Shown here: positions 1 to 56,796 of the stretch, piece by piece
Layout: the number at the start of each line of letters is the position of its first letter
Numbering within the stretch: position 1 is the stretch's first letter
From: Brevinematales bacterium
Lineage (GTDB): Bacteria > Spirochaetota > Brevinematia > Brevinematales > Thermospiraceae
NCBI GenBank assembly: GCA_013177995.1
Contig: JABLXN010000010.1
Coordinates: 1 to 56,796 of the forward strand
Direction of reading: 5' to 3'
Length of the DNA: 56,796 nt
Program-made: the position numbers and the translations under genes
Notes under the pieces: generated by a model
Databases searched by the model: none
What the model was told of the DNA's origin: nothing
The model's input: the letters and a program-made list of their open reading frames with translations, nothing else

Positions 1-415
1 ATCTGATATATCTGGCTATAAGGTTTGTGAAAAAGGGTGGAAAGAAGATGGTTCAACTTTCCCGCAAGTGGACTTTTTCCACTATCTTCTGTGAAACGGT
101 TATCTCACCTACCTGAGGAGTGTTTTTGCCTTTTGTCTGAATACTCGTTTATCCCTGTTTTGGGGAAGGGGGCATATTGTTTTTTGCCCTCTAAAAAGGC
201 ATTATTTTGAACTTTTAGTCTGTTCTTTGTATTCATTCTTAGAGAAAATCTCTTTGTTTTGAGGTTCTCATTTCTCTTTTTCCCCCTTTTTTGAGGTTAT
301 GAGGGGGATTTTTTCTTTTTTTAGCCACGGACAAAGGTTATTTCCACGGATGCAGGAAAGGGAATAAACGTATAATTTATTAAAAGAAATCCTTAAAATA
401 TAAAAGGAGGTAAGA
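1..415. other. Intergenic region upstream of the LamG lipoprotein gene
   Basis: No convincing gene is visible here on either strand. A small hairpin (agtgga-ctttt-tccact) lies near 86-103. A C-tract/G-tract pair (ccccc near 283, ggggg near 303) followed by a T-run at about 309-320 could be a weak terminator for a gene entering from the left. A TATAAT hexamer lies at 371-376, without a good -35, upstream of the lipoprotein gene. Confidence 0.5.
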
Positions 416-1273
416 ATGAAACGTAGTTGGTTTTTGGTTGGTTTGTTTGTGGTGTCGTTGGTGGTGAGCTGTGGTATCCCAGGGTTGGATGATCTTTTAG
501 GTGGAGGGACGACCACAAATGCGGTGGTTACTAATACTGTTACTAATGTTGTGACTAATGGAGGTGGTGGTAGTGGCAGTGTTGCGGTTCTTGTTGCCGA
601 GTATCTTTTCGATGGCAATGCGAATGACAGCAGTGGAAATAAAAATGATGGGGTACTTCGTGCCCCTAAATGGTATAGCCTTCCCTTTTTGACCAATGGT
701 CGGAAAGGGATTCCACAAACGGCTTATTATTTTCCCGGAAGAGAAGAGATTAATGTGATGGGACCTCATATTGATTGTGGAAATGGTCCTTCAATTACAA
801 ATATTCAGGATGAACTTACAGTATCTTTGTGGATCAAGCCTGCGGTTTTGCGAACACGAAATCTTCAAATCATTGGAAGGGAATCCAATCCCTTGCTTGG
901 TGGGTGGGGGATATGGATCAATATGGATGGAAAGCTCCTTTTTAACTTATCAAAGGATGGTGAGGCTGTGGAATTATGGAATAGCAAAGTACAGCTTACC
1001 ACAGATCGTTTTTATCATATTGTAGCTATGTACGATAGGAAAAAAGGAGTCGCTTCTGTTTATATTGACAATAAAAAACAAACCTGGGAAAATCTGTTCT
1101 ATTCGTTGACATATCCAGTTACCCCAAATAGTATTGTTTTTCATGAGGACCACTTGATGATAGGGGGATTCTGGGGATGTGGAATCTCCTATTTTGAGGG
1201 AATTATTGATGATGTGAGAATTTATAATAGAATTCTTTCTGATGAAGAGGTAGAAGCGCTTTATAGAGAGTGA
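416..1273 (+). CDS. Lipoprotein with LamG/concanavalin A-like domain
   Basis: 285 aa. Residues 1-19 form a lipoprotein signal peptide ending in the lipobox VVSC, so it should be lipidated and membrane anchored. A low-complexity linker rich in Gly, Thr, Asn and repeated VTN follows (about residues 28-60). The rest reads as a LamG-type jelly roll (Laminin_G_3): it opens with LVAEYLFDGNANDSSGN, contains VSLWIKP and HIVAMYDRK, and ends in the characteristic IDDVRIYNRILSDEEVEALY. Such domains usually bind glycans or proteins at the cell surface; the ligand is not readable. Start is ATG with aaaggagg at 403-410. It stands alone, convergent with the glycosyltransferase operon. Confidence 0.85.
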   Translation: MKRSWFLVGLFVVSLVVSCGIPGLDDLLGGGTTTNAVVTNTVTNVVTNGGGGSGSVAVLVAEYLFDGNANDSSGNKNDGVLRAPKWYSLPFLTNGRKGIPQTAYYFPGREEINVMGPHIDCGNGPSITNIQDELTVSLWIKPAVLRTRNLQIIGRESNPLLGGWGIWINMDGKLLFNLSKDGEAVELWNSKVQLTTDRFYHIVAMYDRKKGVASVYIDNKKQTWENLFYSLTYPVTPNSIVFHEDHLMIGGFWGCGISYFEGIIDDVRIYNRILSDEEVEALYRE

Positions 1274-1325
1274 GCATGGGTAGAGTTAGACAGGGAGGGG
1301 AGATTTGTGTGGAATGAGCCGGATT

Positions 1326-2540
1326 TTATTTTTTTGTGGTCTTTCGTGGTAAGACTGAAAGAAAGGTATCAAGAAGCTGTTTGTTGCGAATCTCACTATC
1401 CCATACGGTGAGGATAAGGTTTTTAGCCTGTTGAGAAAGTTCTGTGTAAAGCTGGCTATCGTAGAGGAGGCGAAGGACATTCTCGGCGAACTTCTGGATA
1501 TCAAAACAGGGTGTTTTTATGACCCCTTGAGGATAATAGGTTTTGAGTGCTTCGAGGTCAAAGGAAACCCCTGGAAGTCCCAAAGCCATTCCCTCTGCCA
1601 TAGCCATTCCCCCACTATCATAGGTAGCAGGATGGAGCATCACTCGGCTCTGAGCAAACACGCGGTATTTTTCTTCACCAAGGAGGGTACCTAAAAAATC
1701 AACGTGATTGACTAAACCGTATTCTTTCACTTTTTGTTCCATTTCCTCTTTGAGGGGGCCGTCTCCTATAATAGCAAGTTTAGCGTCATTTTTTTTCTCC
1801 ACAACCTGTTTCCATATTTCGATGAGTTCCAAGCATCCTTTCTGGTAATGGAGTCTGGCCATAAAACAGCCATCATAGATTTTGGGAAGATTCTGAAATT
1901 TTTCTTTGAGAGGGGCAATCTCATGCATGCAAACAAAACCCTGAATGACGAGTACTTTTTCCTGGGGTCGCTTTTTCGTAATAAAACGCTTTTTATCGGG
2001 TTCTGAGGTGACAAAGACAATATCAGCAAACTTCTTGATAAGCCAATAGGAGGGAAGCTGGCTGAGGTAATAAAAGAGTCCGCGAAGAAAATTCTTGCCT
2101 TTGTAGGGGGAATTTTTTTTCCATGGAGGAGGAGCGAAGAGATAAAAGCCTGCTGCCCAGAGAAGTTCTGGATGGCGGAGTTTCATAAAAAAGGCAGGAA
2201 AACTATCAGGCCAGAAGTCGGATGACGAATAGACTATATCCCCTGTCTCATAATGGTAATTCTTTATTGCCCATTTGATTCCTTTCCACGTTCTTTCAAG
2301 GAGGTAGCCGGCATGATGCCATAATGTGTCGTGCCGTTTGATGGTGCTTGGGAGGGTAAGAGTATGAGGGGCCTTGACATGGGTGTTTTTTAATACACTC
2401 AGATAGTCATCTGAAGAGACAACATACATCTCAAATGCATTTTTCCAGTACCTGAGAATTTCTGTAGAGATTCTGTCCCCGCCGCTTAAAGCTCCTTCCC
2501 CAATGTACGAAAGACTTACAAGAAAAAATCGTTTTCTCAT
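1326..2540 (-). CDS. Family 4 glycosyltransferase
   Basis: 404 aa, GT-B fold retaining glycosyltransferase. The C-terminal half carries the nucleotide-sugar site: RLHYQKGCLELIEIW near residue 230 and an E-x7-E type motif in DSGGMAMAEGMALGLP near 310. The N-terminal half has a Gly-rich loop (GEGALSGGDRISTE) that would face the acceptor. It is the last gene of the 7955-to-1326 operon and its ATG overlaps the preceding stop by 4 bp, so it is translationally coupled. Likely adds one sugar in a surface glycan; donor and acceptor cannot be read from sequence. Confidence 0.85.
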   Translation of the reverse strand: MRKRFFLVSLSYIGEGALSGGDRISTEILRYWKNAFEMYVVSSDDYLSVLKNTHVKAPHTLTLPSTIKRHDTLWHHAGYLLERTWKGIKWAIKNYHYETGDIVYSSSDFWPDSFPAFFMKLRHPELLWAAGFYLFAPPPWKKNSPYKGKNFLRGLFYYLSQLPSYWLIKKFADIVFVTSEPDKKRFITKKRPQEKVLVIQGFVCMHEIAPLKEKFQNLPKIYDGCFMARLHYQKGCLELIEIWKQVVEKKNDAKLAIIGDGPLKEEMEQKVKEYGLVNHVDFLGTLLGEEKYRVFAQSRVMLHPATYDSGGMAMAEGMALGLPGVSFDLEALKTYYPQGVIKTPCFDIQKFAENVLRLLYDSQLYTELSQQAKNLILTVWDSEIRNKQLLDTFLSVLPRKTTKK

Positions 2541-3709
2541 GATGTATACTCCGGGTCAAGATGAGAAAGTATTTCCTCAAAATTTTTTTCGCTATAGTAC
2601 TTTTCCACATAGGGTCTGGCGTTTTGACAGAGCTTTTGGTAAAGATCTCTGTCGTTTTTCAGAGTAAGGATGGCGTTTATGAAATTTTCCTTGGTGGGTT
2701 CAATAACGATACCAACCTCTGGAGTTACGACTTCAGGGATACCCCCTTTTTTGCTTCCTATAACGGGGGTTCCACAGGCCAAGGCTTCAAGGATAACCCT
2801 TCCGAAACCTTCTTCGTAAAGTGAAGGAATACAAAATACGTCAGCAGCGTTATAAAATTTATAGAGTTCTGTGTTATCCTGTCTTCCCCAGAAGGTTATG
2901 TTGGGGAGAGGATTATTGAGTAAAAAATCTTCTTCTGGTCCTGTACCAACAAACCAGAAGGAAATATCTTTTTCCGTTTGAAGAGCATTGGCCACTTCCC
3001 AGAGAAGTTTAAAACCCTTGATAGAGATAAGCCTTCCAACAAAGAGAACAATGAATTGGGAAAGAGAAACGTCGAAAGATTCTTTTGCTTTTTTCTTTTC
3101 AATTGGTAAAAAATGTTCTAATTGTATCCAGTAATGAAAACGATGAATCTTCTTTTCATCAAGGCCAATAGTGGAGAGTTCTTTACGAGAACCTTCGGAG
3201 AGGCAGAGGATGGTGTTGGCAGATTGGAGAATCCATCTGGTAAATCGTGCCGTGAGTGATTGAGGGGACATCTCATAAATGGCATGAGTTGCCACGACGA
3301 TTCTTGGTTTTTTATAAATCGACTTGAGCCATTTGGCTATGAGAGCACTGCTAAGTCCATGAGCATAAATGGTGTCAGGTTTGCCTATTTTGAATTGGCA
3401 GAGAAGAAGGGTCTTGAAAAAAAGGTAGGGAACAAGGTAGAGGAATTGAAGAAAAGGATAATGTTCAAGGATATGAAAAAGGTTTTTGAACCACCAGTGA
3501 CGATAGATGGTGATATTTCCGATGATTTCTTTCTTTTGATAGGTTTTTATGTTTTTTGTCACGATTGGTTTGTAGGTAGAAACTGAGACACGGTAAGAGG
3601 GATATTTTTGAAAGGCTTTTACAATATCGCTCATGTGGGTTTCTACCCCTCCAACGTCTGGAGGAAAAGTGGGGGAAAGAAGAAGAATATGTTTTTGTTT
3701 ATAAGACAT
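2537..3709 (-). CDS. Family 4 glycosyltransferase
   Basis: 390 aa from the chosen ATG at 3709; the frame is open to 3751, but that would overlap the preceding gene by 32 bp, while 3709 has gaggt about 8 nt upstream. GT-B fold: SPTFPPDVGGVETH near the N-terminus, LFVGRLISIKG near residue 205 and the donor-site motif EEGFGRVILEALACGTPVIG near 300. Same family as its downstream neighbour but not a recent duplicate. Part of the glycan operon; sugar specificity unknown. Confidence 0.85.
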   Translation of the reverse strand: MSYKQKHILLLSPTFPPDVGGVETHMSDIVKAFQKYPSYRVSVSTYKPIVTKNIKTYQKKEIIGNITIYRHWWFKNLFHILEHYPFLQFLYLVPYLFFKTLLLCQFKIGKPDTIYAHGLSSALIAKWLKSIYKKPRIVVATHAIYEMSPQSLTARFTRWILQSANTILCLSEGSRKELSTIGLDEKKIHRFHYWIQLEHFLPIEKKKAKESFDVSLSQFIVLFVGRLISIKGFKLLWEVANALQTEKDISFWFVGTGPEEDFLLNNPLPNITFWGRQDNTELYKFYNAADVFCIPSLYEEGFGRVILEALACGTPVIGSKKGGIPEVVTPEVGIVIEPTKENFINAILTLKNDRDLYQKLCQNARPYVEKYYSEKNFEEILSHLDPEYTS

Positions 3710-3719
3710 ACCAAAGACC

Positions 3720-4628
3720 TCAGCGTTTTTTGTTTTTTTTCCTGGTGACAAAGACTATACCCACTAAGAATCGCAAAAAGTACATTCCTATAGCAAGGAA
3801 AGGATGAGAAAGAAGATATTTCCATTTTCCTTTTTCGATAAATACTCCCACATAGCGGTACCATAATCCAAATTGCTTTTTGAGGTCCGGGTCATTCTTT
3901 CCCCATTTCTGGATATAAGGGGCAAAGTTCTGGGTATAGTACGTCTTTTTTTTGAGGTAGGTTTGGAGAGAAAATTCTGATTCGTTATGGTAAATGCAGC
4001 AAAGGGGAAAGGGAGGAGAAACACCTTTTTCCTGAATAAAACCCCAGAGGGAAAAATTTATCAGAAAATTTTCCTGGCTCTGAAGAAGATCAATTGGTCC
4101 TTGTTCTTTTATTTTTTTGTCAAGATCCCAGTCTTCGGGACCGGAGAAATTTTCATCAAATCCCCCTACCTTTTGAAAAATATCCTTTCGAAAAAACCTT
4201 GCCCCATCAATAACTGTTCCATCATAAAAACGACGTTCAAATCTCCGGACTCGAGACCAGTAGGAGGTACCTAAAACAATTTCCGGGATATGAAGGGCGA
4301 CGGCATTTTTCGTTTCCATCCACCAGACACAGGCTTCAATAAGTGAGGGAGAGAGGATCATATCGGCATCAATATACATGACGTATTTGCCATGAGCTTT
4401 TTCTATCATGCCATAGTTTCTTTGGGCAGAACGTTCAGGACCTTTGAGATAGACATAGGGGGTATATTTTCTGGCGATCTCTTCTGTTTTGTCTGTAGAG
4501 TGGTTGTCTACGACAATGATCTCTATATGTGGATAGGTTTGTTCTTTGATACTTTGGAGACAATTGGCAATATTTTTTTCTTCGTTTTTGGTGGTGACCA
4601 CTACAGAGACAAGGGGCGAGTCATTCAT
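3720..4628 (-). CDS. Family 2 glycosyltransferase, membrane-anchored
   Basis: 302 aa. GT-A fold opening with VSVVVTTKNEEKNIANCLQS; the DXD metal/nucleotide motif is DAD at residues 87-89. A GPEDWDLDKKI segment near 170 is the usual catalytic ED-type motif. One hydrophobic helix near the C-terminus (about 275-295) and a Lys/Arg-rich tail suggest attachment to the inner face of the cytoplasmic membrane. It overlaps the upstream methyltransferase stop by 8 bp, which supports coupled translation. Confidence 0.85.
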   Translation of the reverse strand: MNDSPLVSVVVTTKNEEKNIANCLQSIKEQTYPHIEIIVVDNHSTDKTEEIARKYTPYVYLKGPERSAQRNYGMIEKAHGKYVMYIDADMILSPSLIEACVWWMETKNAVALHIPEIVLGTSYWSRVRRFERRFYDGTVIDGARFFRKDIFQKVGGFDENFSGPEDWDLDKKIKEQGPIDLLQSQENFLINFSLWGFIQEKGVSPPFPLCCIYHNESEFSLQTYLKKKTYYTQNFAPYIQKWGKNDPDLKKQFGLWYRYVGVFIEKGKWKYLLSHPFLAIGMYFLRFLVGIVFVTRKKNKKR

Positions 4629-5529
4629 GAGGTACCTCCGATTTAGGATTTGTTTTTTTGAATATAAAGATCATGGTTTCTTTGTCGGCAATTTTAGCCA
4701 AAGGATATAAAATTCGAAGTAACCATTTTGTTAAAAGAGGACTTTTTTTCACCGACCACCAGAGGTCTAACGGATATTCCCACCACGGGGAAAAACTTTT
4801 TACGTAAAAGAGGGGAAGAGAGTGGGTGAGTGTCTCGATAGTCTTTTGTGTTGGCCACCATACATGGCGTGGGGCATCAAGGTGAAACCAGTGTTCTTTG
4901 CCAAAAGAAAATCCTAAACTTTTAGCCCATGGAAGAGCAAAGACAAGAAGTCCATTCTCTGAAAGAAGATTGCAGGCTTTTTGAAGATATTTTTGCGGGT
5001 TATTGCAATGTTCTAAAACGTGCCAGAAACTGATAATATCAAAGGTATTGTCTCCAAAGTCCAGCGAAAGAAAGTCTCCCTGAAAGCACAGAATATTTTT
5101 TTCGCTTATTTTCTTATAACCTTTTTCAGAGATTTCTACACCGACAGGTTGAAAATATCTTTTTGAAAGTTTTTGCAAAAACTTTCCATCTCCTGCTCCT
5201 ACATCAAGCCATCGTTTTGGAAAATTACTCTTTTTTGGAGGGGAGAGAAAAAAAATCCTGAGTTGAAAACTTAACATATCTATAATATCAGAAAAAAAAG
5301 AAAAAGGAGTTTTCTGATTATTATAATAATCAAAAGAATTATAATACCTTGCGTAGTACTGAGGGTCTTGTACAATAGAAAGTTGATATGTTTGACAATT
5401 ATTACAAAAATACACGGGAAATTTTTCGTCGGAAAGAAAATATCGCCCATGGGTATTTGAAGCTTTCATGATAGGAGAGGAAAGGGGAGATTGACATATC
5501 ATGCAGGTTGGTTTGTTGATGGTATTCAT
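4621..5529 (-). CDS. SAM-dependent methyltransferase with N-terminal zinc ribbon
   Basis: 302 aa. Two CxxC pairs, C9/C12 and C42/C45, form a probable zinc-binding N-terminal module. A class I methyltransferase fold follows: motif I WLDVGAGDGKFL near residue 108, acidic motif FQGDFLSLDFGDN, and ISFWHVLEHCNNP. This architecture is common in sugar C- or O-methyltransferases of surface-polysaccharide clusters, which fits the surrounding glycosyltransferases. The exact substrate is inference. The ATG overlaps the radical SAM stop by 4 bp. Confidence 0.8.
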   Translation of the reverse strand: MNTINKPTCMICQSPLSSPIMKASNTHGRYFLSDEKFPVYFCNNCQTYQLSIVQDPQYYARYYNSFDYYNNQKTPFSFFSDIIDMLSFQLRIFFLSPPKKSNFPKRWLDVGAGDGKFLQKLSKRYFQPVGVEISEKGYKKISEKNILCFQGDFLSLDFGDNTFDIISFWHVLEHCNNPQKYLQKACNLLSENGLLVFALPWAKSLGFSFGKEHWFHLDAPRHVWWPTQKTIETLTHSLPLFYVKSFSPWWEYPLDLWWSVKKSPLLTKWLLRILYPLAKIADKETMIFIFKKTNPKSEVPHE

Positions 5530-6983
5530 TTTTTTCTCCCAAAATCCATGAGATGTCCTATCACCTTCATCCCCGCTCGCCAGAAGTACTTGACATCCTC
5601 GATATCTCGAATAGAGAGGAGTTTTCGCAGAAGAAATTCAGGATGAAAAGCCACAGAATACAGTCCCTGCACGTATTTCATCAGGGTTTCTGGAGACATC
5701 GGGGTTTTCATCATAGGTTCTCGCATGTCGTATCTATCCCAGTCTTCGCTGACAAGCCAGCCGTTTTGTCTGCATTCTTCAAAGAGAGGGGTGCCGGGGT
5801 AGGGAACCACAACGGTTGCCTGCATGGTGTAGGCGTAGTTCTTGATGAGAAGATAACGACCAAGTTCGAGGGTACACCTGGCATCCTCTTCGGTTTCCCA
5901 GGGATAGCCAAACATGATGGTGATGTGGGGGTAGAGACCCGCCTTTCGCATGAGTTTGACGTTTTCTACCATTTCTTCAATGGTTTCTCCCTTTTTGACC
6001 CTGTCTAAGGTTTTTTGATTGGCGGATTCAATACCGACGAGCACAAGTCTGAAGCCGGCCTTTTTCATGAGTTTCATCTGGTCATAGGAGAGGGCCTTAC
6101 CAAGACGCATGTTGCAGTCCATGGTGACCTTTTTGTGGTAGCCCCGACGTATCATCCCTTCACAGAAATTGTCAAGCCATTCCCCGACTGGAAATGTCCC
6201 TGTATCATCCATGATCTCACGAACATGGTACTTTTCAATGAGCATACCGATCTCATCGAGAACATCCTCAACGGGGCGTTTATTGAACTGGGGATAGAGG
6301 GTTGTCCAGGAGCAGAAGGTACACTGGTGATACCAGCAGTCTCTTCCGGCCATGATATAGGTCCCCGGGGTGTGTTTGTAGTTACCGTTATGATAGGCAT
6401 AGTTTTCCCACCGTGTGAGGTCTCGATCAATCCAGGGAAGAGTGGCAAGATCATACTTGCGCTGAAATTTTCCCGAGGAGACAATGGTATGGTTTTCACG
6501 GTAAAAAAAGCCTGGTTCAAGAGAAGAGACTTTTCCGGAAAGAAACTCTACAAGATTCAAGAGCAGAAAATCATAATCTCCCCCTGTGAGGATATAATCT
6601 ACAGGGCAGGCCTGGAGGGTCTCTTCAGGGAGAGCGGTGACGTGATCCCCCATCAGGACCACGGTGATGTTGGGGAGAAGTTCTTTGAGAGTTTTGACAA
6701 TCTCCCAGTGTTTTTTGATCACCGGTGTTTTGGTTTCCATGGCGACGAGAGAAATTTTCTCTCTTTTGAGAAAGGAAAACCACTCATCGAGAGAGAGACC
6801 TTCAGCAATGCCGTCCAACCACACCACATCGTAGCCCTTCTTTTTGAGAAGAGTGGCGGCACTAGCTGGTACCATAGGGTAGATGAAGGTGGGGTTATTG
6901 AACCACTGGAATTGTCTATTCTGTGAGAGAAGGGGGACGCCCTTTTCACTTTTCAAAGGGGGGTAAGTAATGGCAATTCGCAT
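5526..6983 (-). CDS. B12-binding-type radical SAM protein
   Basis: 485 aa. Residues about 1-150 resemble the Rossmann-like B12-binding domain found in BchE/HpnP-type enzymes (YDVVWLDGIAEGLS, VVLMGDHVTALPEETL). The radical SAM domain follows, with cysteines C216, C221 and C224. The spacing is therefore C-x4-C-x2-C and not the common C-x3-C-x2-C. Downstream SAM-binding features include RLVLVGIESANQKTLDRVKKG and HITIMFGYPWETEEDA. In a glycan operon it may methylate or rearrange a sugar or lipid; this is inference. It starts 3 bp after the upstream GT2 stop. Confidence 0.8.
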   Translation of the reverse strand: MRIAITYPPLKSEKGVPLLSQNRQFQWFNNPTFIYPMVPASAATLLKKKGYDVVWLDGIAEGLSLDEWFSFLKREKISLVAMETKTPVIKKHWEIVKTLKELLPNITVVLMGDHVTALPEETLQACPVDYILTGGDYDFLLLNLVEFLSGKVSSLEPGFFYRENHTIVSSGKFQRKYDLATLPWIDRDLTRWENYAYHNGNYKHTPGTYIMAGRDCWYHQCTFCSWTTLYPQFNKRPVEDVLDEIGMLIEKYHVREIMDDTGTFPVGEWLDNFCEGMIRRGYHKKVTMDCNMRLGKALSYDQMKLMKKAGFRLVLVGIESANQKTLDRVKKGETIEEMVENVKLMRKAGLYPHITIMFGYPWETEEDARCTLELGRYLLIKNYAYTMQATVVVPYPGTPLFEECRQNGWLVSEDWDRYDMREPMMKTPMSPETLMKYVQGLYSVAFHPEFLLRKLLSIRDIEDVKYFWRAGMKVIGHLMDFGRKK

Positions 6984-6986
6984 AGA

Positions 6987-7955
6987 TTACCTCTTGAGTT
7001 CTTTTGTAAGAAGTCCCTGTATAAAAAACCATCCATAGGTGAGATGGGAAGCAAAAATGCCTATCATGGTAGCCAAACGTTCAAAAACGGTCTTGCCTTC
7101 TCCAAAAAGAAAGGCCCCGAGAAAGTAGACAAACAGGATTCCCCCATAGAGCCACCAGAGAAAAGGGAAGAGAAGAGATGGAACCCATCCAAAGAGTGTG
7201 CCTAAAAGGAAAAGTGAGGGGAGAAGATAGGCCATCTTGAGAGAAGTGGCAGGGTAGCGTTTGGCAAAAAATCCCCTATGCAGGGCATAATTGGCAATCT
7301 GTCGAAAGTGATTGGGAAAGAGAGGACGACGATGATGCCAGACGATCACCTCAGGACTATAGAGGATACGGTGGCCTTTTTCCTTGATGGCGAGGCAGAG
7401 CTTGGTGTCCTCTCCAGGATAGTAGGTAGAATCAAATCCACCCACACTTTCAAAAACCTCTTTTTTTACAATCAGATTCACTGATGGGAGATCATAGTCT
7501 TCGTGTATGGTACCCACGGGGATATAACGCTTTCGGTAGTTTCCACTCATCCACAGGGAGGCGTAAATATTCCCGGAAAGGCGCTGGGAAAAACCATCTG
7601 AGGGAGGGGTGATACCAGGGCCTCCCACGGCGCCGATATCATCGGACGACAAAAGAATATCCACGGCTCGGCTGAGCCACTTTTCATCAGGATAGGCATC
7701 ATCATCGGTAAAGGCGAGAATAGTTCCTTTGGCAAGTTTGGCACCCATGTCGCGTTTTTCCGCGGGGCCAACAGGTCCTGAGGGAACAATCCGGATATCG
7801 AGTTTTTGAGAAAGCACTTCTGTTTCGTTTTCATCCGGGAGGATAATGATTTCAAAAGGGGAGTAGTCGAGTCTTTCATAATAAGGTATAGCCTCACGGA
7901 TGTAGTGATTGAAGGCCTTGAGGGGGATAATCACAGAAACCAGTGGACGAGACAA
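6987..7955 (-). CDS. Family 2 glycosyltransferase with C-terminal membrane segments
   Basis: 322 aa. GT-A fold: VSVIIPLKAFNHYIREA at the N-terminus, DDD motif at residues 84-86 (AFTDDDAYPDEKWL), GEDTKLCLAIKEKG near 185 and a QxxRW-like RQIANYALHRG near 220. About three hydrophobic helices occupy residues 245-315, so it is membrane embedded and may act on a lipid-linked acceptor. The start is TTG at 7955, chosen because aaaggagg lies 5-6 nt upstream and no ATG fits. First gene of the operon and directly behind its promoter. Confidence 0.85.
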   Translation of the reverse strand: MSRPLVSVIIPLKAFNHYIREAIPYYERLDYSPFEIIILPDENETEVLSQKLDIRIVPSGPVGPAEKRDMGAKLAKGTILAFTDDDAYPDEKWLSRAVDILLSSDDIGAVGGPGITPPSDGFSQRLSGNIYASLWMSGNYRKRYIPVGTIHEDYDLPSVNLIVKKEVFESVGGFDSTYYPGEDTKLCLAIKEKGHRILYSPEVIVWHHRRPLFPNHFRQIANYALHRGFFAKRYPATSLKMAYLLPSLFLLGTLFGWVPSLLFPFLWWLYGGILFVYFLGAFLFGEGKTVFERLATMIGIFASHLTYGWFFIQGLLTKELKR

Positions 7956-7981
7956 TCTTTCCTCCTTTCGTGTGAGAAAAT

Positions 7982-8010
7982 ATTATAGCCCATTCTCTTT
8001 TTTTTGTCAA
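7982..8010 (-). promoter_or_regulatory. Sigma-70 promoter of the glycan operon
   Basis: Reading the minus strand: TTGACA at 8010-8005, a 17-bp spacer, and TATAAT at 7987-7982. Both hexamers are perfect consensus and the start codon of the first gene is 27 bp downstream. It should drive all seven genes down to 1326. Confidence 0.85.
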
Positions 8011-8073
8011 AAATGGGAAAGAAGTTCTCTTTTTGTGGAAAATAAAAAGACTATCAGACGAGTGAAACAAGAC

Positions 8074-8619
8074 TTAGCGGGAGAGAATCTCTACTATCTC
8101 TTCAAATCGTCTCTGGAGATCCCCATCGAAGATCTCATCGGAAAGACGAATGAATCCATCAGCCGACGGGGATATCGGAGCAATGGTGGCAGTGGAGATT
8201 TCATAGCAGGAAAGATTTCCGGCAAAAAGAGAGCGCATTTTCTTGAAAACCTTTTCATATCCAAAGGGACCATCTTTTTCCTTTTCCCCTGTGCCACAGA
8301 CGGTAATAAAGATGAGTTGTTTCAGAGAGCGGCCGTATTTTTTGAGAAAACCCCGAAGAGGAGAGATAACTTTTCCCATCCATATGGGGCCCAAGAGAAT
8401 AACTCTCTCATAGCTGGAGGGAAAGCAGGAGAGGGGAAAAAGAGACACAGGAAGATGGAGGGCAGAAGAAAGGAGAAGCAAAAAAAGATTGGGGTGTTTT
8501 GGGCGAAGGGTTTCGAGGTCGCTTGAGAGACGCTGGGCTAACTTATGAGCAATAAACTCATTATTGCCCGTCTCACTAAAATAAAGGATAAGAGTTGAGG
8601 GGGATGTTGGTTTTGACAT
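8074..8619 (-). CDS. Flavodoxin-family protein
   Basis: 181 aa. The N-terminal strand and phosphate loop (LILYFSETGNNEFIAHKLA) matches the FMN-phosphate loop of flavodoxins. A second flavin-contact segment is ILLGPIWMGKVISPLRGFLKKY, and a third is FITVCGTGEKEKDG. Slightly longer than classic flavodoxins (about 150-170 aa), like the Flavodoxin_4/5 group that includes MenJ/HemG-type reductases. Single gene with its own promoter; ATG preceded by aggagg. The electron partner is unknown. Confidence 0.8.
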   Translation of the reverse strand: MSKPTSPSTLILYFSETGNNEFIAHKLAQRLSSDLETLRPKHPNLFLLLLSSALHLPVSLFPLSCFPSSYERVILLGPIWMGKVISPLRGFLKKYGRSLKQLIFITVCGTGEKEKDGPFGYEKVFKKMRSLFAGNLSCYEISTATIAPISPSADGFIRLSDEIFDGDLQRRFEEIVEILSR

Positions 8620-8643
8620 GATTTTCCTCCTGAACGTTTGTTC

Positions 8644-8672
8644 ATTATAAGGGGAAAAGAGGGTTTTGGCAA
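8644..8672 (-). promoter_or_regulatory. Sigma-70 promoter of the flavodoxin gene
   Basis: On the minus strand TTGCCA at 8672-8667, a 17-bp spacer, and TATAAT at 8649-8644, with the ATG 24 bp further on. Confidence 0.8.
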
Positions 8673-8731
8673 GGAAAGAGGATTTCTTTTTTTGGTACTC
8701 ACTATGATAAAGAGTTTTTTGAGCGGAGATG

Positions 8732-8782
8732 GCTATTCCTTTGTTTCAGCTACGAGGGCTTTGGCTGAAACATCGATAGAGC
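8732..8782. repeat. Palindromic repeat, copy 1
   Basis: Left arm GCTATTCCTTTGTTTCAGC at 8732-8750, a 13-nt loop, right arm at 8764-8782 beginning GCTGAAACA. The outer part of the right arm is degenerate. Same family as the copies at 12565, 31677, 42619, 49110, 52426, 55373 and 56670. Confidence 0.85.
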
Positions 8783-8945
8783 CCCCGCCCCTGCTTGCGG
8801 TGCCTTCTGACAGAAGCCACCAGGGGAACACATGCCCCGCGGACCTGGTGGGAGAGGGCTCCATTCTCCTGCCGATGTCCGAGCTACAGGAGGTGGCGAG
8901 GAAGCCCGGGGTCAGACATGGAGGGCTGTCCCCTGCAGGGGTCTC
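8783..8945. other. GC-rich, hairpin-rich intergenic block
   Basis: Much more GC-rich than its surroundings and without a credible gene. Visible stems: ccaccagg (8817-8824) with cctggtgg (8844-8851); ctcct (about 8865) with aggag (about 8888); gggct (8856) with agccc (8903); and cccc-tgca-gggg at 8930-8941. The first bases after the palindromic repeat (ccccgcccctgc...gcggtg) recur inverted next to the repeat copy at 12565. Could be a structured RNA or a decayed element. Confidence 0.55.
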
Positions 8946-9029
8946 AAGAAGTGAGCATGTATGGAACTATCGCTAAGGTTTTGGAAAGAAAGCAGTTAGG
9001 AGAGAGGGAGGTGTCTTGAAATTTTTCTT

Positions 9030-9058
9030 TTGCTATTTTTTGTTTTTTTGTGTATAAT
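9030..9058 (+). promoter_or_regulatory. Sigma-70 promoter of the AAA ATPase gene
   Basis: TTGCTA at 9030-9035, a 17-bp spacer and TATAAT at 9053-9058, followed 28 bp later by the ATG. Confidence 0.8.
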
Positions 9059-9086
9059 ATATAGGGAAGCAATAAAGGAGTTTTGA

Positions 9087-11180
9087 ATGGATATTTCACC
9101 TTTTCTTTTTGAAATAGCGGAGACACTTTTTGTCAAATATACAGCCTTTTTGCAGGGAAGGGAAAAAGAGAAAGTTTCTCTCAAAGGCTCTCTCTCTGAT
9201 TACAAAAAGGCGTTTCAAAAATTGAGCAAAACGATGCCTTCTCTTTCCTATGAGGAGAAGAAACTGGTTCTTCTTCTCTTTTCGGCCATGACCCATGATA
9301 AGCCCCAGCAAAATCTCTGGGATGTGGTGAGGTTTTTTCATCGTCACCCTAAAAGACAACTCTTGTGGCTATCTCGTATTCTCTCTTCTGATCATCGGTT
9401 GTACACGGATGATTGGATGATAGTGCAGGGAGGATGGCCAGCCGAGAACCAGATGAACGAGTTTTTTACCCTTTCGGATTATTTGTCCACTATTTACCAC
9501 CATCGGGTAGTGCTCAATGTGATTGGCTATGGGAAATTGATCAAAAATCTTTTCCCGACGGTAAAGTCGAATTCTTTGCCCTTTTTTATCAAGAAGGGGC
9601 GATATACCACTCTCTCGGCTTTTTTGCATGATATTGAGGTGTTCTTCTCCCATGTGAAGTTTTACAAGACCTTGGTAAATGAATCTCTTCTGGGAAGTCC
9701 ACATCAACCATGGTTTGAGAAAGAGCCTTTTGCTACCATGATCGATACGATCAGGGAGAATATGGACACCACAGAGGAAGAGACCCTTGAATATATCTCT
9801 CATATGATGAGTGCCGCGGTGAGAGTGTTATATACCGATCTTTTCAAAACCTATCGTCCTTTGTGGGTTTTCTATTTTTATTTGGTCTATCTGGTGTTCA
9901 TTCGTCAGGATACGCAGCAGAGTATTGAGCATGCCATTCAGATGCTTTGTGTTTTACCAGAGGAGATTTCTCTTGTTCTGTCCTTTTTCCATCCGGAAGG
10001 GGTATTTTTGAAAAATGGGCTTATCAAGTTAGTTTCTCGGGACTTTTTTATTGAAGAGGACGAGGAAGAATCGCAAAACTCCTTTGGAGAAACGCTTCCT
10101 ATTCTGTCGAAAAACTTTGAGGTGAACAAAGAGGATTTTTATCGGTTAATCAACTTCTTCCTTGATCGTAATGAGGCCTTGAAGGCTCAGTTGACCTGTC
10201 CTGTGGTTCTTCCTTCCAAGGGAGAAGAACCAGAAGAAGCCACTCCACCTTTTGATATAGACTGGCTTTTTGAGTCCACTTCTCGTGAACCAGAACCCGT
10301 TCAGAAAGAAAACACCACATCGGTGATCACGGTAGAGAAGAAAGAAACTCTTTATGAGATCATTAAGCCCAATATCAATCTCAGTAAGATTATTCTTGAT
10401 GAGGATGTGAAACAGGAACTTCTCAATGCGGTGGATATGACCAAGACGATGAAGGTTCTCAAGAGGTGGGGAGTGAAGCCTTCGCTTGCCCAGAAAGAGG
10501 CTTCTTCAGTGAAGATTCTTCTCTATGGTATCTCCGGGACAGGAAAGACGATTACGGCTCAGGCACTTGCCGGCGAGGCTCATGCGAAACTTTTCAAGGT
10601 AGATGCCGCGAACCTTGTGAGTTCTTTTGTAGGAGAATCTACCAAGAACGTTAAACGGGTCTTCGAGGAATACTATAATTATGTCAAAAACTCCAAGGAA
10701 ACCGTCTTCTTCTTCATCAATGAGGCGGATCAGCTTTTGAGTTCGCGAGGTATGATTCATCAGGCGGCCGACAAGGAGTACAATCAGATGCAGAATCTTC
10801 TTCTCGAGGAGATTGAAAACTTTCAAGGGGTGTTTATCGCAACCACAAATTTGATTGAACTTTTTGATGTAGCCTGGAACAGGCGTTTTAATATCAAGAT
10901 TCGCTTTGATGTGCCCAAGTATGAGACTCGTTTGAAACTCTGGCAGGTTCATATCTCTGAAAAGATGCCACTGGCTCCAGATGTGAATCTCGAGAAACTT
11001 GCGGAATATGAACTCGCTGGTGGGTCTATTGCTAATGTGGTTTACAATGCGGCTCGAAAAGCAGCTGCCAGGACAGGGACAGAACAGATTATCACACAGA
11101 AGGATTTTCTGGATGCAATCGACAAGGAAATGAAGTCTATTCTTGGTCTTTCTGCCAAAAAAGTGGGTTTTAATCGATAA
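9087..11180 (+). CDS. AAA-family ATPase
   Basis: 697 aa. The N-terminal 400 residues are mostly helical and unrecognised, with an acidic stretch (EEDEEESQNS) near 320. The C-terminal AAA module has Walker A GISGTGKT near residue 480, Walker B region ETVFFFINEADQLLS near 540, sensor 1 FIATTNL near 590, and an arginine-finger region DVAWNRRFNIKIRFDVP near 600. The Walker B aspartate position is Asn (NEAD, not DEAD), a substitution that occurs in some bacterial AAA proteins. The second region, GGSIANVVYNAARKAA, is the usual sensor 2 helix. Start ATG with aaaggag. Likely a protein-remodelling ATPase; the client is unknown. It is followed by a 9-bp gap and the next gene. Confidence 0.85.
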   Translation: MDISPFLFEIAETLFVKYTAFLQGREKEKVSLKGSLSDYKKAFQKLSKTMPSLSYEEKKLVLLLFSAMTHDKPQQNLWDVVRFFHRHPKRQLLWLSRILSSDHRLYTDDWMIVQGGWPAENQMNEFFTLSDYLSTIYHHRVVLNVIGYGKLIKNLFPTVKSNSLPFFIKKGRYTTLSAFLHDIEVFFSHVKFYKTLVNESLLGSPHQPWFEKEPFATMIDTIRENMDTTEEETLEYISHMMSAAVRVLYTDLFKTYRPLWVFYFYLVYLVFIRQDTQQSIEHAIQMLCVLPEEISLVLSFFHPEGVFLKNGLIKLVSRDFFIEEDEEESQNSFGETLPILSKNFEVNKEDFYRLINFFLDRNEALKAQLTCPVVLPSKGEEPEEATPPFDIDWLFESTSREPEPVQKENTTSVITVEKKETLYEIIKPNINLSKIILDEDVKQELLNAVDMTKTMKVLKRWGVKPSLAQKEASSVKILLYGISGTGKTITAQALAGEAHAKLFKVDAANLVSSFVGESTKNVKRVFEEYYNYVKNSKETVFFFINEADQLLSSRGMIHQAADKEYNQMQNLLLEEIENFQGVFIATTNLIELFDVAWNRRFNIKIRFDVPKYETRLKLWQVHISEKMPLAPDVNLEKLAEYELAGGSIANVVYNAARKAAARTGTEQIITQKDFLDAIDKEMKSILGLSAKKVGFNR

Positions 11181-11189
11181 GGGAGTGGC

Positions 11190-11987
11190 ATGAGCTGGGT
11201 ACTTTTTGGGGGACTTGGCTATGAAAAGAGGTTGTGGGAGGTTTTGGGAAAACCTTCTTTCAAAGTAGTAGGAACGGACTATGTCCTTTCTACGGAGTCT
11301 TTTACCCCTGCCCCATGGGCGGATGGGGTGTTTGCTGAGTATCTCACTCATAATTATGCCGGGCTTGTGGCTGAGTCTGAAGGGATTATTCATCTGTCCA
11401 ATAGCCTTTTTTCCTGTTATGTCGCTATAGATATGGCCATTCTTTATCAAAAACCTGCCTGGGTTTTTCTTCCAGGGAGATCGTGGAGGCTTTTGTTTCT
11501 TTCACAAGGAGAAGGGGGATGTATAGGATGTACAGAACCATATCATCCACCAAAACCAGCGATGGTATGGGAGAAGTTCTCTCCTGAATGGCTTGAGCTT
11601 TTGGCTACTTTCTGGAAAAATTCCCCCACAAGCAGTACTCTCTGGGAGAAGGAAGGGGAGATGAAAATACTACCACGAAGGGAAGATTGTCCTTTGCATG
11701 GGGAGGAGCATCCTTATGCCACAGGGAAACATCAGCTTGTGGTGGCTGTTTCCTGCGGGGAGAACTCTGTAGCGATTACGCCGTCTTTTGAAAGGGCAAT
11801 AGATCTCTCCGGTTATCTTGAGGAGATAAAGCCGTTTGTGCGCCTTCGAAAGAGCAATGTTTTTTTTGTAGAGATGGAGTATGAAAAATTTTCCTGTCTT
11901 GTTTTCAGACAGGGGAGGTTTATTGTAAAAGGTACGAAAGAGAAGAATACGGCTCTCTATCTTTATCGCCAATTGGTGGGAGTTTGA
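11190..11987 (+). CDS. ThiF/MoeB-like (E1-type) protein lacking the ATP-binding half
   Basis: 265 aa, not firmly recognised. A central segment (GCIGCTEP, and CPLHG further on) resembles the zinc-cysteine region of ThiF/MoeB/HesA adenylating enzymes. The C-terminus (VFRQGRFIVKGTKEKNTALYLYRQLVG) is very like the tail of that family. The N-terminal glycine-rich ATP loop and the catalytic arginine region are absent, so it starts inside the fold and probably does not adenylate. Co-transcribed with the AAA ATPase (9-bp gap). The stop codon lies inside a 17-bp direct repeat that flanks the element at 11998, so the extreme C-terminus may have been shaped by that insertion. Confidence 0.5.
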   Translation: MSWVLFGGLGYEKRLWEVLGKPSFKVVGTDYVLSTESFTPAPWADGVFAEYLTHNYAGLVAESEGIIHLSNSLFSCYVAIDMAILYQKPAWVFLPGRSWRLLFLSQGEGGCIGCTEPYHPPKPAMVWEKFSPEWLELLATFWKNSPTSSTLWEKEGEMKILPRREDCPLHGEEHPYATGKHQLVVAVSCGENSVAITPSFERAIDLSGYLEEIKPFVRLRKSNVFFVEMEYEKFSCLVFRQGRFIVKGTKEKNTALYLYRQLVGV

Positions 11988-11997
11988 AAAAATTTTG
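11981..11997 (+). repeat. 17-bp direct repeat, left flank of the 11998-12747 element
   Basis: agtttgaaaaaattttg, identical to 12748-12764. It abuts the left terminal inverted repeat. It could be a long target-site duplication or an attL/attR-type pair. Confidence 0.75.
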
Positions 11998-12184
11998 TGT
12001 CGTTCCACATTCATACAGAATGGTTATCTTCACACAAAAACTGAATACTTGTTCGGCCATCTTTTCTCTTTCAGTTTTAGGCTCTTTTTGTCACCCATCT
12101 TCCTTCTTCTACGAAGCGCTCCCGCGCGGGGCAAAAGGGGCGTTATCCTCGTCGCATGCTACGCATGCGCCTCGGACGGAGAAT

Positions 12185-12452
12185 GGGCCGCTTTTGCGGG
12201 TATAGAAAGACCTCTTTTCTTTGCGGGGAAGTCCTTCCTCCGTGGGCGACATCAACTCGTCCTCCTGAACTTCGGAAGTATAGCGCCCACCTCGCTTCGC
12301 CGATTCCCCGCTAAAGCGGGGTCCCCGCGGCTCCACTTCGGTGGGCTTTTGGGGAAAAGCAACAGAAGATGTCGCCCCGGGTGCCTCCTGCACCCTCACT
12401 CCGGAAGGACTTCCTCCTTACGACAAAAGGCACACAACCGCAAAAGCGGCCC
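12185..12452. ncRNA. Candidate structured RNA inside the TIR element
   Basis: Three perfectly complementary, correctly nested segments are seen: 12185-12199 with 12438-12452 (15 bp), 12227-12238 with 12403-12414 (12 bp), and 12244-12253 with 12368-12377 (10 bp). Inside them are local hairpins: ccccgct/agcgggg (12306-12321), ccac-TTCG-gtgg (12333-12344), aacTTCGgaagt near 12270 and gggtgc-ctcct-gcaccc (12379-12395). UUCG-type loops are typical of selected RNA. The strand is undecided. It does not contain the conserved segments I know for RNase P, tmRNA or SRP RNA. Confidence 0.5.
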
Positions 12453-12564
12453 GGTGGGGTACAGAAAAAAAGGGCGATAAAAGAACCGTGCATTCTTTCA
12501 CCAGCACGCGGGGCTTCTCTTCCAGAAGGGGCTTTTTAGATATATCACCGCGGCAGGGGCGAGG

Positions 12565-12618
12565 GCTATGACTTTGTTTCAGCAAAGAGCAATGGTTTAG
12601 CTGAAACAGGGTAATAGC
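12565..12618. repeat. Palindromic repeat, copy 2
   Basis: Left arm GCTATGACTTTGTTTCAGC at 12565-12583, 16-nt loop, right arm GCTGAAACAGGGTAATAGC at 12600-12618. Lies inside the 11998-12747 element at the edge of its GC-rich core. Confidence 0.85.
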
Positions 12619-12747
12619 TCTATCTTGCCCTAATGCTTTCAAGAGCAACTTTTTTCAATAGGCATCATAACAAAAAGCTTTTGTGTTGTTTCCCTGTTCA
12701 TAAGAAATGTGAAAGTAGCTATTCAGTTTCATATGTGGAACGACAAG

Positions 12748-12764
12748 AGTTTGAAAAAATTTTG
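12748..12764 (+). repeat. 17-bp direct repeat, right flank of the 11998-12747 element
   Basis: Identical to 11981-11997 and begins two bases after the right terminal inverted repeat. Confidence 0.75.
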
Positions 12765-12785
12765 AGGACGAGAGGGATTCTCCTC

Positions 12786-12814
12786 TTGACAAGGAGAAAA
12801 TTTTGCCTTACAAT
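12786..12814 (+). promoter_or_regulatory. Sigma-70 promoter of tRNA-Phe and the rpmH operon
   Basis: TTGACA at 12786-12791, a 17-bp spacer and TACAAT at 12809-12814. The tRNA begins 29 bp downstream and rpmH follows within 31 bp of its 3' end with no terminator between. Confidence 0.8.
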
Positions 12815-12842
12815 AATAGTCCCGAATGCGGGAAGTGAATCT

Positions 12843-12915
12843 GCCGAGATAGCTCAGTAGGTAGAGCGGAGGACTGAAAATCCTTGTGTCCGTGGTTCGA
12901 TTCCACGTCTCGGCA
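12843..12915 (+). tRNA. tRNA-Phe (GAA)
   Basis: 73 nt cloverleaf. The acceptor stem gccgaga pairs with tctcggc, the anticodon loop is ctGAAaa and the T-loop is ttcgatt. The 3' CCA is not encoded. Confidence 0.95.
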
Positions 12916-12945
12916 GTTTTTTTATTATAGGCAAAGAGGTATGGT

Positions 12946-13092
12946 ATGAAGAGAACCTATCAGCCAAGTAATATCAAACGTCGGAGAACGCATGGGTTTC
13001 GTGCCCGAATGAAAACCAAGGATGGACGGGCTATTTTGAGTCGTCGTCGTGCCAAGGGTCGAAAGAAACTCACGGTTTCTGATGAGTTTTAA
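12946..13092 (+). CDS. rpmH: Ribosomal protein L34
   Basis: 48 aa, beginning [20 protein letters not shown] and continuing with [22 protein letters not shown], the nearly invariant L34 sequence. It is slightly longer than the usual 44-46 aa at the C-terminus (TVSDEF). The start is ATG at 12946; an ATG five bases earlier runs into a stop. aaagagg at 12933-12939 serves as ribosome binding site. Its last 11 bases overlap rnpA. Confidence 0.97.
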
Positions 13093-13429
13093 GTGGGATC
13101 GCTCTCGCCGTTTGCGGCAGGAGCAGGCTATTCGTCAGGTGTATAGTCAGGGCACCAGGGTAAAAATGGCCCGGGGTGCCCTTTTTTTTCTTCCTGCGGA
13201 GGATCTGCGAGTGGCTATCAGTGTTTCCAAAAAGACGGGTATGGCTGTGGTGCGCAATCGTCAAAAAAGGTTGGTGCGGGAGTTTTTCCGTCTTCACCAG
13301 GAGGAGTTTCTTCAGCCTTTCTGGATGATGTTTGTGGTGTATCAGCCCTACAAGAATCTTGGGGATCTTTCTTCGGAATTGTTAGAGGCCTGCCAGAGGG
13401 CAGGGATTCTCGTGTGCAAAGAGTCTTGA
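13082..13429 (+). CDS. rnpA: Ribonuclease P protein component
   Basis: 115 aa. Binds RNase P RNA and the 5' leader of pre-tRNA. The signature [15 protein letters not shown] (RNR motif) lies near residue 60, and SVSKKTG precedes it as usual. The chosen ATG ([12 protein letters not shown]) overlaps rpmH by 11 bp; the frame is open upstream to 13049 inside rpmH, but the conserved sequence starts at the chosen ATG. No strong ribosome binding site, so translation is probably coupled to rpmH. Confidence 0.93.
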
Positions 13430-13692
13430 TAGGTCTTATTCGGTTTTACCAGAGGTATATTTCCATTCATTTGCCCCGTTCGTGTCTTTATCATCCCTCT
13501 TGTTCGGAGTACACCGTGGAGATGATTCGCCGGCATGGGGTTTTTCGTGGTCTTGTTGGGGGGATTCTTCGCGTTTTTCGTTGTCAGGGATGGTTGTTTA
13601 TAGGGGGAAATGATCCTGTTCCACGCTTTTTTTCCTGGAGGAGAATTTTGAGTCGGTATCCCTTTTTCTGGAAGGGGAGAAGAAAAAGATGA
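13414..13692 (+). CDS. yidD: Membrane protein insertion efficiency factor YidD
   Basis: 92 aa. Conserved YidD core: IRFYQRYIS, then CLYHPSCSEYTVEMIRRHG with its cysteines, and GILRVFRCQGW. The usual C-terminal GGNDPVP is present. The start is GTG at 13414 and overlaps rnpA by 16 bp. In most bacteria yidC follows, but here the stop codon touches a 204-bp repeat element and a gene on the opposite strand comes next. Helps membrane protein insertion at the inner membrane. Confidence 0.93.
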   Translation: MQRVLIGLIRFYQRYISIHLPRSCLYHPSCSEYTVEMIRRHGVFRGLVGGILRVFRCQGWLFIGGNDPVPRFFSWRRILSRYPFFWKGRRKR

Positions 13693-13894
13693 GACCCTTG
13701 CACGGATGTTTTCTTTCCCTGTCTGGGTCAGGGGCTACGCCCCTGAAACCCCGATTTTTCTGTTTACAAGAGCCGGTTTGTCTTTTTTATTCAAAAAAAT
13801 TGGTTTATTTATTACAGCACGGAATATTTTGATACTAATTTTTGTTTCTTTATTACTTTTTTGAGACCTTTGCACGAATGTGCAAAGGTCTCAA
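13690..13894 (-). repeat. 204-bp MITE-like repeat, copy A (inverted)
   Basis: Ends are gagacccttgcacggatg (13691) and a perfect 15-bp hairpin ttgagacctttgcac-GAAT-gtgcaaaggtctcaa (13861-13894). Inside is a GC-rich hairpin tcaggggc-tac-gcccctga near 13730-13750 and an AT-rich middle. Homologous along its length to 19841-20043 and 46290-46493, in the opposite orientation. aaagat flanks both sides (13685-13690 and 13893-13898), a possible target duplication. It starts at the yidD stop codon. Confidence 0.8.
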
Positions 13895-13946
13895 AGATAG
13901 AGAACCTTTCCGAGGATAAGCTGGTGGGTGTTTTTCTCAATTAGGA

Positions 13947-15335
13947 TCATGTTTCTTTTCTTGCCATGTGCACTATCTCTTCCCAGGAGAGTTTGCCCCA
14001 GGCAAGGTCATACTGGAGCTTGGCACGACGGGGACTTTCTCCACTCACAAACACCCGTCCTAAGCCATGAAGGCGTTGCTTGAGGGAGAGAATCTTCTTT
14101 TTGAGTTGAGAGACCTCCTCTATTTCCCTGTCGGCAAAGTCGGTGAAAGGTTTGGGAACAAGGGGATTGATATCCACAATAATCTCCGGGGTATAGCCAT
14201 AGGTTTTGGCCTGCTGTTTAGAAAGAGAGACGATCTCTTTGATAAGCGTTACCATTTCCTGGAGGTCTTCTTCTGTTTCGTCCGGGAGACCTATGAGGAA
14301 GTAGAGTTTGATTCGTTTGATGCCAATAGCGGTGGCCTGTCGGACCTTTTCCAGAAATGTTTCATTCGGGATCATTTTTCGAATGAGACGTTTTTGTTTT
14401 TCGCTGGCGGCTTCCGGGGCAAGAACAAGGGTTTTCTTTTCGTTGGTGATGATCTTTTCTAATAAGGAGGGGGAGAGGGTTTCAATACGAAAGGCGGAGA
14501 AGGAGAGTTCAAATCCCATGCGGTTTAATTCATCAATGATACTCTCAAACTCAGGATGGTTGGTAAGGGTTGCCGCCACTAACCCTAATTGACGGGTTTT
14601 CCCCTGATAGAGAGAAGCCGTCGCAAGGATACTCTCCTTTGAAAAGGCCTGATAGTCTCCATAGAGATGAGAGACAAGACAAAAGCGGCATCGATAGAGA
14701 CAACTTCTCGAGATTTCTACAAGACCTCGCATGGGAAATTCATTGTCCGGGGTGAGAATCACTGTGTGAAGGGGATTGGAGACGGGGTGGGAGAGGAAAG
14801 CCTGGTGCTGAGAGAGAATATCCTCCGGGCGAAAGATACCCTCACCTGAGGAACAAAAATTCCACCACTCCCCCTCATGGGAAAGCAAAGCCTCTACCAC
14901 AAGAGGAAGGGCAAATTCAGCATTGGTGGTGATGATGAGATTGGCGAGATGTTTGAGATAACCAGCGAGAAGGCTACACCCAATACCGCCTACCACTATC
15001 GACGGATGAGACCGCCTGCTATTTTCAAGAGGAATACCCGAAAGAGAAAGCATCCGGATAAGATGAAGGATATCCACTTCAAAAGAAAGACTGACCATGA
15101 GGACATCAAACTCTTCTAATGGTCGTCCTGTCTCGAGAGAAAGAGGTTTGTGTTCTCCCTCGTAGAAGAATCGCTCCACAGAGAGAAAGGGATAAGACTG
15201 AAGCAGATGATACACCCCCTGAAACCCGAGAGAGGCCATTCCTACCTCATAACGTTCTGGAAAGATGAGGGCAATGCGTTTCTGGATTTTCTTTTTGGGA
15301 TAGGGATAGAGAAAAATCTCCTCGCGTTTTCTCAT
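13947..15335 (-). CDS. Radical SAM protein (YgiQ/TIGR03960-like)
   Basis: 462 aa. Residues about 1-190 form a B12-binding-like N-terminal domain (RIALIFPERYEVGMASLGFQ, VGGIGCSLLAGYL). The radical SAM [4Fe-4S] cysteines are C212, C216 and C219 in SCLYRCRFC. Further SAM-site motifs include LVLAPEAASEKQKRLIRK and IKLYFLIGLPDETEEDL. The long-family C-terminal substrate domain is absent, so this is the shorter form. It overlaps the MptE-like gene by 4 bp (ATGA) and is last in the PBP operon. Possibly a tRNA/protein methylthiotransferase-like enzyme; substrate unknown. Confidence 0.8.
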   Translation of the reverse strand: MRKREEIFLYPYPKKKIQKRIALIFPERYEVGMASLGFQGVYHLLQSYPFLSVERFFYEGEHKPLSLETGRPLEEFDVLMVSLSFEVDILHLIRMLSLSGIPLENSRRSHPSIVVGGIGCSLLAGYLKHLANLIITTNAEFALPLVVEALLSHEGEWWNFCSSGEGIFRPEDILSQHQAFLSHPVSNPLHTVILTPDNEFPMRGLVEISRSCLYRCRFCLVSHLYGDYQAFSKESILATASLYQGKTRQLGLVAATLTNHPEFESIIDELNRMGFELSFSAFRIETLSPSLLEKIITNEKKTLVLAPEAASEKQKRLIRKMIPNETFLEKVRQATAIGIKRIKLYFLIGLPDETEEDLQEMVTLIKEIVSLSKQQAKTYGYTPEIIVDINPLVPKPFTDFADREIEEVSQLKKKILSLKQRLHGLGRVFVSGESPRRAKLQYDLAWGKLSWEEIVHMARKET

Positions 15336-16972
15336 GAATACAGAGACTCCTCAAGAAGCAAGCGCTTTTCTATGAGAAAGCAGAGAAACTCCGCCCCTTC
15401 TCGAATCTCTTTTCGAAGCTGATTGAGGAGCGTCTCATCCACCGACTGAGAAGAGAGAAGCTTCTGGATACTCTCCTGCATGGTCATTTCTATCAGTCGG
15501 CCAAAAAGGGGATTTTGTTTCACAAGGGAGAAGAGTTTCTCCTCAGGACTTTCTCTGGTGAGAGCCACTTTCAAGATCTCGAGCGTCTGGCGAAGTTCTT
15601 TCAAGGTCGAGAGAAAGTTCTGCGAAGCATAGGGAGAGTGAGGTGTGGGGGGAAGGTGATAGGGCTGAGAAGGAGAGGCCACACCTTCTATCACCTGAGA
15701 GAGGGGGAGATGTTCCATACCCTCAATAAAAAGTCCCCCTTCTGTGGCATTGATGGTGTGGATAGGGAGTTCTTTAGCCCGTCTTACAAACCATTCTTTG
15801 AAGGTGAGGAATTTTCTGTCGGTGAGTACAGAACCAGAACCATTCCAGGCCTTGACCTCAATCCTATCAGAAAAGGTTTGAGAAGTGGCATTGTATCCCT
15901 CGTAGGTGTGAAATCTATCCACGGTACTATAGAGCATACTTTCCAGGGCATTGTGGGGGGCGTGAGTATAGCGTTCAGAATAGGCTAAATCCTGTCCTAC
16001 AAAGACAACGGGATCACATCCTAATCGATAGGCAAAATCGTAGGCTGTCGTGGAGACGGAACCTCCACAGAGGAGATCCCCCTTTTCTCCCCAGAAATGC
16101 CGGAAAACCTGATAGAGAGGAAGAACGGTATCATAGAGAAATATCTTTTCACGAGGGTAATGGACAAAAGTAAGAAACGAAGCCCCACTGTCAAGGATGA
16201 GAGAGGGCTTCTGTTTAGAGGCTAAAAGATAGAGCGCATTTTTGTCCTGGGGATCGACACTGACAACAAAATCAGCCTCTATACCCAATCTATCAAGGTA
16301 GGCAAGGACGGTATCGGTGGCGATGAGAATCCAGTGTCGTTTTTTTGCCTCCGTGAGAAGATGAGCGTTTCTGGCAAGGGATGGTCCTGCCCCAATCACC
16401 AGAGCAGGATAGTCTTTTCCACTTCCAAAAAGATGGCTAACCCCGGGAAGGGAAGAGTAAAACACCGAGTTTTTGAGAATGTTTCTCACCCAGAGTTTTT
16501 GAAATCGGCGGGCGGTAGCCTGGTTTATCTGTCTTCGGGAGAGATAGGCCACAAGAAGCCCGTGAAAAGAATCATAGACATCCGGAAAAAGAATTGCATA
16601 CGGACGATGGATATACAAATTGAGTTCTCCTATACCTTTCTCAGCAAGGTAATCGATGAGAGGCTGAGGATCCCCCTGAAAGATTTTTACCCGCGGATTT
16701 TTCTTTATTTTCTCCAGAAAGTCTCCATTCCATGAAGCAAAGGTATCGTCGTGTTCATAGACGAGAACTTCGTAGGAGGTTGTATTTACAATATATTCAA
16801 CCACATAGCCAAGTCCCACCCCTGCGATAACAACAACAGAAAAAGAAGGATTGAAATGTTTGACTACCCGTTCTGCTTCCCTGAGAGGATGAGCAGAATG
16901 AAGGGAGACTTCCTTCTCCTTGAGTTTTACCCGTAGATTGGGGAATTGTCCCTCAATCTTTTCTATCTGCAT
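15332..16972 (-). CDS. MptE/DUF115-family motility-accessory (Maf-like) protein
   Basis: 546 aa. The central segment (YPALVIGAGPSLARNAHLLTEA, LIATDTVLAYLDRLGIEADFVVSVDPQDKN) is the 6-hydroxymethylpterin pyrophosphokinase-like DUF115 core found in flagellin-modifying Maf proteins. An N-terminal segment (FSVVVIAGVGLGYVVEYIVN) adds a second Rossmann-like motif, common in spirochaete members. Probably transfers a nonulosonic sugar to flagellin; that role is inferred from the family. The start is ATG 16972 with ggagg 8 nt upstream; an in-frame TTG precedes it. It overlaps the DUF502 gene by 20 bp. Confidence 0.8.
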   Translation of the reverse strand: MQIEKIEGQFPNLRVKLKEKEVSLHSAHPLREAERVVKHFNPSFSVVVIAGVGLGYVVEYIVNTTSYEVLVYEHDDTFASWNGDFLEKIKKNPRVKIFQGDPQPLIDYLAEKGIGELNLYIHRPYAILFPDVYDSFHGLLVAYLSRRQINQATARRFQKLWVRNILKNSVFYSSLPGVSHLFGSGKDYPALVIGAGPSLARNAHLLTEAKKRHWILIATDTVLAYLDRLGIEADFVVSVDPQDKNALYLLASKQKPSLILDSGASFLTFVHYPREKIFLYDTVLPLYQVFRHFWGEKGDLLCGGSVSTTAYDFAYRLGCDPVVFVGQDLAYSERYTHAPHNALESMLYSTVDRFHTYEGYNATSQTFSDRIEVKAWNGSGSVLTDRKFLTFKEWFVRRAKELPIHTINATEGGLFIEGMEHLPLSQVIEGVASPSQPYHLPPTPHSPYASQNFLSTLKELRQTLEILKVALTRESPEEKLFSLVKQNPLFGRLIEMTMQESIQKLLSSQSVDETLLNQLRKEIREGAEFLCFLIEKRLLLEESLYS

Positions 16973-17588
16973 CAAGCATTCCTCCAGAGAATATGATTCT
17001 CACCGCCTCTTCCCAGCCGAGATTGGTTTTTTGTATATTGGGTTCTTCGACAAGGAGAAGATAACCAGTGGTGGGGAAAGGGGCGGTAGGGATATAGACC
17101 ACAAAGAGGTCTGTCTTTTGAAGATTTTCAGGGAGGATATCTTTTTTCAATTTTCCCATCAAAAATCCCAAACTCTTGGTTCTATCTCCGGGGAAATCCA
17201 CCAAAACAACGGTTTGAAAAAGCGGTTGATTTTCCTCATGGAAGACAAGACTTGCAATCTGCTTGATAGCCCCATAGAGGCTTCCAATGCCGGGGAAGTG
17301 TTCAAAGAAGTTTTCGATGGTACGTCGAAACCACCGACCCAAAAAGGTACGCAAAAGCACACTCAAAAGAAGAAGAAAGACAAAAAGACCAAGAAGGGTG
17401 AAAAGTTCTAAAAGCCACACATTGACACGGAAAAAATTCTGAAGCTGAAAAAGAGAAACAAGAGTCTCCATCCACTTGTGGATGGCCAAAAAGATCCATT
17501 TGAGCAGAAAAAATACCCCAAGCAATGGGATAACCAAAAGAAGCCCTTCTAAGAAACGATTCCGAATGAAAAGAAGAATGCGTTTCAT
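16953..17588 (-). CDS. DUF502 membrane protein, copy 1
   Basis: 211 aa. Two transmembrane helices near residues 12-32 and 55-78, then the family core (FPGIGSLYGAIKQIASLVF, VVLVDFPGDRTKSLGFLMGK, FVVYIPTAPFPTTGYLLLVEE). The adjacent gene is a same-length paralogue, so the pair arose by tandem duplication and may form a heteromeric membrane complex. Function of the family is unknown. It overlaps its neighbour by 4 bp. Confidence 0.85.
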   Translation of the reverse strand: MKRILLFIRNRFLEGLLLVIPLLGVFFLLKWIFLAIHKWMETLVSLFQLQNFFRVNVWLLELFTLLGLFVFLLLLSVLLRTFLGRWFRRTIENFFEHFPGIGSLYGAIKQIASLVFHEENQPLFQTVVLVDFPGDRTKSLGFLMGKLKKDILPENLQKTDLFVVYIPTAPFPTTGYLLLVEEPNIQKTNLGWEEAVRIIFSGGMLDADRKD

Positions 17589-18220
17589 GGTTTTCTCCTC
17601 AGATCTTTGAGAACCCCAAACGACACGAGAAAAGCCGATGCCTGGTCAAGAGAGGTGTGGAGTTTTATAGCGTCTTTCTCCTCCACTAACATCAAAAAGC
17701 CGGAGGAGATATTGGGGACACCGGGGACAAAAACCTTCAGCCAGGTTTTGCCTGAGGGATCGATGGAGGTACTTTTTCCCATGACAAACCCCATGGAATA
17801 GGCCCTGTCATGAAACGCCTTCACAAGCACAACTTCCCCTGTTCCTTTGGCTTCTTGTGGTTTTTCTTTGAAGAGAAAGGAGAGGAGTTGTTTTATTGCC
17901 CTGTAGAGAATATTGACACCTGGAAGGGTATCCATGAGAGTATCCACGAGGGAATGGATCCAGCGACCCAAAATTCCCTGGAGGATAATCCCCACCACAA
18001 GGATCACCACTAACATCAGAATAAAGCTTCCCAGTGAGAGAAGAAACTCTTGCCAGGGAGTCTGGGGAGAGAAAAAGAGGGAGAGAATATCAAGGGCGCG
18101 AAGGATATTGCGAACATATCCAAAAAGCCAAACCATCACCCAGAGCGTGAGACCCACAGGCAAGAGAAAACCAATAGCCTGAAGGATACTTTTGACAAAC
18201 CATGAGAATACCCTTTTCAT
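17585..18220 (-). CDS. DUF502 membrane protein, copy 2
   Basis: 211 aa, same length and architecture as the gene downstream: transmembrane helices near 10-35 and 55-85, then LPGVNILYRAIKQLLSFLF, VVLVKAFHDRAYSMGFVMG and VFVPGVPNISSGFLMLVEE. The two copies share the family motifs but have clearly diverged, so the duplication is old. Between the PBP and its twin, overlapping both by 4 bp; translational coupling suggests matched production. Confidence 0.85.
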   Translation of the reverse strand: MKRVFSWFVKSILQAIGFLLPVGLTLWVMVWLFGYVRNILRALDILSLFFSPQTPWQEFLLSLGSFILMLVVILVVGIILQGILGRWIHSLVDTLMDTLPGVNILYRAIKQLLSFLFKEKPQEAKGTGEVVLVKAFHDRAYSMGFVMGKSTSIDPSGKTWLKVFVPGVPNISSGFLMLVEEKDAIKLHTSLDQASAFLVSFGVLKDLRRKP

Positions 18221-19785
18221 GGTTTTCCTCCAAAATAGTCAGTTTGGATGATCATTCTTCTCACAATACGAGAAAAGATGGGAGCAGCAATTTCACCACC
18301 GGTATGTTTTGGGCCGTGAATTCTATTGACGGCGACTACCATGAGGTATTCTGGTTTCTCAGCCGGAAAAACCCCCATAAAAAGGGCACTGAAGAAATTG
18401 GGATAATATCCCTGGCCGTTTTCTTTGGCAATTTGTCCTGTTCCTGTTTTGCCAGCGATGGTAAGCCCCTCTATACGGGCAGAGAGGGCTGTTCCATTTT
18501 CTCCGACGACCTTTTCCATCATATGGAGGATAGTTTCACAGGCCGTAGAATCTAAGACCTGGTGTCTTTCTTTTTCCTTGCCTTCATAAACCAGAGTGGG
18601 CGATTCATACCATCCATGATCGGCAAGCGTCCCCAATGCCAAGGCTAACTGAAGGGTGGAAACACCAATCTCCTGTCCAATAGAGGTCATGTATTTTGAG
18701 AGGCCGGACCATTCCGAAAGAGAACGGAGAATGCCTTTGGCTTTTCCAGGGAGAGGAATAGCAGGAGTTTTTCCAAAACCAAGGTTCGTAAGAGTATGGT
18801 ACCATCGCGTAGCCGTGAAACGGTCAGCGACCTGGACCATACCTACATTGCAGGATTTCTGAATGATCTCTGCCAGGCGAAGGTTGCCATGAGCAAAGCC
18901 ATCCTTGATTTTTGTCTGGTATATCTCTATACTTCCCCCACAGAAAAAACTCTCATCCTGTCTGACTAACTTCTCCTGAAGGGCAAAGGTGGAGGCAAAG
19001 ACCTTCATCACAGATCCTGGTTCATAAGCGACAGAGAGAGCATAATTGATAGAATTCCTCTCACTAATGGTAGTATACACATTGGGGTCGTAGCTTGGCC
19101 AGTCCACCATGGCAAGAATCTCCCGATTGGAGATTTTCATGACAATTACGCTTCCATATTCAGCGGAAGCTTCAGTGATACCCCTGATGAGCTCTTCGAG
19201 GGCAATTCGGGAGACAAGGGGATCAAGGGTGGTATAGAGATTCTCTCCTTTTTTGAGCCTTTCATCAAAGAAGAACTCAAGACCGGCGAGTCCTTCATTG
19301 TCAATATTGACATAACCAACAACTTTCGCTGTTTCCAAAAAGCCATAATACCGGCTGTTTTTTTTCAAAAATCCCCAGCTATCCGATGGCCATTTGCCGG
19401 GGTAGTTGGTGAGAATGGTTTCGAGTCGGTTTTTTTGCGAATAGGGGAGACGGCGCTTGAGATAGACAAAGTCTTTGGTACTTTCAAGAACACTCATGTC
19501 CTGAAGAGAAAAGACCTTTCCTTCCATTCCCACAAGATGAGTGATAAGCCACTGTCTTGTTTCTTCTGAAAGTCGTGCAGGTCTTATATAGAAATCATAG
19601 TACTCCACATTGAGAGTGAGAGCGTTGGTGTATCTATCGTAGATAATTCCTCGTTGGGTAAAGGTCCCTTCTGTTCCTGAAGTTTTGACTTCTGGCCAGA
19701 GAACGAGGGTCATGATTCGATAAAAGAGAAGCACAAAGGCTAAGAGAAAACCTAGAATAACGAGCGTTGCCCGTTTATTGACCAT
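18217..19785 (-). CDS. ftsI: Class B penicillin-binding protein (FtsI/PBP2-like)
   Basis: 522 aa. One N-terminal membrane anchor (residues about 8-30), a dimerisation domain with QRGIIYDRYTNALT, then the transpeptidase domain. Active-site motifs are S258-VMK, S311-CN and K446-TG. The C-terminus VNRIHGPKHTGGEIAAPIFS is FtsI-like. Shorter than typical FtsI because no PASTA domains follow. Cross-links peptidoglycan in the periplasm, probably for division. Start ATG with gaggggaa upstream. It heads the minus-strand operon; whether it is FtsI or a second class B PBP cannot be settled here. Confidence 0.85.
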   Translation of the reverse strand: MVNKRATLVILGFLLAFVLLFYRIMTLVLWPEVKTSGTEGTFTQRGIIYDRYTNALTLNVEYYDFYIRPARLSEETRQWLITHLVGMEGKVFSLQDMSVLESTKDFVYLKRRLPYSQKNRLETILTNYPGKWPSDSWGFLKKNSRYYGFLETAKVVGYVNIDNEGLAGLEFFFDERLKKGENLYTTLDPLVSRIALEELIRGITEASAEYGSVIVMKISNREILAMVDWPSYDPNVYTTISERNSINYALSVAYEPGSVMKVFASTFALQEKLVRQDESFFCGGSIEIYQTKIKDGFAHGNLRLAEIIQKSCNVGMVQVADRFTATRWYHTLTNLGFGKTPAIPLPGKAKGILRSLSEWSGLSKYMTSIGQEIGVSTLQLALALGTLADHGWYESPTLVYEGKEKERHQVLDSTACETILHMMEKVVGENGTALSARIEGLTIAGKTGTGQIAKENGQGYYPNFFSALFMGVFPAEKPEYLMVVAVNRIHGPKHTGGEIAAPIFSRIVRRMIIQTDYFGGKP

Positions 19786-19840
19786 ATGTTCCCCTCTTCT
19801 TTTGTATTAGTATACCAAAAAAGGGTAAAAAAAGCCAGTT

Positions 19841-20043
19841 TTGAGACCTTTGCACATTCGTGCAGAGGTCTCAAAAAAGGAATAAAAACAAAATAGAGTA
19901 TAAAAAATATTCTTTGTAGTAATAAATACCTCCATTTTTTTTGAATAAAAAAGACAAATAAGCCCTTCTGAACAGAAAAAGCGGGGAAGAGGGGCGTAGC
20001 CCCTGACCCAGATCGGGGAAGAAAACACCGTCGCAAGGGGTTA
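19841..20043 (+). repeat. 204-bp MITE-like repeat, copy B
   Basis: Begins with ttgagacctttgcac-ATTC-gtgcagaggtctcaa (19841-19874), continues through an AT-rich middle with aaaaagcgggg, the GC hairpin aggggcgtagcccct near 19990-20005, and ends gaaaacaccgtcgcaagggg. The right end is degenerate relative to copy A. It fills the gap between the divergent PBP and WecG-like genes; the rest of that 334-bp gap holds only the promoter below. Confidence 0.8.
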
Positions 20044-20056
20044 TTGTCCCATTTCC

Positions 20057-20085
20057 TTGCTAAAAATTCGTTTTTTCTTTACAAT
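20057..20085 (+). promoter_or_regulatory. Sigma-70 promoter of the glycogen-type operon
   Basis: TTGCTA at 20057-20062, 17-bp spacer, TACAAT at 20080-20085. It sits just outside repeat copy B and 34 bp before the first ATG. Confidence 0.75.
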
Positions 20086-20119
20086 ACCACAAGAAAGAAA
20101 AGGAAAGAAAGGAGAAATC

Positions 20120-20857
20120 ATGCTTCCTGTTTCCATACCGTTTTTGACGGCCAGGGTTTCCCTTTTTGGACGGGATGATCTGAGAGAATACCTTGTGCAG
20201 ACGATTTATGAAAAAAACAGGTTCCGTATTTTGATTCTTGATGAGAAGAAACTCTTTGCTTCCTTTTTCAGTCGTGAGATGCGTCGGATTATCCAGCAGA
20301 CGGAAGTGGTGCTTTGTGGCTCGAATGTGATTGCATGGAGTATACGGCTTCTCACGGGTCGGCATGTAGAGGTTTTTTATCCCATCACTATTCTTCTTGA
20401 TATCCTGCGTATTGCTGATGAGATGCAATACTCCTGTTATCTTTTGGGTGGAAGCAAAAAGGTGGCCAATGAGGCCAGCAAAAGGATTCGTCGTTCTTTT
20501 CCCAATGTGCGGCTTTTGGGGTATTATACCAATGAACTTTCGGAGAAACAGTGGCTTGATGTGCTGATTTCTATCAGAAAATCCTGTCCACAGATCTTTA
20601 TTGTGAGTTTTCCTGATAGTGTGTATCAGGAACGCTGGATTACCAAGAATTTTTCGTATTTTTCTCAATCGATTATTTTGGGGATTGATACTTCCTTGGA
20701 TGTGTTTGCTGGGCATCGGAAGATGGGAGTCGTCTGGGATGAAAAAAAGGGATGGCGAACGGTGGGGTTTTCGTTTCGGCCACTCACATGGTTTCGTCAA
20801 ATGATCATCATTATGGCGGCTATAACCAAAAAAATCTTTCAACGTGAGGAAGCGTGA
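20120..20857 (+). CDS. WecG/TagA/CpsF-family glycosyltransferase (GT26), divergent
   Basis: 245 aa from ATG 20120, chosen for aaaggag 6 nt upstream; the frame is open upstream but without a site. Family features: VLCGSNVIAWSIRLLTG near residue 75, YSCYLLGGSKKVANEASKRIRRSFPNV near 115, and the PxxQExW-type block SVYQERWITKNF near 180. The usual GxPkQE and glutamate-tryptophan tail are partly lost (SFPDSVYQERW, VWDEKKGWR). Normally transfers N-acetylmannosamine-type sugars to a lipid-linked acceptor. Its stop overlaps the next ATG (TGATG). Confidence 0.75.
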   Translation: MLPVSIPFLTARVSLFGRDDLREYLVQTIYEKNRFRILILDEKKLFASFFSREMRRIIQQTEVVLCGSNVIAWSIRLLTGRHVEVFYPITILLDILRIADEMQYSCYLLGGSKKVANEASKRIRRSFPNVRLLGYYTNELSEKQWLDVLISIRKSCPQIFIVSFPDSVYQERWITKNFSYFSQSIILGIDTSLDVFAGHRKMGVVWDEKKGWRTVGFSFRPLTWFRQMIIIMAAITKKIFQREEA

Positions 20858-21999
20858 TGGGTGAAGAACGCTTTTGCGATATTGCCCTTATCATAGGAAA
20901 ACAGGATAAAAACCTGCTCTCGCTTGATGTCTATACTCATCATTATCTTTTGCCTTTTACGCCGCGTTTGAGGACGATTGATTTTGTGGTTTCTTCTCTT
21001 GTGTATGCCAGTGTCAATCCACTTCTTGTGCTTACCCCGGAGGATACCGATATTCTACATGATTATCTTGTGAAGGGGTGGCCCGATAGTGAGATATATG
21101 TTTTTGACAAGCAAAAAGTTGAGATGGAGTTTCTGCCATTTCTGGAGACATTGCATGCCGATCATTCCCTGAAAACCATTGGGATTTTCTATGGGCATTT
21201 TCCAAACTGGTTTTTCCCTCCTGTCAAGCGGAATCTTCCAAGTTATGCTGTCCTCCAGTATGAGACACCCAAGGAACAGGTGCCTGTGGGGGTGATTCTT
21301 CCTTTCAGGGCGTTTGAGGACGGGATTCGGGCTACTTCGCAGGCCAACATGTATGATTTTTTGGAAAGTCTTATCGCCAACCTTTCTCAGGAGAAACGCA
21401 TGCAGAGGGTGAGCCTGAAGGGGTATTTCCGTCCGCATTATACCCTTGAGGAGTATTATCAGATTCATATGGACCTTCTGGATGATTATTATTTTTTGGA
21501 CCATCTGAATTCTCTTGTGCCGGTGAGGCCGTTTACTGTGCCGAATGTGGTTTCACGAACCTATCGTTCCTCTCATGTGATCAATTCGATTGTGGGAGAG
21601 AATGTCCATATCTACGGGAGAGTGGAAAACTCCGTGATATTCTCCAATGTTATTATAGACAAGAAGGCTGTCATCAAGAATTCTGTCATCCTGCCCGGGA
21701 ATCATATTGGGAGTGAAGCCCACATTGAGCATGCGATTATCGATGAGTTTTCTATGGAGAATACTGTCCCAAATATTGGGGCAAAATCTCGTATTGGAAG
21801 TTTATCGGCTGTTCGGTCCAATGAAAGGTTTCCCCAGTTGTCGAGTGGCCTTACGCTCATAGGAAAGGATATTATCCTGCCGGAAAAGAGTATTATTGGA
21901 GGCAATTGTTATATTGAGAGTTTTGTTCCCCAGAATGTTTTGAAAAGGTACCATGTTCTCAGAGATGGGGAAAGCCTGTTACATGATGAGGAAGCATAA
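20857..21999 (+). CDS. glgD: GlgD-like ADP-glucose pyrophosphorylase subunit
   Basis: 380 aa. The N-terminal nucleotidyltransferase fold keeps LPFTPRLRTIDFVVSSLVYA but lacks the GGxGxRL nucleotide loop of active GlgC. The C-terminal third is a left-handed beta-helix of hexapeptide repeats (INSIVGENVHIYGRVENSVIFSNVIIDKKAVIKNSVILPGN, here in part). This pattern is typical of GlgD, a regulatory partner of GlgC. No GlgC lies in the window. The operon with GlgA supports a glycogen role. Start ATG 20857 overlapping the previous stop. Confidence 0.75.
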   Translation: MGEERFCDIALIIGKQDKNLLSLDVYTHHYLLPFTPRLRTIDFVVSSLVYASVNPLLVLTPEDTDILHDYLVKGWPDSEIYVFDKQKVEMEFLPFLETLHADHSLKTIGIFYGHFPNWFFPPVKRNLPSYAVLQYETPKEQVPVGVILPFRAFEDGIRATSQANMYDFLESLIANLSQEKRMQRVSLKGYFRPHYTLEEYYQIHMDLLDDYYFLDHLNSLVPVRPFTVPNVVSRTYRSSHVINSIVGENVHIYGRVENSVIFSNVIIDKKAVIKNSVILPGNHIGSEAHIEHAIIDEFSMENTVPNIGAKSRIGSLSAVRSNERFPQLSSGLTLIGKDIILPEKSIIGGNCYIESFVPQNVLKRYHVLRDGESLLHDEEA

Positions 22000-22065
22000 A
22001 GTTTTCCCAAGAAAGGTACCGATATATAAATGAAATACAAATAATCCCCGGAGAGGAGGGTAACT

Positions 22066-23541
22066 ATGCCAAATTCAAAGCCCCAGGTACTTCTTGTGGC
22101 AACAGAGGTATCTCCGTTAGCCAAGGTAGGGGGATTGGCGGATGTGGTGGGAGCACTGGCCAAGGAATGTCACAACTCAGGTAAGGTCAAGGTAAGTGTG
22201 GCCCTTCCCCGGTACAATGAAGTGGACAAGTTTCTTGCTTCAGAACAGATCAAGGTCAAGAGACGAGAGGAGTTTCCTGTTACCATCGGGACCCAGTCGA
22301 TGGTGGGTGCCATTGAACATGTGGTGTATCATGATATAGATATTTATCTTGTGGATCAGCCGCATTATTTCAAGCGTAATGGTATTTATTTTGATGAGAC
22401 ATACAAAATTGACTATGCGGATAACCTTGAGAGAATGGCATTTTTCACCCGTTTTGTCTTTGAGGCGCTGAAGGTGCTGGATCTCAAGGTAGATATTATT
22501 CATGCTCATGACTGGCAGTGTGGGCTTTTCCCCTTCTATCTCAAGAGTATTTACAAAATGGACGGGTTTTTCAAAAATACGAAAAGTGTTTTTACTATTC
22601 ATAACCTTTCCTATCAGGGTATCTTCTCTGTGGAGCAGTACGGGATTCTTGGTGTGGACTGGAAATATTTTACCATCAATGGGCTTGAGTTCTATGGGCA
22701 TATCAATCTCTTGAAAGCGGGAATCAATTTTGCGGATATGATTACGGTGGTGAGTGAGACGTATGCAAAGGAGATTCAGTCGCCAGAATTCGGGAATGGC
22801 CTTGAGGGGATCATCAGGGAAAAGGCAGCTGCAGGCCAGATTGTAGGGATTATGAACGGGGTCGATTATGAGGAATGGGATCCAGAAAAGGATATCTACC
22901 TCCCTGTGCACTATAATGCTAAAACCTTGGATCAGAAAAAGGCTTTTAAGATAGCGTATCTCAAGGAGAAGGGGATTGCCGATCCTGATCCTTCAAAGCC
23001 ACTTCTTGGGATGGTGTCAAGGCTTGTTGATCAGAAGGGGCTGGACATTTTGCTTGAGATTATTCCCCGCTTGATGGAACAGGGGGTGTATCTTACTATT
23101 CTCGGTCAGGGGAAAGAGGAGTACGAGGTGAAACTGAGGGATTTTGCCCGCCATTATGCTCCTTCTTTTATCCTGTCTATTGCCTTTGATATTGCAGAGT
23201 CACACAAGATTATGGCGGCTTCGGATATGCTATTGGTTCCCTCTCGATTTGAACCGGCGGGACTGACGCAACTGTATGCGATGGCTTATGGGACGATTCC
23301 TGTTGTTCGTAGAACAGGGGGGCTTGCGGATTCAGTGAAACACGGGGTCACGGGTTTTGTGTTTGAGCCTTATACACCGGAGGCCCTTTTGAGTATGGTT
23401 TCTCAGGCTATTATCACCTACAAACAAAACCCCGCTCAGTGGGAAAAGCTTATGAAAAATGCGATGAAAGAGGATTTTTCCTGGAAGCAGAGTGCGCAAA
23501 AGTATATTGAGATTTATAAACGACTATTGCAGGAGCGATGA
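22066..23541 (+). CDS. glgA: Glycogen synthase
   Basis: 491 aa, the usual GlgA length. GT5 family: the ADP-glucose loop KVGGLADVVGAL starts at residue 20, HAHDWQCGLFPFYLK lies near 145, and LVDQKGLDILLEI near 320. The donor-site block SRFEPAGLTQLYAMAYGTIPVVR near 405 and TGGLADSV near 420 are intact. Elongates alpha-1,4-glucan from ADP-glucose in the cytoplasm. gagaggaggg lies 8 nt before ATG. The next gene overlaps its stop by 4 bp. Confidence 0.95.
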   Translation: MPNSKPQVLLVATEVSPLAKVGGLADVVGALAKECHNSGKVKVSVALPRYNEVDKFLASEQIKVKRREEFPVTIGTQSMVGAIEHVVYHDIDIYLVDQPHYFKRNGIYFDETYKIDYADNLERMAFFTRFVFEALKVLDLKVDIIHAHDWQCGLFPFYLKSIYKMDGFFKNTKSVFTIHNLSYQGIFSVEQYGILGVDWKYFTINGLEFYGHINLLKAGINFADMITVVSETYAKEIQSPEFGNGLEGIIREKAAAGQIVGIMNGVDYEEWDPEKDIYLPVHYNAKTLDQKKAFKIAYLKEKGIADPDPSKPLLGMVSRLVDQKGLDILLEIIPRLMEQGVYLTILGQGKEEYEVKLRDFARHYAPSFILSIAFDIAESHKIMAASDMLLVPSRFEPAGLTQLYAMAYGTIPVVRRTGGLADSVKHGVTGFVFEPYTPEALLSMVSQAIITYKQNPAQWEKLMKNAMKEDFSWKQSAQKYIEIYKRLLQER

Positions 23542-24491
23542 GGCATTTTCTTTTGATTTACTATGCCATAGCGGTGTTCTCCGGGGTGGTGGGAATAGCT
23601 CTTGTGGTACTGATGTTTTTCCAGAATCTTCGTAAGCTTGCTCTTGTCTATGGGGTTTTTGTTGGGGCTTTCTCCCTTCTTCTTGTGAATATTCTGCTGC
23701 AGTATTATAGCTATTTTATCTTAGGAGAGGTGGAAACACCACAGAAGTTGTGGTGGATGACACTTCTTATCTTTGTGTCCAAGAGTCTTTTTTTCCTGGG
23801 TTTTGGACTGGTTATGGTTTTTCTTTTTTCAGGCAAATGGTGGGTATACGTTATCAGTGGAGTGGAGTTTTTCTCTGCTGCTCTTGGGATTGTGGGAGGG
23901 ATGATGTTTGCTTTCTTAGGTTTTTCCGATGAAAGGCTTAGGCTTCTTTTGTTTTTTGATCAGTGGGGATGGGGAACGCTTATGGTGGTGTTTCTTGCCT
24001 CTACAATTTTTTTTCTCTGGTTTCGAACGCTCTCTGATATGCCGACGCTTCTTTCTCGCGTTATCCGTATTCTTCTTGGACTTACCATTGTTTTTCTCCC
24101 TCTTTTTGCGGTCGATAATCTCTGGGAACTCTTTCAGGTCAAACTCGGGATATTGCCGAGGTGTTTTAATTTCAGTCCGTTGTATTATACGCTGTGGAAT
24201 TTTTTGACGTTTGGGTATATGGTGAGGTTCTTGGCGGAGAAGAGTTTCTGGCTTTCTACTTTGGTGAGGCCTATTCCTGTACGAATAGGAGAGATAAGAT
24301 TTTCTCAGAGGGAACGGGAGATTATAGGGCTTCTGATCCAGGGGGATGATAATTCGACCATTGCGTCGAAACTGTATATTACCGAACATACGGTTCGCAA
24401 TTATATTTCTAAACTCTATGAAAAAACGGGCACTTCAAATCGGGTGCAGTTGGTGCAGAAATTGATGAGTCTCGTAGAGGAACAGGAGTAG
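23538..24491 (+). CDS. Membrane-bound LuxR-type regulator
   Basis: 317 aa. About seven hydrophobic helices in residues 1-225, then a LuxR/GerE helix-turn-helix at about 252-310: FSQREREIIGLLIQGDDNSTIASKL followed by YITEHTVRNYISKLYEKTG. No receiver domain. A polytopic sensor joined to a DNA-binding tail suggests direct control of transcription from the membrane. It overlaps glgA by 4 bp, so it may sense envelope or nutrient state and control this operon; target genes are inference. Confidence 0.8.
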   Translation: MRHFLLIYYAIAVFSGVVGIALVVLMFFQNLRKLALVYGVFVGAFSLLLVNILLQYYSYFILGEVETPQKLWWMTLLIFVSKSLFFLGFGLVMVFLFSGKWWVYVISGVEFFSAALGIVGGMMFAFLGFSDERLRLLLFFDQWGWGTLMVVFLASTIFFLWFRTLSDMPTLLSRVIRILLGLTIVFLPLFAVDNLWELFQVKLGILPRCFNFSPLYYTLWNFLTFGYMVRFLAEKSFWLSTLVRPIPVRIGEIRFSQREREIIGLLIQGDDNSTIASKLYITEHTVRNYISKLYEKTGTSNRVQLVQKLMSLVEEQE

Positions 24492-24536
24492 ACTGAAAGA
24501 AAGATGAGGGGTTTCTTTGTGAATTTGTGGGGAAAC

Positions 24537-24565
24537 TTGACAAGGGAGTGGTTTTGCCTTATAAT
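24537..24565 (+). promoter_or_regulatory. Perfect sigma-70 promoter of the tRNA/tig operon
   Basis: TTGACA at 24537-24542, 17-bp spacer and TATAAT at 24560-24565, 27 bp before the first tRNA. Both hexamers and the spacing are consensus, as expected for stable RNA. Confidence 0.9.
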
Positions 24566-24591
24566 ATACACTCACAATGAATGACGGAGTA

Positions 24592-24666
24592 CGGGGCGTA
24601 GCGCAGCTCGGTTAGCGCACCTGCCTTGGGAGCAGGGGGTCGGTAGTTCAAATCTACTCGCCCCGA
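24592..24666 (+). tRNA. tRNA-Pro (TGG)
   Basis: 75 nt. The acceptor cggggcg pairs with cgccccg, discriminator A, and the anticodon loop is ctTGGga. First of seven consecutive tRNA genes; CCA not encoded. Confidence 0.95.
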
Positions 24667-24671
24667 AGAAG

Positions 24672-24745
24672 GCGCCTGTAGCTCAGCTGGATAGAGCAAC
24701 AGCCTTCTAAGCTGTGGGCCACAGGTTCGACTCCTGTCAGGCGCA
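24672..24745 (+). tRNA. tRNA-Arg (TCT)
   Basis: 74 nt. Acceptor gcgcctg/caggcgc, anticodon loop ctTCTaa between acagc and gctgt, T-loop ttcgact. Confidence 0.95.
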
Positions 24746-24751
24746 ACACGT

Positions 24752-24826
24752 GGTGGGTATAGCTCAACTGGTGAGAGCACCGGTCTGTGGAACCGGGGGC
24801 TGTGGGTTCAAGTCCCACTATCCACC
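24752..24826 (+). tRNA. tRNA-His (GTG)
   Basis: 75 nt, counting the extra G-1 at 24752 opposite C73, the hallmark of tRNA-His. Anticodon loop ctGTGga between ccggt and accgg. The acceptor has one G-U pair. Confidence 0.93.
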
Positions 24827-24841
24827 CAGAGAATACAGAAC

Positions 24842-24915
24842 GCGTCCGTAGCTCAGCTGGATAGAGCAGTGGACTTCGAATCCGAAGGCCGCAGGTTCGA
24901 GTCCTGCCGGGCGCG
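24842..24915 (+). tRNA. tRNA-Arg (TCG)
   Basis: 74 nt. Acceptor gcgtccg/cgggcgc, anticodon loop ctTCGaa, discriminator G. Confidence 0.94.
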
Positions 24916-24948
24916 CAGAAAGATATAGAAAATGAGATAGATCATAAA

Positions 24949-25021
<73 letters not shown>

Positions 25022-25027
25022 CAGGAT

Positions 25028-25109
25028 GCGAGTGTGGTGGAATTGGTAGACACGCCAGACTTAGGATCTGGTGCCGCAAGGCGTGAAGGTTCGAGTCCTT
25101 TCACTCGCA
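25028..25109 (+). tRNA. tRNA-Leu (TAG)
   Basis: 82 nt class II tRNA with a long variable arm. Acceptor gcgagtg/cactcgc, anticodon loop ctTAGga between ccaga and tctgg. Confidence 0.95.
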
Positions 25110-25119
25110 GGCGTCGTTT

Positions 25120-25192
25120 GCGGGAATAGCTCAGTTGGTAGAGCGCTACCTTGCCAAGGTAGATGTCGCGGGTTCGAGTCCCGTTTCCCGCT
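25120..25192 (+). tRNA. tRNA-Gly (GCC)
   Basis: 73 nt. Acceptor gcgggaa/ttcccgc, anticodon loop ttGCCaa between ctacc and ggtag. Its 3' end is only 24 bp before the trigger factor start codon. Confidence 0.95.
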
Positions 25193-25216
25193 ATTTTTTT
25201 TATACAGGGGTTTTGG

Positions 25217-26488
25217 ATGGAGATAGTTGTTCAGTCTTTTCCTGATTGTTATGCAGTGGGTTTTCTCTCATGGTCAGTTCTGGAAAGTGCCGAACTCTGG
25301 CAGCGTGCCCTTGCGCATCTTCAAACCAGTGTTGATGTACCTGGTTTTCGGAAGGGAAAGGCACCTTTCGATATTCTTGAACAGCGTTATGAAGAGATGG
25401 TCAAAAAAGAAGTAGAAGAAATTGCCCTGCGAGAGGGTGTGAATAGACTTCGAGCGGAGCACAACCTTGTGGCTCTCTATGATTACAAGCTTTCTTCTGA
25501 GGTAGCCAAGAATGCTTCTTTGCGAATGGTGTTTTATTTTGGCAGGGATGTGGTTGTTCACAAGGGGCTTGAGGCGATTAAACTTTCGTCGGTAGAATAT
25601 GAGAAGGTCGAGTTGACCGAAAAAGATATTGTCGAAATGGTGAAACGTGACCTTGTTGAGCCAAAGGAGATTACCGGCAAGGCAGAAAAGGGTGATGTCA
25701 TGCACCTGCTTTTCAAGGGCAGGACGGATCCTGTCGTGGTGCGTGTGGATGATATCCCCGGCAAGCTTGTTGGCAAGAAGGTAGGGGATACGGTCGTTTT
25801 AGACTGGAAAGAAGTAGGAAATCTTGTTTTTGATGTTCTTGAGGATGTGCGACAAAAGGGAGAAACAGAGGTTCAGATCCTCAAGGTGTTGCGGGCTTCT
25901 GATGTGGATATCAATGATGAATCGCTCTATGCCAAAACGCCTTTCCAGACCAAGGAAAAGTATATCGAGTTTTTGAAAAACGTGATGCAAAGAGAGATTG
26001 ACACTATCAATCATCGCCACAGGGTGAGGGCCCTCAAGGAAGCGGTGAAGAAGGATCTTGATGTTGAGCTCAGTAAGGGTGTTTTTTATGATATGGTAGA
26101 GTCCCGCTTCAAGGATTGGTTTTTCTCTCATTTCAAGGCTTCGGTTTCTATGAAGGAGGTGCTCTCCGACAAAAAACTTCCTGAGGATATGCTCTCTATG
26201 ATGACCTCTGTGTATGATGATCTCAAGTTTTATTATGCGATGATTGACTATGCCAAGAAGAATGGTATTGAAGCAACTCAGGAAATGATTTCGAGGGTGG
26301 TGATGCGACAGGCAAGTGAGGCTGGTGAAGATTACAAGGATTATGTGGAGAAGATGACCAAAGAGGCCTGGGATAATGCTTTGGCACAGGCTCAGTTTGA
26401 TGCCGCTGTAGAAAAGTTTATGGAAAAGGTGACCTTCAAAGAAAAGAAGGTGGTGGGATACTACGAGTTTATTCAGTCTGAGGCATAA
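25217..26488 (+). CDS. tig: Trigger factor, ribosome-associated chaperone
   Basis: 423 aa, normal family length. The N-terminal ribosome-binding domain carries VDVPGFRKGKAPFDILEQRY, the trigger-factor GFRxGKxP signature that docks at L23. A middle PPIase-type domain (EKGDVMHLLFKGRTDPVVVRVDDIPGKLVGK, cited in part) and a long helical C-terminal arm follow. The start is ATG 25217, giving MEIVVQSFPD; the frame is open upstream into the tRNA. The ribosome binding site is weak (agggg). It has no promoter of its own and probably shares the tRNA transcript. Confidence 0.92.
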   Translation: MEIVVQSFPDCYAVGFLSWSVLESAELWQRALAHLQTSVDVPGFRKGKAPFDILEQRYEEMVKKEVEEIALREGVNRLRAEHNLVALYDYKLSSEVAKNASLRMVFYFGRDVVVHKGLEAIKLSSVEYEKVELTEKDIVEMVKRDLVEPKEITGKAEKGDVMHLLFKGRTDPVVVRVDDIPGKLVGKKVGDTVVLDWKEVGNLVFDVLEDVRQKGETEVQILKVLRASDVDINDESLYAKTPFQTKEKYIEFLKNVMQREIDTINHRHRVRALKEAVKKDLDVELSKGVFYDMVESRFKDWFFSHFKASVSMKEVLSDKKLPEDMLSMMTSVYDDLKFYYAMIDYAKKNGIEATQEMISRVVMRQASEAGEDYKDYVEKMTKEAWDNALAQAQFDAAVEKFMEKVTFKEKKVVGYYEFIQSEA

Positions 26489-26511
26489 GAAGAGGTCGAT
26501 GGATCTCGTAT

Positions 26512-26596
26512 GCCGAAGTGGCGGAACTGGTAGACGCGTCGGACTCAAAATCCGATGGGAGCTGATCCCGTGAGGGTTCGAGTCCCTCCTTCGGCA
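26512..26596 (+). tRNA. tRNA-Leu (CAA)
   Basis: 85 nt class II tRNA. Acceptor gccgaag/cttcggc, anticodon loop ctCAAaa between cgga and tccg. Lies 23 bp after tig and just before a terminator, so it ends the operon. Confidence 0.95.
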
Positions 26597-26598
26597 AG

Positions 26599-26627
26599 CC
26601 CTTCCAGGATCACTGGAAGGGTTTTTT
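26599..26627 (+). terminator. Rho-independent terminator of the tRNA/tig operon
   Basis: Perfect 9-bp stem cccttccag/ctggaaggg (26599-26607 and 26613-26621) with a 5-nt loop, followed by six T residues. Confidence 0.93.
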
Positions 26628-26676
26628 GTTTGGCGTTCTTTTACCTTTTTCATGGGAAAAAAGGGGGAAAAGGGTT

Positions 26677-27672
26677 GTGACAAGGGTGCTTTCTGAGAGA
26701 TCAGGGGCTTTTGATCGTTTACTTACGTGGTTTTTTTGTTCTAGGCGGGATCTTCCGTGGCGAAGAGAACGTTCTTTGTATAGTGTCCTGGTTTCAGAAA
26801 TGATGCTTCAGCAGACACAGGTTTCGCGGGTTGTGGAGTATTATCATCGGTTTATGGAGCGTTTCCCCGCCCTGGAGGCTTTGGCGGGGGCTTCTTTAGA
26901 AGAGGTGTACAGGGTATGGAGTGGGTTGGGGTATTACAGGCGAGCGCGTTACCTGTGGGAGACAGCTAAATGCCTGGTGAGGGATGGTCTTCCTTCTTCT
27001 GGATGGGAAAATTTACCGGGTTTGGGGAGATATACAGCTTCGGCGATTCGGGCTTTTGCTTTCAATGAGTGTGTGGGAGTGGTGGATGCTAATGTGGGAC
27101 GGGTTCTGGCCCGTTTTCGGGGTATTCTTTCTACGAAGCAGGAGAGGCTTCAGAGGATGATGAACACTTTAGTCGCCTATGGGGTTCGGTTGGGGTATGA
27201 GCCCCGGGATGTGAACGAGGCTTTTATGGAGTTGGGGGCAGTTGTTTGTGGACGAGAGAGACGCTGTTATCTCTGTCCTCTCAAGAGTGTCTGTTGCACG
27301 TACAAACGAGGTGAGGATATTTATGTTATCCGGAAGAAGAAGAATTATGTCAATATCCAGGAGAAATGTTTTGCCTATCTTGGGGCGGAGGGAAGGGTAT
27401 GGATGGTTCAGGGAGGGAGGTGGCGAAAAGACCTCTGGGATCTCCCTACAGGTGAAAAGAGTTGTGTGGAAGGGGAACGGCTGGGGGGCTTTGTGATTAC
27501 CTATGGAGTGACGCATCATCGGGTACAGCGCGAGGTGGAGGTGTATCGGGTGAGAGAGGAGGCTTTGTCCGAGAATGGTCGATGGGTGAGCGTGTTTCAA
27601 CCTGAGGTAGCCCTGGGTTCTCCTGCCCGGAAGTGTCTTGTTGTTCTCCAAGATTTTCAAGCCAGGAACTGA
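26677..27672 (+). CDS. mutY: A/G-specific adenine DNA glycosylase
   Basis: 331 aa from the GTG at 26677 (agggggaaaa upstream); the start is uncertain because the frame is open to 26626. HhH-GPD glycosylase: the catalytic Glu is in VSEMMLQQTQV (about E41), helix-hairpin-helix LPGLGRYTASAI, and catalytic Asp in VVDANVGRVLARF (about D137). The iron-sulphur cysteines are spaced C-x5-C-x2-C-x5-C, one residue shorter than the common C-x6-C-x2-C-x5-C. The C-terminal Nudix-like domain (THHRVQREVEVYR) recognises 8-oxoG and is intact. Removes A opposite 8-oxoG. Its last 176 bp overlap the 3' end of the convergent helicase gene. Confidence 0.92.
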   Translation: MTRVLSERSGAFDRLLTWFFCSRRDLPWRRERSLYSVLVSEMMLQQTQVSRVVEYYHRFMERFPALEALAGASLEEVYRVWSGLGYYRRARYLWETAKCLVRDGLPSSGWENLPGLGRYTASAIRAFAFNECVGVVDANVGRVLARFRGILSTKQERLQRMMNTLVAYGVRLGYEPRDVNEAFMELGAVVCGRERRCYLCPLKSVCCTYKRGEDIYVIRKKKNYVNIQEKCFAYLGAEGRVWMVQGGRWRKDLWDLPTGEKSCVEGERLGGFVITYGVTHHRVQREVEVYRVREEALSENGRWVSVFQPEVALGSPARKCLVVLQDFQARN

Positions 27673-30184
27673 AGTTGGTGGTGATGAAGGCTTCGGCTTC
27701 TCGCTGGAGCTTTGGGTAGTCTCCAATGATAATACGGGCCGGGGGAAGAGATTTTTGAAAGAGGGAGGCATAGCGTTTACTTACGGTTCTTCCGTCGAGG
27801 ATAAGCACAATGCCACGGTCAGATTTGCTTCGGATGAGACGTCCCACTCCCTGTTTCATGCGAAGCAGGGCCCGGGGAAGATAGTAGGCCATAAAGGCAT
27901 TTATCCCTCTTGAGGTGAGGAGTTCTCCCTTGGCAGCAGGAAGGGCGTCCGAGGGGCTATCAAAGGGAAGTTTCTCAATGATCACGCATCGAAGATTATA
28001 CCCACTCACATCGATTCCTTCCCAGAAACTGGAGGTGGCAAAAACGGCCGTTTTGGGATTTTTGCGCATGGTGGTAAGGATGGTGTGCTTGTTGGTTTCT
28101 CCTTGAGCCATGGGCAGGATACCCTCTGAGGAGAGGGTTTCTTTGAGTTTTTCAAAGGTGTCCTTGAGTCGCTGGTGAGAAGTGAAAAGCACCAAGGTTC
28201 CCCCTTCGTTCATCAGGATGTAGTCTTTGATACAGGTGAGGAAAAATTCATCTACCCTGAAATCTCTATCGCTTTCTAACAGGTGGATCTGGGCTTGATT
28301 ACGATAGTCAAAGGGAGAGGGAAGGCTTATGGTGTGTATTTTTCTTGGGAAAGAAGGGGAAAGCCCAATACTTTCTCGAAAGTAGGTGAACTCTCCATTT
28401 ACAGAAAGGGTGGCGGAGACACAGAGACTGAAGTGTTTGCGAAGGAAGATGCCACGGGAAAGAAATTCTCCGACCTCAAGGGGGCTATGGCAGAGTTTGA
28501 TATTGGGGTAACGGGGATGGGTGGAAACCTCTATCCAGCCAACCTCTGTGGGTTTTCTCTCCTGATTAAAGAGGATGTTATACACCTGAGAGACATCGGA
28601 AAGGCTTTTGATACGGCGATCGATGGAGGCTAACGCCGGCGGAAGGGTGGGTTCAGAAGAGGTATTTGTCATGAGATTTTTGAGTTCATTCCAGAGATAG
28701 CTATAACGAGAAATGAGTTTGCCAACTTCCTCAAGACGAACACTGAGAAAATGAAAGAAGTCACTTCGTTCCACCTCATCAGTAATACGAAGTTGAGGTC
28801 CTGTATGGTGAAGTTTTTTATAAAGAGGAATCCCATCGTGAATGATGGCATGAATGGAATCCACGATGGAGGTATGGGTTTCAAGGAGATTTTCCTTGAG
28901 TTTGGCAAACTCCATCTGGTCTTCATACCGTGGAGGCTGGTGTTTTTTGAAAAGGTGGGGGAGAAGACCTTTTGGATGGTTTTTTCTATCCGTATGATAA
29001 AGACGTCCCATTTTCTGGAGAAGTCCACGGAGTGAAAGTTCTACACTCTGGCTTTTGAGAGCCACGTCCTCGAGATGATGGGCCTCATCGAAGACAATGG
29101 CATCGAAACGGGGTAGGTAGGAAATATAGGTCTGTGGGTCAAGGGAGGAGAGGATGAGGGAATGATTGGCAATAATAATCTGGGCTTTTTCGGCTTTGAG
29201 ATAGGCCTTTTGATAAAAACAATTTCCCCCAAAGGGGCACTGTTTTCCCTGACAGGTCTCTCCATCGCTTGCGATTTCTTCCCATATTTCCTGGGGAATT
29301 TCCCGGGGAAAATCCCGACGGCTACCTGTTTCAGTGGTATGTGACCATTTTTCCAGGTCTTCGAGAAGGGTTATTTTGGACTTATCGGGATCATCAAAGA
29401 GGGAGAGAGCCCGGTCTTTGTCACCAAGAAGGTCTTTGAGTTTATTTCGACAGAGATAATTGCCTCTTCCGGTGAGAAGGGCCACCTCAAGGGTTTCACC
29501 TGTGATGGCTTTGATGATCTCGACAACAAGGGGGATATCCTTGGAGGCAATCTGGTCCTGCAGATGAATGGTATGAGTGGCTATGGCCACTTTTTTGCTA
29601 TTGGTGATGGCCCAGAGAGAGGCTGGAATGAGGTAGGCAAGGGATTTTCCTGTACCGGTGCCGGCTTCTGCAAAAAGAAGAGATTTGCTATTGATGGTTT
29701 CGATGATGGCTTCCACCAACTGGATTTGTTCTTCACGGCTTTCAAAGGAACGGATATGCCTGGAGAGGAGTCCATCTGGTTGAAAGATAGCCTTGATCTT
29801 TTCTACGGAGAGTTTCTGTTGGGGATGAACGGGGAGTATAATATTGACAAGTGTACATTCGTTGTCTATGATGAAAAATCCCATCCCAAGGTTCTGGACA
29901 CGCTGGGCGACAGAGAGATCATTGGTAGAGGGTTTGAGATTTTCTTTGGGATTCTGGTCGAAAGGGGGATGGTTATGGATGAAAACATCGCCCTGGAGGC
30001 TTCGGTGGAGGTTGTAAGGGGTGGCCATGTCATTTCCATAACCTACTACTTCGATAGAGGTTACTTTCCCCTCTTCGTTGATAAACCCACAGAAGGCCAC
30101 TTCCTGTCCGTCGTTTTGCTGGATGGCCGTCTGGATAGCGGTGACGACGTCAGGGCTGAAGTGGTTATGAGCCTCGTCTATCAT
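27497..30184 (-). CDS. dinG: DinG/XPD-type helicase with N-terminal JAMM domain
   Basis: 895 aa. Residues about 1-115 look like a JAB/JAMM metalloprotease-type domain (RadC/MPN-like): H70 and H72 in IHNHPP, then S86 and D89 in PSTNDL, with a candidate acidic residue at E28. The superfamily 2 helicase follows: Walker A AEAGTGTGKS near 173, DEAH in FDAIVFDEAHHLED near 365, and motif VI RMKQGVGRLIRS near 795. Cysteines of the XPD/DinG iron-sulphur cluster are visible (YLCRNK, ETCQGKQCPFGGNC). The last roughly 50 residues are unconserved, Pro-rich and encoded opposite mutY. Unwinds DNA, probably in repair. It starts 3 bp after cysS. Confidence 0.85.
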   Translation of the reverse strand: MIDEAHNHFSPDVVTAIQTAIQQNDGQEVAFCGFINEEGKVTSIEVVGYGNDMATPYNLHRSLQGDVFIHNHPPFDQNPKENLKPSTNDLSVAQRVQNLGMGFFIIDNECTLVNIILPVHPQQKLSVEKIKAIFQPDGLLSRHIRSFESREEQIQLVEAIIETINSKSLLFAEAGTGTGKSLAYLIPASLWAITNSKKVAIATHTIHLQDQIASKDIPLVVEIIKAITGETLEVALLTGRGNYLCRNKLKDLLGDKDRALSLFDDPDKSKITLLEDLEKWSHTTETGSRRDFPREIPQEIWEEIASDGETCQGKQCPFGGNCFYQKAYLKAEKAQIIIANHSLILSSLDPQTYISYLPRFDAIVFDEAHHLEDVALKSQSVELSLRGLLQKMGRLYHTDRKNHPKGLLPHLFKKHQPPRYEDQMEFAKLKENLLETHTSIVDSIHAIIHDGIPLYKKLHHTGPQLRITDEVERSDFFHFLSVRLEEVGKLISRYSYLWNELKNLMTNTSSEPTLPPALASIDRRIKSLSDVSQVYNILFNQERKPTEVGWIEVSTHPRYPNIKLCHSPLEVGEFLSRGIFLRKHFSLCVSATLSVNGEFTYFRESIGLSPSFPRKIHTISLPSPFDYRNQAQIHLLESDRDFRVDEFFLTCIKDYILMNEGGTLVLFTSHQRLKDTFEKLKETLSSEGILPMAQGETNKHTILTTMRKNPKTAVFATSSFWEGIDVSGYNLRCVIIEKLPFDSPSDALPAAKGELLTSRGINAFMAYYLPRALLRMKQGVGRLIRSKSDRGIVLILDGRTVSKRYASLFQKSLPPARIIIGDYPKLQREAEAFITTNFSSWLENLGEQQDTSGQENPGLPQVETRSPIDHSRTKPPLSPDTPPPRAVPDDASLHR

Positions 30185-30187
30185 GGA

Positions 30188-31588
30188 TTATAACCTTTTC
30201 CATACCGGTCCTTGTGGGGTATCCCTCACTTCGATACCACGTTTCAGGAGTTCCTCTCTCAGGGCATCAGCGCGGGCATAATCTTTGTTTTTCTTGGCTT
30301 CGAGACGAGCCTGGAAGAGGGCTTCTTCCTCAGCAGAGAGAATATCGACGGATTCTTTTTCAATGAAACCAAGGACCTTCTCAAGGGAGAGGAAAAAGGC
30401 AAGCATCTCCTGGGTATTGGCCAATGTGGCCTGGTTCTGGTGTTCATAGAAGGCACGAATCATCTCAAAGAGGTGTCCCATGGCTTCGGCAATATTGAGA
30501 TCGTCATCCATAGCCTCTTCAAAAGCCTGTTTTTTGGAGAGGAAGGTTTCGTGGAGGATAGCATAGGGTTCCCCGCCTTTTTGTACCTGCCGGAGGGCAA
30601 AGAGAAAATCATCGATACGTTTGAGAGAGGATTCGGCTTGCCTCACCAGATCAAAGGTGAAGTTGAGGGGTTTGCGGTAGTGGGTGGTGATGAGTGCATA
30701 GCGAATAGCCCGGGGAGAAAGCCCCTTGGCCAAGAGGTCTCTCAGGGTGTAGAAATTGCCTTTTGACTTGGACATCTTTTCCCCGTCAACGATGAGGTGG
30801 GTGGCATGAAGCCAATAACGGACAAAGGGTTTGCCTGTATAACACTCCGATTGGGCTATCTCGTTCTCATGGTGGGGAAAGAGATTGTCAATACCCCCAC
30901 AGTGGATATCAAGAGTTTCTCCCAAAAGCGAGAGACTCATGGCTGAACATTCAATGTGCCAGCCTGGTCTTCCCTCGCCAAAAGGGGATGGCCATTTGAC
31001 ATCACCGTCCTCTGGAGACCATTTTTTCCAGAGGGCAAAGTCGCTTACGGATTCTTTGTCGTATTCATCGGCGCTGAGGCGTCCGCTGGCGGCTGCTTTG
31101 AGAGTGGAGGTGTCAAGGTGAGCCAACTTCCCGTAGGAGGGAAAGGTGGAGATCTTGAAATATACCCCGTCTTCTGTTTCGTAGGCATGGCCTTTTTCAA
31201 GCAGGTACTGGATAATCTCAATCATCTGGGGGATATATTCCGTTGCTGCGGGGTAATGGTCAGCAGGGAGTACCTTGAGGGTTTTGATATCTTCGAAAAA
31301 GGCCTGTTTGTAGATAGCGGTGTAATCTGAAAGACTCATGCCTTGCTGGAGGGAATTGCGGATGGTTTTGTCATCCACATCAGTGAGGTTCATCACATGG
31401 GTAACCTTGTATCCTCGATAGAGTAGCCAGCGTTTGAGGAGGTCTTCAAAAAGAAAGGTACGAAGATTTCCAATGTGGGGGTAGTTGTACACTGTGGGTC
31501 CACAGGTGTAGAGACGAACCCTTCCTGGTTGAAGGGGGACGAACTCCTCTACCATTCTGGAGAGACTGTTGTAGAAACGAATGGGCAT
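30188..31588 (-). CDS. cysS: Cysteinyl-tRNA synthetase
   Basis: 466 aa, normal length. Class I synthetase: the HIGH-type motif is in TVYNYPHIGNLRTF near residue 32 and KMSKSKGN near 266. Zinc ligands include C29 (LYTCGPT) and C-containing segments WHIECSAMSL and HCGGIDNLFPHHENE. The C-terminus KNKDYARADALREELLKRGIEVRDTPQGPVW is typical. Charges tRNA-Cys. It has its own consensus promoter and is followed at 3 bp by the helicase gene. Confidence 0.96.
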   Translation of the reverse strand: MPIRFYNSLSRMVEEFVPLQPGRVRLYTCGPTVYNYPHIGNLRTFLFEDLLKRWLLYRGYKVTHVMNLTDVDDKTIRNSLQQGMSLSDYTAIYKQAFFEDIKTLKVLPADHYPAATEYIPQMIEIIQYLLEKGHAYETEDGVYFKISTFPSYGKLAHLDTSTLKAAASGRLSADEYDKESVSDFALWKKWSPEDGDVKWPSPFGEGRPGWHIECSAMSLSLLGETLDIHCGGIDNLFPHHENEIAQSECYTGKPFVRYWLHATHLIVDGEKMSKSKGNFYTLRDLLAKGLSPRAIRYALITTHYRKPLNFTFDLVRQAESSLKRIDDFLFALRQVQKGGEPYAILHETFLSKKQAFEEAMDDDLNIAEAMGHLFEMIRAFYEHQNQATLANTQEMLAFFLSLEKVLGFIEKESVDILSAEEEALFQARLEAKKNKDYARADALREELLKRGIEVRDTPQGPVWKRL

Positions 31589-31614
31589 AGAGACTCCTTT
31601 TGTTTATCTATGTT

Positions 31615-31643
31615 ATTATACGAAAAAGGAGGGGAAAAAGCAA
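31615..31643 (-). promoter_or_regulatory. Sigma-70 promoter of cysS
   Basis: On the minus strand TTGCTT at 31643-31638, 17-bp spacer, TATAAT at 31620-31615. Followed by aaaggag and the ATG at 31588. Confidence 0.8.
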
Positions 31644-31676
31644 ATGAGTGGGAGGGGAGGGTATAGGAGGCTTTTT

Positions 31677-31731
31677 GCTATTCCCTTATTTCAGCCAGAG
31701 GAGGAGTTGTTTGCTGAAATATGGTAATAGC
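31677..31731. repeat. Palindromic repeat, copy 3
   Basis: Left arm GCTATTCCCTTATTTCAGC at 31677-31695, 17-nt loop, right arm GCTGAAATATGGTAATAGC at 31713-31731. Lies between the divergent cysS and sppA promoters. Confidence 0.9.
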
Positions 31732-31808
31732 TCATTTTCAGGTATTTTCTCCACCTCCTCCCAAAAGACAACATTTCTCTTGAGTTGCGAGGGAACCCCT
31801 CTCCTTAT

Positions 31809-31837
31809 TTGCCATCTTTTGTTTTTTGTGCTACAAT
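31809..31837 (+). promoter_or_regulatory. Sigma-70 promoter of the sppA operon
   Basis: TTGCCA at 31809-31814, 17-bp spacer, TACAAT at 31832-31837, with the ATG 24 bp later. Confidence 0.8.
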
Positions 31838-31860
31838 ACTATAAGGAAAAAGAGGAGTCT

Positions 31861-32805
31861 ATGGCGAAGAAGCTTTCACTCTGGGTAACCCTTTCTCTCT
31901 GGGGGATGTCTTTTCTTCTAGCTCTTGTATGGCTTTCGACGGGAGAAGCTCAAAAGGTTGGGAAAAAGACACCCGCGATAGGCAAACGAATAGCGGTTAT
32001 TGAGATTTACGGGGCTATCACCTATGAGGGAGAGACGGCGGGTCTCATGGGGCTTCGGACAGGGGGAGTATTGGCCTGGCTTGAGGATTTAGAAAAGGCG
32101 GCCAGTGATCCCATGACAGCGGCCATTATTCTTCGTATCAATTCTCCGGGGGGAACGGTGGGAGCCACTCAGGAACTTCATGCTGCCATTCAGCGGGCAA
32201 AAGAGAAAGGAAAAGTGGTGGTGGCTTCTTTTGGGGATATCGCGGCTTCGGGTGGGTATTATATCGCGACGGCGTGTGATGCTATTGTGAGTTTACCCGG
32301 GACACTTACAGGGAGTATAGGGGTCATCATGCAGGGGTTCCAGTATCATGAGCTTTTGCAGAAGATTGGCGTGAAAGCCTCTGTGATAAAGTCCGGGAAA
32401 AACAAGGATATCTTTGCCGGCTATCGCGAGATGACGGCCGAAGAGGAAGCTATTCTCTTTTCTGTGGTGAGTAATACGTATGAACAGTTTCTTGGGGCGG
32501 TGATGAAAGGGAGAAACCTCTCCCGCGAAGAGGCGAAGGGGCTTTGTGATGGACGGATCTTTACGGGGGAACAGGCTTTTCAGGTGAAACTGGTGGACAA
32601 GTTAGGGACCTTTGAAGATGCTGTGGCATTGGCCCGTGAGATGGCAAAACTCCCTTCTTCTGCTCCTCTCTATTTTCCGGCAGAGGAGGAGATGAACTGG
32701 AAGCAACTCTTGAGGCGTTTAAGCCTGAGAGGGAACAATATTCTTTCGGTGGGGATGCCCTCTTTTCCTTCAGCAAAACTCTGGTATTATATGACCTTGG
32801 AATAA
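31861..32805 (+). CDS. sppA: Signal peptide peptidase SppA
   Basis: 314 aa, the short single-domain form (E. coli SppA is about twice as long). The N-terminal membrane anchor is at residues 5-25. Crotonase-like S49 protease fold: RINSPGGTVGATQE near residue 98, catalytic Ser in GDIAASGGYYIA near 130, and general-base Lys in VIKSGKNKDIF near 180. Degrades cleaved signal peptides at the cytoplasmic membrane. The start is ATG 31861 with gaggag upstream. First gene of sppA-chaperone-ribH-nusB-mazG. Confidence 0.92.
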   Translation: MAKKLSLWVTLSLWGMSFLLALVWLSTGEAQKVGKKTPAIGKRIAVIEIYGAITYEGETAGLMGLRTGGVLAWLEDLEKAASDPMTAAIILRINSPGGTVGATQELHAAIQRAKEKGKVVVASFGDIAASGGYYIATACDAIVSLPGTLTGSIGVIMQGFQYHELLQKIGVKASVIKSGKNKDIFAGYREMTAEEEAILFSVVSNTYEQFLGAVMKGRNLSREEAKGLCDGRIFTGEQAFQVKLVDKLGTFEDAVALAREMAKLPSSAPLYFPAEEEMNWKQLLRRLSLRGNNILSVGMPSFPSAKLWYYMTLE

Positions 32806-32815
32806 AGGAGACACT

Positions 32816-33847
32816 ATGAGATGGCTTAAGTTTTTTTTCGTTTTTACTCTTGCCTATGGATTTGCGAGTGAACCACTTAACTGGGTGGTGGCAACTGTGA
32901 ATAATAATCCTATAACCTTCTATGATGTTCAACGATACAATCAGTTTATCACAGAGAATTCTGGTGGTATGGTGACCAATACCTTTGAAGAGGGTCTTCA
33001 GAACTGGTTTACCTATTATATTCTCAAGTCGCTTGCCGAGAGCGATAAACGTTATCAACTTGCCCCAGGGGAAATTCAGGATGCGATGCTTCCCTATGTC
33101 AAGATGACAAATACCCAGCCAGAATTGGTCTCTCTTTTCAATAAGTATCGGGATCTTTTAGAGATGAGAGTCGAGGTTAATCTCTATATTCAGAAGCTCA
33201 CCTTTTTCAATGAATCCTTCAAGAGGGAACTCTACCAGGGTATTGATGAAGCCGAGGCGAAGGCTTTTTATGAAACCAACAAGACCAATTTTCTTGCTCC
33301 TCCACTTGTGAATCTCATGGTTTTTGCGGCCCTGTATCCTGAGAATGCTTCTCTCACTGAACTCGAGACTATTGAAAAAACCTTTGAAGTCCTGGCCAAA
33401 GAAGCCACGAAGACGACCAATGGCAATAGCTTGGTGGAGAAATACAAAAAATCCGTCACCTTTACCCCGTATTCGGGGAATAGTGGGCTGACCAATGTTC
33501 AACATCTTTTTCTGAGTGGCTATCCGGAGGAAGTCCTTGGGCTTGCCCTTGATCCCACGTATTACAAGCAATACCTTGACAAGGGCAAGGTTTTTGGTCC
33601 CCAGGTGCTTCAGTTCCGAAAAGACAAAAAGAAGTATGTGCTGGTCATGCGGGTTTTGCAAAAAGAGGAATCCAAGGTTTTGCCTTACGAAGAGGTGAAG
33701 AATTATATTTATACCCTTCTCCAGAACAAGCGAGTGGAAGATGTGGTGAGAAAATGGTGTGCCGACCAGGTGAGAACCTACAAGGTGTCTCTTGAAATCA
33801 AAGACAAAACCTATCAAGGAGCCTACGATGCCTATATACGAAGGTAA
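32816..33847 (+). CDS. SurA-like periplasmic chaperone, parvulin domain not evident
   Basis: 343 aa. Signal peptide at residues 1-17 (KFFFVFTLAYGFAS). The next segment, WVVATVNNNPITFYDVQRYNQFI, is the typical SurA/PpiD N-terminal start. The body is charged and helical, with a loop that resembles the entry to a parvulin domain (AFYETNKTNFLAPPLVNLMVF) but without the usual catalytic motif set. Likely a chaperone for outer-membrane proteins in the periplasm. ATG with aaaggag; it overlaps ribH by 20 bp. Confidence 0.65.
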   Translation: MRWLKFFFVFTLAYGFASEPLNWVVATVNNNPITFYDVQRYNQFITENSGGMVTNTFEEGLQNWFTYYILKSLAESDKRYQLAPGEIQDAMLPYVKMTNTQPELVSLFNKYRDLLEMRVEVNLYIQKLTFFNESFKRELYQGIDEAEAKAFYETNKTNFLAPPLVNLMVFAALYPENASLTELETIEKTFEVLAKEATKTTNGNSLVEKYKKSVTFTPYSGNSGLTNVQHLFLSGYPEEVLGLALDPTYYKQYLDKGKVFGPQVLQFRKDKKKYVLVMRVLQKEESKVLPYEEVKNYIYTLLQNKRVEDVVRKWCADQVRTYKVSLEIKDKTYQGAYDAYIRR

Positions 33848-34301
33848 ACTCAGTGCGAAGGGGCTCAAATTAGCCCTTGTGGTGGGAAAGTTTAACTCAT
33901 TTATAGGAGACAGGCTGATAGACGGAGCTCTCAACGCCTTTGAGCAACTTGAGGGAAACCCTGAGATGGTGGATATTTACAAGGTGCCAGGGAGTTATGA
34001 GATTCCCGGGGTGGTGAGACGGCTTTTGGATGCCGGTAAGCATGATGCTATCGTTACCTTAGGGGTGGTGATTCGTGGACAGACTCCTCATTTTGAGTAC
34101 GTGGCCGGCAATACCTCCAAAGCCCTGATGGAAATGGCCGCAGAAGGCAAGGTGCCTGTGGTTTTTGGGATTATCACAGCAGATGATGTAGAACAGGCCA
34201 TTGATCGAGCCGGCGTGAAGAGTGGGAACAAGGGATATGAAGCTGTCTTCACCGCCGTGGAGATGGTGAGCCTTTATAGACAGATGAACCATGGCAAATG
34301 A
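33828..34301 (+). CDS. ribH: 6,7-dimethyl-8-ribityllumazine synthase
   Basis: 157 aa. Penultimate step of riboflavin synthesis, as an icosahedral or pentameric cytoplasmic enzyme. Motifs: ALVVGKFNSFIGDRLIDGA near residue 14, VPGSYEIPGVVRRLL near 52, GVVIRGQTPHFEYVAG with the catalytic His near 85, and VFGIITADDVEQA near 118. The start is ATG 33828 with aagga; the frame is open upstream. No other rib gene is nearby; here it is paired with nusB, a common arrangement. Confidence 0.95.
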   Translation: MPIYEGKLSAKGLKLALVVGKFNSFIGDRLIDGALNAFEQLEGNPEMVDIYKVPGSYEIPGVVRRLLDAGKHDAIVTLGVVIRGQTPHFEYVAGNTSKALMEMAAEGKVPVVFGIITADDVEQAIDRAGVKSGNKGYEAVFTAVEMVSLYRQMNHGK

Positions 34302-34770
34302 GGTTTTTGTCAGGACCACAGGGAAAGAACTCTGTTTTCTTGCCCTGTATGCCTATGATATCGCTGGACATTCTCTTCAGGAGCTTTCTTCTTTCGTATG
34401 GCTTATGGATGTGTATGGCTTTGACAAAGAAGAAGGCTATCTTCCTCCCCTTTCTTTGTCGGATAAGGGGATTTTTCGCCATGGGGAGATGATTTTCAAG
34501 GGAGTGGTCAACGAACTCACACTTATTGATAGCGAGCTTCTCCCTTTTTTGAAAAGACCGATTGACAAACTTTTTGCGGTGGACAAGGCTATTCTTCGGT
34601 TAGGGGCGTATCTGATTATCTTTGAAAGAGAGATGCCTTCGGAGGCTATTTTTTCACTATGTGCTAAGTTTGCCGATCTCTATGGAGAAAACGAAGCCCC
34701 TTCCTATATTCAGGGTGTACTGGGAAGTTTGGCCAAAAAATGGCGAAATCAACCACAGGATGGGAAATAA
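34291..34770 (+). CDS. nusB: Transcription antitermination factor NusB
   Basis: 159 aa. Recognisable by the helical fold and C-terminal block (FAVDKAILRLGAYLIIF, then SEAIFSLCAKFADLYGENEAPSYIQGVLGSL in part). The N-terminal half is divergent, with an extra charged loop. Binds boxA RNA with NusE in ribosomal RNA antitermination. The ATG overlaps ribH by 11 bp, a classic ribH-nusB pairing. Its stop overlaps the next start (TAATG). Confidence 0.88.
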   Translation: MANEVFVRTTGKELCFLALYAYDIAGHSLQELSSFVWLMDVYGFDKEEGYLPPLSLSDKGIFRHGEMIFKGVVNELTLIDSELLPFLKRPIDKLFAVDKAILRLGAYLIIFEREMPSEAIFSLCAKFADLYGENEAPSYIQGVLGSLAKKWRNQPQDGK

Positions 34771-35435
34771 TGCAGGCTTTTGATGATCTTCTTCGGCTGA
34801 TTGAGATCTTGCGTTCTCCCGAAGGGTGTCCATGGGATAGAGAGCAGACCCTTTCTTCAATGCGAACGGCAATCCTTGAAGAGGCCTATGAGCTTGTGGA
34901 TGCCATTGACACCGAAAACAGGGAAAATCTCATCGAAGAGATAGGGGATCTTTTGTTTGTAACCTGTTTTGTAGGGTATCTTACCTCTCAGGAAGGGTTG
35001 ACCACCATAGAGGAGATCCTTACTTCAGTCAAGGCCAAGCTCATTCGTCGGCATCCCCATGTTTTTGCTGAACGAAAAGAGATGAGCGTGGATGGTATTC
35101 TCTCCAATTGGGAATCCATCAAGGCTCAGGAAAAAACCTCTTCAGAGCATCCCTTGAAAAGCATTCCCAAAAGTCTTCCTGAACTTCAGAGGCTTTATAA
35201 AATCCTTTCCAAGATGAAACGACTCAAGTTTTCCTGGGAGTTGGAAAGTCTTTCCTCTGTCAAGAGGGAGATTGAATCCACGGTTCGTCATGATCCCAAG
35301 ACTTTTTTCAAGGGCTTTCTTCTCTATGCTTTTGAACAGGGTATTGATCTCCCGGCCCTTATTCGAGAACTTTCCTCCGAACTCATTGAACACTATGATA
35401 ACCAGAAAAAAGCCACTTCTGGGAAAGAAAATTAA
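34770..35435 (+). CDS. mazG: Nucleoside triphosphate pyrophosphohydrolase MazG
   Basis: 221 aa from the ATG at 34770; an in-frame ATG at 34740 would add ten residues and overlap nusB by 31 bp. MazG fold: LRSPEGCPWDREQTLSSMR near residue 12, the metal-binding EEAYELVDAI (ExxE) near 36 and EEIGDLLFVTCF (ExxD) near 57. The C-terminal repeat is shortened relative to E. coli MazG (263 aa). Hydrolyses non-canonical NTPs. Last gene of the operon. Confidence 0.9.
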   Translation: MQAFDDLLRLIEILRSPEGCPWDREQTLSSMRTAILEEAYELVDAIDTENRENLIEEIGDLLFVTCFVGYLTSQEGLTTIEEILTSVKAKLIRRHPHVFAERKEMSVDGILSNWESIKAQEKTSSEHPLKSIPKSLPELQRLYKILSKMKRLKFSWELESLSSVKREIESTVRHDPKTFFKGFLLYAFEQGIDLPALIRELSSELIEHYDNQKKATSGKEN

Positions 35436-35443
35436 CAAAAAAC

Positions 35444-35470
35444 TCAAGTTTTCGTGAAAAAAAGCGATAT
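35444..35470 (+). promoter_or_regulatory. Candidate sigma-28 (FliA) type promoter
   Basis: TCAAGTTT at 35444-35451, an 11-bp spacer, and AGCGATAT at 35463-35470, compared with the consensus TAAAGTTT-N11-GCCGATAA (7/8 and 5/8). A TATAAT at 35472-35477 lacks a usable -35, so sigma-70 use is less likely but not excluded. Confidence 0.4.
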
Positions 35471-35513
35471 CTATAATAGCAAGGATGCGAAAAAGAGTTC
35501 AAGGAGGACAAGT

Positions 35514-35807
35514 ATGCGGATTGAAAGTATAGGGTCACCCCCTTATCAACAACCTCATCCTGCGCCTACCCCTCAGGAGAAACAGGCTCTCGAGAACGAG
35601 ATAGCGGAGGTGAAGCAGGAACTCCAGAAAGAAGCTGAGCAGAACAGCCAGAAAGAAGCGGCCAAAAGAGAATTTGAAAGACAGATTCGGCTGAACGAAT
35701 ATTACATCAAAGAGCTTCTTTTCCTTTTTAGTTCAAAAGGAAACGCTGAAACCATTGAAAAACTGGCCAAACTGCTCAAAAAACAAAAAGAGATGCTCTC
35801 CCGTTAA
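35514..35807 (+). CDS. Small coiled-coil protein, unknown function
   Basis: 97 aa. A Pro-rich N-terminus (GSPPYQQPHPAPTPQEK) is followed by a continuous charged helix (about residues 24-95, Glu/Lys/Gln rich), compatible with a coiled coil. No signal peptide. The start is ATG 35514, chosen for aaggagg 8 nt upstream; an earlier in-frame start lacks a site. Behind a possible FliA-type promoter, so an accessory flagellar role is possible but unproven. Its stop overlaps the convergent gene's stop by 4 bp. Confidence 0.65.
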   Translation: MRIESIGSPPYQQPHPAPTPQEKQALENEIAEVKQELQKEAEQNSQKEAAKREFERQIRLNEYYIKELLFLFSSKGNAETIEKLAKLLKKQKEMLSR

Positions 35808-38167
35808 TTTCCCCGTTCAAAAGCGTATATTTCCATAACGTAAAGTTTGCCCTCATGGAGTACAATCTTCCAGATGTAAGGCTTGTAAAGCTCAGGGGAA
35901 AAGGGAGGGCTTCCCTCGAAGAAAACCCTTTTCCAGCCTGTTTCATCGACAATCTCATACATGGTGACCTCTTTCTCGTGGTGAATACCTACAGGGGTGG
36001 CAATATATACCCCATAGCGAATATGCTCACATTCTTTGAGAAAGTTTCGGCGAAATTCATTTACGTATTCCTGGTAGGGGTCAAGAGGATGACCCTTCGC
36101 ATAAAGTCCACACACCTCTTCCAGGGGGCGTTGAGGACAGGCAAGGGGGAGAAGGGAGGCCTGGTTTTCATACCAGAGTTTCTCTTCATCGAACAGAAGT
36201 TCTGAGTTTGTTTTCTGATGTTCCTGAAGAATGGCGAGTTTATAACCGTTTTCTGGTTCCAGATCATCAAAGAGGCCTATCTTGAGCCATTCTACGAGAG
36301 TTCGCCGGCTGAGATGGGGATGTTTGTGAAGGAAGTCAAAGAAGTCTTTGTAAGGTTGGCGAGATACTATCAGTTCTTTCATCGAAAGAGGAATATGGTT
36401 GAAGTGCCGTAACCCCAAACGTATTTTTCCATGTTCTCGTATGTCCTCGATACGACTCAAGTTAGCAGAAGGTGGGAGAAATTCCACCCCCCAGACCAAG
36501 CGTGCGTAGAGAATGATCCTGTTTTTTTGTTTTGTGTGATGAAAGTAGTTGAGGGTAGCGACAGTAAATTCAAGAGGATATTTTTGACAGAGGGAGAGCA
36601 AAAGACTGGGGCCAAACCAACGGAGTTTTTCTTCTTTTTTGGAGGGAAGGTATTTTCCCTCTTGTAAGAGCATAAGCCAGTAATGAGAACGGAGTTCTTC
36701 TGGTGGTATGGTTTTTTCTATCTCATGTTTGAGGATAGGCCACCGGGGATCGTCTTTATGAAGGAGAGAAAGAAATTGTTTGGCTTTTTCGAGGGGGATA
36801 AATCGAGAGAGATAGACCTGAGCTTCTTCTCTATACACGAAGGGACTGCGAAGGAAGGGGTGCATGACGCGGGAGATTTCTCGAAAGAGGTCCTTCTCAG
36901 TGGGAATCACGTGGTGTCTCTGGACGAGAAAACGGAGATCGGTGAAAACAGGATGATCCGTCCATCGGAGGGCCAGGGGAAATTCATGTTTGAGAGGGAT
37001 ATCGTAGCGTCTGAGGTTCTCAAGAATGTCCCACACCCAGTGGGTCTGAAACTTGAGAAGGACAAGATCCTCTCCAAAGTGGAGAATGTCTTCTGTGGTC
37101 TGAAGGATGGGAATACCCTCAATTTCTCCTACGAGAGAGAAGTGGTTTTCTATTTCCCTGCGGCTGAGAAGAAGGCTATACCGGTGGTCTTTTCTTGAGA
37201 TCCAGCCTATGTTTTTGGGATAGTGCAGAGAGAACCAGCGGAGAAGGTGAGAGAGAACACGGGAGGGAAGAAAAAGAACGAGTTTTTTGGGCCGGATCTG
37301 AAAGATGACTGATTGAATGAGTTTTTTTGTTTTTCTTTTTTCGTGGAAAAAAGGGGTAATATTGACAGGAGCCGTATGGATAAGAAAGGGAGAGCGGTAT
37401 CGGATGAGTCGTTCAAGAAGGGAGAGGGTTGTCGTTGTAAGCCAGGAGGGGGAAGAGGCATCTTTTTCGCAAAGAGGAGAAGTGGTTTCTTCGGGGGGAT
37501 GGTAGGGAGAAAGAAAAGGGACATAAGAAAGAAGATGAGAGACCTCCTCGAGAAATTCGGGGTGATTGTGAAAAATTCTCTGCACCTCTTCATAGGAAAG
37601 AAGGGTGTCTTTTTTCTCCTGAGGAATAGAAGCCACAGTCCGGAGGGAATGTCGCTCTGTGAGAGAAACAAGCCTTCGCAGGCGTTCGATGGGTTTGGTT
37701 TCGGTGTAGGAACAGAGCACCCAGAAATGAGTGTCCCATTCCTTCTGGTAGTAGCTCAGCGCTTTCTCGGCAAGTTGTTCTTCTTGTTCTAGTTCTTCTC
37801 CTACGAGGAGAAACACATCTTTTTTATACCGGATGAGAACATCAGCAGAAAGGGTTTGTTTCTGGTGTTTGTGAACAAAGGTGACAAGGGTAGAGAGGCT
37901 TTGAATACCCTGCTGGGTGCAGGCTATTACTATGGCGGGGAAGGCCCTTTTCCCTCCGGGGGCATGGGTCATGACTTCTATCGCATAGACAGGCTTCAGG
38001 TTGTAGCGTTTGGCTATGAGAGCAAGAAGGGCAAAGTGCTGGGTAGAATACCTCTTGACAAAAGAGATGGCCTCCCATCCCCATTGCTGGTAGAGAGAGG
38101 CCACTTCCTGGAGTTCAAAGCGAAGGGAGGAACCCTGCAGGGAAAGAACAAGATGTGTCCAGAGCAT
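35804..38167 (-). CDS. DnaE-like protein without a recognisable polymerase core
   Basis: 787 aa versus about 1150 for DnaE. Segments that align by eye: N-terminal PHP-like domain (residues 1-230) with its metal histidines gone (THLVLSLQG in place of HxH); GEDLVLLKFQTHWVWDIL near 372, like the LGLVKFDFLG block; KYPLEFTVATLNYF near 535, like YPxEFMAALL; then VEFLPPSANLS and IRLGLRHFNHIP near 565-590, the tandem HhH entry; SRRTLVEWLKIGLFDDL near 620; GHPLDPYQEYVNEF near 680; and an OB-like C-terminus (YEIVDETGWKRVFF). The palm aspartates and GPGRGSAAG-type block are not seen. Probably a DNA-binding or regulatory paralogue. It starts 2 bp after the lipoprotein gene. Confidence 0.7.
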   Translation of the reverse strand: MLWTHLVLSLQGSSLRFELQEVASLYQQWGWEAISFVKRYSTQHFALLALIAKRYNLKPVYAIEVMTHAPGGKRAFPAIVIACTQQGIQSLSTLVTFVHKHQKQTLSADVLIRYKKDVFLLVGEELEQEEQLAEKALSYYQKEWDTHFWVLCSYTETKPIERLRRLVSLTERHSLRTVASIPQEKKDTLLSYEEVQRIFHNHPEFLEEVSHLLSYVPFLSPYHPPEETTSPLCEKDASSPSWLTTTTLSLLERLIRYRSPFLIHTAPVNITPFFHEKRKTKKLIQSVIFQIRPKKLVLFLPSRVLSHLLRWFSLHYPKNIGWISRKDHRYSLLLSRREIENHFSLVGEIEGIPILQTTEDILHFGEDLVLLKFQTHWVWDILENLRRYDIPLKHEFPLALRWTDHPVFTDLRFLVQRHHVIPTEKDLFREISRVMHPFLRSPFVYREEAQVYLSRFIPLEKAKQFLSLLHKDDPRWPILKHEIEKTIPPEELRSHYWLMLLQEGKYLPSKKEEKLRWFGPSLLLSLCQKYPLEFTVATLNYFHHTKQKNRIILYARLVWGVEFLPPSANLSRIEDIREHGKIRLGLRHFNHIPLSMKELIVSRQPYKDFFDFLHKHPHLSRRTLVEWLKIGLFDDLEPENGYKLAILQEHQKTNSELLFDEEKLWYENQASLLPLACPQRPLEEVCGLYAKGHPLDPYQEYVNEFRRNFLKECEHIRYGVYIATPVGIHHEKEVTMYEIVDETGWKRVFFEGSPPFSPELYKPYIWKIVLHEGKLYVMEIYAFERGN

Positions 38168-38169
38168 CC

Positions 38170-39642
38170 CTATTCAAGGACTATTGTGAGTTGTTTAGCG
38201 GCGGCATTCACAAACGCCTGCAAAACATCCTCTTTTTTTGTCGCGGAGGCCGTAATTCGGGTGTTTTCGGTCTGAAGTACCTCTTTGTTTTCGATGTCCA
38301 CCATCTGAAGAGAGACCTGATAGGCTCCGATATATCGCCCTACCGTTTCATTGTAGGATATATCCGATGGCATAACGCTCACAATCACTACCTGTGAAAT
38401 CCCCTGGCTTTTCAGAAGAGAGAAAACAGAGGGGTTGAGATCCACAAGGTCTGAAGCAGATGGCCTTTCAGAAACTCGTTTGATCTTGTAACCACGTTTA
38501 AGGATGGCACTTTCCATTTCGGTTTCTAAGGCTTTGAGGGTTCGCCATTCGCTTCCCTCCTGCACAAGACAGAGAACAGCCGTTGTTCGTTCCTGTTTTT
38601 TGAGAGAAACACTCTTGAAGGATACGGTGAGTTGAGATTTACTGACGGCATCCCTGAGTTGAGTATACAGAGGTTTGTAGGCATCACCAAGGGAAAGAAG
38701 TTCTGGAAAATCCATATCTATGGTAGCTGTCATACGATTTTCCGGGATACTATTCTTGAGATTTTGAATTTCACAGATCACCTGTCCATTTTTCCCCGAG
38801 AGAACAGAGCGTGTCCATTGACCGGTATTTCCTCGCAGAGCAAAGGAAACGGGAATACCTTCCACAGGTTGTTCCTGGTTTCCAAGGTAGATAACCTGAA
38901 AGGTGAGTTTTCCTCCCCTATCGGTATCAATCGTTTGAGGAATATTCACAGCCCGAATACGGATATTTTGAAGAAGGGAGGTGGCTGAAGAGGCATAGAC
39001 GGCTATCTCATCTCTGCGTTCTTCTACTTGGGTGGCACTGACAATGGCTCTCTGGTAGGCTTCAATAGCCTCCCGGATTTGTCCTTCTTTGACGGCATTT
39101 TCTGCTCTGCGCAGATTCTCATCAACAAGGGCAAGTTTTCTGGCCAGCTCAGAGAGGATACGTTGTCTTTCGTTTTCCATAGCGGATCGACTAATCTTAG
39201 CCTGGACCCACACACGGGTATACTTGAGGCCATCTTCATTGACATCCTCTGTGTACTGTTGAACAATCTCTACCCCTGTGAGACGGGCTACTGATCGGCT
39301 GCGAACAGACTGTCGAAACTGGGTTTTGAGACTTTCTTTTGAATCTTCGCTTATCATTCCGTAGGACTGGATTTGTTTGTCCACTTCAGCCTGTTCAAAG
39401 ATGGTGTTGGCTATTTTGGCTTTCGCATCAGCGAGAGCCTGATCTTTGAGTTTCTCCAATACATCAATACCCTCGGCATATCCTACCGCATAGAAAAAGG
39501 TCTTGTCCTGAATGGTTTTGGTAATCCACTCCGGTTGTTTGGTGGTAGGAACGGTGGGAGATGAGGCCGCCCTTACGTTTTGGCCTCCACAGGCTAAAAA
39601 AATACCCATCATGAGAATGATCCCGCCTTTCAAAGACCTCAT
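38170..39642 (-). CDS. LPP20-family lipoprotein
   Basis: 490 aa from the ATG at 39642 (aaggag upstream). Lipoprotein signal peptide MRSLKGGIILMMGIFLAC, lipobox FLAC. The domain after it (PEWITKTIQDKTFFYAVGYA, then ADAKAKIANTI) is the LPP20/LpoB-like start found in surface lipoproteins. A TPR-like helical pair follows (AENAVKEGQIREAIEAYQRAI) near residue 200, then beta-rich segments. The C-terminal third (VVIVSVMPSDISYNETVGRYIGAYQ) resembles a CsgG-like transport-associated fold. Outer-membrane or periplasm facing; precise role unknown. Single promoter upstream. Confidence 0.75.
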   Translation of the reverse strand: MRSLKGGIILMMGIFLACGGQNVRAASSPTVPTTKQPEWITKTIQDKTFFYAVGYAEGIDVLEKLKDQALADAKAKIANTIFEQAEVDKQIQSYGMISEDSKESLKTQFRQSVRSRSVARLTGVEIVQQYTEDVNEDGLKYTRVWVQAKISRSAMENERQRILSELARKLALVDENLRRAENAVKEGQIREAIEAYQRAIVSATQVEERRDEIAVYASSATSLLQNIRIRAVNIPQTIDTDRGGKLTFQVIYLGNQEQPVEGIPVSFALRGNTGQWTRSVLSGKNGQVICEIQNLKNSIPENRMTATIDMDFPELLSLGDAYKPLYTQLRDAVSKSQLTVSFKSVSLKKQERTTAVLCLVQEGSEWRTLKALETEMESAILKRGYKIKRVSERPSASDLVDLNPSVFSLLKSQGISQVVIVSVMPSDISYNETVGRYIGAYQVSLQMVDIENKEVLQTENTRITASATKKEDVLQAFVNAAAKQLTIVLE

Positions 39643-39670
39643 AGCATACTCCTTGTTTTTTTTCTCCAAT

Positions 39671-39699
39671 ACTATACCACCATTTGGAAAGAAAATCAA
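39671..39699 (-). promoter_or_regulatory. Sigma-70 promoter of the LPP20 lipoprotein gene
   Basis: On the minus strand TTGATT at 39699-39694, 17-bp spacer, TATAGT at 39676-39671. It also serves the DnaE-like gene, which has none of its own. Confidence 0.75.
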
Positions 39700-39735
39700 C
39701 AAAAGAGAATTTTGGATAGGGGAAAAAGGAAATAA

Positions 39736-39768
39736 AAAAAGGCCGCCCCGCTTGTGGACGGCCTTTTT
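39736..39768 (-). terminator. Terminator of the ABC permease operon
   Basis: Stem aaaaaggccg/cggccttttt (39736-39745 and 39759-39768) with a 13-nt loop and T-runs on both strands. Placed 12 bp after the permease stop on the minus strand, so it should end that transcript. Confidence 0.85.
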
Positions 39769-39779
39769 GTTTGTTTCTG

Positions 39780-40766
39780 TTATTTCAAACCTGTCATCAT
39801 GATTCCCTTCACGATATAGCGTTGTCCAATGATAAAGACCACAATCAGTGGGAAAATCACGATGAGAGAAGCAGCCATTACGAGATGCCACTGAGATCCG
39901 TAAGTGGACTGGAAGGCCTGAAGTCCTACTGGCAGGGTTTTCATACTATCCTTGTTGGTCACAATGAGAGGCCACATGAAGTCGTTCCAGGTGAAAAGGT
40001 AGGTAAAAATAGCCATGGTGGAGATCGCTGTTTTTGAGAGAGGAACAATAATAGTGGTCAGAATCTGCCATCGGCTAGCCCCATCAATGTAGGCGGCTTC
40101 CTCCAGGGAAGCGGGGATAGAGAGGAAATATTGACGGAGCATAAAGGTACCATAAGCAGAAAACGCACCGGGCAGAATAAGAGCCGGATAGGTATCAATC
40201 AGAGAAAATTGGGGGATAAAGGGGAAGATACGATTCAGGAAAAACCCATTTTTCATCATGATGAATACCGGAATCATCATCACCACACCGGGAACCATCA
40301 AGGTACCAAGATAGGTGAGAAAGACCTGGTCTCTTCCAGGCCAGCGAAGCCTTGCAAAGGCATAGGCGGCCATAGAACAGGTGATGATTTGAAGCACAAC
40401 CACCGCTACGGAGACAATAATAGAGTTGATATAGTACTGAGCAAAGGGGGTAATACCCTGTCTGCTCCATCCGGCAAAAAAGGCCCCATCATAGGTGAGT
40501 TTGGGGATATTCATCTCTGTTCTCCCGAAGAAGTTGTACCACCACGGAGAGATAATTCGCTGAGGAATAATCTTGCCATCAAACACATCTTGAGGGTACT
40601 TGAGAGAGGTTGAGACTGTCACAAGGAAGGGCAGGATAAAGATGACCGCAAACAGGGCCAGAATAATGTAGGCGATGATTGCCCTGATCATTTGCTGGCG
40701 GCGTCTTTGTTCCTGAAGGGAAAGCCCCCCTGTTTTTTCTATAGCCATATTTTTTGTTTCTGCCAT
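39780..40766 (-). CDS. Sugar ABC transporter permease, MalG type
   Basis: 328 aa with six predicted transmembrane helices and a long charged N-terminus. The EAA loop that contacts the ATPase is EEAAYIDGASRWQILTTIIVPL near residue 220 (listed in part). Inserts in the inner membrane with the adjacent MalF-type permease as a CUT1 carbohydrate importer. Neither the substrate-binding protein nor the ATPase is in this window, so the sugar is unknown. Start ATG with aaaggagg. Confidence 0.9.
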   Translation of the reverse strand: MAETKNMAIEKTGGLSLQEQRRRQQMIRAIIAYIILALFAVIFILPFLVTVSTSLKYPQDVFDGKIIPQRIISPWWYNFFGRTEMNIPKLTYDGAFFAGWSRQGITPFAQYYINSIIVSVAVVVLQIITCSMAAYAFARLRWPGRDQVFLTYLGTLMVPGVVMMIPVFIMMKNGFFLNRIFPFIPQFSLIDTYPALILPGAFSAYGTFMLRQYFLSIPASLEEAAYIDGASRWQILTTIIVPLSKTAISTMAIFTYLFTWNDFMWPLIVTNKDSMKTLPVGLQAFQSTYGSQWHLVMAASLIVIFPLIVVFIIGQRYIVKGIMMTGLK

Positions 40767-40778
40767 AGATTTCCTCCT

Positions 40779-42398
40779 TTAGTATTCCACGTTCTTTTCG
40801 GTAAAGATCCACTGCAGCAGGGTAGCGATCATCACAAGGCCAAAAAGGATAACCGCAATAGCGGAGGCATATCCCATTTTGCCCCATTTGAAGGCGTTGT
40901 TGTAAACATAGTACACAATGGTTGTGGTTGCACCGGCTGGGCCTCCTCCTGTGAGAGCATACTGAGTTCCAAAAGCCTGGAAGCCACCGATAATACCCAT
41001 CACAAGGATGAAGAAGTTGGTAGGACTGAGAAGTGGCCAGGTGATGTGCCAGAATTGTTGCCATGGTGTTGCCCCATCGATTTCTGCGGCTTCATAGAAA
41101 TCCTGAGAGATTCCCTGCAGACCGGCAAGGTAAAGCATCATGTTGTATCCAGCACCCTTCCACACATCCACCACGATAATTGATACCTTTGCCCATGTTT
41201 TGTCCCCTAACCAGTTGGGTGGGTTGGAGATACCGATAGTTCTGAGAATGCCATTGATGATACCATAATCTGGATTGAGGAACCATCGCCAGACAAGGGC
41301 TACGGCCACGATATTGGAAATCACAGGCAAAAAGTACATCACACGAAAGGCCACAATACCCTTGAGGGGCATATTCATGGCCAGAGCCATGATAAGAGAA
41401 ACCATCATCCCAAGAGGAATACCTAACAGGAAGATGAAGGTATTGAAGAGATACTCCTTGAACCGGGTATCACGGAGAAGAATATCTTCAAAATTCCTGA
41501 GGCCTACAAACTGAAGACCATTGTTTCCTGTTGCCTGAACAAACTTGATATAAGCCTCAACTCCCTCTACAGCTGGTTCGATCTTGAGCTTCATGCCCAA
41601 GAGAGAGGTTTCACTACCCATTTCTCCTGTTTCCGTAGCCTGCACGGAGATAGGGGCTGATTCAATTTTGCCAGCCGGAATGGTAGTGCCCTGAGGAAGT
41701 TCAAAGAACCACTCTCTATCACGAGGAGCCTCAGGGAGTTTCAAAAACATATCGGCTACAATCGTAGTCCCCGCAGGGATAGTGACTCTTTCGTTTTTGG
41801 TGCTTCGGACGACGATTTCATGGCCTGGTTTGGTCAGATCAAGACCAATAGCCACTCCTTCCACAGGAGTTTCCCATCGAAGATTGGCCGACATGATTTC
41901 TGTTCGCGAGAAGAACAGATCTCCCTCTTTTACAGGGGGGACATCCTTGGGAAGTTTCTCACTCACGATATCAAGGATTTGTCCCCGTTCGTTGGTATAA
42001 AAGGTCCATTGCCTAAGAGCATTCATATCCCCCAGAGAAAGGGTGTTTTCTTCGGGAGTGAGGACAATATCCTGGAGAATCTTGTAGGTAATAGGAATCT
42101 GGGCATCTTTGTAGCCCACCTTGCGAGTCTTCACAGAAAGCTTTGCCCCCGATGGAATGGTAATGGTAGTATTCGTGGCCTCTGTGGTTCTCTTGAAGGC
42201 CACCCTCACCTTGGCCGGGCTTGCATACGAAAGCCCATCCCATTCGGTAAAAGCCAGGTAAAAGGTAAAGAAGATAGGGAAAAACGTGATGAGCAAAAAT
42301 CCGATCAGGTTTGGAAGCAAAAACCCCCATGCCGTTAATGCTTCTTGCAACCGCTTCTGGAAAATATACTTGCGGTTGTCCGGTGATACCTGTGCCAT
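40779..42398 (-). CDS. Sugar ABC transporter permease, MalF type, with a large inserted domain
   Basis: 539 aa against about 300 for a typical CUT1 permease. The first membrane helix is at residues about 24-48 (FLLPNLIGFLLITFFPIFF); the usual continuation FVGLRNFEDILL appears only near residue 285. The intervening roughly 235 residues are predicted outside the membrane and contain repeats (TITIPSGAKL, TIPAGTTIVA, TIPAGKIESAPISVQATETG, VEGVE) that read like phage Baseplate_J sequence. The C-terminal EAA loop EAAEIDGATPWQQFWHITWPL is intact. E. coli MalF also has a large periplasmic loop, but elsewhere in the topology. First gene of the operon. Confidence 0.85.
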   Translation of the reverse strand: MAQVSPDNRKYIFQKRLQEALTAWGFLLPNLIGFLLITFFPIFFTFYLAFTEWDGLSYASPAKVRVAFKRTTEATNTTITIPSGAKLSVKTRKVGYKDAQIPITYKILQDIVLTPEENTLSLGDMNALRQWTFYTNERGQILDIVSEKLPKDVPPVKEGDLFFSRTEIMSANLRWETPVEGVAIGLDLTKPGHEIVVRSTKNERVTIPAGTTIVADMFLKLPEAPRDREWFFELPQGTTIPAGKIESAPISVQATETGEMGSETSLLGMKLKIEPAVEGVEAYIKFVQATGNNGLQFVGLRNFEDILLRDTRFKEYLFNTFIFLLGIPLGMMVSLIMALAMNMPLKGIVAFRVMYFLPVISNIVAVALVWRWFLNPDYGIINGILRTIGISNPPNWLGDKTWAKVSIIVVDVWKGAGYNMMLYLAGLQGISQDFYEAAEIDGATPWQQFWHITWPLLSPTNFFILVMGIIGGFQAFGTQYALTGGGPAGATTTIVYYVYNNAFKWGKMGYASAIAVILFGLVMIATLLQWIFTEKNVEY

Positions 42399-42435
42399 AG
42401 TTTCCTCCGCCAGAAAGATTTCTCTTCTCCCAATT

Positions 42436-42463
42436 ATTGTAAGACAATTCGCTTTTTTGTCAA
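42436..42463 (-). promoter_or_regulatory. Sigma-70 promoter of the ABC permease operon
   Basis: On the minus strand TTGACA at 42463-42458, a 16-bp spacer and TACAAT at 42441-42436, then ggcggagg before the ATG at 42398. Confidence 0.78.
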
Positions 42464-42829
42464 TATTTCAGGGGAAGTTTTTTTGGAAAAAGAACATTTT
42501 TTTGATGTTTTCTCTATCCTCCTGAGGAGGGATTTTCATCTTCCCCGAGAAGAGGGGGCTATAATTTTGTTGGTATTTTCTATTGAGAAATTTTTTGGGA
42601 TTTATACCATGGTTTTTAGCTATTCCTTTGTTTCAGCGAAACGACGGCTTTTGCTGAGATAGGGTAAGAGCCATGTTGTTAAACATTGTGTACCAAAGAA
42701 GGGAAGAAGATGAACTGAGACTTCTTTCTAACCCTTACAAACTTTTTCTTTTTCGTCGATATGTTTTTTTCCTGGGCTTTACAGCAGAGTACTTTGATTA
42801 AGGAAAAAGGAAAGCTCTGAAAAAGCCCC
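42464..42829. other. Gene-free region with palindromic repeat
   Basis: Holds the repeat copy at 42619-42671. I see no gene, tRNA or clear terminator in the remainder; the stop of the cyclic-nucleotide/MBL gene closes the right side. Confidence 0.6.
42619..42671. repeat. Palindromic repeat, copy 4
   Basis: Left arm GCTATTCCTTTGTTTCAGC at 42619-42637, 15-nt loop, right arm GCTGAGATAGGGTAAGAGC at 42653-42671. The left arm is identical to copy 1. Confidence 0.85.
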
Positions 42830-44971
42830 TTATCCATGAAAGACGATGTGCATCCACACACCTGGATTGTGGTCAAGAAACCTCAAAAAATCAGCCACAG
42901 GGATTTCATATACGATAGAAGCTTCTTTTGTTCGGTAGGTGGCATCAGCCATTCCCTTTTCCCGAATACAGACGGGATTTCCTATGAAGGAGCCCTTTTC
43001 TTTCACAAGAGAGCCGTCGTCTTTTGCGACGACTCCTGAGGCAAGAATGAAGATGGAAGCGCAGGGTTTTCCGCTGTCAAGGAGGATGGTGTTTTTGTCT
43101 ATTTCCCGTCGGTGAAGGATGTTTTCCAGTTCGGTGATCTGGGCTGAGGTGAGGGCCGCAAAATAGGGATTGGCTTTGATCACAGACCAGGTTTCCCCAT
43201 TTCGGAGTTTGGCGATATGTTTGATTCGTTCAAGGATAGGGGTATTTTCTACCAGTCGAAGAAAGGCTTCTTTTTCTATGACAAAGGCATCCACGTTGGT
43301 GAGAGCCTTCACCGTGGCCTGGCGTGGGGTGTCCTCGACGAGAGAGATTTCCCCGAAGTATTCATAGTTTCCATACACCTTTCTATTCTTCTCATCAGAT
43401 TCATCTTCAATCACCACGTTTCCAGAGAAGATGAGGTAAAACTTATCCCCTTTTGTACCTTTTTTGATGATGGTCTCTCCTCTTTTGAAGGATTCTTTTT
43501 TGACCACAAGGAGAAGGTCTTTGATACGTTCAAAAGGGAGCCCCTGAAAGACTTCAATGCGGCTGAAGGCATCGAGAATCTCATACGCCTCTTCAAATTG
43601 ATAGGTTTCCACCGGCGGATAGACGGTACTTGCGATCCCAAAGCGGGCAAGGGTGAGATGGGTTTCTTTGGGAAAGTCTTTCTCTGCGATATGATAGACA
43701 ATGATTTTTTTCTGGATCTCTTCTGGAAGGGTATTGAGATAACTCACCGGGGTATGGAGGGGCGGAATTCCCGCCTCATGGTAGATAATATCACTCTCCC
43801 AGGGAAAATGAAGAAGTTGGTTTTTTCTTTTTTCGTCGAGAATACCCTGTTCATAGAGTTTCTCAATAGTCGGTGGATGGTTGAGGTGATCTGAAGAGTA
43901 TACCATGGTTCGGTTGCGATAGATGAAACGAAAGCCTACGGTAGGAATGGAATGCAGTGTATAAAAGAAAGTGAAAAGAGCCCCGTGGATGTTGATGGGT
44001 TTGTGGATAGTTACTGGACAGAAGTCGAACATTTCCATGAGCCTGCTTGCCGGGATACGGGTGAGGGCAGAATACTTTCGCAGAAAGCTTTGCATTACCG
44101 TAGGGGTAGTATATATTTTCACCCGAAATTCTTCTAAGATTTTTTGAAAGGTCCCGGCATCATGATCCGCATGACAGTGGGTGAGGATAATACTATCGAT
44201 AAGTTTGGGATTGACATTGGATTGGCTGAGCCAGAAGGTGGAATTCACCGGGGGATCGACCATGATTCCGCTTTTGTTGATCCATAGGATAAAGCCGGAG
44301 GTATTCTGATAAGGGTCAAAACCATGAGAGGGACCAAGACAGGTAATACCTAAAAGAGGGGGTTTGAAAGGTTCGGCCGAGGTATCCCCAAGTTCAAAAA
44401 TGGCCTGAAAATTGAGTTCTTTGGGAATGGTAAGCTTTCGTAAGCCATCCTGAACGAGAAACCCGCCTTCTTTTTGGGGCTTAATATGGACCTCTTCAAT
44501 CCAGAAACCTTCTTTCGTTATGGGTTTGAGATCCACCATTTCTTCAAGGGTTCTTCCACCACGAAAGTAGGCTATTTCCTTCTCAAGAGGGGGAATACCA
44601 TAGGTCTCTGGATCAGCTATTTCTGGTTCAATGTGGAGTTTTTCCGGGCCAAAGATGGATTCCTGAAGTACAATTCGAAGGTTCTGGATGTGGTCTGGGT
44701 GGACATAGATGGTGGTCTTGGTTTTCTTGAGGAAGTAGTTGTAATAGATGGGAAACTCTATTTCTGCGACACTCATTCCTACGGCAGGGTGAAAATGCTC
44801 CATAGGAAGAACAAAATAATGGGGTACCCCTTTGGGAAGAAAAATGGTGTCTTTGAGGGTTTCCGGCGGGGAACCAAACTGGATATATCCCGCAGAGGTG
44901 TCAATGAGATATCCCCCACGTGGAAGAGGTGTGACATCTTGAGTGAGCTCGGTGAGGGGTTTGAAGGTCAT
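42830..44971 (-). CDS. Metallo-beta-lactamase fold protein with two cyclic-nucleotide domains
   Basis: 713 aa. The metallo-beta-lactamase core carries HCHADHD near residue 262 and SSDHLNHPP near 360. Two cNMP-binding domains follow: one at about 475-580 (FKRGETIIKKGTKGDKFYLIFSG, FGEISLVEDTPRQATV) and a more degraded one at about 600-700 (LLDSGKPCASIFILASG). The long N-terminal region is unassigned. Probably a metal-dependent hydrolase gated by cAMP/cGMP or other nucleotides. The GAF/HD-GYP gene upstream overlaps it by 4 bp, so both belong to one signalling unit. Confidence 0.8.
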   Translation of the reverse strand: MTFKPLTELTQDVTPLPRGGYLIDTSAGYIQFGSPPETLKDTIFLPKGVPHYFVLPMEHFHPAVGMSVAEIEFPIYYNYFLKKTKTTIYVHPDHIQNLRIVLQESIFGPEKLHIEPEIADPETYGIPPLEKEIAYFRGGRTLEEMVDLKPITKEGFWIEEVHIKPQKEGGFLVQDGLRKLTIPKELNFQAIFELGDTSAEPFKPPLLGITCLGPSHGFDPYQNTSGFILWINKSGIMVDPPVNSTFWLSQSNVNPKLIDSIILTHCHADHDAGTFQKILEEFRVKIYTTPTVMQSFLRKYSALTRIPASRLMEMFDFCPVTIHKPINIHGALFTFFYTLHSIPTVGFRFIYRNRTMVYSSDHLNHPPTIEKLYEQGILDEKRKNQLLHFPWESDIIYHEAGIPPLHTPVSYLNTLPEEIQKKIIVYHIAEKDFPKETHLTLARFGIASTVYPPVETYQFEEAYEILDAFSRIEVFQGLPFERIKDLLLVVKKESFKRGETIIKKGTKGDKFYLIFSGNVVIEDESDEKNRKVYGNYEYFGEISLVEDTPRQATVKALTNVDAFVIEKEAFLRLVENTPILERIKHIAKLRNGETWSVIKANPYFAALTSAQITELENILHRREIDKNTILLDSGKPCASIFILASGVVAKDDGSLVKEKGSFIGNPVCIREKGMADATYRTKEASIVYEIPVADFLRFLDHNPGVWMHIVFHG

Positions 44972-46185
44972 GGGTTTTCCTCGTCGCTGTATTTAGCCCG
45001 AATGGCTCTAATCACATCATAAATGGCAAAGAAGGCTTCTACAACGTCCGGATCAAAGTGCTTGCTGCTTTCGGAGCGGATGTGGGCAAGTACCTTTTCC
45101 TCGTCCCATGGTTCTTTGTAGACTCTTCTTGAAATGAGGGCATCATAAACATCAGCTAACGCCACAATGCGTCCTGAGATAGGGATTTCTTCTCCTTTTT
45201 TTCCAGGGCCTATCTGAACAGGGTCTGTGTAAATGTTTTTGATATGACCTGGATAGCCCGTTCCATCCCATTTTTCATGGTGATTGAGAGAGACCTCTGC
45301 AGAGAGGGTGTCCCAGTCTGAAACACTGTCTGAAAACAGGCGAGCTCCATACACGGGATGAGCCTGAATGATACGAAACTCTTCCGGGGTGAGTTTTCCT
45401 GGTTTTTTGAGGATCATATCGGATACGGCTACTTTGCCAACATCGTGAAGCATGGCGGCTATACGAAGGGTGTCCTTGTAGGTTCGAATATCCTTTTCCG
45501 GGATGTGTTTTTGTTTTGCCCAGCGATCGTAGATTTCAATGGCATAGGAACCCACACGGTTAACGTGATTGCCTGTTTCTTTGGGATCTCGAAGTTCTGT
45601 CATTTTGATCATCCGGAGAATGATCTCTCGCGTCATTCGTGCCCTTTCGATAGCTACCGAGGCATTGTTGGCAAAGAAATTCACGAGGCGCATGTCTTCT
45701 TTCGTGAAAGAGATGAGCCTGCCATCTTTTGATTTTTTGTTGATGATTTGCATAACCCCGATAACCGTTCCCTGGGAGGTAATCAGCGGCACGGTAAGGA
45801 CTGATTTTGTTCGGTAATGGGCAATTTCATCAAAGTGTTTATTGAACTGGTAAGAGGTTTCTTTGAGCTGGTACACATCGGGAATGAGGAGGGGTTCTCC
45901 GGTTTTGGCTACATAACCGGCAAGCGAATGTTCGTTGATTTCAATTTCAAAGATAGAGTAGATGTATTTGTTGTTGGTTTCATCAATTTTGGCAAGGGCA
46001 TCGTTCTGAACGTAGCTGAACTTGAGAAAGTTTCCTTCTCGAAGAAAGATTGAACCCGCTTCGGCTGAAGTAAAGGATCTGGCTTCGTAAAGAATGAGAT
46101 CGAGAAGAGCATCAATGTCTTTGATGTGGTTGAGTTTCTCGGTGATGTTAAGAAGTTCCTCAATTCGATGTTTTCGTAGAGCCAT
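44968..46185 (-). CDS. GAF-HD-GYP cyclic-di-GMP phosphodiesterase
   Basis: 405 aa. Residues about 10-170 form a GAF domain (LDLILYEARSFTSAEAGSIFLREG, in part, and SVLTVPLITSQGTVIGVMQIINKK). The HD-GYP domain follows: HDVGKVAV near 247, HHEKWDGTGYPG near 300 and VALADVYDALIS near 345, all metal-binding and GYP residues present. Predicted to hydrolyse cyclic di-GMP in response to a GAF-bound signal. ATG preceded by ggagg. No strong sigma-70 promoter; a TCCGATAC hexamer upstream hints at a FliA-like site but the -35 is poor. Confidence 0.9.
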   Translation of the reverse strand: MALRKHRIEELLNITEKLNHIKDIDALLDLILYEARSFTSAEAGSIFLREGNFLKFSYVQNDALAKIDETNNKYIYSIFEIEINEHSLAGYVAKTGEPLLIPDVYQLKETSYQFNKHFDEIAHYRTKSVLTVPLITSQGTVIGVMQIINKKSKDGRLISFTKEDMRLVNFFANNASVAIERARMTREIILRMIKMTELRDPKETGNHVNRVGSYAIEIYDRWAKQKHIPEKDIRTYKDTLRIAAMLHDVGKVAVSDMILKKPGKLTPEEFRIIQAHPVYGARLFSDSVSDWDTLSAEVSLNHHEKWDGTGYPGHIKNIYTDPVQIGPGKKGEEIPISGRIVALADVYDALISRRVYKEPWDEEKVLAHIRSESSKHFDPDVVEAFFAIYDVIRAIRAKYSDEENP

Positions 46186-46289
46186 AAAGCCTCCATGCTA
46201 CTTTGTAAGTATCGGATAGGAACCAGTGAAATATTTAACAAATGAGAAAAAACTCCTAATACAAGGTGTGGCTGCGAATTGATTTCTCA

Positions 46290-46493
46290 TTAAGATCTTT
46301 GCACGAATGTTCCAAGGTCTTAAAAAGTAATAAAAACAGAAATATTATAAAAAATATTTATTTTTATAATAAAAAATTCTGTTTTTTTGAACTAAAAAGA
46401 GAAATAAGCCATTGTAAATAGAAAAAGCGGGGTTTCAGGGGCGCAGCCCCTGGGCCCGAGAGGGGGTGAAAATACCCCTGCAAGGATCTCTTA
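46290..46493 (+). repeat. 204-bp MITE-like repeat, copy C
   Basis: Starts ttaagatctttgcac-GAAT-gttccaaggtcttaa (46290-46323), AT-rich middle with aaaaagcgggg, GC hairpin aggggcgcagcccct near 46438-46453, and ends cccctgcaaggatctctta. Same orientation as copy B. It occupies most of the 349-bp gap between 46186 and 46534; nothing else is seen there. Confidence 0.8.
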
Positions 46494-46534
46494 TCTTTCA
46501 GTGTTGATGTTGAAAAAATGTAATCAGAGAATTG

Positions 46535-47905
46535 TTAATGACAGGAGGGATTTTTTTGCTGGAATCTGGAATAGGTTTCCTCTATCCACTGGATGAAGGC
46601 TTTTCCGTAAATGAGTTCTATCTGGTTTTGCTGTTTGAGCTTGGTTTCATCCCAGTTCTCTATACCATAGAGGGAATAAAGGGTAAAAAAAGGAGCGGCG
46701 TTGAATCGTGTTTTGAGGATATGTTCGATATAGGCAATCTCTTTGTCTTTGAAGGCAAAGGGAGCACGATACAGAACCACCATGCTTTCCTGTACCTGAA
46801 GGACGCTATAGTGATTCTCGTGGTAGCTACTTCGGATCTCTTTTGTGGGAAATCCCTGTTCTATGAATTTTTCCAGAAGATGTTGATCATTGCTAAAGTA
46901 GATCTCCATGCCTTTATGGGCCAAAATCTCGCTATAGCGGTTCATGAGTTCCCGGAGTTGAGGGTGAGATGGGTTGTCCTGGAAGCCTTTTTTCCAGGTC
47001 TGAAGGGCCGTATAGTACTCTGATTTTTTGAAGTAGCCATTCCCGATATGAAAATAGAGTTCAGCCCTGGTAGGAAGAGAGACTTTTTTTTCAAAGTCTT
47101 TGGTAAGTTGTATAGCTTCTTCTAATCGATCGGTGAGGATGAAAAGAGACACAAGGAGTTTAAGGGCATCCTCATAATATTCTTCTAAGGGAAGGAGTTT
47201 TCGAAGGTAGGTTTCGCTTTTCTGGTAGTTATGGAGTTTATTTGCCAGTTGGGCGGCGTGAAAGATGGCTTTGGTGGTGAGCACCTCATCAATCTCTGGA
47301 TAGTTTTCGATAATCTCCTCATAACTCTCTAAAGCTTCTTCGAGACATCCAAGTTTTTCACAAACCTCTCCTAAAAGAAAGAGGGCTTTTACATTGTCGG
47401 GTTTGAGAGAGGTGTAGGCTTTGAGGTGTTCTTTGGCTTTGGGATACAATTCGAGATAATAGCAGCATTCGCCTGCGGAGAGGAGGGCTTTGAGGTTGTT
47501 GGGGTCTTTGTCTAACACCAGGGCATAGTAGCCGAGGGCCTCTTTGTATTGTTGACGACGACGGTACAAGTCAGCAATTCGGAGATAAAACTGGGAACGG
47601 AGATGGGTATCTGTTTCGTTTGAGACAAGAAGAGCCGCTTTCTCGTAGTAGAAAATGGCCTTGGCATAATCTTTTTGTCCCTCGTAGGCCTGGGCAAGGT
47701 AAAACTTGAGTACAAAGTCCTGGGGATAGAGATCGATGTATTTGAGAGCTATCTTTTCGGCTTTGGGATAATCTCCTTTTTCGAGGGCTTTGGCGATCAT
47801 TTTGTTGTAGTTTTTGAGTTTTCCAAAAGCAGAAAAAATACTAAAAAAAATCATCCCCCCTAAGACAATAATGATAGCCGCAATAAGCCAGGCCAAAATT
47901 TCCAT
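46535..47905 (-). CDS. Membrane-anchored TPR protein
   Basis: 456 aa. One N-terminal membrane helix (LIAAIIIVLGGMIFFSIFSAF). At least eight TPR units follow over residues 40-330, for example AIFYYEKAALLVSNE and ALGYYALVLDKDPNN. The C-terminal 120 residues are not repeats and are unrecognised. Looks like a scaffold for protein complexes at the membrane. Start ATG with aggagg. It lies 3 bp after pfkA and shares its transcript. Confidence 0.8.
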   Translation of the reverse strand: MEILAWLIAAIIIVLGGMIFFSIFSAFGKLKNYNKMIAKALEKGDYPKAEKIALKYIDLYPQDFVLKFYLAQAYEGQKDYAKAIFYYEKAALLVSNETDTHLRSQFYLRIADLYRRRQQYKEALGYYALVLDKDPNNLKALLSAGECCYYLELYPKAKEHLKAYTSLKPDNVKALFLLGEVCEKLGCLEEALESYEEIIENYPEIDEVLTTKAIFHAAQLANKLHNYQKSETYLRKLLPLEEYYEDALKLLVSLFILTDRLEEAIQLTKDFEKKVSLPTRAELYFHIGNGYFKKSEYYTALQTWKKGFQDNPSHPQLRELMNRYSEILAHKGMEIYFSNDQHLLEKFIEQGFPTKEIRSSYHENHYSVLQVQESMVVLYRAPFAFKDKEIAYIEHILKTRFNAAPFFTLYSLYGIENWDETKLKQQNQIELIYGKAFIQWIEETYSRFQQKNPSCH

Positions 47906-47908
47906 GTT

Positions 47909-48964
47909 CTACCTCCTGTTTTCGTTTCCAAAACAGGTGCCAAGGGCTCTTGCCTCTTCTATCATGGGATGATCTGGGTCGACTAACTTGAGACGCCCGC
48001 TTACCTCATCAAGCTTGACAGAATCGATATGCCCATCTTTCACACATACCATGCGGTTGAATTTTCTTTTGGTAATGAGTTCGATGGCATAACTTCCCAG
48101 CCGTGTGGCAAGTATTCTATCAAAGGCGGTTGGGGTTCCTCCTCTCTGAACGTAGCCTAAGACGGTTTCTCGACACTCTAAGCCAGTGAGTTTTTGGATA
48201 GAATCAGCGATGTAGTGAGCTGGAGAATAGTATTTTTCTCGTAGAGACTCTGGAATGGAAATACCTTCGGCAACAACAACGATAGAGTAAGGCTTTCGTC
48301 TTCGGAAGCGGTTTTCTAAGTAGTCGGCGATCGTCTCAAGGGTGTAAGGGATTTCTGGAAGAAGGATAACATCTCCTCCAGAGGCAATTCCAGCGTACAG
48401 GGCAAGCCAACCGGCGTGGTGTCCCATGACCTCTACTACCATAATCCGACGATGAGAGTTGGCTGTGGTGTGAAGCCTATCGATGGCTTCTGTAGCGATG
48501 CTCACCGCCGAATCAAACCCAAAGGTGATATCGGTGCCCCAGATATCGTTATCAATGGTCTTGGGAAGTCCTATCACATTGAGTCCCATTTTGGAGAGCT
48601 TGTGGGCCGTTTTCTGGGTACCGTTTCCTCCTATACAGATGAGACATTCAAGACCCAAGGATTCGTAATTTTTCTTGATGAGTTCTGGTTTGGAATCCAC
48701 CTTTTCGGATTCACTTTCGTATTTTTTGAAGGGTTTTTCTCGAGAGGTGCCGAGGATGGTTCCTCCTAACGTGAGAATTCCTGAGAGTTTGTCTTCATCG
48801 AGGATAATGTACTCATTGTTGATGAGTCCTGCAAAACCAGAAAGAAAACCAACCACTTCAAAATCATGCCGGAGAATGGCGGTTTTGCCGAGGCTACGAA
48901 TGGCAGCATTGAGACCGGGACAATCCCCCCCTGAGGTGAGAATTCCAATTCGTTTTTTGAGCAT
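47909..48964 (-). CDS. pfkA: 6-phosphofructokinase
   Basis: 351 aa. Motifs: ILTSGGDCPGLNAAIR near residue 8, GGTILGTSREKPF near 70, IGGNGTQKTAHKL near 105 and GLPKTIDNDIWGTD near 128. The nucleotide-site sequence is GGNGT where E. coli has GGDGS, and PKTIDND carries the Lys typical of many PPi-type enzymes; such combinations are also known in ATP-using groups. The phosphoryl donor is therefore uncertain. Commits fructose-6-phosphate to glycolysis. First gene of the pfkA-TPR operon. Confidence 0.9.
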   Translation of the reverse strand: MLKKRIGILTSGGDCPGLNAAIRSLGKTAILRHDFEVVGFLSGFAGLINNEYIILDEDKLSGILTLGGTILGTSREKPFKKYESESEKVDSKPELIKKNYESLGLECLICIGGNGTQKTAHKLSKMGLNVIGLPKTIDNDIWGTDITFGFDSAVSIATEAIDRLHTTANSHRRIMVVEVMGHHAGWLALYAGIASGGDVILLPEIPYTLETIADYLENRFRRRKPYSIVVVAEGISIPESLREKYYSPAHYIADSIQKLTGLECRETVLGYVQRGGTPTAFDRILATRLGSYAIELITKRKFNRMVCVKDGHIDSVKLDEVSGRLKLVDPDHPMIEEARALGTCFGNENRR

Positions 48965-48990
48965 GGAAAACCCCTTCTGATTGATGTTTT

Positions 48991-49020
48991 ATTGTAAAGA
49001 AAGAAAAAGAAAAAATGCAA
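48991..49020 (-). promoter_or_regulatory. Sigma-70 promoter of pfkA
   Basis: On the minus strand TTGCAT at 49020-49015, 18-bp pyrimidine-rich spacer, TACAAT at 48996-48991, followed by the ATG 26 bp on. Confidence 0.7.
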
Positions 49021-49109
49021 ATAGAAGGGAGAGGGCCTTTGTTCTTGAGGGAATTTTTTCGGGTATTCCCTATGAGAGGGATTTTTTGAGAATGGGTCGA
49101 TGGGGCATA

Positions 49110-49163
49110 GCTATTCCCTTATTTCAGCTAAAAAGGGGGCTTTTGCTGAAACAAGGGAATAGC
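49110..49163. repeat. Palindromic repeat, copy 5 (best match to consensus)
   Basis: Left arm GCTATTCCCTTATTTCAGC at 49110-49128, 16-nt loop, right arm GCTGAAACAAGGGAATAGC at 49145-49163. The arms pair at 18 of 19 positions. Lies between divergent pfkA and the TPR gene, outside both promoters. Confidence 0.92.
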
Positions 49164-49272
49164 CCGTCTTTTTACCATAACTTTACAGCTTTGCCGCTTC
49201 CAAATGGCCATACCTTTTTTCTCCTGTGAGGTGGTGCTTTATTTGGGTGAAAGGAAAAAAGAAATAATTTTT

Positions 49273-49301
49273 TTGCCAAAAAAGAAATTTTGTGTTATAA
49301 T
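49273..49301 (+). promoter_or_regulatory. Sigma-70 promoter of the TPR gene
   Basis: TTGCCA at 49273-49278, 17-bp spacer, TATAAT at 49296-49301, then gggagg 6 nt before ATG 49344. Confidence 0.8.
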
Positions 49302-49343
49302 TAAAATGGCTGAATAGAGGATACAATAAAAGGGAGGCAAAGT

Positions 49344-50474
49344 ATGAGTATGCAGGAACAATTAGAAAGGGCCAAAGAGCTTTTGAAAGAACAGGATTAT
49401 GAAGAAGCCCAGAAAATTTACAACGAACTTTACCAGAGAATGGATGAGGCATCTCCAGATGAGAAGGCGGATATTCTCGCAGGGCTTGGGGATTGTCTCA
49501 GAGAACAGCTTTATTTTGAAGAGGCAATACCCTACTATGAGAGGGCTTTGGAGCTTGATCCTATTCATAAGCGTTCTTTGGCCGGTATTGCAGACAGTTA
49601 TCGAGGTCTCAAGGACTGGAACAAGGCTTTACACTACTGGTTTGAGATAGTGAGGCTCAATCCGCAGGATTTTCTCATCTATACCCGTATTGCTGATGCT
49701 TATCGGAAATTGGGCGAGTTTGAACAGAGTGAGAAGTATTATCTTTTGGCGATTGAGCTCAATCCCCGCAACAAGTTTGCTCTGATGGGGCTTGGGGATC
49801 TGTATTACAAGAACAAGAAGTATAATCAGGCTCTCGAGTACTGGAAAAAGCTTCTTGATGTCAATCCCAAGTTTATCAATATTCTTACGATGATCGGGAA
49901 TATCTATCGAAACTGGAAACAGTATGACAAGGCCATTGATTATTATCAAAGGGCGCTTGAGATAGATAGAAACAATTTTTATGCTCTCTATGGGATTGCA
50001 GACTCGCTTCGAGGGAAACGTCGTTTCCGTGATGCCATCAAGTACTGGAAGAAGATTTTGGACAAGGAACCGGATAATGACAGGATTCTCACTCGTTTGG
50101 GGGATAGTTATATCCGGATAGGGAAGTACGCAGAGGCTGCTGCTATCTACAACAAAGTGCTTGAGAATAGTACCAACAAGTATGCTCTTATTGGACTTAT
50201 CCGTATTGAGGTAGAGCAGAAGCATTATTACAAGGCGGCTCAACTTTGTGAACAGTACCTTGAGCAGTTCCCTTCTGATGTGAGGGTGGCGCTTCTTTTG
50301 GCCAAGCTTTATGAGGATAACGGCGATACAGAGAAGTCTCTCAGTGTGTATGAACGTTACCAGAGCATGTTTGCCGGGAGAAAGGATTTTGACTCAAAGC
50401 TTGCCAGTACGACTCTTGATCACTTCAAGAGCGATATTGAAGAGTTTTCTGAAGATGATCTGGAAGACGAATAG
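49344..50474 (+). CDS. TPR-repeat protein
   Basis: 376 aa, built of about nine TPR units with strong periodicity (AIPYYERALELDPIHKRSL, KALHYWFEIVRLNPQDFL, AIDYYQRALEIDRNNFYAL). No signal peptide or membrane helix, so cytoplasmic. The C-terminus is acidic (SDIEEFSEDDLEDE). Probably a protein-protein adaptor. Start ATG 49344. Followed by a signal-peptide gene that overlaps it by 20 bp, possibly on the same transcript. Confidence 0.85.
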   Translation: MSMQEQLERAKELLKEQDYEEAQKIYNELYQRMDEASPDEKADILAGLGDCLREQLYFEEAIPYYERALELDPIHKRSLAGIADSYRGLKDWNKALHYWFEIVRLNPQDFLIYTRIADAYRKLGEFEQSEKYYLLAIELNPRNKFALMGLGDLYYKNKKYNQALEYWKKLLDVNPKFINILTMIGNIYRNWKQYDKAIDYYQRALEIDRNNFYALYGIADSLRGKRRFRDAIKYWKKILDKEPDNDRILTRLGDSYIRIGKYAEAAAIYNKVLENSTNKYALIGLIRIEVEQKHYYKAAQLCEQYLEQFPSDVRVALLLAKLYEDNGDTEKSLSVYERYQSMFAGRKDFDSKLASTTLDHFKSDIEEFSEDDLEDE

Positions 50475-51012
50475 GGCTCGCTGGTTTTTCCTTCTTGTTC
50501 CCGGTCTTCTTCAGGCAGTGACGCTTCCTTCGACTTCCTTTTTCCCCATGCGTGTAGGGATAGTTCAGGAACTCACCAATAGTAAAGGGGATACTTTGCG
50601 GTGGGAGGTGAGCAGGTTTGTGATTCTCAATGATGAGGACACGGAATCTGATGTTCGGATTGAATGGAAGATCTCCCACAGGGGAAGTTTTTCCTTTGTT
50701 TATACGGTGGGTTTTGTGGTAACTCTTGATGGAGAGGTGTATCTTGACTCTCTTTCTGATGGCTCTCAGGTGAGGTCTTTTTTCCCGAGGATTCTTTTTC
50801 TCGACGCTCGGGGGCAATTTGTGGAAGCGATGATTGGGGAGGGGATTTCTCTGTCAAGACCCGGCTGGCGGGGACGTTTCACCTGGGGAAAGATCTATCC
50901 AGAGGTTTCAGTGGTGACACTTGGGCTTGGTACCAATCGTATGAGGCTTCTCTGGGATAGAACGGCTGGTTTGATTGGTATAGAGGGGGGAGTATCTTAC
51001 TATCCCAAGTAG
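50455..51012 (+). CDS. Small secreted protein, unknown
   Basis: 185 aa from ATG 50455. Signal peptide of about 20 residues (WFFLLVPGLLQAVT), then a beta-rich domain (FSFVYTVGFVVTLDGEVYLDSL, GRFTWGKIYPEVSVVTLGLG) I do not recognise. No lipobox. Likely periplasmic. The start is a judgement: gaag upstream, 20-bp overlap with the TPR gene; an earlier start would lie inside that gene. Followed 9 bp later by a membrane protein. Confidence 0.6.
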   Translation: MIWKTNRARWFFLLVPGLLQAVTLPSTSFFPMRVGIVQELTNSKGDTLRWEVSRFVILNDEDTESDVRIEWKISHRGSFSFVYTVGFVVTLDGEVYLDSLSDGSQVRSFFPRILFLDARGQFVEAMIGEGISLSRPGWRGRFTWGKIYPEVSVVTLGLGTNRMRLLWDRTAGLIGIEGGVSYYPK

Positions 51013-51021
51013 GAGAAGACC

Positions 51022-51669
51022 ATGCAGGATTCCGAGATTCAGGTTGCCCTTGATGTGATTTCTGAGGTAAAATCTCTTCTGGCGAAGCGAAGACATCTCT
51101 TTGAGAGGTTTTTGCTTTCTCCTTCTATGCGGCTTCTCATAGGGCTGTGGGCTGGTTTTCTCACTGTGGTTGGTTTCTGGCTTGTGTTTGATCCAGAAGG
51201 ATTCGTGCGGTTATGGTTTTCTTCGGGATGGATCTGGGTTGTAGTGGGGATAGTGGTGGTGATTGGGGGAGGAGTTCTCAAGCTTCGGGCGTGGCACACT
51301 CTCTCTCCTGATGAGTCTCCCGTGCAATCTCTTTTTGAGGCTATAGGAAGACCTCTTCTCATTGTTGATGGTGTAGGTATTGTTGTTTTTCTTGTGCTTC
51401 ACGTCTGGATTATGCTTCAGGGAGCCTGGTGGTATCTTTTTCCGCTCTGGGCTATTGGAGTTGGTTTTGTGTATGTGATGTACGGGGCTTTTTTGTCGGT
51501 GAGCTCGCTTTTAGCCATAGGGGTATGGTCTATGGGCGGGGGGATACTGGCTCTTTTCTGGGTTCCCCAGACTCTGAGAGAGGTAGGAGTAGCCTTTCTT
51601 TTTGTGTTTGCTTTCGCTTATGTTGGGCTTTTTGTGTTTCTTGAGATTCTCGCAAGGTTAAGGAAATAG
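51022..51669 (+). CDS. Integral membrane protein, unknown
   Basis: 215 aa with about six hydrophobic segments (near 36-54, 67-88, 112-130, 135-152, 157-172, 187-207) and a short cytoplasmic head rich in Lys/Arg. No family motif recognised. The next gene is a small winged-helix regulator 2 bp away; permease-like proteins paired with such regulators are a common arrangement. Confidence 0.7.
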   Translation: MQDSEIQVALDVISEVKSLLAKRRHLFERFLLSPSMRLLIGLWAGFLTVVGFWLVFDPEGFVRLWFSSGWIWVVVGIVVVIGGGVLKLRAWHTLSPDESPVQSLFEAIGRPLLIVDGVGIVVFLVLHVWIMLQGAWWYLFPLWAIGVGFVYVMYGAFLSVSSLLAIGVWSMGGGILALFWVPQTLREVGVAFLFVFAFAYVGLFVFLEILARLRK

Positions 51670-51671
51670 GG

Positions 51672-51968
51672 GTGGCTGAGGTTTTTCTTGATCCACTGAT
51701 TCACGAGAAGGCAAGGCTTTTGATTATGACGGGCCTTTTGCAGGCTGAAGGGGGAAGACTTTCGTTTTCTCGCTTGAAGGAGATTTCAGGGCTGACCAGT
51801 GGAAATCTCTGGGTTCAGATTAAGCGACTGGAGGAGGCTGACTATGTGGGGGTGGAGAATGTCTCTTCTCGAAGAACGGAAATTTATCTCACTGAAAAAG
51901 GGATAGTGGCGCTGGAGAAATACTTTTTGGCTATTCAGAGTCTTTTCAAAAAAGAGGGTTCTGCGTGA
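51672..51968 (+). CDS. Winged-helix transcriptional regulator (HTH_34-like)
   Basis: 98 aa, start GTG at 51672, immediately after the membrane protein. MarR/PadR-like winged helix: LIMTGLLQAEGGRLSFSRLKEISGLTSGNLWVQIKRLEEADYV spans the helix-turn-helix (quoted in part), and RRTEIYLTEKGIVALEKYF the wing. No effector domain. Probably controls the membrane protein or this small operon. Confidence 0.8.
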   Translation: MAEVFLDPLIHEKARLLIMTGLLQAEGGRLSFSRLKEISGLTSGNLWVQIKRLEEADYVGVENVSSRRTEIYLTEKGIVALEKYFLAIQSLFKKEGSA

Positions 51969-52013
51969 AGTTTTTGTTTTCTCTTTCCGATACATCTCTC
52001 AAGGAGTCATACG

Positions 52014-52394
52014 ATGAAAAAATGGTTTATAGGTCTTTTTTTTGTGGTTTCTTTGGGTTTTGCGACGGATGTATGGTATAGTCAAGCGTATTTGGGTTAT
52101 CTTTCGTTGGGCTATCTTTGTATGCTGTATACAAACGGGATGTATTCAGCAGGGGAGGTAACGGTTCGTGCTAAAGAGGTGAGAATGATTGCTCAAACAA
52201 CGCTCAAAATGCTTTATCAATCGGGGAGTGAGGCACGTACTCAGGCTCTGAGAGTAGCGTATGAAAATCTTCTCTTTCAGGCCAATGGGCTCATCAGTTT
52301 TGTGGAAACCCCTTCGGAGGAAATGCTTCGTACCTATGAGGAACTGCGAAAGAAGACATGGTATGCCCTTGAGATGGTGAAGGAATTGCCGTAA
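52014..52394 (+). CDS. Small secreted protein, unknown
   Basis: 126 aa. Signal peptide at residues 1-17 (KKWFIGLFFVVSLGFA). The rest is helical and charged, with no recognised domain. Start ATG with caaggag 9 nt upstream. Ends just before the palindromic repeat at 52426. Confidence 0.65.
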   Translation: MKKWFIGLFFVVSLGFATDVWYSQAYLGYLSLGYLCMLYTNGMYSAGEVTVRAKEVRMIAQTTLKMLYQSGSEARTQALRVAYENLLFQANGLISFVETPSEEMLRTYEELRKKTWYALEMVKELP

Positions 52395-52425
52395 GGGGGA
52401 GGGGTTCAGGTTGAGGTGGTTTTTT

Positions 52426-52478
52426 GCTATAACGATATTTCAGCTACGAGGTTCATCAAGCTGAAACAAGGTAATAGC
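52426..52478. repeat. Palindromic repeat, copy 6
   Basis: Left arm GCTATAACGATATTTCAGC at 52426-52444 (degenerate outer half), 15-nt loop beginning tacgagg as in copy 1, right arm GCTGAAACAAGGTAATAGC at 52460-52478. Lies between two convergent genes. Confidence 0.85.
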
Positions 52479-52555
52479 TTTCTAAGTATTTTTGGAAAAA
52501 TTCAGGTATTTTTGGCAAGCGACAAACGTCAACGAGCCGGAGAAGGCTTCTTCAC

Positions 52556-53182
52556 TCAAGACAATGGTTTCATTCCCTTTATAGCCACAAAGCTTCCTCT
52601 GTCGTGTCCAGCAAGGATCTCGGGAGAAAGCGTTTCTCCGATGAGGGTGGAGAGACTCTCAGTAATGACAAAACCTGTTTTTTCAAAGAGGTCAATAATC
52701 TCCAAAGAGGTATAAAAGGTGGCATCCCTGTAAAAGAGGCTTTTGGTTTTGTTTGTCTGGTACTTTTGTCCCAAATGGCTTTCAAGAGGGACGAAAGCCA
52801 CAAGGAGATGTCCCCCCTTTGTGAGAATACGGTGGCTTTCTTTGAAAGCCTTGATGGGATCATCAACAAAGCAGATGGTGGTTACCATGAGAGCGAGGTC
52901 AAAAGATTCCTCTGGCCATGGGAGGGACTCCGCTTTTCCTTCCACGACATCGATTCCACGCTCTCTTGCTCTGGTGGCCATTTCTGAAGATGGTTCGATT
53001 CCTGTATGAATACCAAGTCGTGAAGCAAAAAGCCCGGTGCCTACTCCGATTTCTATACCATGAGTAAATCGTGGCATAAGGGTTTGCAAAAGATTGATCT
53101 CGGCTTCGTAGAGGTTTTTGTTCTTGATAAACCAGGCCTCGTAATCGTCCACGTGAGCAGAAAAGGTTTCTATTCCTGCCAT
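52556..53182 (-). CDS. Class I SAM-dependent methyltransferase
   Basis: 208 aa. Methyltransf_11 type: motif I GIEIGVGTGLFASRL near residue 42, acidic motif GIEPSSEM near 58, VEGKAESLPWPEESFDLAL near 78 and LTKGGHLLVAFVP near 128. Acceptor unknown. It overlaps the DUF134 gene by 13 bp and is co-transcribed with it, so the methyltransferase may act in whatever process that regulator controls. Confidence 0.85.
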   Translation of the reverse strand: MAGIETFSAHVDDYEAWFIKNKNLYEAEINLLQTLMPRFTHGIEIGVGTGLFASRLGIHTGIEPSSEMATRARERGIDVVEGKAESLPWPEESFDLALMVTTICFVDDPIKAFKESHRILTKGGHLLVAFVPLESHLGQKYQTNKTKSLFYRDATFYTSLEIIDLFEKTGFVITESLSTLIGETLSPEILAGHDRGSFVAIKGMKPLS

Positions 53183-53472
53183 GGTGTTTCCTTTTCGTGT
53201 CCTTCGATGACAAGGAGTTTGCCGTTGACAAGGGCATCGGCAATCTTTTTGTGAGCCATGGTGAGAATATTGCCAAAGGTTGGTCTGGAGATACCCATTT
53301 GCCTGGCTGCCTCTTCATGATAAAGGTTTTCAAGATCAGCAAGCCTGATGGCTTCAAACTCATCCATTTCCAGGACGACCTTTTCAAGGGTGTGAGCGGG
53401 CTCTCCTATAGGTTTGAAGCCGGAAATACAGGGCTTACAATGAATATGACGACATTTTTTTGGTCTTGGCAT
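53170..53472 (-). CDS. UPF0251/DUF134 DNA-binding protein
   Basis: 100 aa. MPRPKKCRHIHCKP at the N-terminus with clustered Cys/His, then a sigma-70 region 4-like helix-turn-helix: MDEFEAIRLADLENLYHEEAARQMGISRPTFGNIL. This is the standard DUF134 architecture, found next to metal or redox genes. The start is ATG 53472, since aaaggag lies 5 nt upstream; a GTG six bases earlier overlaps that site. Confidence 0.9.
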   Translation of the reverse strand: MPRPKKCRHIHCKPCISGFKPIGEPAHTLEKVVLEMDEFEAIRLADLENLYHEEAARQMGISRPTFGNILTMAHKKIADALVNGKLLVIEGHEKETPWQE

Positions 53473-53525
53473 GATCACTCCTTTTCCAAGAGAGGAGATA
53501 TGTTTTTTCCTCGAATGGGCCTTTC

Positions 53526-53554
53526 ATTATAGAAGGGGCTTTTGTTTCTGTCAA
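53526..53554 (-). promoter_or_regulatory. Perfect sigma-70 promoter of the DUF134-methyltransferase pair
   Basis: On the minus strand TTGACA at 53554-53549, 17-bp spacer, TATAAT at 53531-53526. The -35 overlaps the 3' end of queA. Confidence 0.85.
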
Positions 53555-54618
53555 TCTTTTCTCCAGAGAAACATCGCATCTCCATAACTCAGGAAGCGGT
53601 AGTCATGGGAAAGGGCATGCTGGTAAGCGGCTTTGACTCTCTCTTTTCCCCCAAAGCTTTGAACAAGGAGAAGAAGGGTAGAATAGGGCATGTGAAAGTT
53701 GGTGACAAGTCCATCGATGACCCGGAAGGGGAAGTCTCCGTAGATGAAAAGGTCGGTATATCCGCTATACGGTTGCCATCTCTCAGGAAAGAGTTGTCCC
53801 ATGGTTTCTAAAGCCCTGGTAGAGGTTGTGCCAATGGCGATGATTCTTCCTCCTCTTTTTCTTGTTTCAATGAGGGTATCAATGGTATCCTGAGGGATGG
53901 TAATCCATTCTCTATGGATGTGGAATTCCTTATCTTCGGGGGAAATGGTGCGAAAAGTTCCCGGTCCTACGTGAAGGGTAAGGGTGGTTATCGTAATTCC
54001 TTTTGCTTTGATCTTTTCTAAAAGGCTCTCCGAAAAATGAAAAGAAGCCGTGGGAGCTGCCACAGAACCATAGAGAGAAGCAAGGACACTCTGATACCGT
54101 TTTTCGTCTTCGGAGGTGAGAAGGGGTAGGCCTTCTTTTTCTCTTTTTTTGACAATATAGGGGGGAAGGGGGAGTTCTCCCAATTTTTCTATGTCTTCAA
54201 AACTGATAGGAGGGTCGAAGGTGAGGATACGATAAGCGTTGTCTTCTGGGTCTTTGTCAATTCGTATGGACCATTTTTCTAAAAAAAAGCGGTGATGGCT
54301 TTTGATACGACGGGCATTTCTTACCATGGCTCTCCAGGAATTGTCACTCAGGCGTTCAATGAGGAGGCATTCAAAAACCTTTTTGTCTTGTCGGGTGAGA
54401 AAAAGCCTGGCCTTGAAAACTCGCGAATTGTTGAAGACAAGGGTATCATTGGGCTTGAGATAGAGAAGAATATCAGAGAAACGCCTGTCTTCAAAAGGGA
54501 CGTTTCCAGGGGGAATAACAAGAAGCCTTGATTCTTCTCTATTGGGGAGGGGATGGGTGGCGATTTTTTCTTCGGGGAGATCGTAGGCAATATCCTCAAG
54601 ATAGGGCTGGATGTTCAT
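53551..54618 (-). CDS. queA: tRNA preQ1-34 S-adenosylmethionine ribosyltransferase-isomerase
   Basis: 355 aa, usual length. Moves the ribosyl part of SAM onto preQ1 at tRNA position 34 in queuosine synthesis. Family motifs: YDLPEEKIATHPLPNREESRLLV near residue 12 (in part), FNNSRVFKARLF near 62, GSVAAPTASFHFSE near 185, TLHVGPGTFRTI near 220, ATSTRALET-like GTTSTRALETMG near 265 and TNFHMPYSTLL near 305. The start is ATG 54618 with ggagg 5 nt upstream and an ATGA overlap with the MBL gene. Confidence 0.95.
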   Translation of the reverse strand: MNIQPYLEDIAYDLPEEKIATHPLPNREESRLLVIPPGNVPFEDRRFSDILLYLKPNDTLVFNNSRVFKARLFLTRQDKKVFECLLIERLSDNSWRAMVRNARRIKSHHRFFLEKWSIRIDKDPEDNAYRILTFDPPISFEDIEKLGELPLPPYIVKKREKEGLPLLTSEDEKRYQSVLASLYGSVAAPTASFHFSESLLEKIKAKGITITTLTLHVGPGTFRTISPEDKEFHIHREWITIPQDTIDTLIETRKRGGRIIAIGTTSTRALETMGQLFPERWQPYSGYTDLFIYGDFPFRVIDGLVTNFHMPYSTLLLLVQSFGGKERVKAAYQHALSHDYRFLSYGDAMFLWRKD

Positions 54619-55217
54619 GAAGACCTCCATCTTTGGTAATAGGAACGGAATTCTCCAATGGTGAAGATTTCTCCGTGACCTGGATAAACGGTAGTCTCAT
54701 CAGGAAGGGTGAGGGCTTTTTCTACCGATTTCCAGAGAGTGGCTTCATCACCACCGGGGAGATCGGTTCTTCCTACGGAGAAGGCAAAGAGAAGGTCTCC
54801 TCCAAAAAACCATCCTCTGGTAGGAAAATAGAGTCCAATGGAACCAGGAGAGTGTCCTGGGAGGTGCCATACTTCTGCTTCCCACTCAGCCAAGGAACCT
54901 TCTGAAAGGGGGAGGAGAGTGTGGTGATAGGAAATCTTGTCTCCAAAGTAGGCGGAGAGGTTCTGATAGGGATCAGGGACCATGGGTATGTCAAGGGGGT
55001 GAGTGTAAAGGGAAGCTCCAAATTCCTCTGCCCAGCTGTCGGCAAGAAGGATGTGGTCAAAGTGCCCATGAGTGGCTATCATGACAAGAGAAGAGGCTTC
55101 TTTGAGTTTTTCTTTTGCCTGGGGACATGCGGGGTCAATACAGAGGGTTTTTGTACCGTTCTGGATGAGGTAGGTATTGGAGGCAAAATCATAGGGGGTA
55201 AAGAGAAAAAGCTCCAT
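54615..55217 (-). CDS. MBL-fold metallohydrolase (glyoxalase II-like)
   Basis: 200 aa. Metal ligands are H50, H52, D54 and H55 in THGHFDH, then LPGHSPGSIGL near 115, GGDLLF near 135 and VYPGHGE near 180. Short form of the hydroxyacylglutathione hydrolase-like group; the C-terminal domain of true GloB is absent. Cytoplasmic. It has its own promoter and feeds into queA with an ATGA overlap. Substrate unknown. Confidence 0.88.
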   Translation of the reverse strand: MELFLFTPYDFASNTYLIQNGTKTLCIDPACPQAKEKLKEASSLVMIATHGHFDHILLADSWAEEFGASLYTHPLDIPMVPDPYQNLSAYFGDKISYHHTLLPLSEGSLAEWEAEVWHLPGHSPGSIGLYFPTRGWFFGGDLLFAFSVGRTDLPGGDEATLWKSVEKALTLPDETTVYPGHGEIFTIGEFRSYYQRWRSS

Positions 55218-55253
55218 GGGAAGATCTCCTCAAGGGTATTCTGAAAGTATAAT

Positions 55254-55282
55254 ATTATAAGGAGGAAAGAAGAGAGAGGCAA
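55254..55282 (-). promoter_or_regulatory. Sigma-70 promoter of the MBL-queA operon
   Basis: On the minus strand TTGCCT at 55282-55277, 17-bp spacer, TATAAT at 55259-55254, then the ATG at 55217. Confidence 0.75.
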
Positions 55283-55372
55283 TATATGGAAGTGTTGAGA
55301 AAGAGGGCCTGGAGTGTGTTGTTGTTTTGTGTTTGAAGGAGAAGGGTTTTGGGATTGGGAAGGAGGGTTTTG

Positions 55373-55425
55373 GCTATTACTTTGTTTCAGCGACATTATG
55401 AACTTTGCTGAAATATGGGAATAGC
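55373..55425. repeat. Palindromic repeat, copy 7
   Basis: Left arm GCTATTACTTTGTTTCAGC at 55373-55391, 15-nt loop, right arm GCTGAAATATGGGAATAGC at 55407-55425. Lies in the 309-bp gap between the Xer gene and the MBL gene; the rest of that gap holds only the promoter above. Confidence 0.9.
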
Positions 55426-55526
55426 TAAACCACTGTGTATTACTTCTGTTCTCCAGGATTTTCTTTTGGTAAGGGAATTTTTTTAGTTAGGAAAAGATGG
55501 AACCCAATACAGAGGTTAAACTCGAA

Positions 55527-56411
55527 TTATTTTGCGTGGGGATGATAATCTTCATAAAGGGAACGGAGTTTTTCGATGGAGAGATGGGTGTATATTTGAG
55601 TGGTTGAGAGGGAACTGTGCCCTAACATTTCCTGGATAGCCCGAAGCGAAGCCCCGTTTTGTAAAAGATGCGTGGCAAAAGAGTGTCGGAGGGCATGGGG
55701 AGAAAGATTTCTTTCGATGGCGAGATGCTGAAGGGCCTCGTGAAAAATATATCGTACCATCCGTGGGGTGATGCTACGCCCTTTTTTTGTGATAAAGACC
55801 GCTTCGCTTCGGGAGGCCTCAGGGCTGATTTCCTTTCGGAAAGCAAGGTAGTTTTTGAGGCTTTCTGCAGCTATGCTTCCGATGGGAATTTCACGGACTT
55901 TTTTTCGTTTTCCTGCAATCGTGAGGCTTTTCTGGTTGAGATGAAGATCAGAGAGTTTCAAATTGGCTACCTCAGAGATACGAAGTCCACCGGCATACAT
56001 GAGGAGAAGAAGGCATCGATTTCGTTTTTGCTGAGGGGTGGTATCTGGTAGCGAGGAGAGAAGAGTATTCATTTCCTCGACGGTTAATACCTTGGGAAGA
56101 CGGTGGGGTTTTTTAGGGCTTTTTATGAGAAGGAAGGGGTTAGAAGAAAGGTACTTGTGTTTAACAAGATAACGATAAAAGGAACGAAGACTGGCTATTT
56201 TTCTGGCCACGGTAGAGGCTTCATATTTTTTTCCAAGCCATGTGAGATACTCATGAATCTGAGGATAACGAAGGAGGGCGGCGTCCCACGAATGGTCCTG
56301 GGCAAAGGCAAGAAATTCTCTGATATCATGTTCATAGGCAAGAAGCGTGTGTTCAGAATACCCTTTTTCGTATCGAAGGGACTCTATAAATGATGGTATA
56401 TGAGATTCCAT
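55527..56411 (-). CDS. Tyrosine recombinase, XerC/XerD type
   Basis: 294 aa, normal Xer length. N-terminal SAM-like domain residues 1-95, catalytic domain after it. Active-site residues are R144 (GGLRISE), the K in AGKRKK near 168-170, H239 and R242 (SPHALRHSF), H265 (LGHSS) and Y274. The full set is present, so it should be active. Resolves chromosome dimers at dif, but no dif-like site was recognised in the window. It sits between two palindromic-repeat loci. Confidence 0.93.
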   Translation of the reverse strand: MESHIPSFIESLRYEKGYSEHTLLAYEHDIREFLAFAQDHSWDAALLRYPQIHEYLTWLGKKYEASTVARKIASLRSFYRYLVKHKYLSSNPFLLIKSPKKPHRLPKVLTVEEMNTLLSSLPDTTPQQKRNRCLLLLMYAGGLRISEVANLKLSDLHLNQKSLTIAGKRKKVREIPIGSIAAESLKNYLAFRKEISPEASRSEAVFITKKGRSITPRMVRYIFHEALQHLAIERNLSPHALRHSFATHLLQNGASLRAIQEMLGHSSLSTTQIYTHLSIEKLRSLYEDYHPHAK

Positions 56412-56537
56412 GTTATCTCTCCTGTTTTCTTATCGACATGGGAAGGGGAAAAATAAAATAGGGTTAGGAACTGATAGATAGTATTTCGGATGTTTTTTTG
56501 TGAAAAAAGAAGGGGAGATGAGAATAGGTTACCTTTA

Positions 56538-56723
56538 GCTATCACCCTGTTTCAGCAAAACTCATGAGGCAAGGGGAAGAAGAGGTAAGGTTTTAGCCTT
56601 TGGCTATTACCCTATTTCAGCAAAATCATATGCTTTGGGGTCAACTAGGATAGTACCACTGTTCCTTCGGCTATCACCTTATTTCAGCAAACCCCCTTCT
56701 TTTAGCTGAAACATGGTAATAGC
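56538..56723. repeat. Half-repeat array of the palindromic family, copy 8
   Basis: Left arms recur directly at 56538-56556 (GCTATCACCCTGTTTCAGC), 56603-56621 (GCTATTACCCTATTTCAGC) and 56670-56688 (GCTATCACCTTATTTCAGC), at 65 and 67-bp steps. Only the last is followed by a right arm, GCTGAAACATGGTAATAGC at 56705-56723. The 46- and 48-bp segments between half-repeats differ from each other. No Cas gene is in the window. Confidence 0.8.
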
Positions 56724-56796
56724 ACAAAAAAAATTTTCCACATAACAACTTTCTAACCACTTCTGGACAACCTTGACAATATTTTTTCGATAATAT

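Follow-up and report, generated by a model that had tools for sequence, protein, structure and literature searches.

Downstream of the gene at 11190-11987, the window (the whole 56,796-nt stretch of DNA analyzed here, from a Brevinematales bacterium) contains a 748-bp element that is bounded by terminal inverted repeats (TIRs) and flanked by 18-19-bp target-site duplications, the left of which (GAGTTTGAAAAAATTTTG) overlaps the stop codon of that gene (Table 1). The first-pass annotation had described, in part of this region, a GC-rich, UUCG-capped RNA of three nested arm pairs, carried as the cargo of an element. The three arm pairs are present (15, 12 and 9-10 bp), the nested structure is real, and the core is indeed GC-rich (~62% G+C vs 45% for the window), but the feature is larger than reported, the nested structure being the interior of the 748-bp element.

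Table 1. The element, its RNA domain and related sequences in the window
Feature	Position	Strand	Evidence and remarks
Non-autonomous IS-derived (MITE-like) element, 748 bp	11998-12745	none	ends and 18-bp duplications are those of the 1.37-kb IS
Left target-site duplication, (G)GAGTTTGAAAAAATTTTG	11979-11997		18/18 identical to right copy; 19 with one mismatch
Right target-site duplication	12746-12764		
Left TIR, TGTCGTTCCACAT, 13 bp	11998-12010	+	13/13 complementary to right end
Right TIR	12733-12745	-	
RNA domain A	12147-12470	- (probable sense strand)	17 full-length copies in the same genome, 2 in G002; covariation; folding
Terminal hairpin, CGAG/CGAG tandem G.A internal loop	12147-12177	-	sequence; L110 and L118 have counterparts that differ in sequence
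Outer stem P2, arm 1	12185-12199		partner 12438-12452 (arm 2); 15 bp, 100% complementary
Stem P3, arms 1 and 2	12225-12238, 12403-12416		in G002, an 18-bp stem of other sequence in the same place
12-bp arm pair, GGAAGTCCTTCC / GGAAGGACTTCC	12227-12238, 12403-12414		read from sequence and fold
Stem P4, arms 1 and 2	12244-12252, 12369-12377		9-10-bp arm pair GGGCGACAT / ATGTCGCCC, read from sequence and fold; one pair is AU, CG or GC depending on the copy
Hairpin M	12259-12270	-	loop AGGAG (12266-12262); GGA in all copies read
Stems P5-P7	12285-12346	-	internal loops CGAAG/CGAG and GUA/GAA type; 8 pairs changed on both sides
Hairpin P8, GGGUGC[AGGAG]GCACCC	12379-12395	-	4/6 stem pairs covary
Remnant of domain B	12500-12563	-	its plus-strand 3' half, with outer-stem arm GCGGCAGGGGCG; alignment with domain-B elements
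Free-standing fragment of domain B	8726-8933	+	both GGA hairpins; no TIRs noted
55-nt hairpin repeat	12564-12618	none	also standing alone elsewhere

The element belongs to an abundant family. In the genome of origin, 96 TIR sites were detected at up to one mismatch, compared to none for the reversed-pattern control, along with 93 DNA matches to the element, and a clear target duplication, mostly of 18 bp (range 14-19), accompanies 14 of the 32 paired elements. The same genome contains three longer units (1365-1372 bp) that share these ends; two of them are flanked by an 18-bp duplication, and all encode a DDE-type transposase that is intact in two units (406 aa in the translated copy). The best NCBIfam matches of this transposase, to ISNCY (NF033594, E 2e-38, 132 bits with a cut-off of 250) and IS481 (NF033577, E 6e-34), are both below the curated cut-offs, as is the score against the rve profile (24.5 bits, cut-off 32.6). 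TGT...ACA ends are known from IS481-like elements, and the target duplications given for the IS1202 group, which is IS481-like, measure 5-6, 15-17 or 24-29 bp (PMC10045372). The resident IS resembles the IS1202 group in its TGT...ACA ends, its long target duplications and its apparently rve-type transposase, and differs in the length of the duplications (18 rather than 15-17 bp) and the sub-threshold score of the transposase, as well as in the existence of RNA-carrying non-autonomous derivatives.

Because the TIRs and the length of the target duplication are common to the element and the 1.37-kb IS, comparison of the sequences identifies the element as a non-autonomous derivative of this IS. 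Lacking a transposase and sharing both features with an autonomous IS of the same genome, it resembles MITEs, also in its high copy number; in contrast to typical MITEs, the elements of this family (565-1300 bp) are not very short, and they carry an interchangeable, covarying RNA domain. Seven contigs of the assembly (C3, C11, C12, C20, C23, C32 and C55) have a TIR ~114-127 bases from their start, so these elements probably caused the breaks in the assembly, and the true copy number is therefore likely to exceed the count. Two copies, L064 (C32:15109-17518) and L063 (C4:64618-66392), contain nested insertions: a transposase gene of the ISH6/ISLre2-like type and the remnant of an IS1595-like transposase.

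The interior of the elements is modular. The same outer GC-rich stem can enclose either of two alternative central domains, A or B. The full-length copies of domain A are accompanied by ~20 partial ones; 12 elements yielded domain B, and a pattern describing its first hairpin has 22 matches in the genome. Modules have been exchanged and deleted, with halves of A or B lost or swapped in many copies; as a result, the arms are unpaired in those copies, many of which lack the 5' half. The free-standing domain-B fragment lies ~150 bp upstream of a long ORF (9087-11180), in the orientation opposite to that of the main element.

Other repeats occur in and around these elements. The 55-nt hairpin repeat (TATGAC..GTTTCAGC / GCTGAAAC..GTAATAGC), which seems to form a small family of palindromic repeats in its own right, is found both inside elements and alone, with further copies in the window at 42619-42671, 49110-49164 and 56669-56723. 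A second family, of ~205 bp with GAGACC..GGTCTC inverted repeats, is represented in the window at 13692-13900, 19840-20039 and 46287-46489 and is also inserted within several TIR elements (C18, C21 and C7).

Both strands of the 748-bp element are predicted to fold far more stably than dinucleotide shuffles (z of -9.5 and -8.25), and the interval originally singled out, 12121-12530, has a z of -3.97. The UUCG caps are not a conserved feature: in the consensus of 16 copies, most CUUCGG strings fall within internal loops, and the loops conserved as caps read CUCCU on the plus strand, corresponding to AGGAG on the minus strand. A protein-coding role was rejected because the indels that distinguish the copies have lengths other than multiples of 3.

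We searched for homologs with a covariance model that was built from the in-genome copies, which by themselves show covariation at a few pairs. This initial model detected a homolog in the same-genus genome G002 at E ~1e-6. After refinement with G002 copies in the training set, two copies in that genome scored 131 and 83 bits, a gain that is partly expected because both had been included in the training. The first G002 copy has the same nested architecture with different stem sequences: P2 reads GGCCGTTTTCGACC/GGTCGAAAACGGCC, both bases being changed in 5 of 14 pairs, and the second stem GCTTCCCGAAGAGACGGC/GCCGTCTCTTCGGGGAGC. In the second copy, the 5' outer arms are degenerate, but the terminal hairpin and inner domain are retained; tandem REP-like palindromes (GGTCGCCGAGTAGCCCCGAAGGGGCATATCGAGGCGAC) lie beside it, at L139:5443-5580. 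Across 12 sequences, 20 of the 47 pairs are changed on both sides, compared to a mean of 6.8 in shuffles (none of 500 reaching 20) and to 3-5 pairs in slid controls; the underlying alignment was fitted to the model, which favors the score, but the long G002 stems were also recognized as inverted repeats without recourse to the model. Hairpin P8 covaries even among the in-genome copies, with CG/UA and AU/GC alternatives. The proposal of a selected structured RNA as the cargo of an element is thus supported by compensatory covariation between two species, and the covariance analysis called for in the first-pass annotation recovered homologs with covarying stems.

The family appears to be narrowly distributed. 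Among 392 genomes of the phylum searched with covariance models, matches came only from the genome of origin and G002; the refined model did not find the family in another genome of the same genus (G001). DNA searches of 40 relatives yielded no match outside the genome of origin, and none was found in viral contigs; among the best matches listed from a plasmid collection, only the neighboring tRNA was covered. A single pattern-scan match in wider genome contigs (9.5 bits) was judged to be due to chance. Searches around the G002 copies for TIRs or target duplications gave nothing convincing.

These observations bear on the possibility that the structure works at the DNA level, as a palindrome that aids transposition, replication or recombination, with no RNA involved. 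The location between TIRs, the swapping and deletion of modules among copies and the abundance of other palindromic repeats in this genome are all compatible with such a role, which is nevertheless highly improbable: the domain is present in G002 without these TIRs, and there the stems have been rewritten with compensatory changes while the single-stranded loops persist, whereas correction of palindromes alone would not keep the loops.

The sense strand was evaluated by several approaches. The minimum free energy is lower for the minus strand in 28 of 30 copies (16 of 18 for domain A and 12 of 12 for domain B). Wobble pairs in domain B are distributed 7:0 in favor of the minus strand, and those in domain A 8 to 6, slightly in favor of the plus strand. 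Each molecule, read on the minus strand, includes several internal loops of the types CGAG/CGAG, CGAAG/CGAG and GUA/GAA, which we take to be tandem G.A and loop-E-like motifs. The orientation of the elements relative to neighboring genes shows no consistent direction, and scans for promoters and terminators in or near the element returned nothing above the shuffle level. On balance, the minus strand is probably the sense strand, opposite to the plus-strand reading of the first-pass annotation. A plus-strand RNA, with CUCCU pentaloops that would pair with mRNA Shine-Dalgarno sequences in the manner of C-rich sRNA loops, would account for the closure of these loops by covarying stems, for the c(UUCG)g tetraloop that one G002 copy has on this strand and for the domain-A wobble count. 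We regard it as quite improbable in view of the folding energies and the domain-B wobble pairs, and because the internal loops that form tandem G.A motifs on the minus strand become pyrimidine-rich mismatches on the plus strand.

The element was compared to Rfam 15 (4227 families); there was no match at the gathering threshold, and at E<=5 only chance-level scores were obtained. The earlier exclusion of RNase P, SRP RNA and tmRNA accordingly stands, and Rfam 15 lacks a counterpart of the clearly covarying structured RNA carried by the element. The suggested analogy to HEARO/omega-RNA does not extend beyond the presence of a structured RNA on a mobile element: here, the partner is a DDE transposase, the element has two ends with TIRs and target duplications, and the Rfam HEARO model gives no match.

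A persistent feature of the probable minus-strand RNA is the GGA in its hairpin loops. In P8, the loop is AGGAG in 28 cases, with the variants AGGAU, AGGAA and GGGAG (twice); altogether, all 33 recognizable P8 hairpins that were tabulated keep GGA despite variation in the stem and in the neighboring loop positions. The loop of hairpin M is AGGAG in L110 and AUGGAG in L118, and in the second G002 copy, both hairpins of domain A have hexaloops, ACGGAG and AUGGAG. Domain B follows the same rule, with a first hairpin GCCAC[AGGAG]GUGGC and a second hairpin loop ANGGAG (N being G, A, U or C depending on the copy) or AGGAC. Among the recognizable copies of these hairpins, none has lost GGA, and both hairpins of each domain present A(N)GGAX loops. 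The heptamer CAGGANG occurs twice per domain A, compared to ~0.1 in shuffles, in four of the five copies tested, and minus-strand GGA trinucleotides number 10-13 in four A domains (7.6-10.3 in shuffles) and 7 in a fifth (5.3).

This pattern makes it improbable that the RNA is the decaying remnant of an old gene that was captured by a MITE and amplified without present function. About half of the copies are truncated or recombined and no promoter was recognized, as would be expected of such a relic; the full fold, however, is kept in 17 copies, the P8 stem covaries within the genome, and GGA is invariant among variable surrounding bases.

Loops of the A(N)GGAX type are characteristic of the binding sites of CsrA, a global regulator of translation. 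High-affinity CsrA/RsmE sites are ANGGAX loops, with some purine pentaloops also binding strongly (PMC4005645); the repeats of CsrB are CAGGA(U/A/C)G, with ANGGAN hexaloops (PMC7652899); and in TwoAYGGAY, a predicted CsrA binder, the GGA motifs are paired and tandem GAs are present (PMC4333381). Since CsrA is a dimer, its sites generally come in pairs. A csrA gene (PF02599) was identified in all 21 genomes searched, which makes its presence a necessary condition that does not discriminate between explanations. The link to CsrA was drawn after the loops had been inspected. A TwoAYGGAY-like hairpin pair (RF01731, clan CL00106) with the loops ACGGAU and ACGGAG, ~270 nt beyond the first G002 copy, was flagged by Rfam independently of our reading of the loops; it scores 33.8 bits (gathering threshold 43) and lies on the strand opposite to the GGA loops of that copy. 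This pair is part of a second nested structure beside the G002 RNA, at L110:1840-2330, with 17-nt arms 210 nt apart and the ACGGAU/ACGGAG hairpins on its plus strand, which might be a further CsrA-binding RNA.

Domains A and B are thus similar to the CsrB/CsrC and RsmX-Y-Z RNAs in having GGA in hairpin loops, CAGGANG heptamers, several hairpins and csrA in the genome. They differ in having two GGA hairpins per domain, compared to ~22 GGA motifs in CsrB, and in presenting these on a nested scaffold with a multibranch junction that is carried by a multicopy transposable element; there is no sequence match, and the CsrB/CsrC/Rsm models give none in Rfam at gathering or relaxed E. With TwoAYGGAY they share the two GGA-looped hairpins and the tandem G.A pairs, as well as the proximity of a TwoAYGGAY-like pair to one G002 copy; again, the RF01731 model does not match domains A and B, and the neighboring pair falls short of the gathering score and lies on the opposite strand.

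A minus-strand structured RNA could also use its GGA loops in a different role, such as tertiary contacts, binding of another protein or pairing with the anti-Shine-Dalgarno sequence of 16S rRNA. The covariation and the loop conservation would be explained by any partner that binds the loops, AGGAG also forms the core of the Shine-Dalgarno sequence, and the Rfam models of CsrA-binding RNAs do not match domains A and B. Yet the variants AGGAU, AGGAA, ACGGAG, AUGGAG and AGGAC retain GGA and the preceding A rather than the complete AGGAG, so the rules of CsrA binding fit better than anti-Shine-Dalgarno pairing, and we consider a role unrelated to CsrA rather unlikely.

On the strength of the sequence comparisons, the explanation that we moderately favor is a decoy-type CsrA-binding RNA amplified by a MITE. 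The resident IS, with its IS1202/IS481-type transposase, would spread through the genome a MITE-like relative carrying an RNA whose sense strand is most likely the minus strand and which displays paired A(N)GGAX hairpins in each domain on a tandem-G.A scaffold. By analogy to CsrB/RsmZ-type RNAs, transcripts of the copies may bind CsrA via their pairs of GGA loops and sequester it from mRNAs; another possibility is that a copy lying within a leader provides a CsrA site in cis. Weighing against this explanation are the small number of GGA sites per molecule, the promoter and terminator scans, which stayed at shuffle level, the inconsistent orientation relative to genes and the degenerate state of many copies. 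The stronger proposition, that this is an RNA class outside Rfam in which a transposon family amplified a CsrA-binding decoy to dozens of copies, a selfish element loading the global regulator of its host, is put forward more tentatively, as a possibility somewhat short of even.

CsrA-binding RNAs are of a known kind; what would be new is that a non-autonomous IS carries and amplifies one, and our searches, which mainly covered the open literature, turned up no description of a CsrA decoy RNA borne by a transposon. In 2014, CsrA-titrating RNAs were described as identified only in Gammaproteobacteria (PMC4333381), and CsrA control in other lineages is much less clear. For a structured RNA absent from Rfam, CsrA is a concrete, testable candidate ligand. 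If the proposed function is correct, a transposon that multiplies a CsrA decoy would amount to a mobile rewiring of a global regulator and would represent a route for the origin of new regulatory RNAs.

Follow-up and report, generated by a model that had tools for sequence, protein, structure and literature searches.

What can be left for a DnaE protein to do once its polymerase core is gone? The question is raised by a gene found in the window analysed here (the whole 56,796-nucleotide stretch of contig JABLXN010000010.1 from a Brevinematales bacterium, whose 2.38 Mb genome, G000, is estimated to be 100% complete). The ORF lies on the minus strand at positions 35804-38167 (ATG at 38167, stop codon at 35804 included) and codes for a 787 amino acids-long protein. 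A first-pass annotation had taken it for a DnaE paralogue stripped of its polymerase core, and the ORF proved to be real with these boundaries. The genus is represented by two further genomes, whose orthologues are also encoded by the minus strand (L024:7772-10117 and L025:8185-10548) and share the MLWTHL start with the G000 protein. The descriptive part of our answer, comprising homology to DnaE, loss of the catalytic motifs, purifying selection, an intact polymerase as orthologue and the presence of a separate full dnaE gene, is very probably correct on the sequence evidence. The complete reading, in which the core of a second DnaE was lost along the stem leading to the genus and the remainder was retained as a pseudo-polymerase with a clamp or DNA accessory mechanism, is put forward tentatively, with prospects slightly short of even.

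HHH_6, the tandem HhH domain, is the sole Pfam match of the 787-aa protein (E 5.8e-8) and exceeds the cut-off in all three species (G000, G001, G002). In the G000 protein, the C-terminal half is recognized by NCBIfam models of DnaE (E 1.5e-13). There is no Pfam PHP match in the protein itself, whose metal ligands are lost, though it aligns to the PHP domain of intact paralogues; among its two orthologues, the one from G002 matches Pfam PHP over the cut-off (8.5e-8) and the other falls just under it (4e-5). Profile-profile comparison with an intact paralogue (hhalign) aligned 776 columns end to end with a probability of 99.7% and an E-value of 1e-26. A sequence search of the PDB returned weak matches only: Taq Pol III alpha was hit by way of the HhH region, and Geobacillus PolC by way of the PHP domain. 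The similarity is far above chance and, taken with the tree grouping presented below, indicates that the protein is homologous to DnaE along its whole length by common descent. Structure prediction was uninformative: AlphaFold2 yielded no confident structure for the full protein (two sequences; pLDDT 34) or for residues 430-787 (pLDDT 46), and a Foldseek search of the PDB with the latter model gave no match at E <= 0.001. Its weak matches included several OB or cold-shock folds; the model was not used as evidence.

The alignments define the following organization (all coordinates on the minus strand). The protein starts with a PHP-like domain (residues 1-182, 37622-38167) that is 25-29% identical to that of the intact paralogues and is further supported by the Pfam matches of the orthologues. 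A shrunken palm/thumb remnant (residues 241-366, 37070-37447), the least conserved stretch, is followed by a fingers-like region with FQxES-like and YQEQ-like blocks (residues 367-555, 36503-37069) and by the clamp-binding HhH domain recognized by HHH_6 (residues 556-640, 36248-36502). The sequence ELLFDE (residues 655-661, 36185-36205), in the loop that follows the HhH domain, stands where DnaE has its internal clamp-binding motif; the protein ends with an OB-like region (residues 673-787, 35807-36151). Conservation is highest in the PHP-like, HhH and C-terminal OB-like regions. The order of DnaE segments that had been read by eye is upheld in the main. Its PHP-like domain and the LPPsaN/IRLGL entry to the HhH domain stand, and its OB-like end is supported by global alignment with the OB end of the intact paralogues and, weakly, by an OB-like pattern of five strands in the low-confidence model. 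The YPxEF block is present in this species but is not preserved in its two relatives. The supposed LVKFDFLG-like block (EDLVLLKFQTHWVWDIL) was misassigned: its counterpart in the alignment is the FQxESxGM block further along, in the fingers, and the block bearing the third catalytic aspartate is deleted.

The polymerase core is indeed missing. None of the three members of the genus has the motifs PDxDxD, GxGRGS or LxKxDxLGL, and Pfam detects neither PF07733 (palm/thumb) nor PF17657 (fingers) in the proteins of G000, G001 and G002. The same motifs, GxGRGS being followed by A or S, are present in the intact paralogues and in the DnaE1 proteins of the order, where they hold the places of the E. 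coli catalytic aspartates D401, D403 and D555. About 245 residues are gone, mostly from the palm/thumb, with about 30 missing behind the PHP domain. The loss of the PHP histidines noticed at first pass also holds in a ligand-by-ligand comparison (HTH is replaced by WTH and TDH by KRY, among other changes). Several of these ligands, such as the TDH and YH histidines, are missing from the intact paralogues as well, so that the PHP site was lost before the polymerase. The glycines of the first HhH hairpin have disappeared (the sequence is IKGMGEG in DnaE1 and FNHIPLS in the core-less form), and DNA binding mediated by this domain may therefore be gone. The C-terminal tau-binding domain (CTD) of DnaE1 is found neither in the core-less protein nor in its intact relatives, which end after the OB-like region.

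A separate full dnaE gene is found once in each of the three genomes, as the first-pass annotation had suggested checking. In G000 the only PF07733 match is the 1168-aa DnaE1; a split gene with the core encoded elsewhere in that genome was rejected on this basis. The origin of the core-less form is best seen in the sister families f2 and f3 of the order Brevinematales, which carry an intact second DnaE of 1014-1033 aa (L026:4838-7939, L027:8464-11517, L028:9077-12121, L030:5327-8428) directly behind an orthologue of the lipoprotein gene that precedes the core-less one. These intact proteins have a partly lost PHP site, form a clade of their own and score higher on DnaE1-type models than on those of the error-prone DnaE2. 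In a maximum-likelihood tree the three dead and five intact forms are grouped with support of 100/99, a grouping to which synteny lends independent support. The dead forms sit on a long stem (2.85), and because of this long branch the grouping itself is more secure than the point at which they attach among the intact forms. The simplest history is that the core was lost once, along the stem leading to the genus, from a second DnaE with a previously impaired PHP site. A scan of 296 genomes of the phylum (Spirochaetota) returned, besides the core-less forms, nearly exclusively DnaE frames of ordinary length (about 1000-1220 aa); the few shorter ones (G006, G011, G027 and, presumably, G209) are cut frames, by a contig end or a run of N in G006 and G011. 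Within these 296 genomes the core-less form is therefore known only from this genus, in three genomes. A contig scan gave one related locus, in the metagenome-assembled genome that is G001, and the viral contigs searched contained no relative.

How could such a protein work? We propose that it would act by binding, through its preserved parts, as an accessory sitting on the sliding clamp and/or on DNA. The working parts would be the scaffold derived from PHP, the HhH domain together with the clamp-type LF, and the OB-like end. It might hold the clamp against other users, as a regulator or place-holder, or it might recruit another enzyme. Among the roles first suggested, clamp binding is possible and draws on two to four residues: L658-F659-D660-E661 are invariant among the three members at the clamp-motif position, where the LF of QxxLF is kept and its glutamine is absent. 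Note that the DnaE1 of G000 also lacks this glutamine (GVAGLF). Binding of tau, suggested at the same time, is improbable because there is no CTD in the core-less protein or in its intact relatives. We rank the clamp or DNA accessory first, a function unrelated to DNA second and a relic third.

The second of these readings, in which the DnaE frame is reused for a new function unrelated to DNA, possibly with an envelope link, starts from the neighbouring gene. An LPP20-like lipoprotein is encoded on the minus strand directly upstream (38170-39642, with the conserved Met at 39642 taken as its start; read as the longest ORF, the frame extends to 39891), and its stop codon lies 2 bases ahead of the dnaE-like ATG. 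It has an LPP20-like N-terminus and a weak Big_1-like match mid-protein; a distant paralogue occurs elsewhere in most genomes of the order (in G000 at C9:34671-35741). The lipoproteins are 31-37% identical across families, and the lipoprotein is the kept partner of the dnaE-like or second dnaE gene in three of them (f1, f2, f3), the neighbouring genes differing otherwise, so that the pair forms a conserved unit; neither gene was found in family f4. This tight and conserved pairing would fit a non-DNA function, as would the erosion of the catalytic, PHP and HhH signatures together, the new conserved C-terminal sequence and the many tryptophans (15-27 in dead forms versus 3-5 in intact ones). 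The first-pass annotation had found a dead polymerase in an operon with a lipoprotein unexpected. The arrangement is there but is not peculiar to the dead form, since intact polymerases are paired with the same lipoprotein gene, and the pairing therefore predates the loss of catalysis. The MLWTHL start, moreover, corresponds to the beginning of the PHP domain and is not an evident signal peptide, so that the two products would reside in different compartments. With the HhH domain and the clamp-type LF also kept, we consider a function away from DNA unlikely. Two other ORFs in the vicinity may be mentioned. A small ORF coding for a 117-aa coiled-coil-like protein (35454-35807) is convergent with the dnaE-like gene, with overlapping stop codons, and is kept in G001 but was not seen at the corresponding place in G002. 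In a sugar-transporter-type permease of 539 aa (40779-42398), the first membrane segment is followed by a long insertion; the frame of this permease is also long in G001 (595 aa).

A third reading takes the gene for a relic in slow decay, dispensable, without function of its own and kept only by co-transcription behind an important lipoprotein gene. It is the fastest-evolving gene among those compared: the core-less DnaE of G000 is 59% and 46% identical to its counterparts in G001 and G002, versus 82% and 73% for the lipoprotein partner and 88% and 80% for DnaE1, which implies a weaker constraint. The core, the PHP ligands and the HhH glycines were lost step by step, and the absence of the gene from f4 argues that a second DnaE is dispensable in the order. 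Against this, the frames are open in all three species, which share the same losses, and neither the frameshifts nor the decay expected of a pseudogene was found. The nearest pair, at 35% nucleotide divergence, would have accumulated about 26 stop codons under neutrality (25.6 expected without selection; minimum 11 in 500 simulations). Its dN of 0.31 and dS of 1.99, the latter near saturation (the other pairs are saturated), give a dN/dS of about 0.16, and identities at the three codon positions are 0.69/0.79/0.46. Many W, Y, P and G positions are invariant along the length of the protein, and the tryptophan increase suggests remodelling rather than mere erosion. The core-less DnaE is, by these measures, kept under purifying selection and not a decaying pseudogene, and the relic is a rather improbable explanation.

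A role in mutagenic repair, in the sense of ImuB/DnaE2, had also been suggested, the dead DnaE serving as a clamp-binding scaffold in an error-prone mutasome. Mutasomes with a dead polymerase do have a precedent in the dead Y-family protein ImuB (PMC6511836), and the lineage descends from an accessory DnaE without CTD, a trait shared with DnaE2 (PMC3919608). The expected partners, however, were not found: PF00817 has no match in G000, G001 and G002, no Y-family polymerase was detected in the f1, f3 and f4 genomes, and no LexA DNA-binding domain exceeds the cut-off in any of the 13 genomes of the order (G000-G012). A classical SOS mutagenesis system is apparently missing from much of the order, though other SOS regulators may be present. 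The intact relatives score as DnaE1-type over DnaE2 and do not group in the tree with G019_3 and G020_2, which are accessory DnaEs from two further spirochaetes; a Y-family gene is located 2 kb from one of these two DnaEs. The absence of both partners makes a mutasome role very unlikely. That the protein is still active, other residues having come to form a new polymerase or nuclease site, is barely credible: archaeal PolB2, long predicted to be inactive, did prove active (PMC8764526), but in the core-less DnaE the catalytic segments have been removed outright instead of being substituted, and the PHP ligands are lost as well, so that a similar surprise is unlikely.

The accessory pseudo-polymerase that we favour can be set against several known systems. 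ImuB, core-less PolX-like proteins and inactivated archaeal B-family polymerases (PMC2527604) are likewise homologues retained without synthesis, but they belong to other polymerase families. The passages concerned of a 2026 survey of bacterial polymerases (PMC12926913) describe inactive C-family PHP domains, dead Y-family members and core-less PolX-like proteins. According to the corresponding part of Timinskas et al. (PMC3919608), C-family polymerases occur in every bacterial genome surveyed, their catalytic aspartates are absolutely conserved, and sequences without an intact active site were removed; surveys that demand an active site would, by this exclusion, be unable to see core-less DnaEs. 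No dead C-family member is mentioned in the keyword passages of these two articles from the open-access literature. The protein may be the first natural C-family pseudo-polymerase, a dedicated non-catalytic clamp or replisome accessory derived from the intact accessory polymerase of the sister families, a proposal that we consider somewhat less likely than not. It shares with DnaE1 (Pol III alpha) the order of PHP, fingers, HhH and OB-like regions and differs from it by the lack of palm catalytic motifs, PHP ligands and CTD, a normal DnaE1 being encoded elsewhere in the genome. With DnaE2/ImuC it has in common the condition of an accessory DnaE with no CTD and an inactive PHP domain, but not the polymerase core, the ImuB-type Y-family partner or a LexA in the genome. 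The closest likeness is to the intact second DnaE of f2 and f3, which has the same lipoprotein synteny, end-to-end homology, no CTD and a PHP site already partly lost, and differs by its PDxDxD, GxGRGS and FIKxDxLGL motifs, that is, by an apparently active core. The core-less and intact forms, at an equivalent locus in sister families, make a clean before-and-after pair in which one can ask what the non-catalytic parts of a DnaE do alone.
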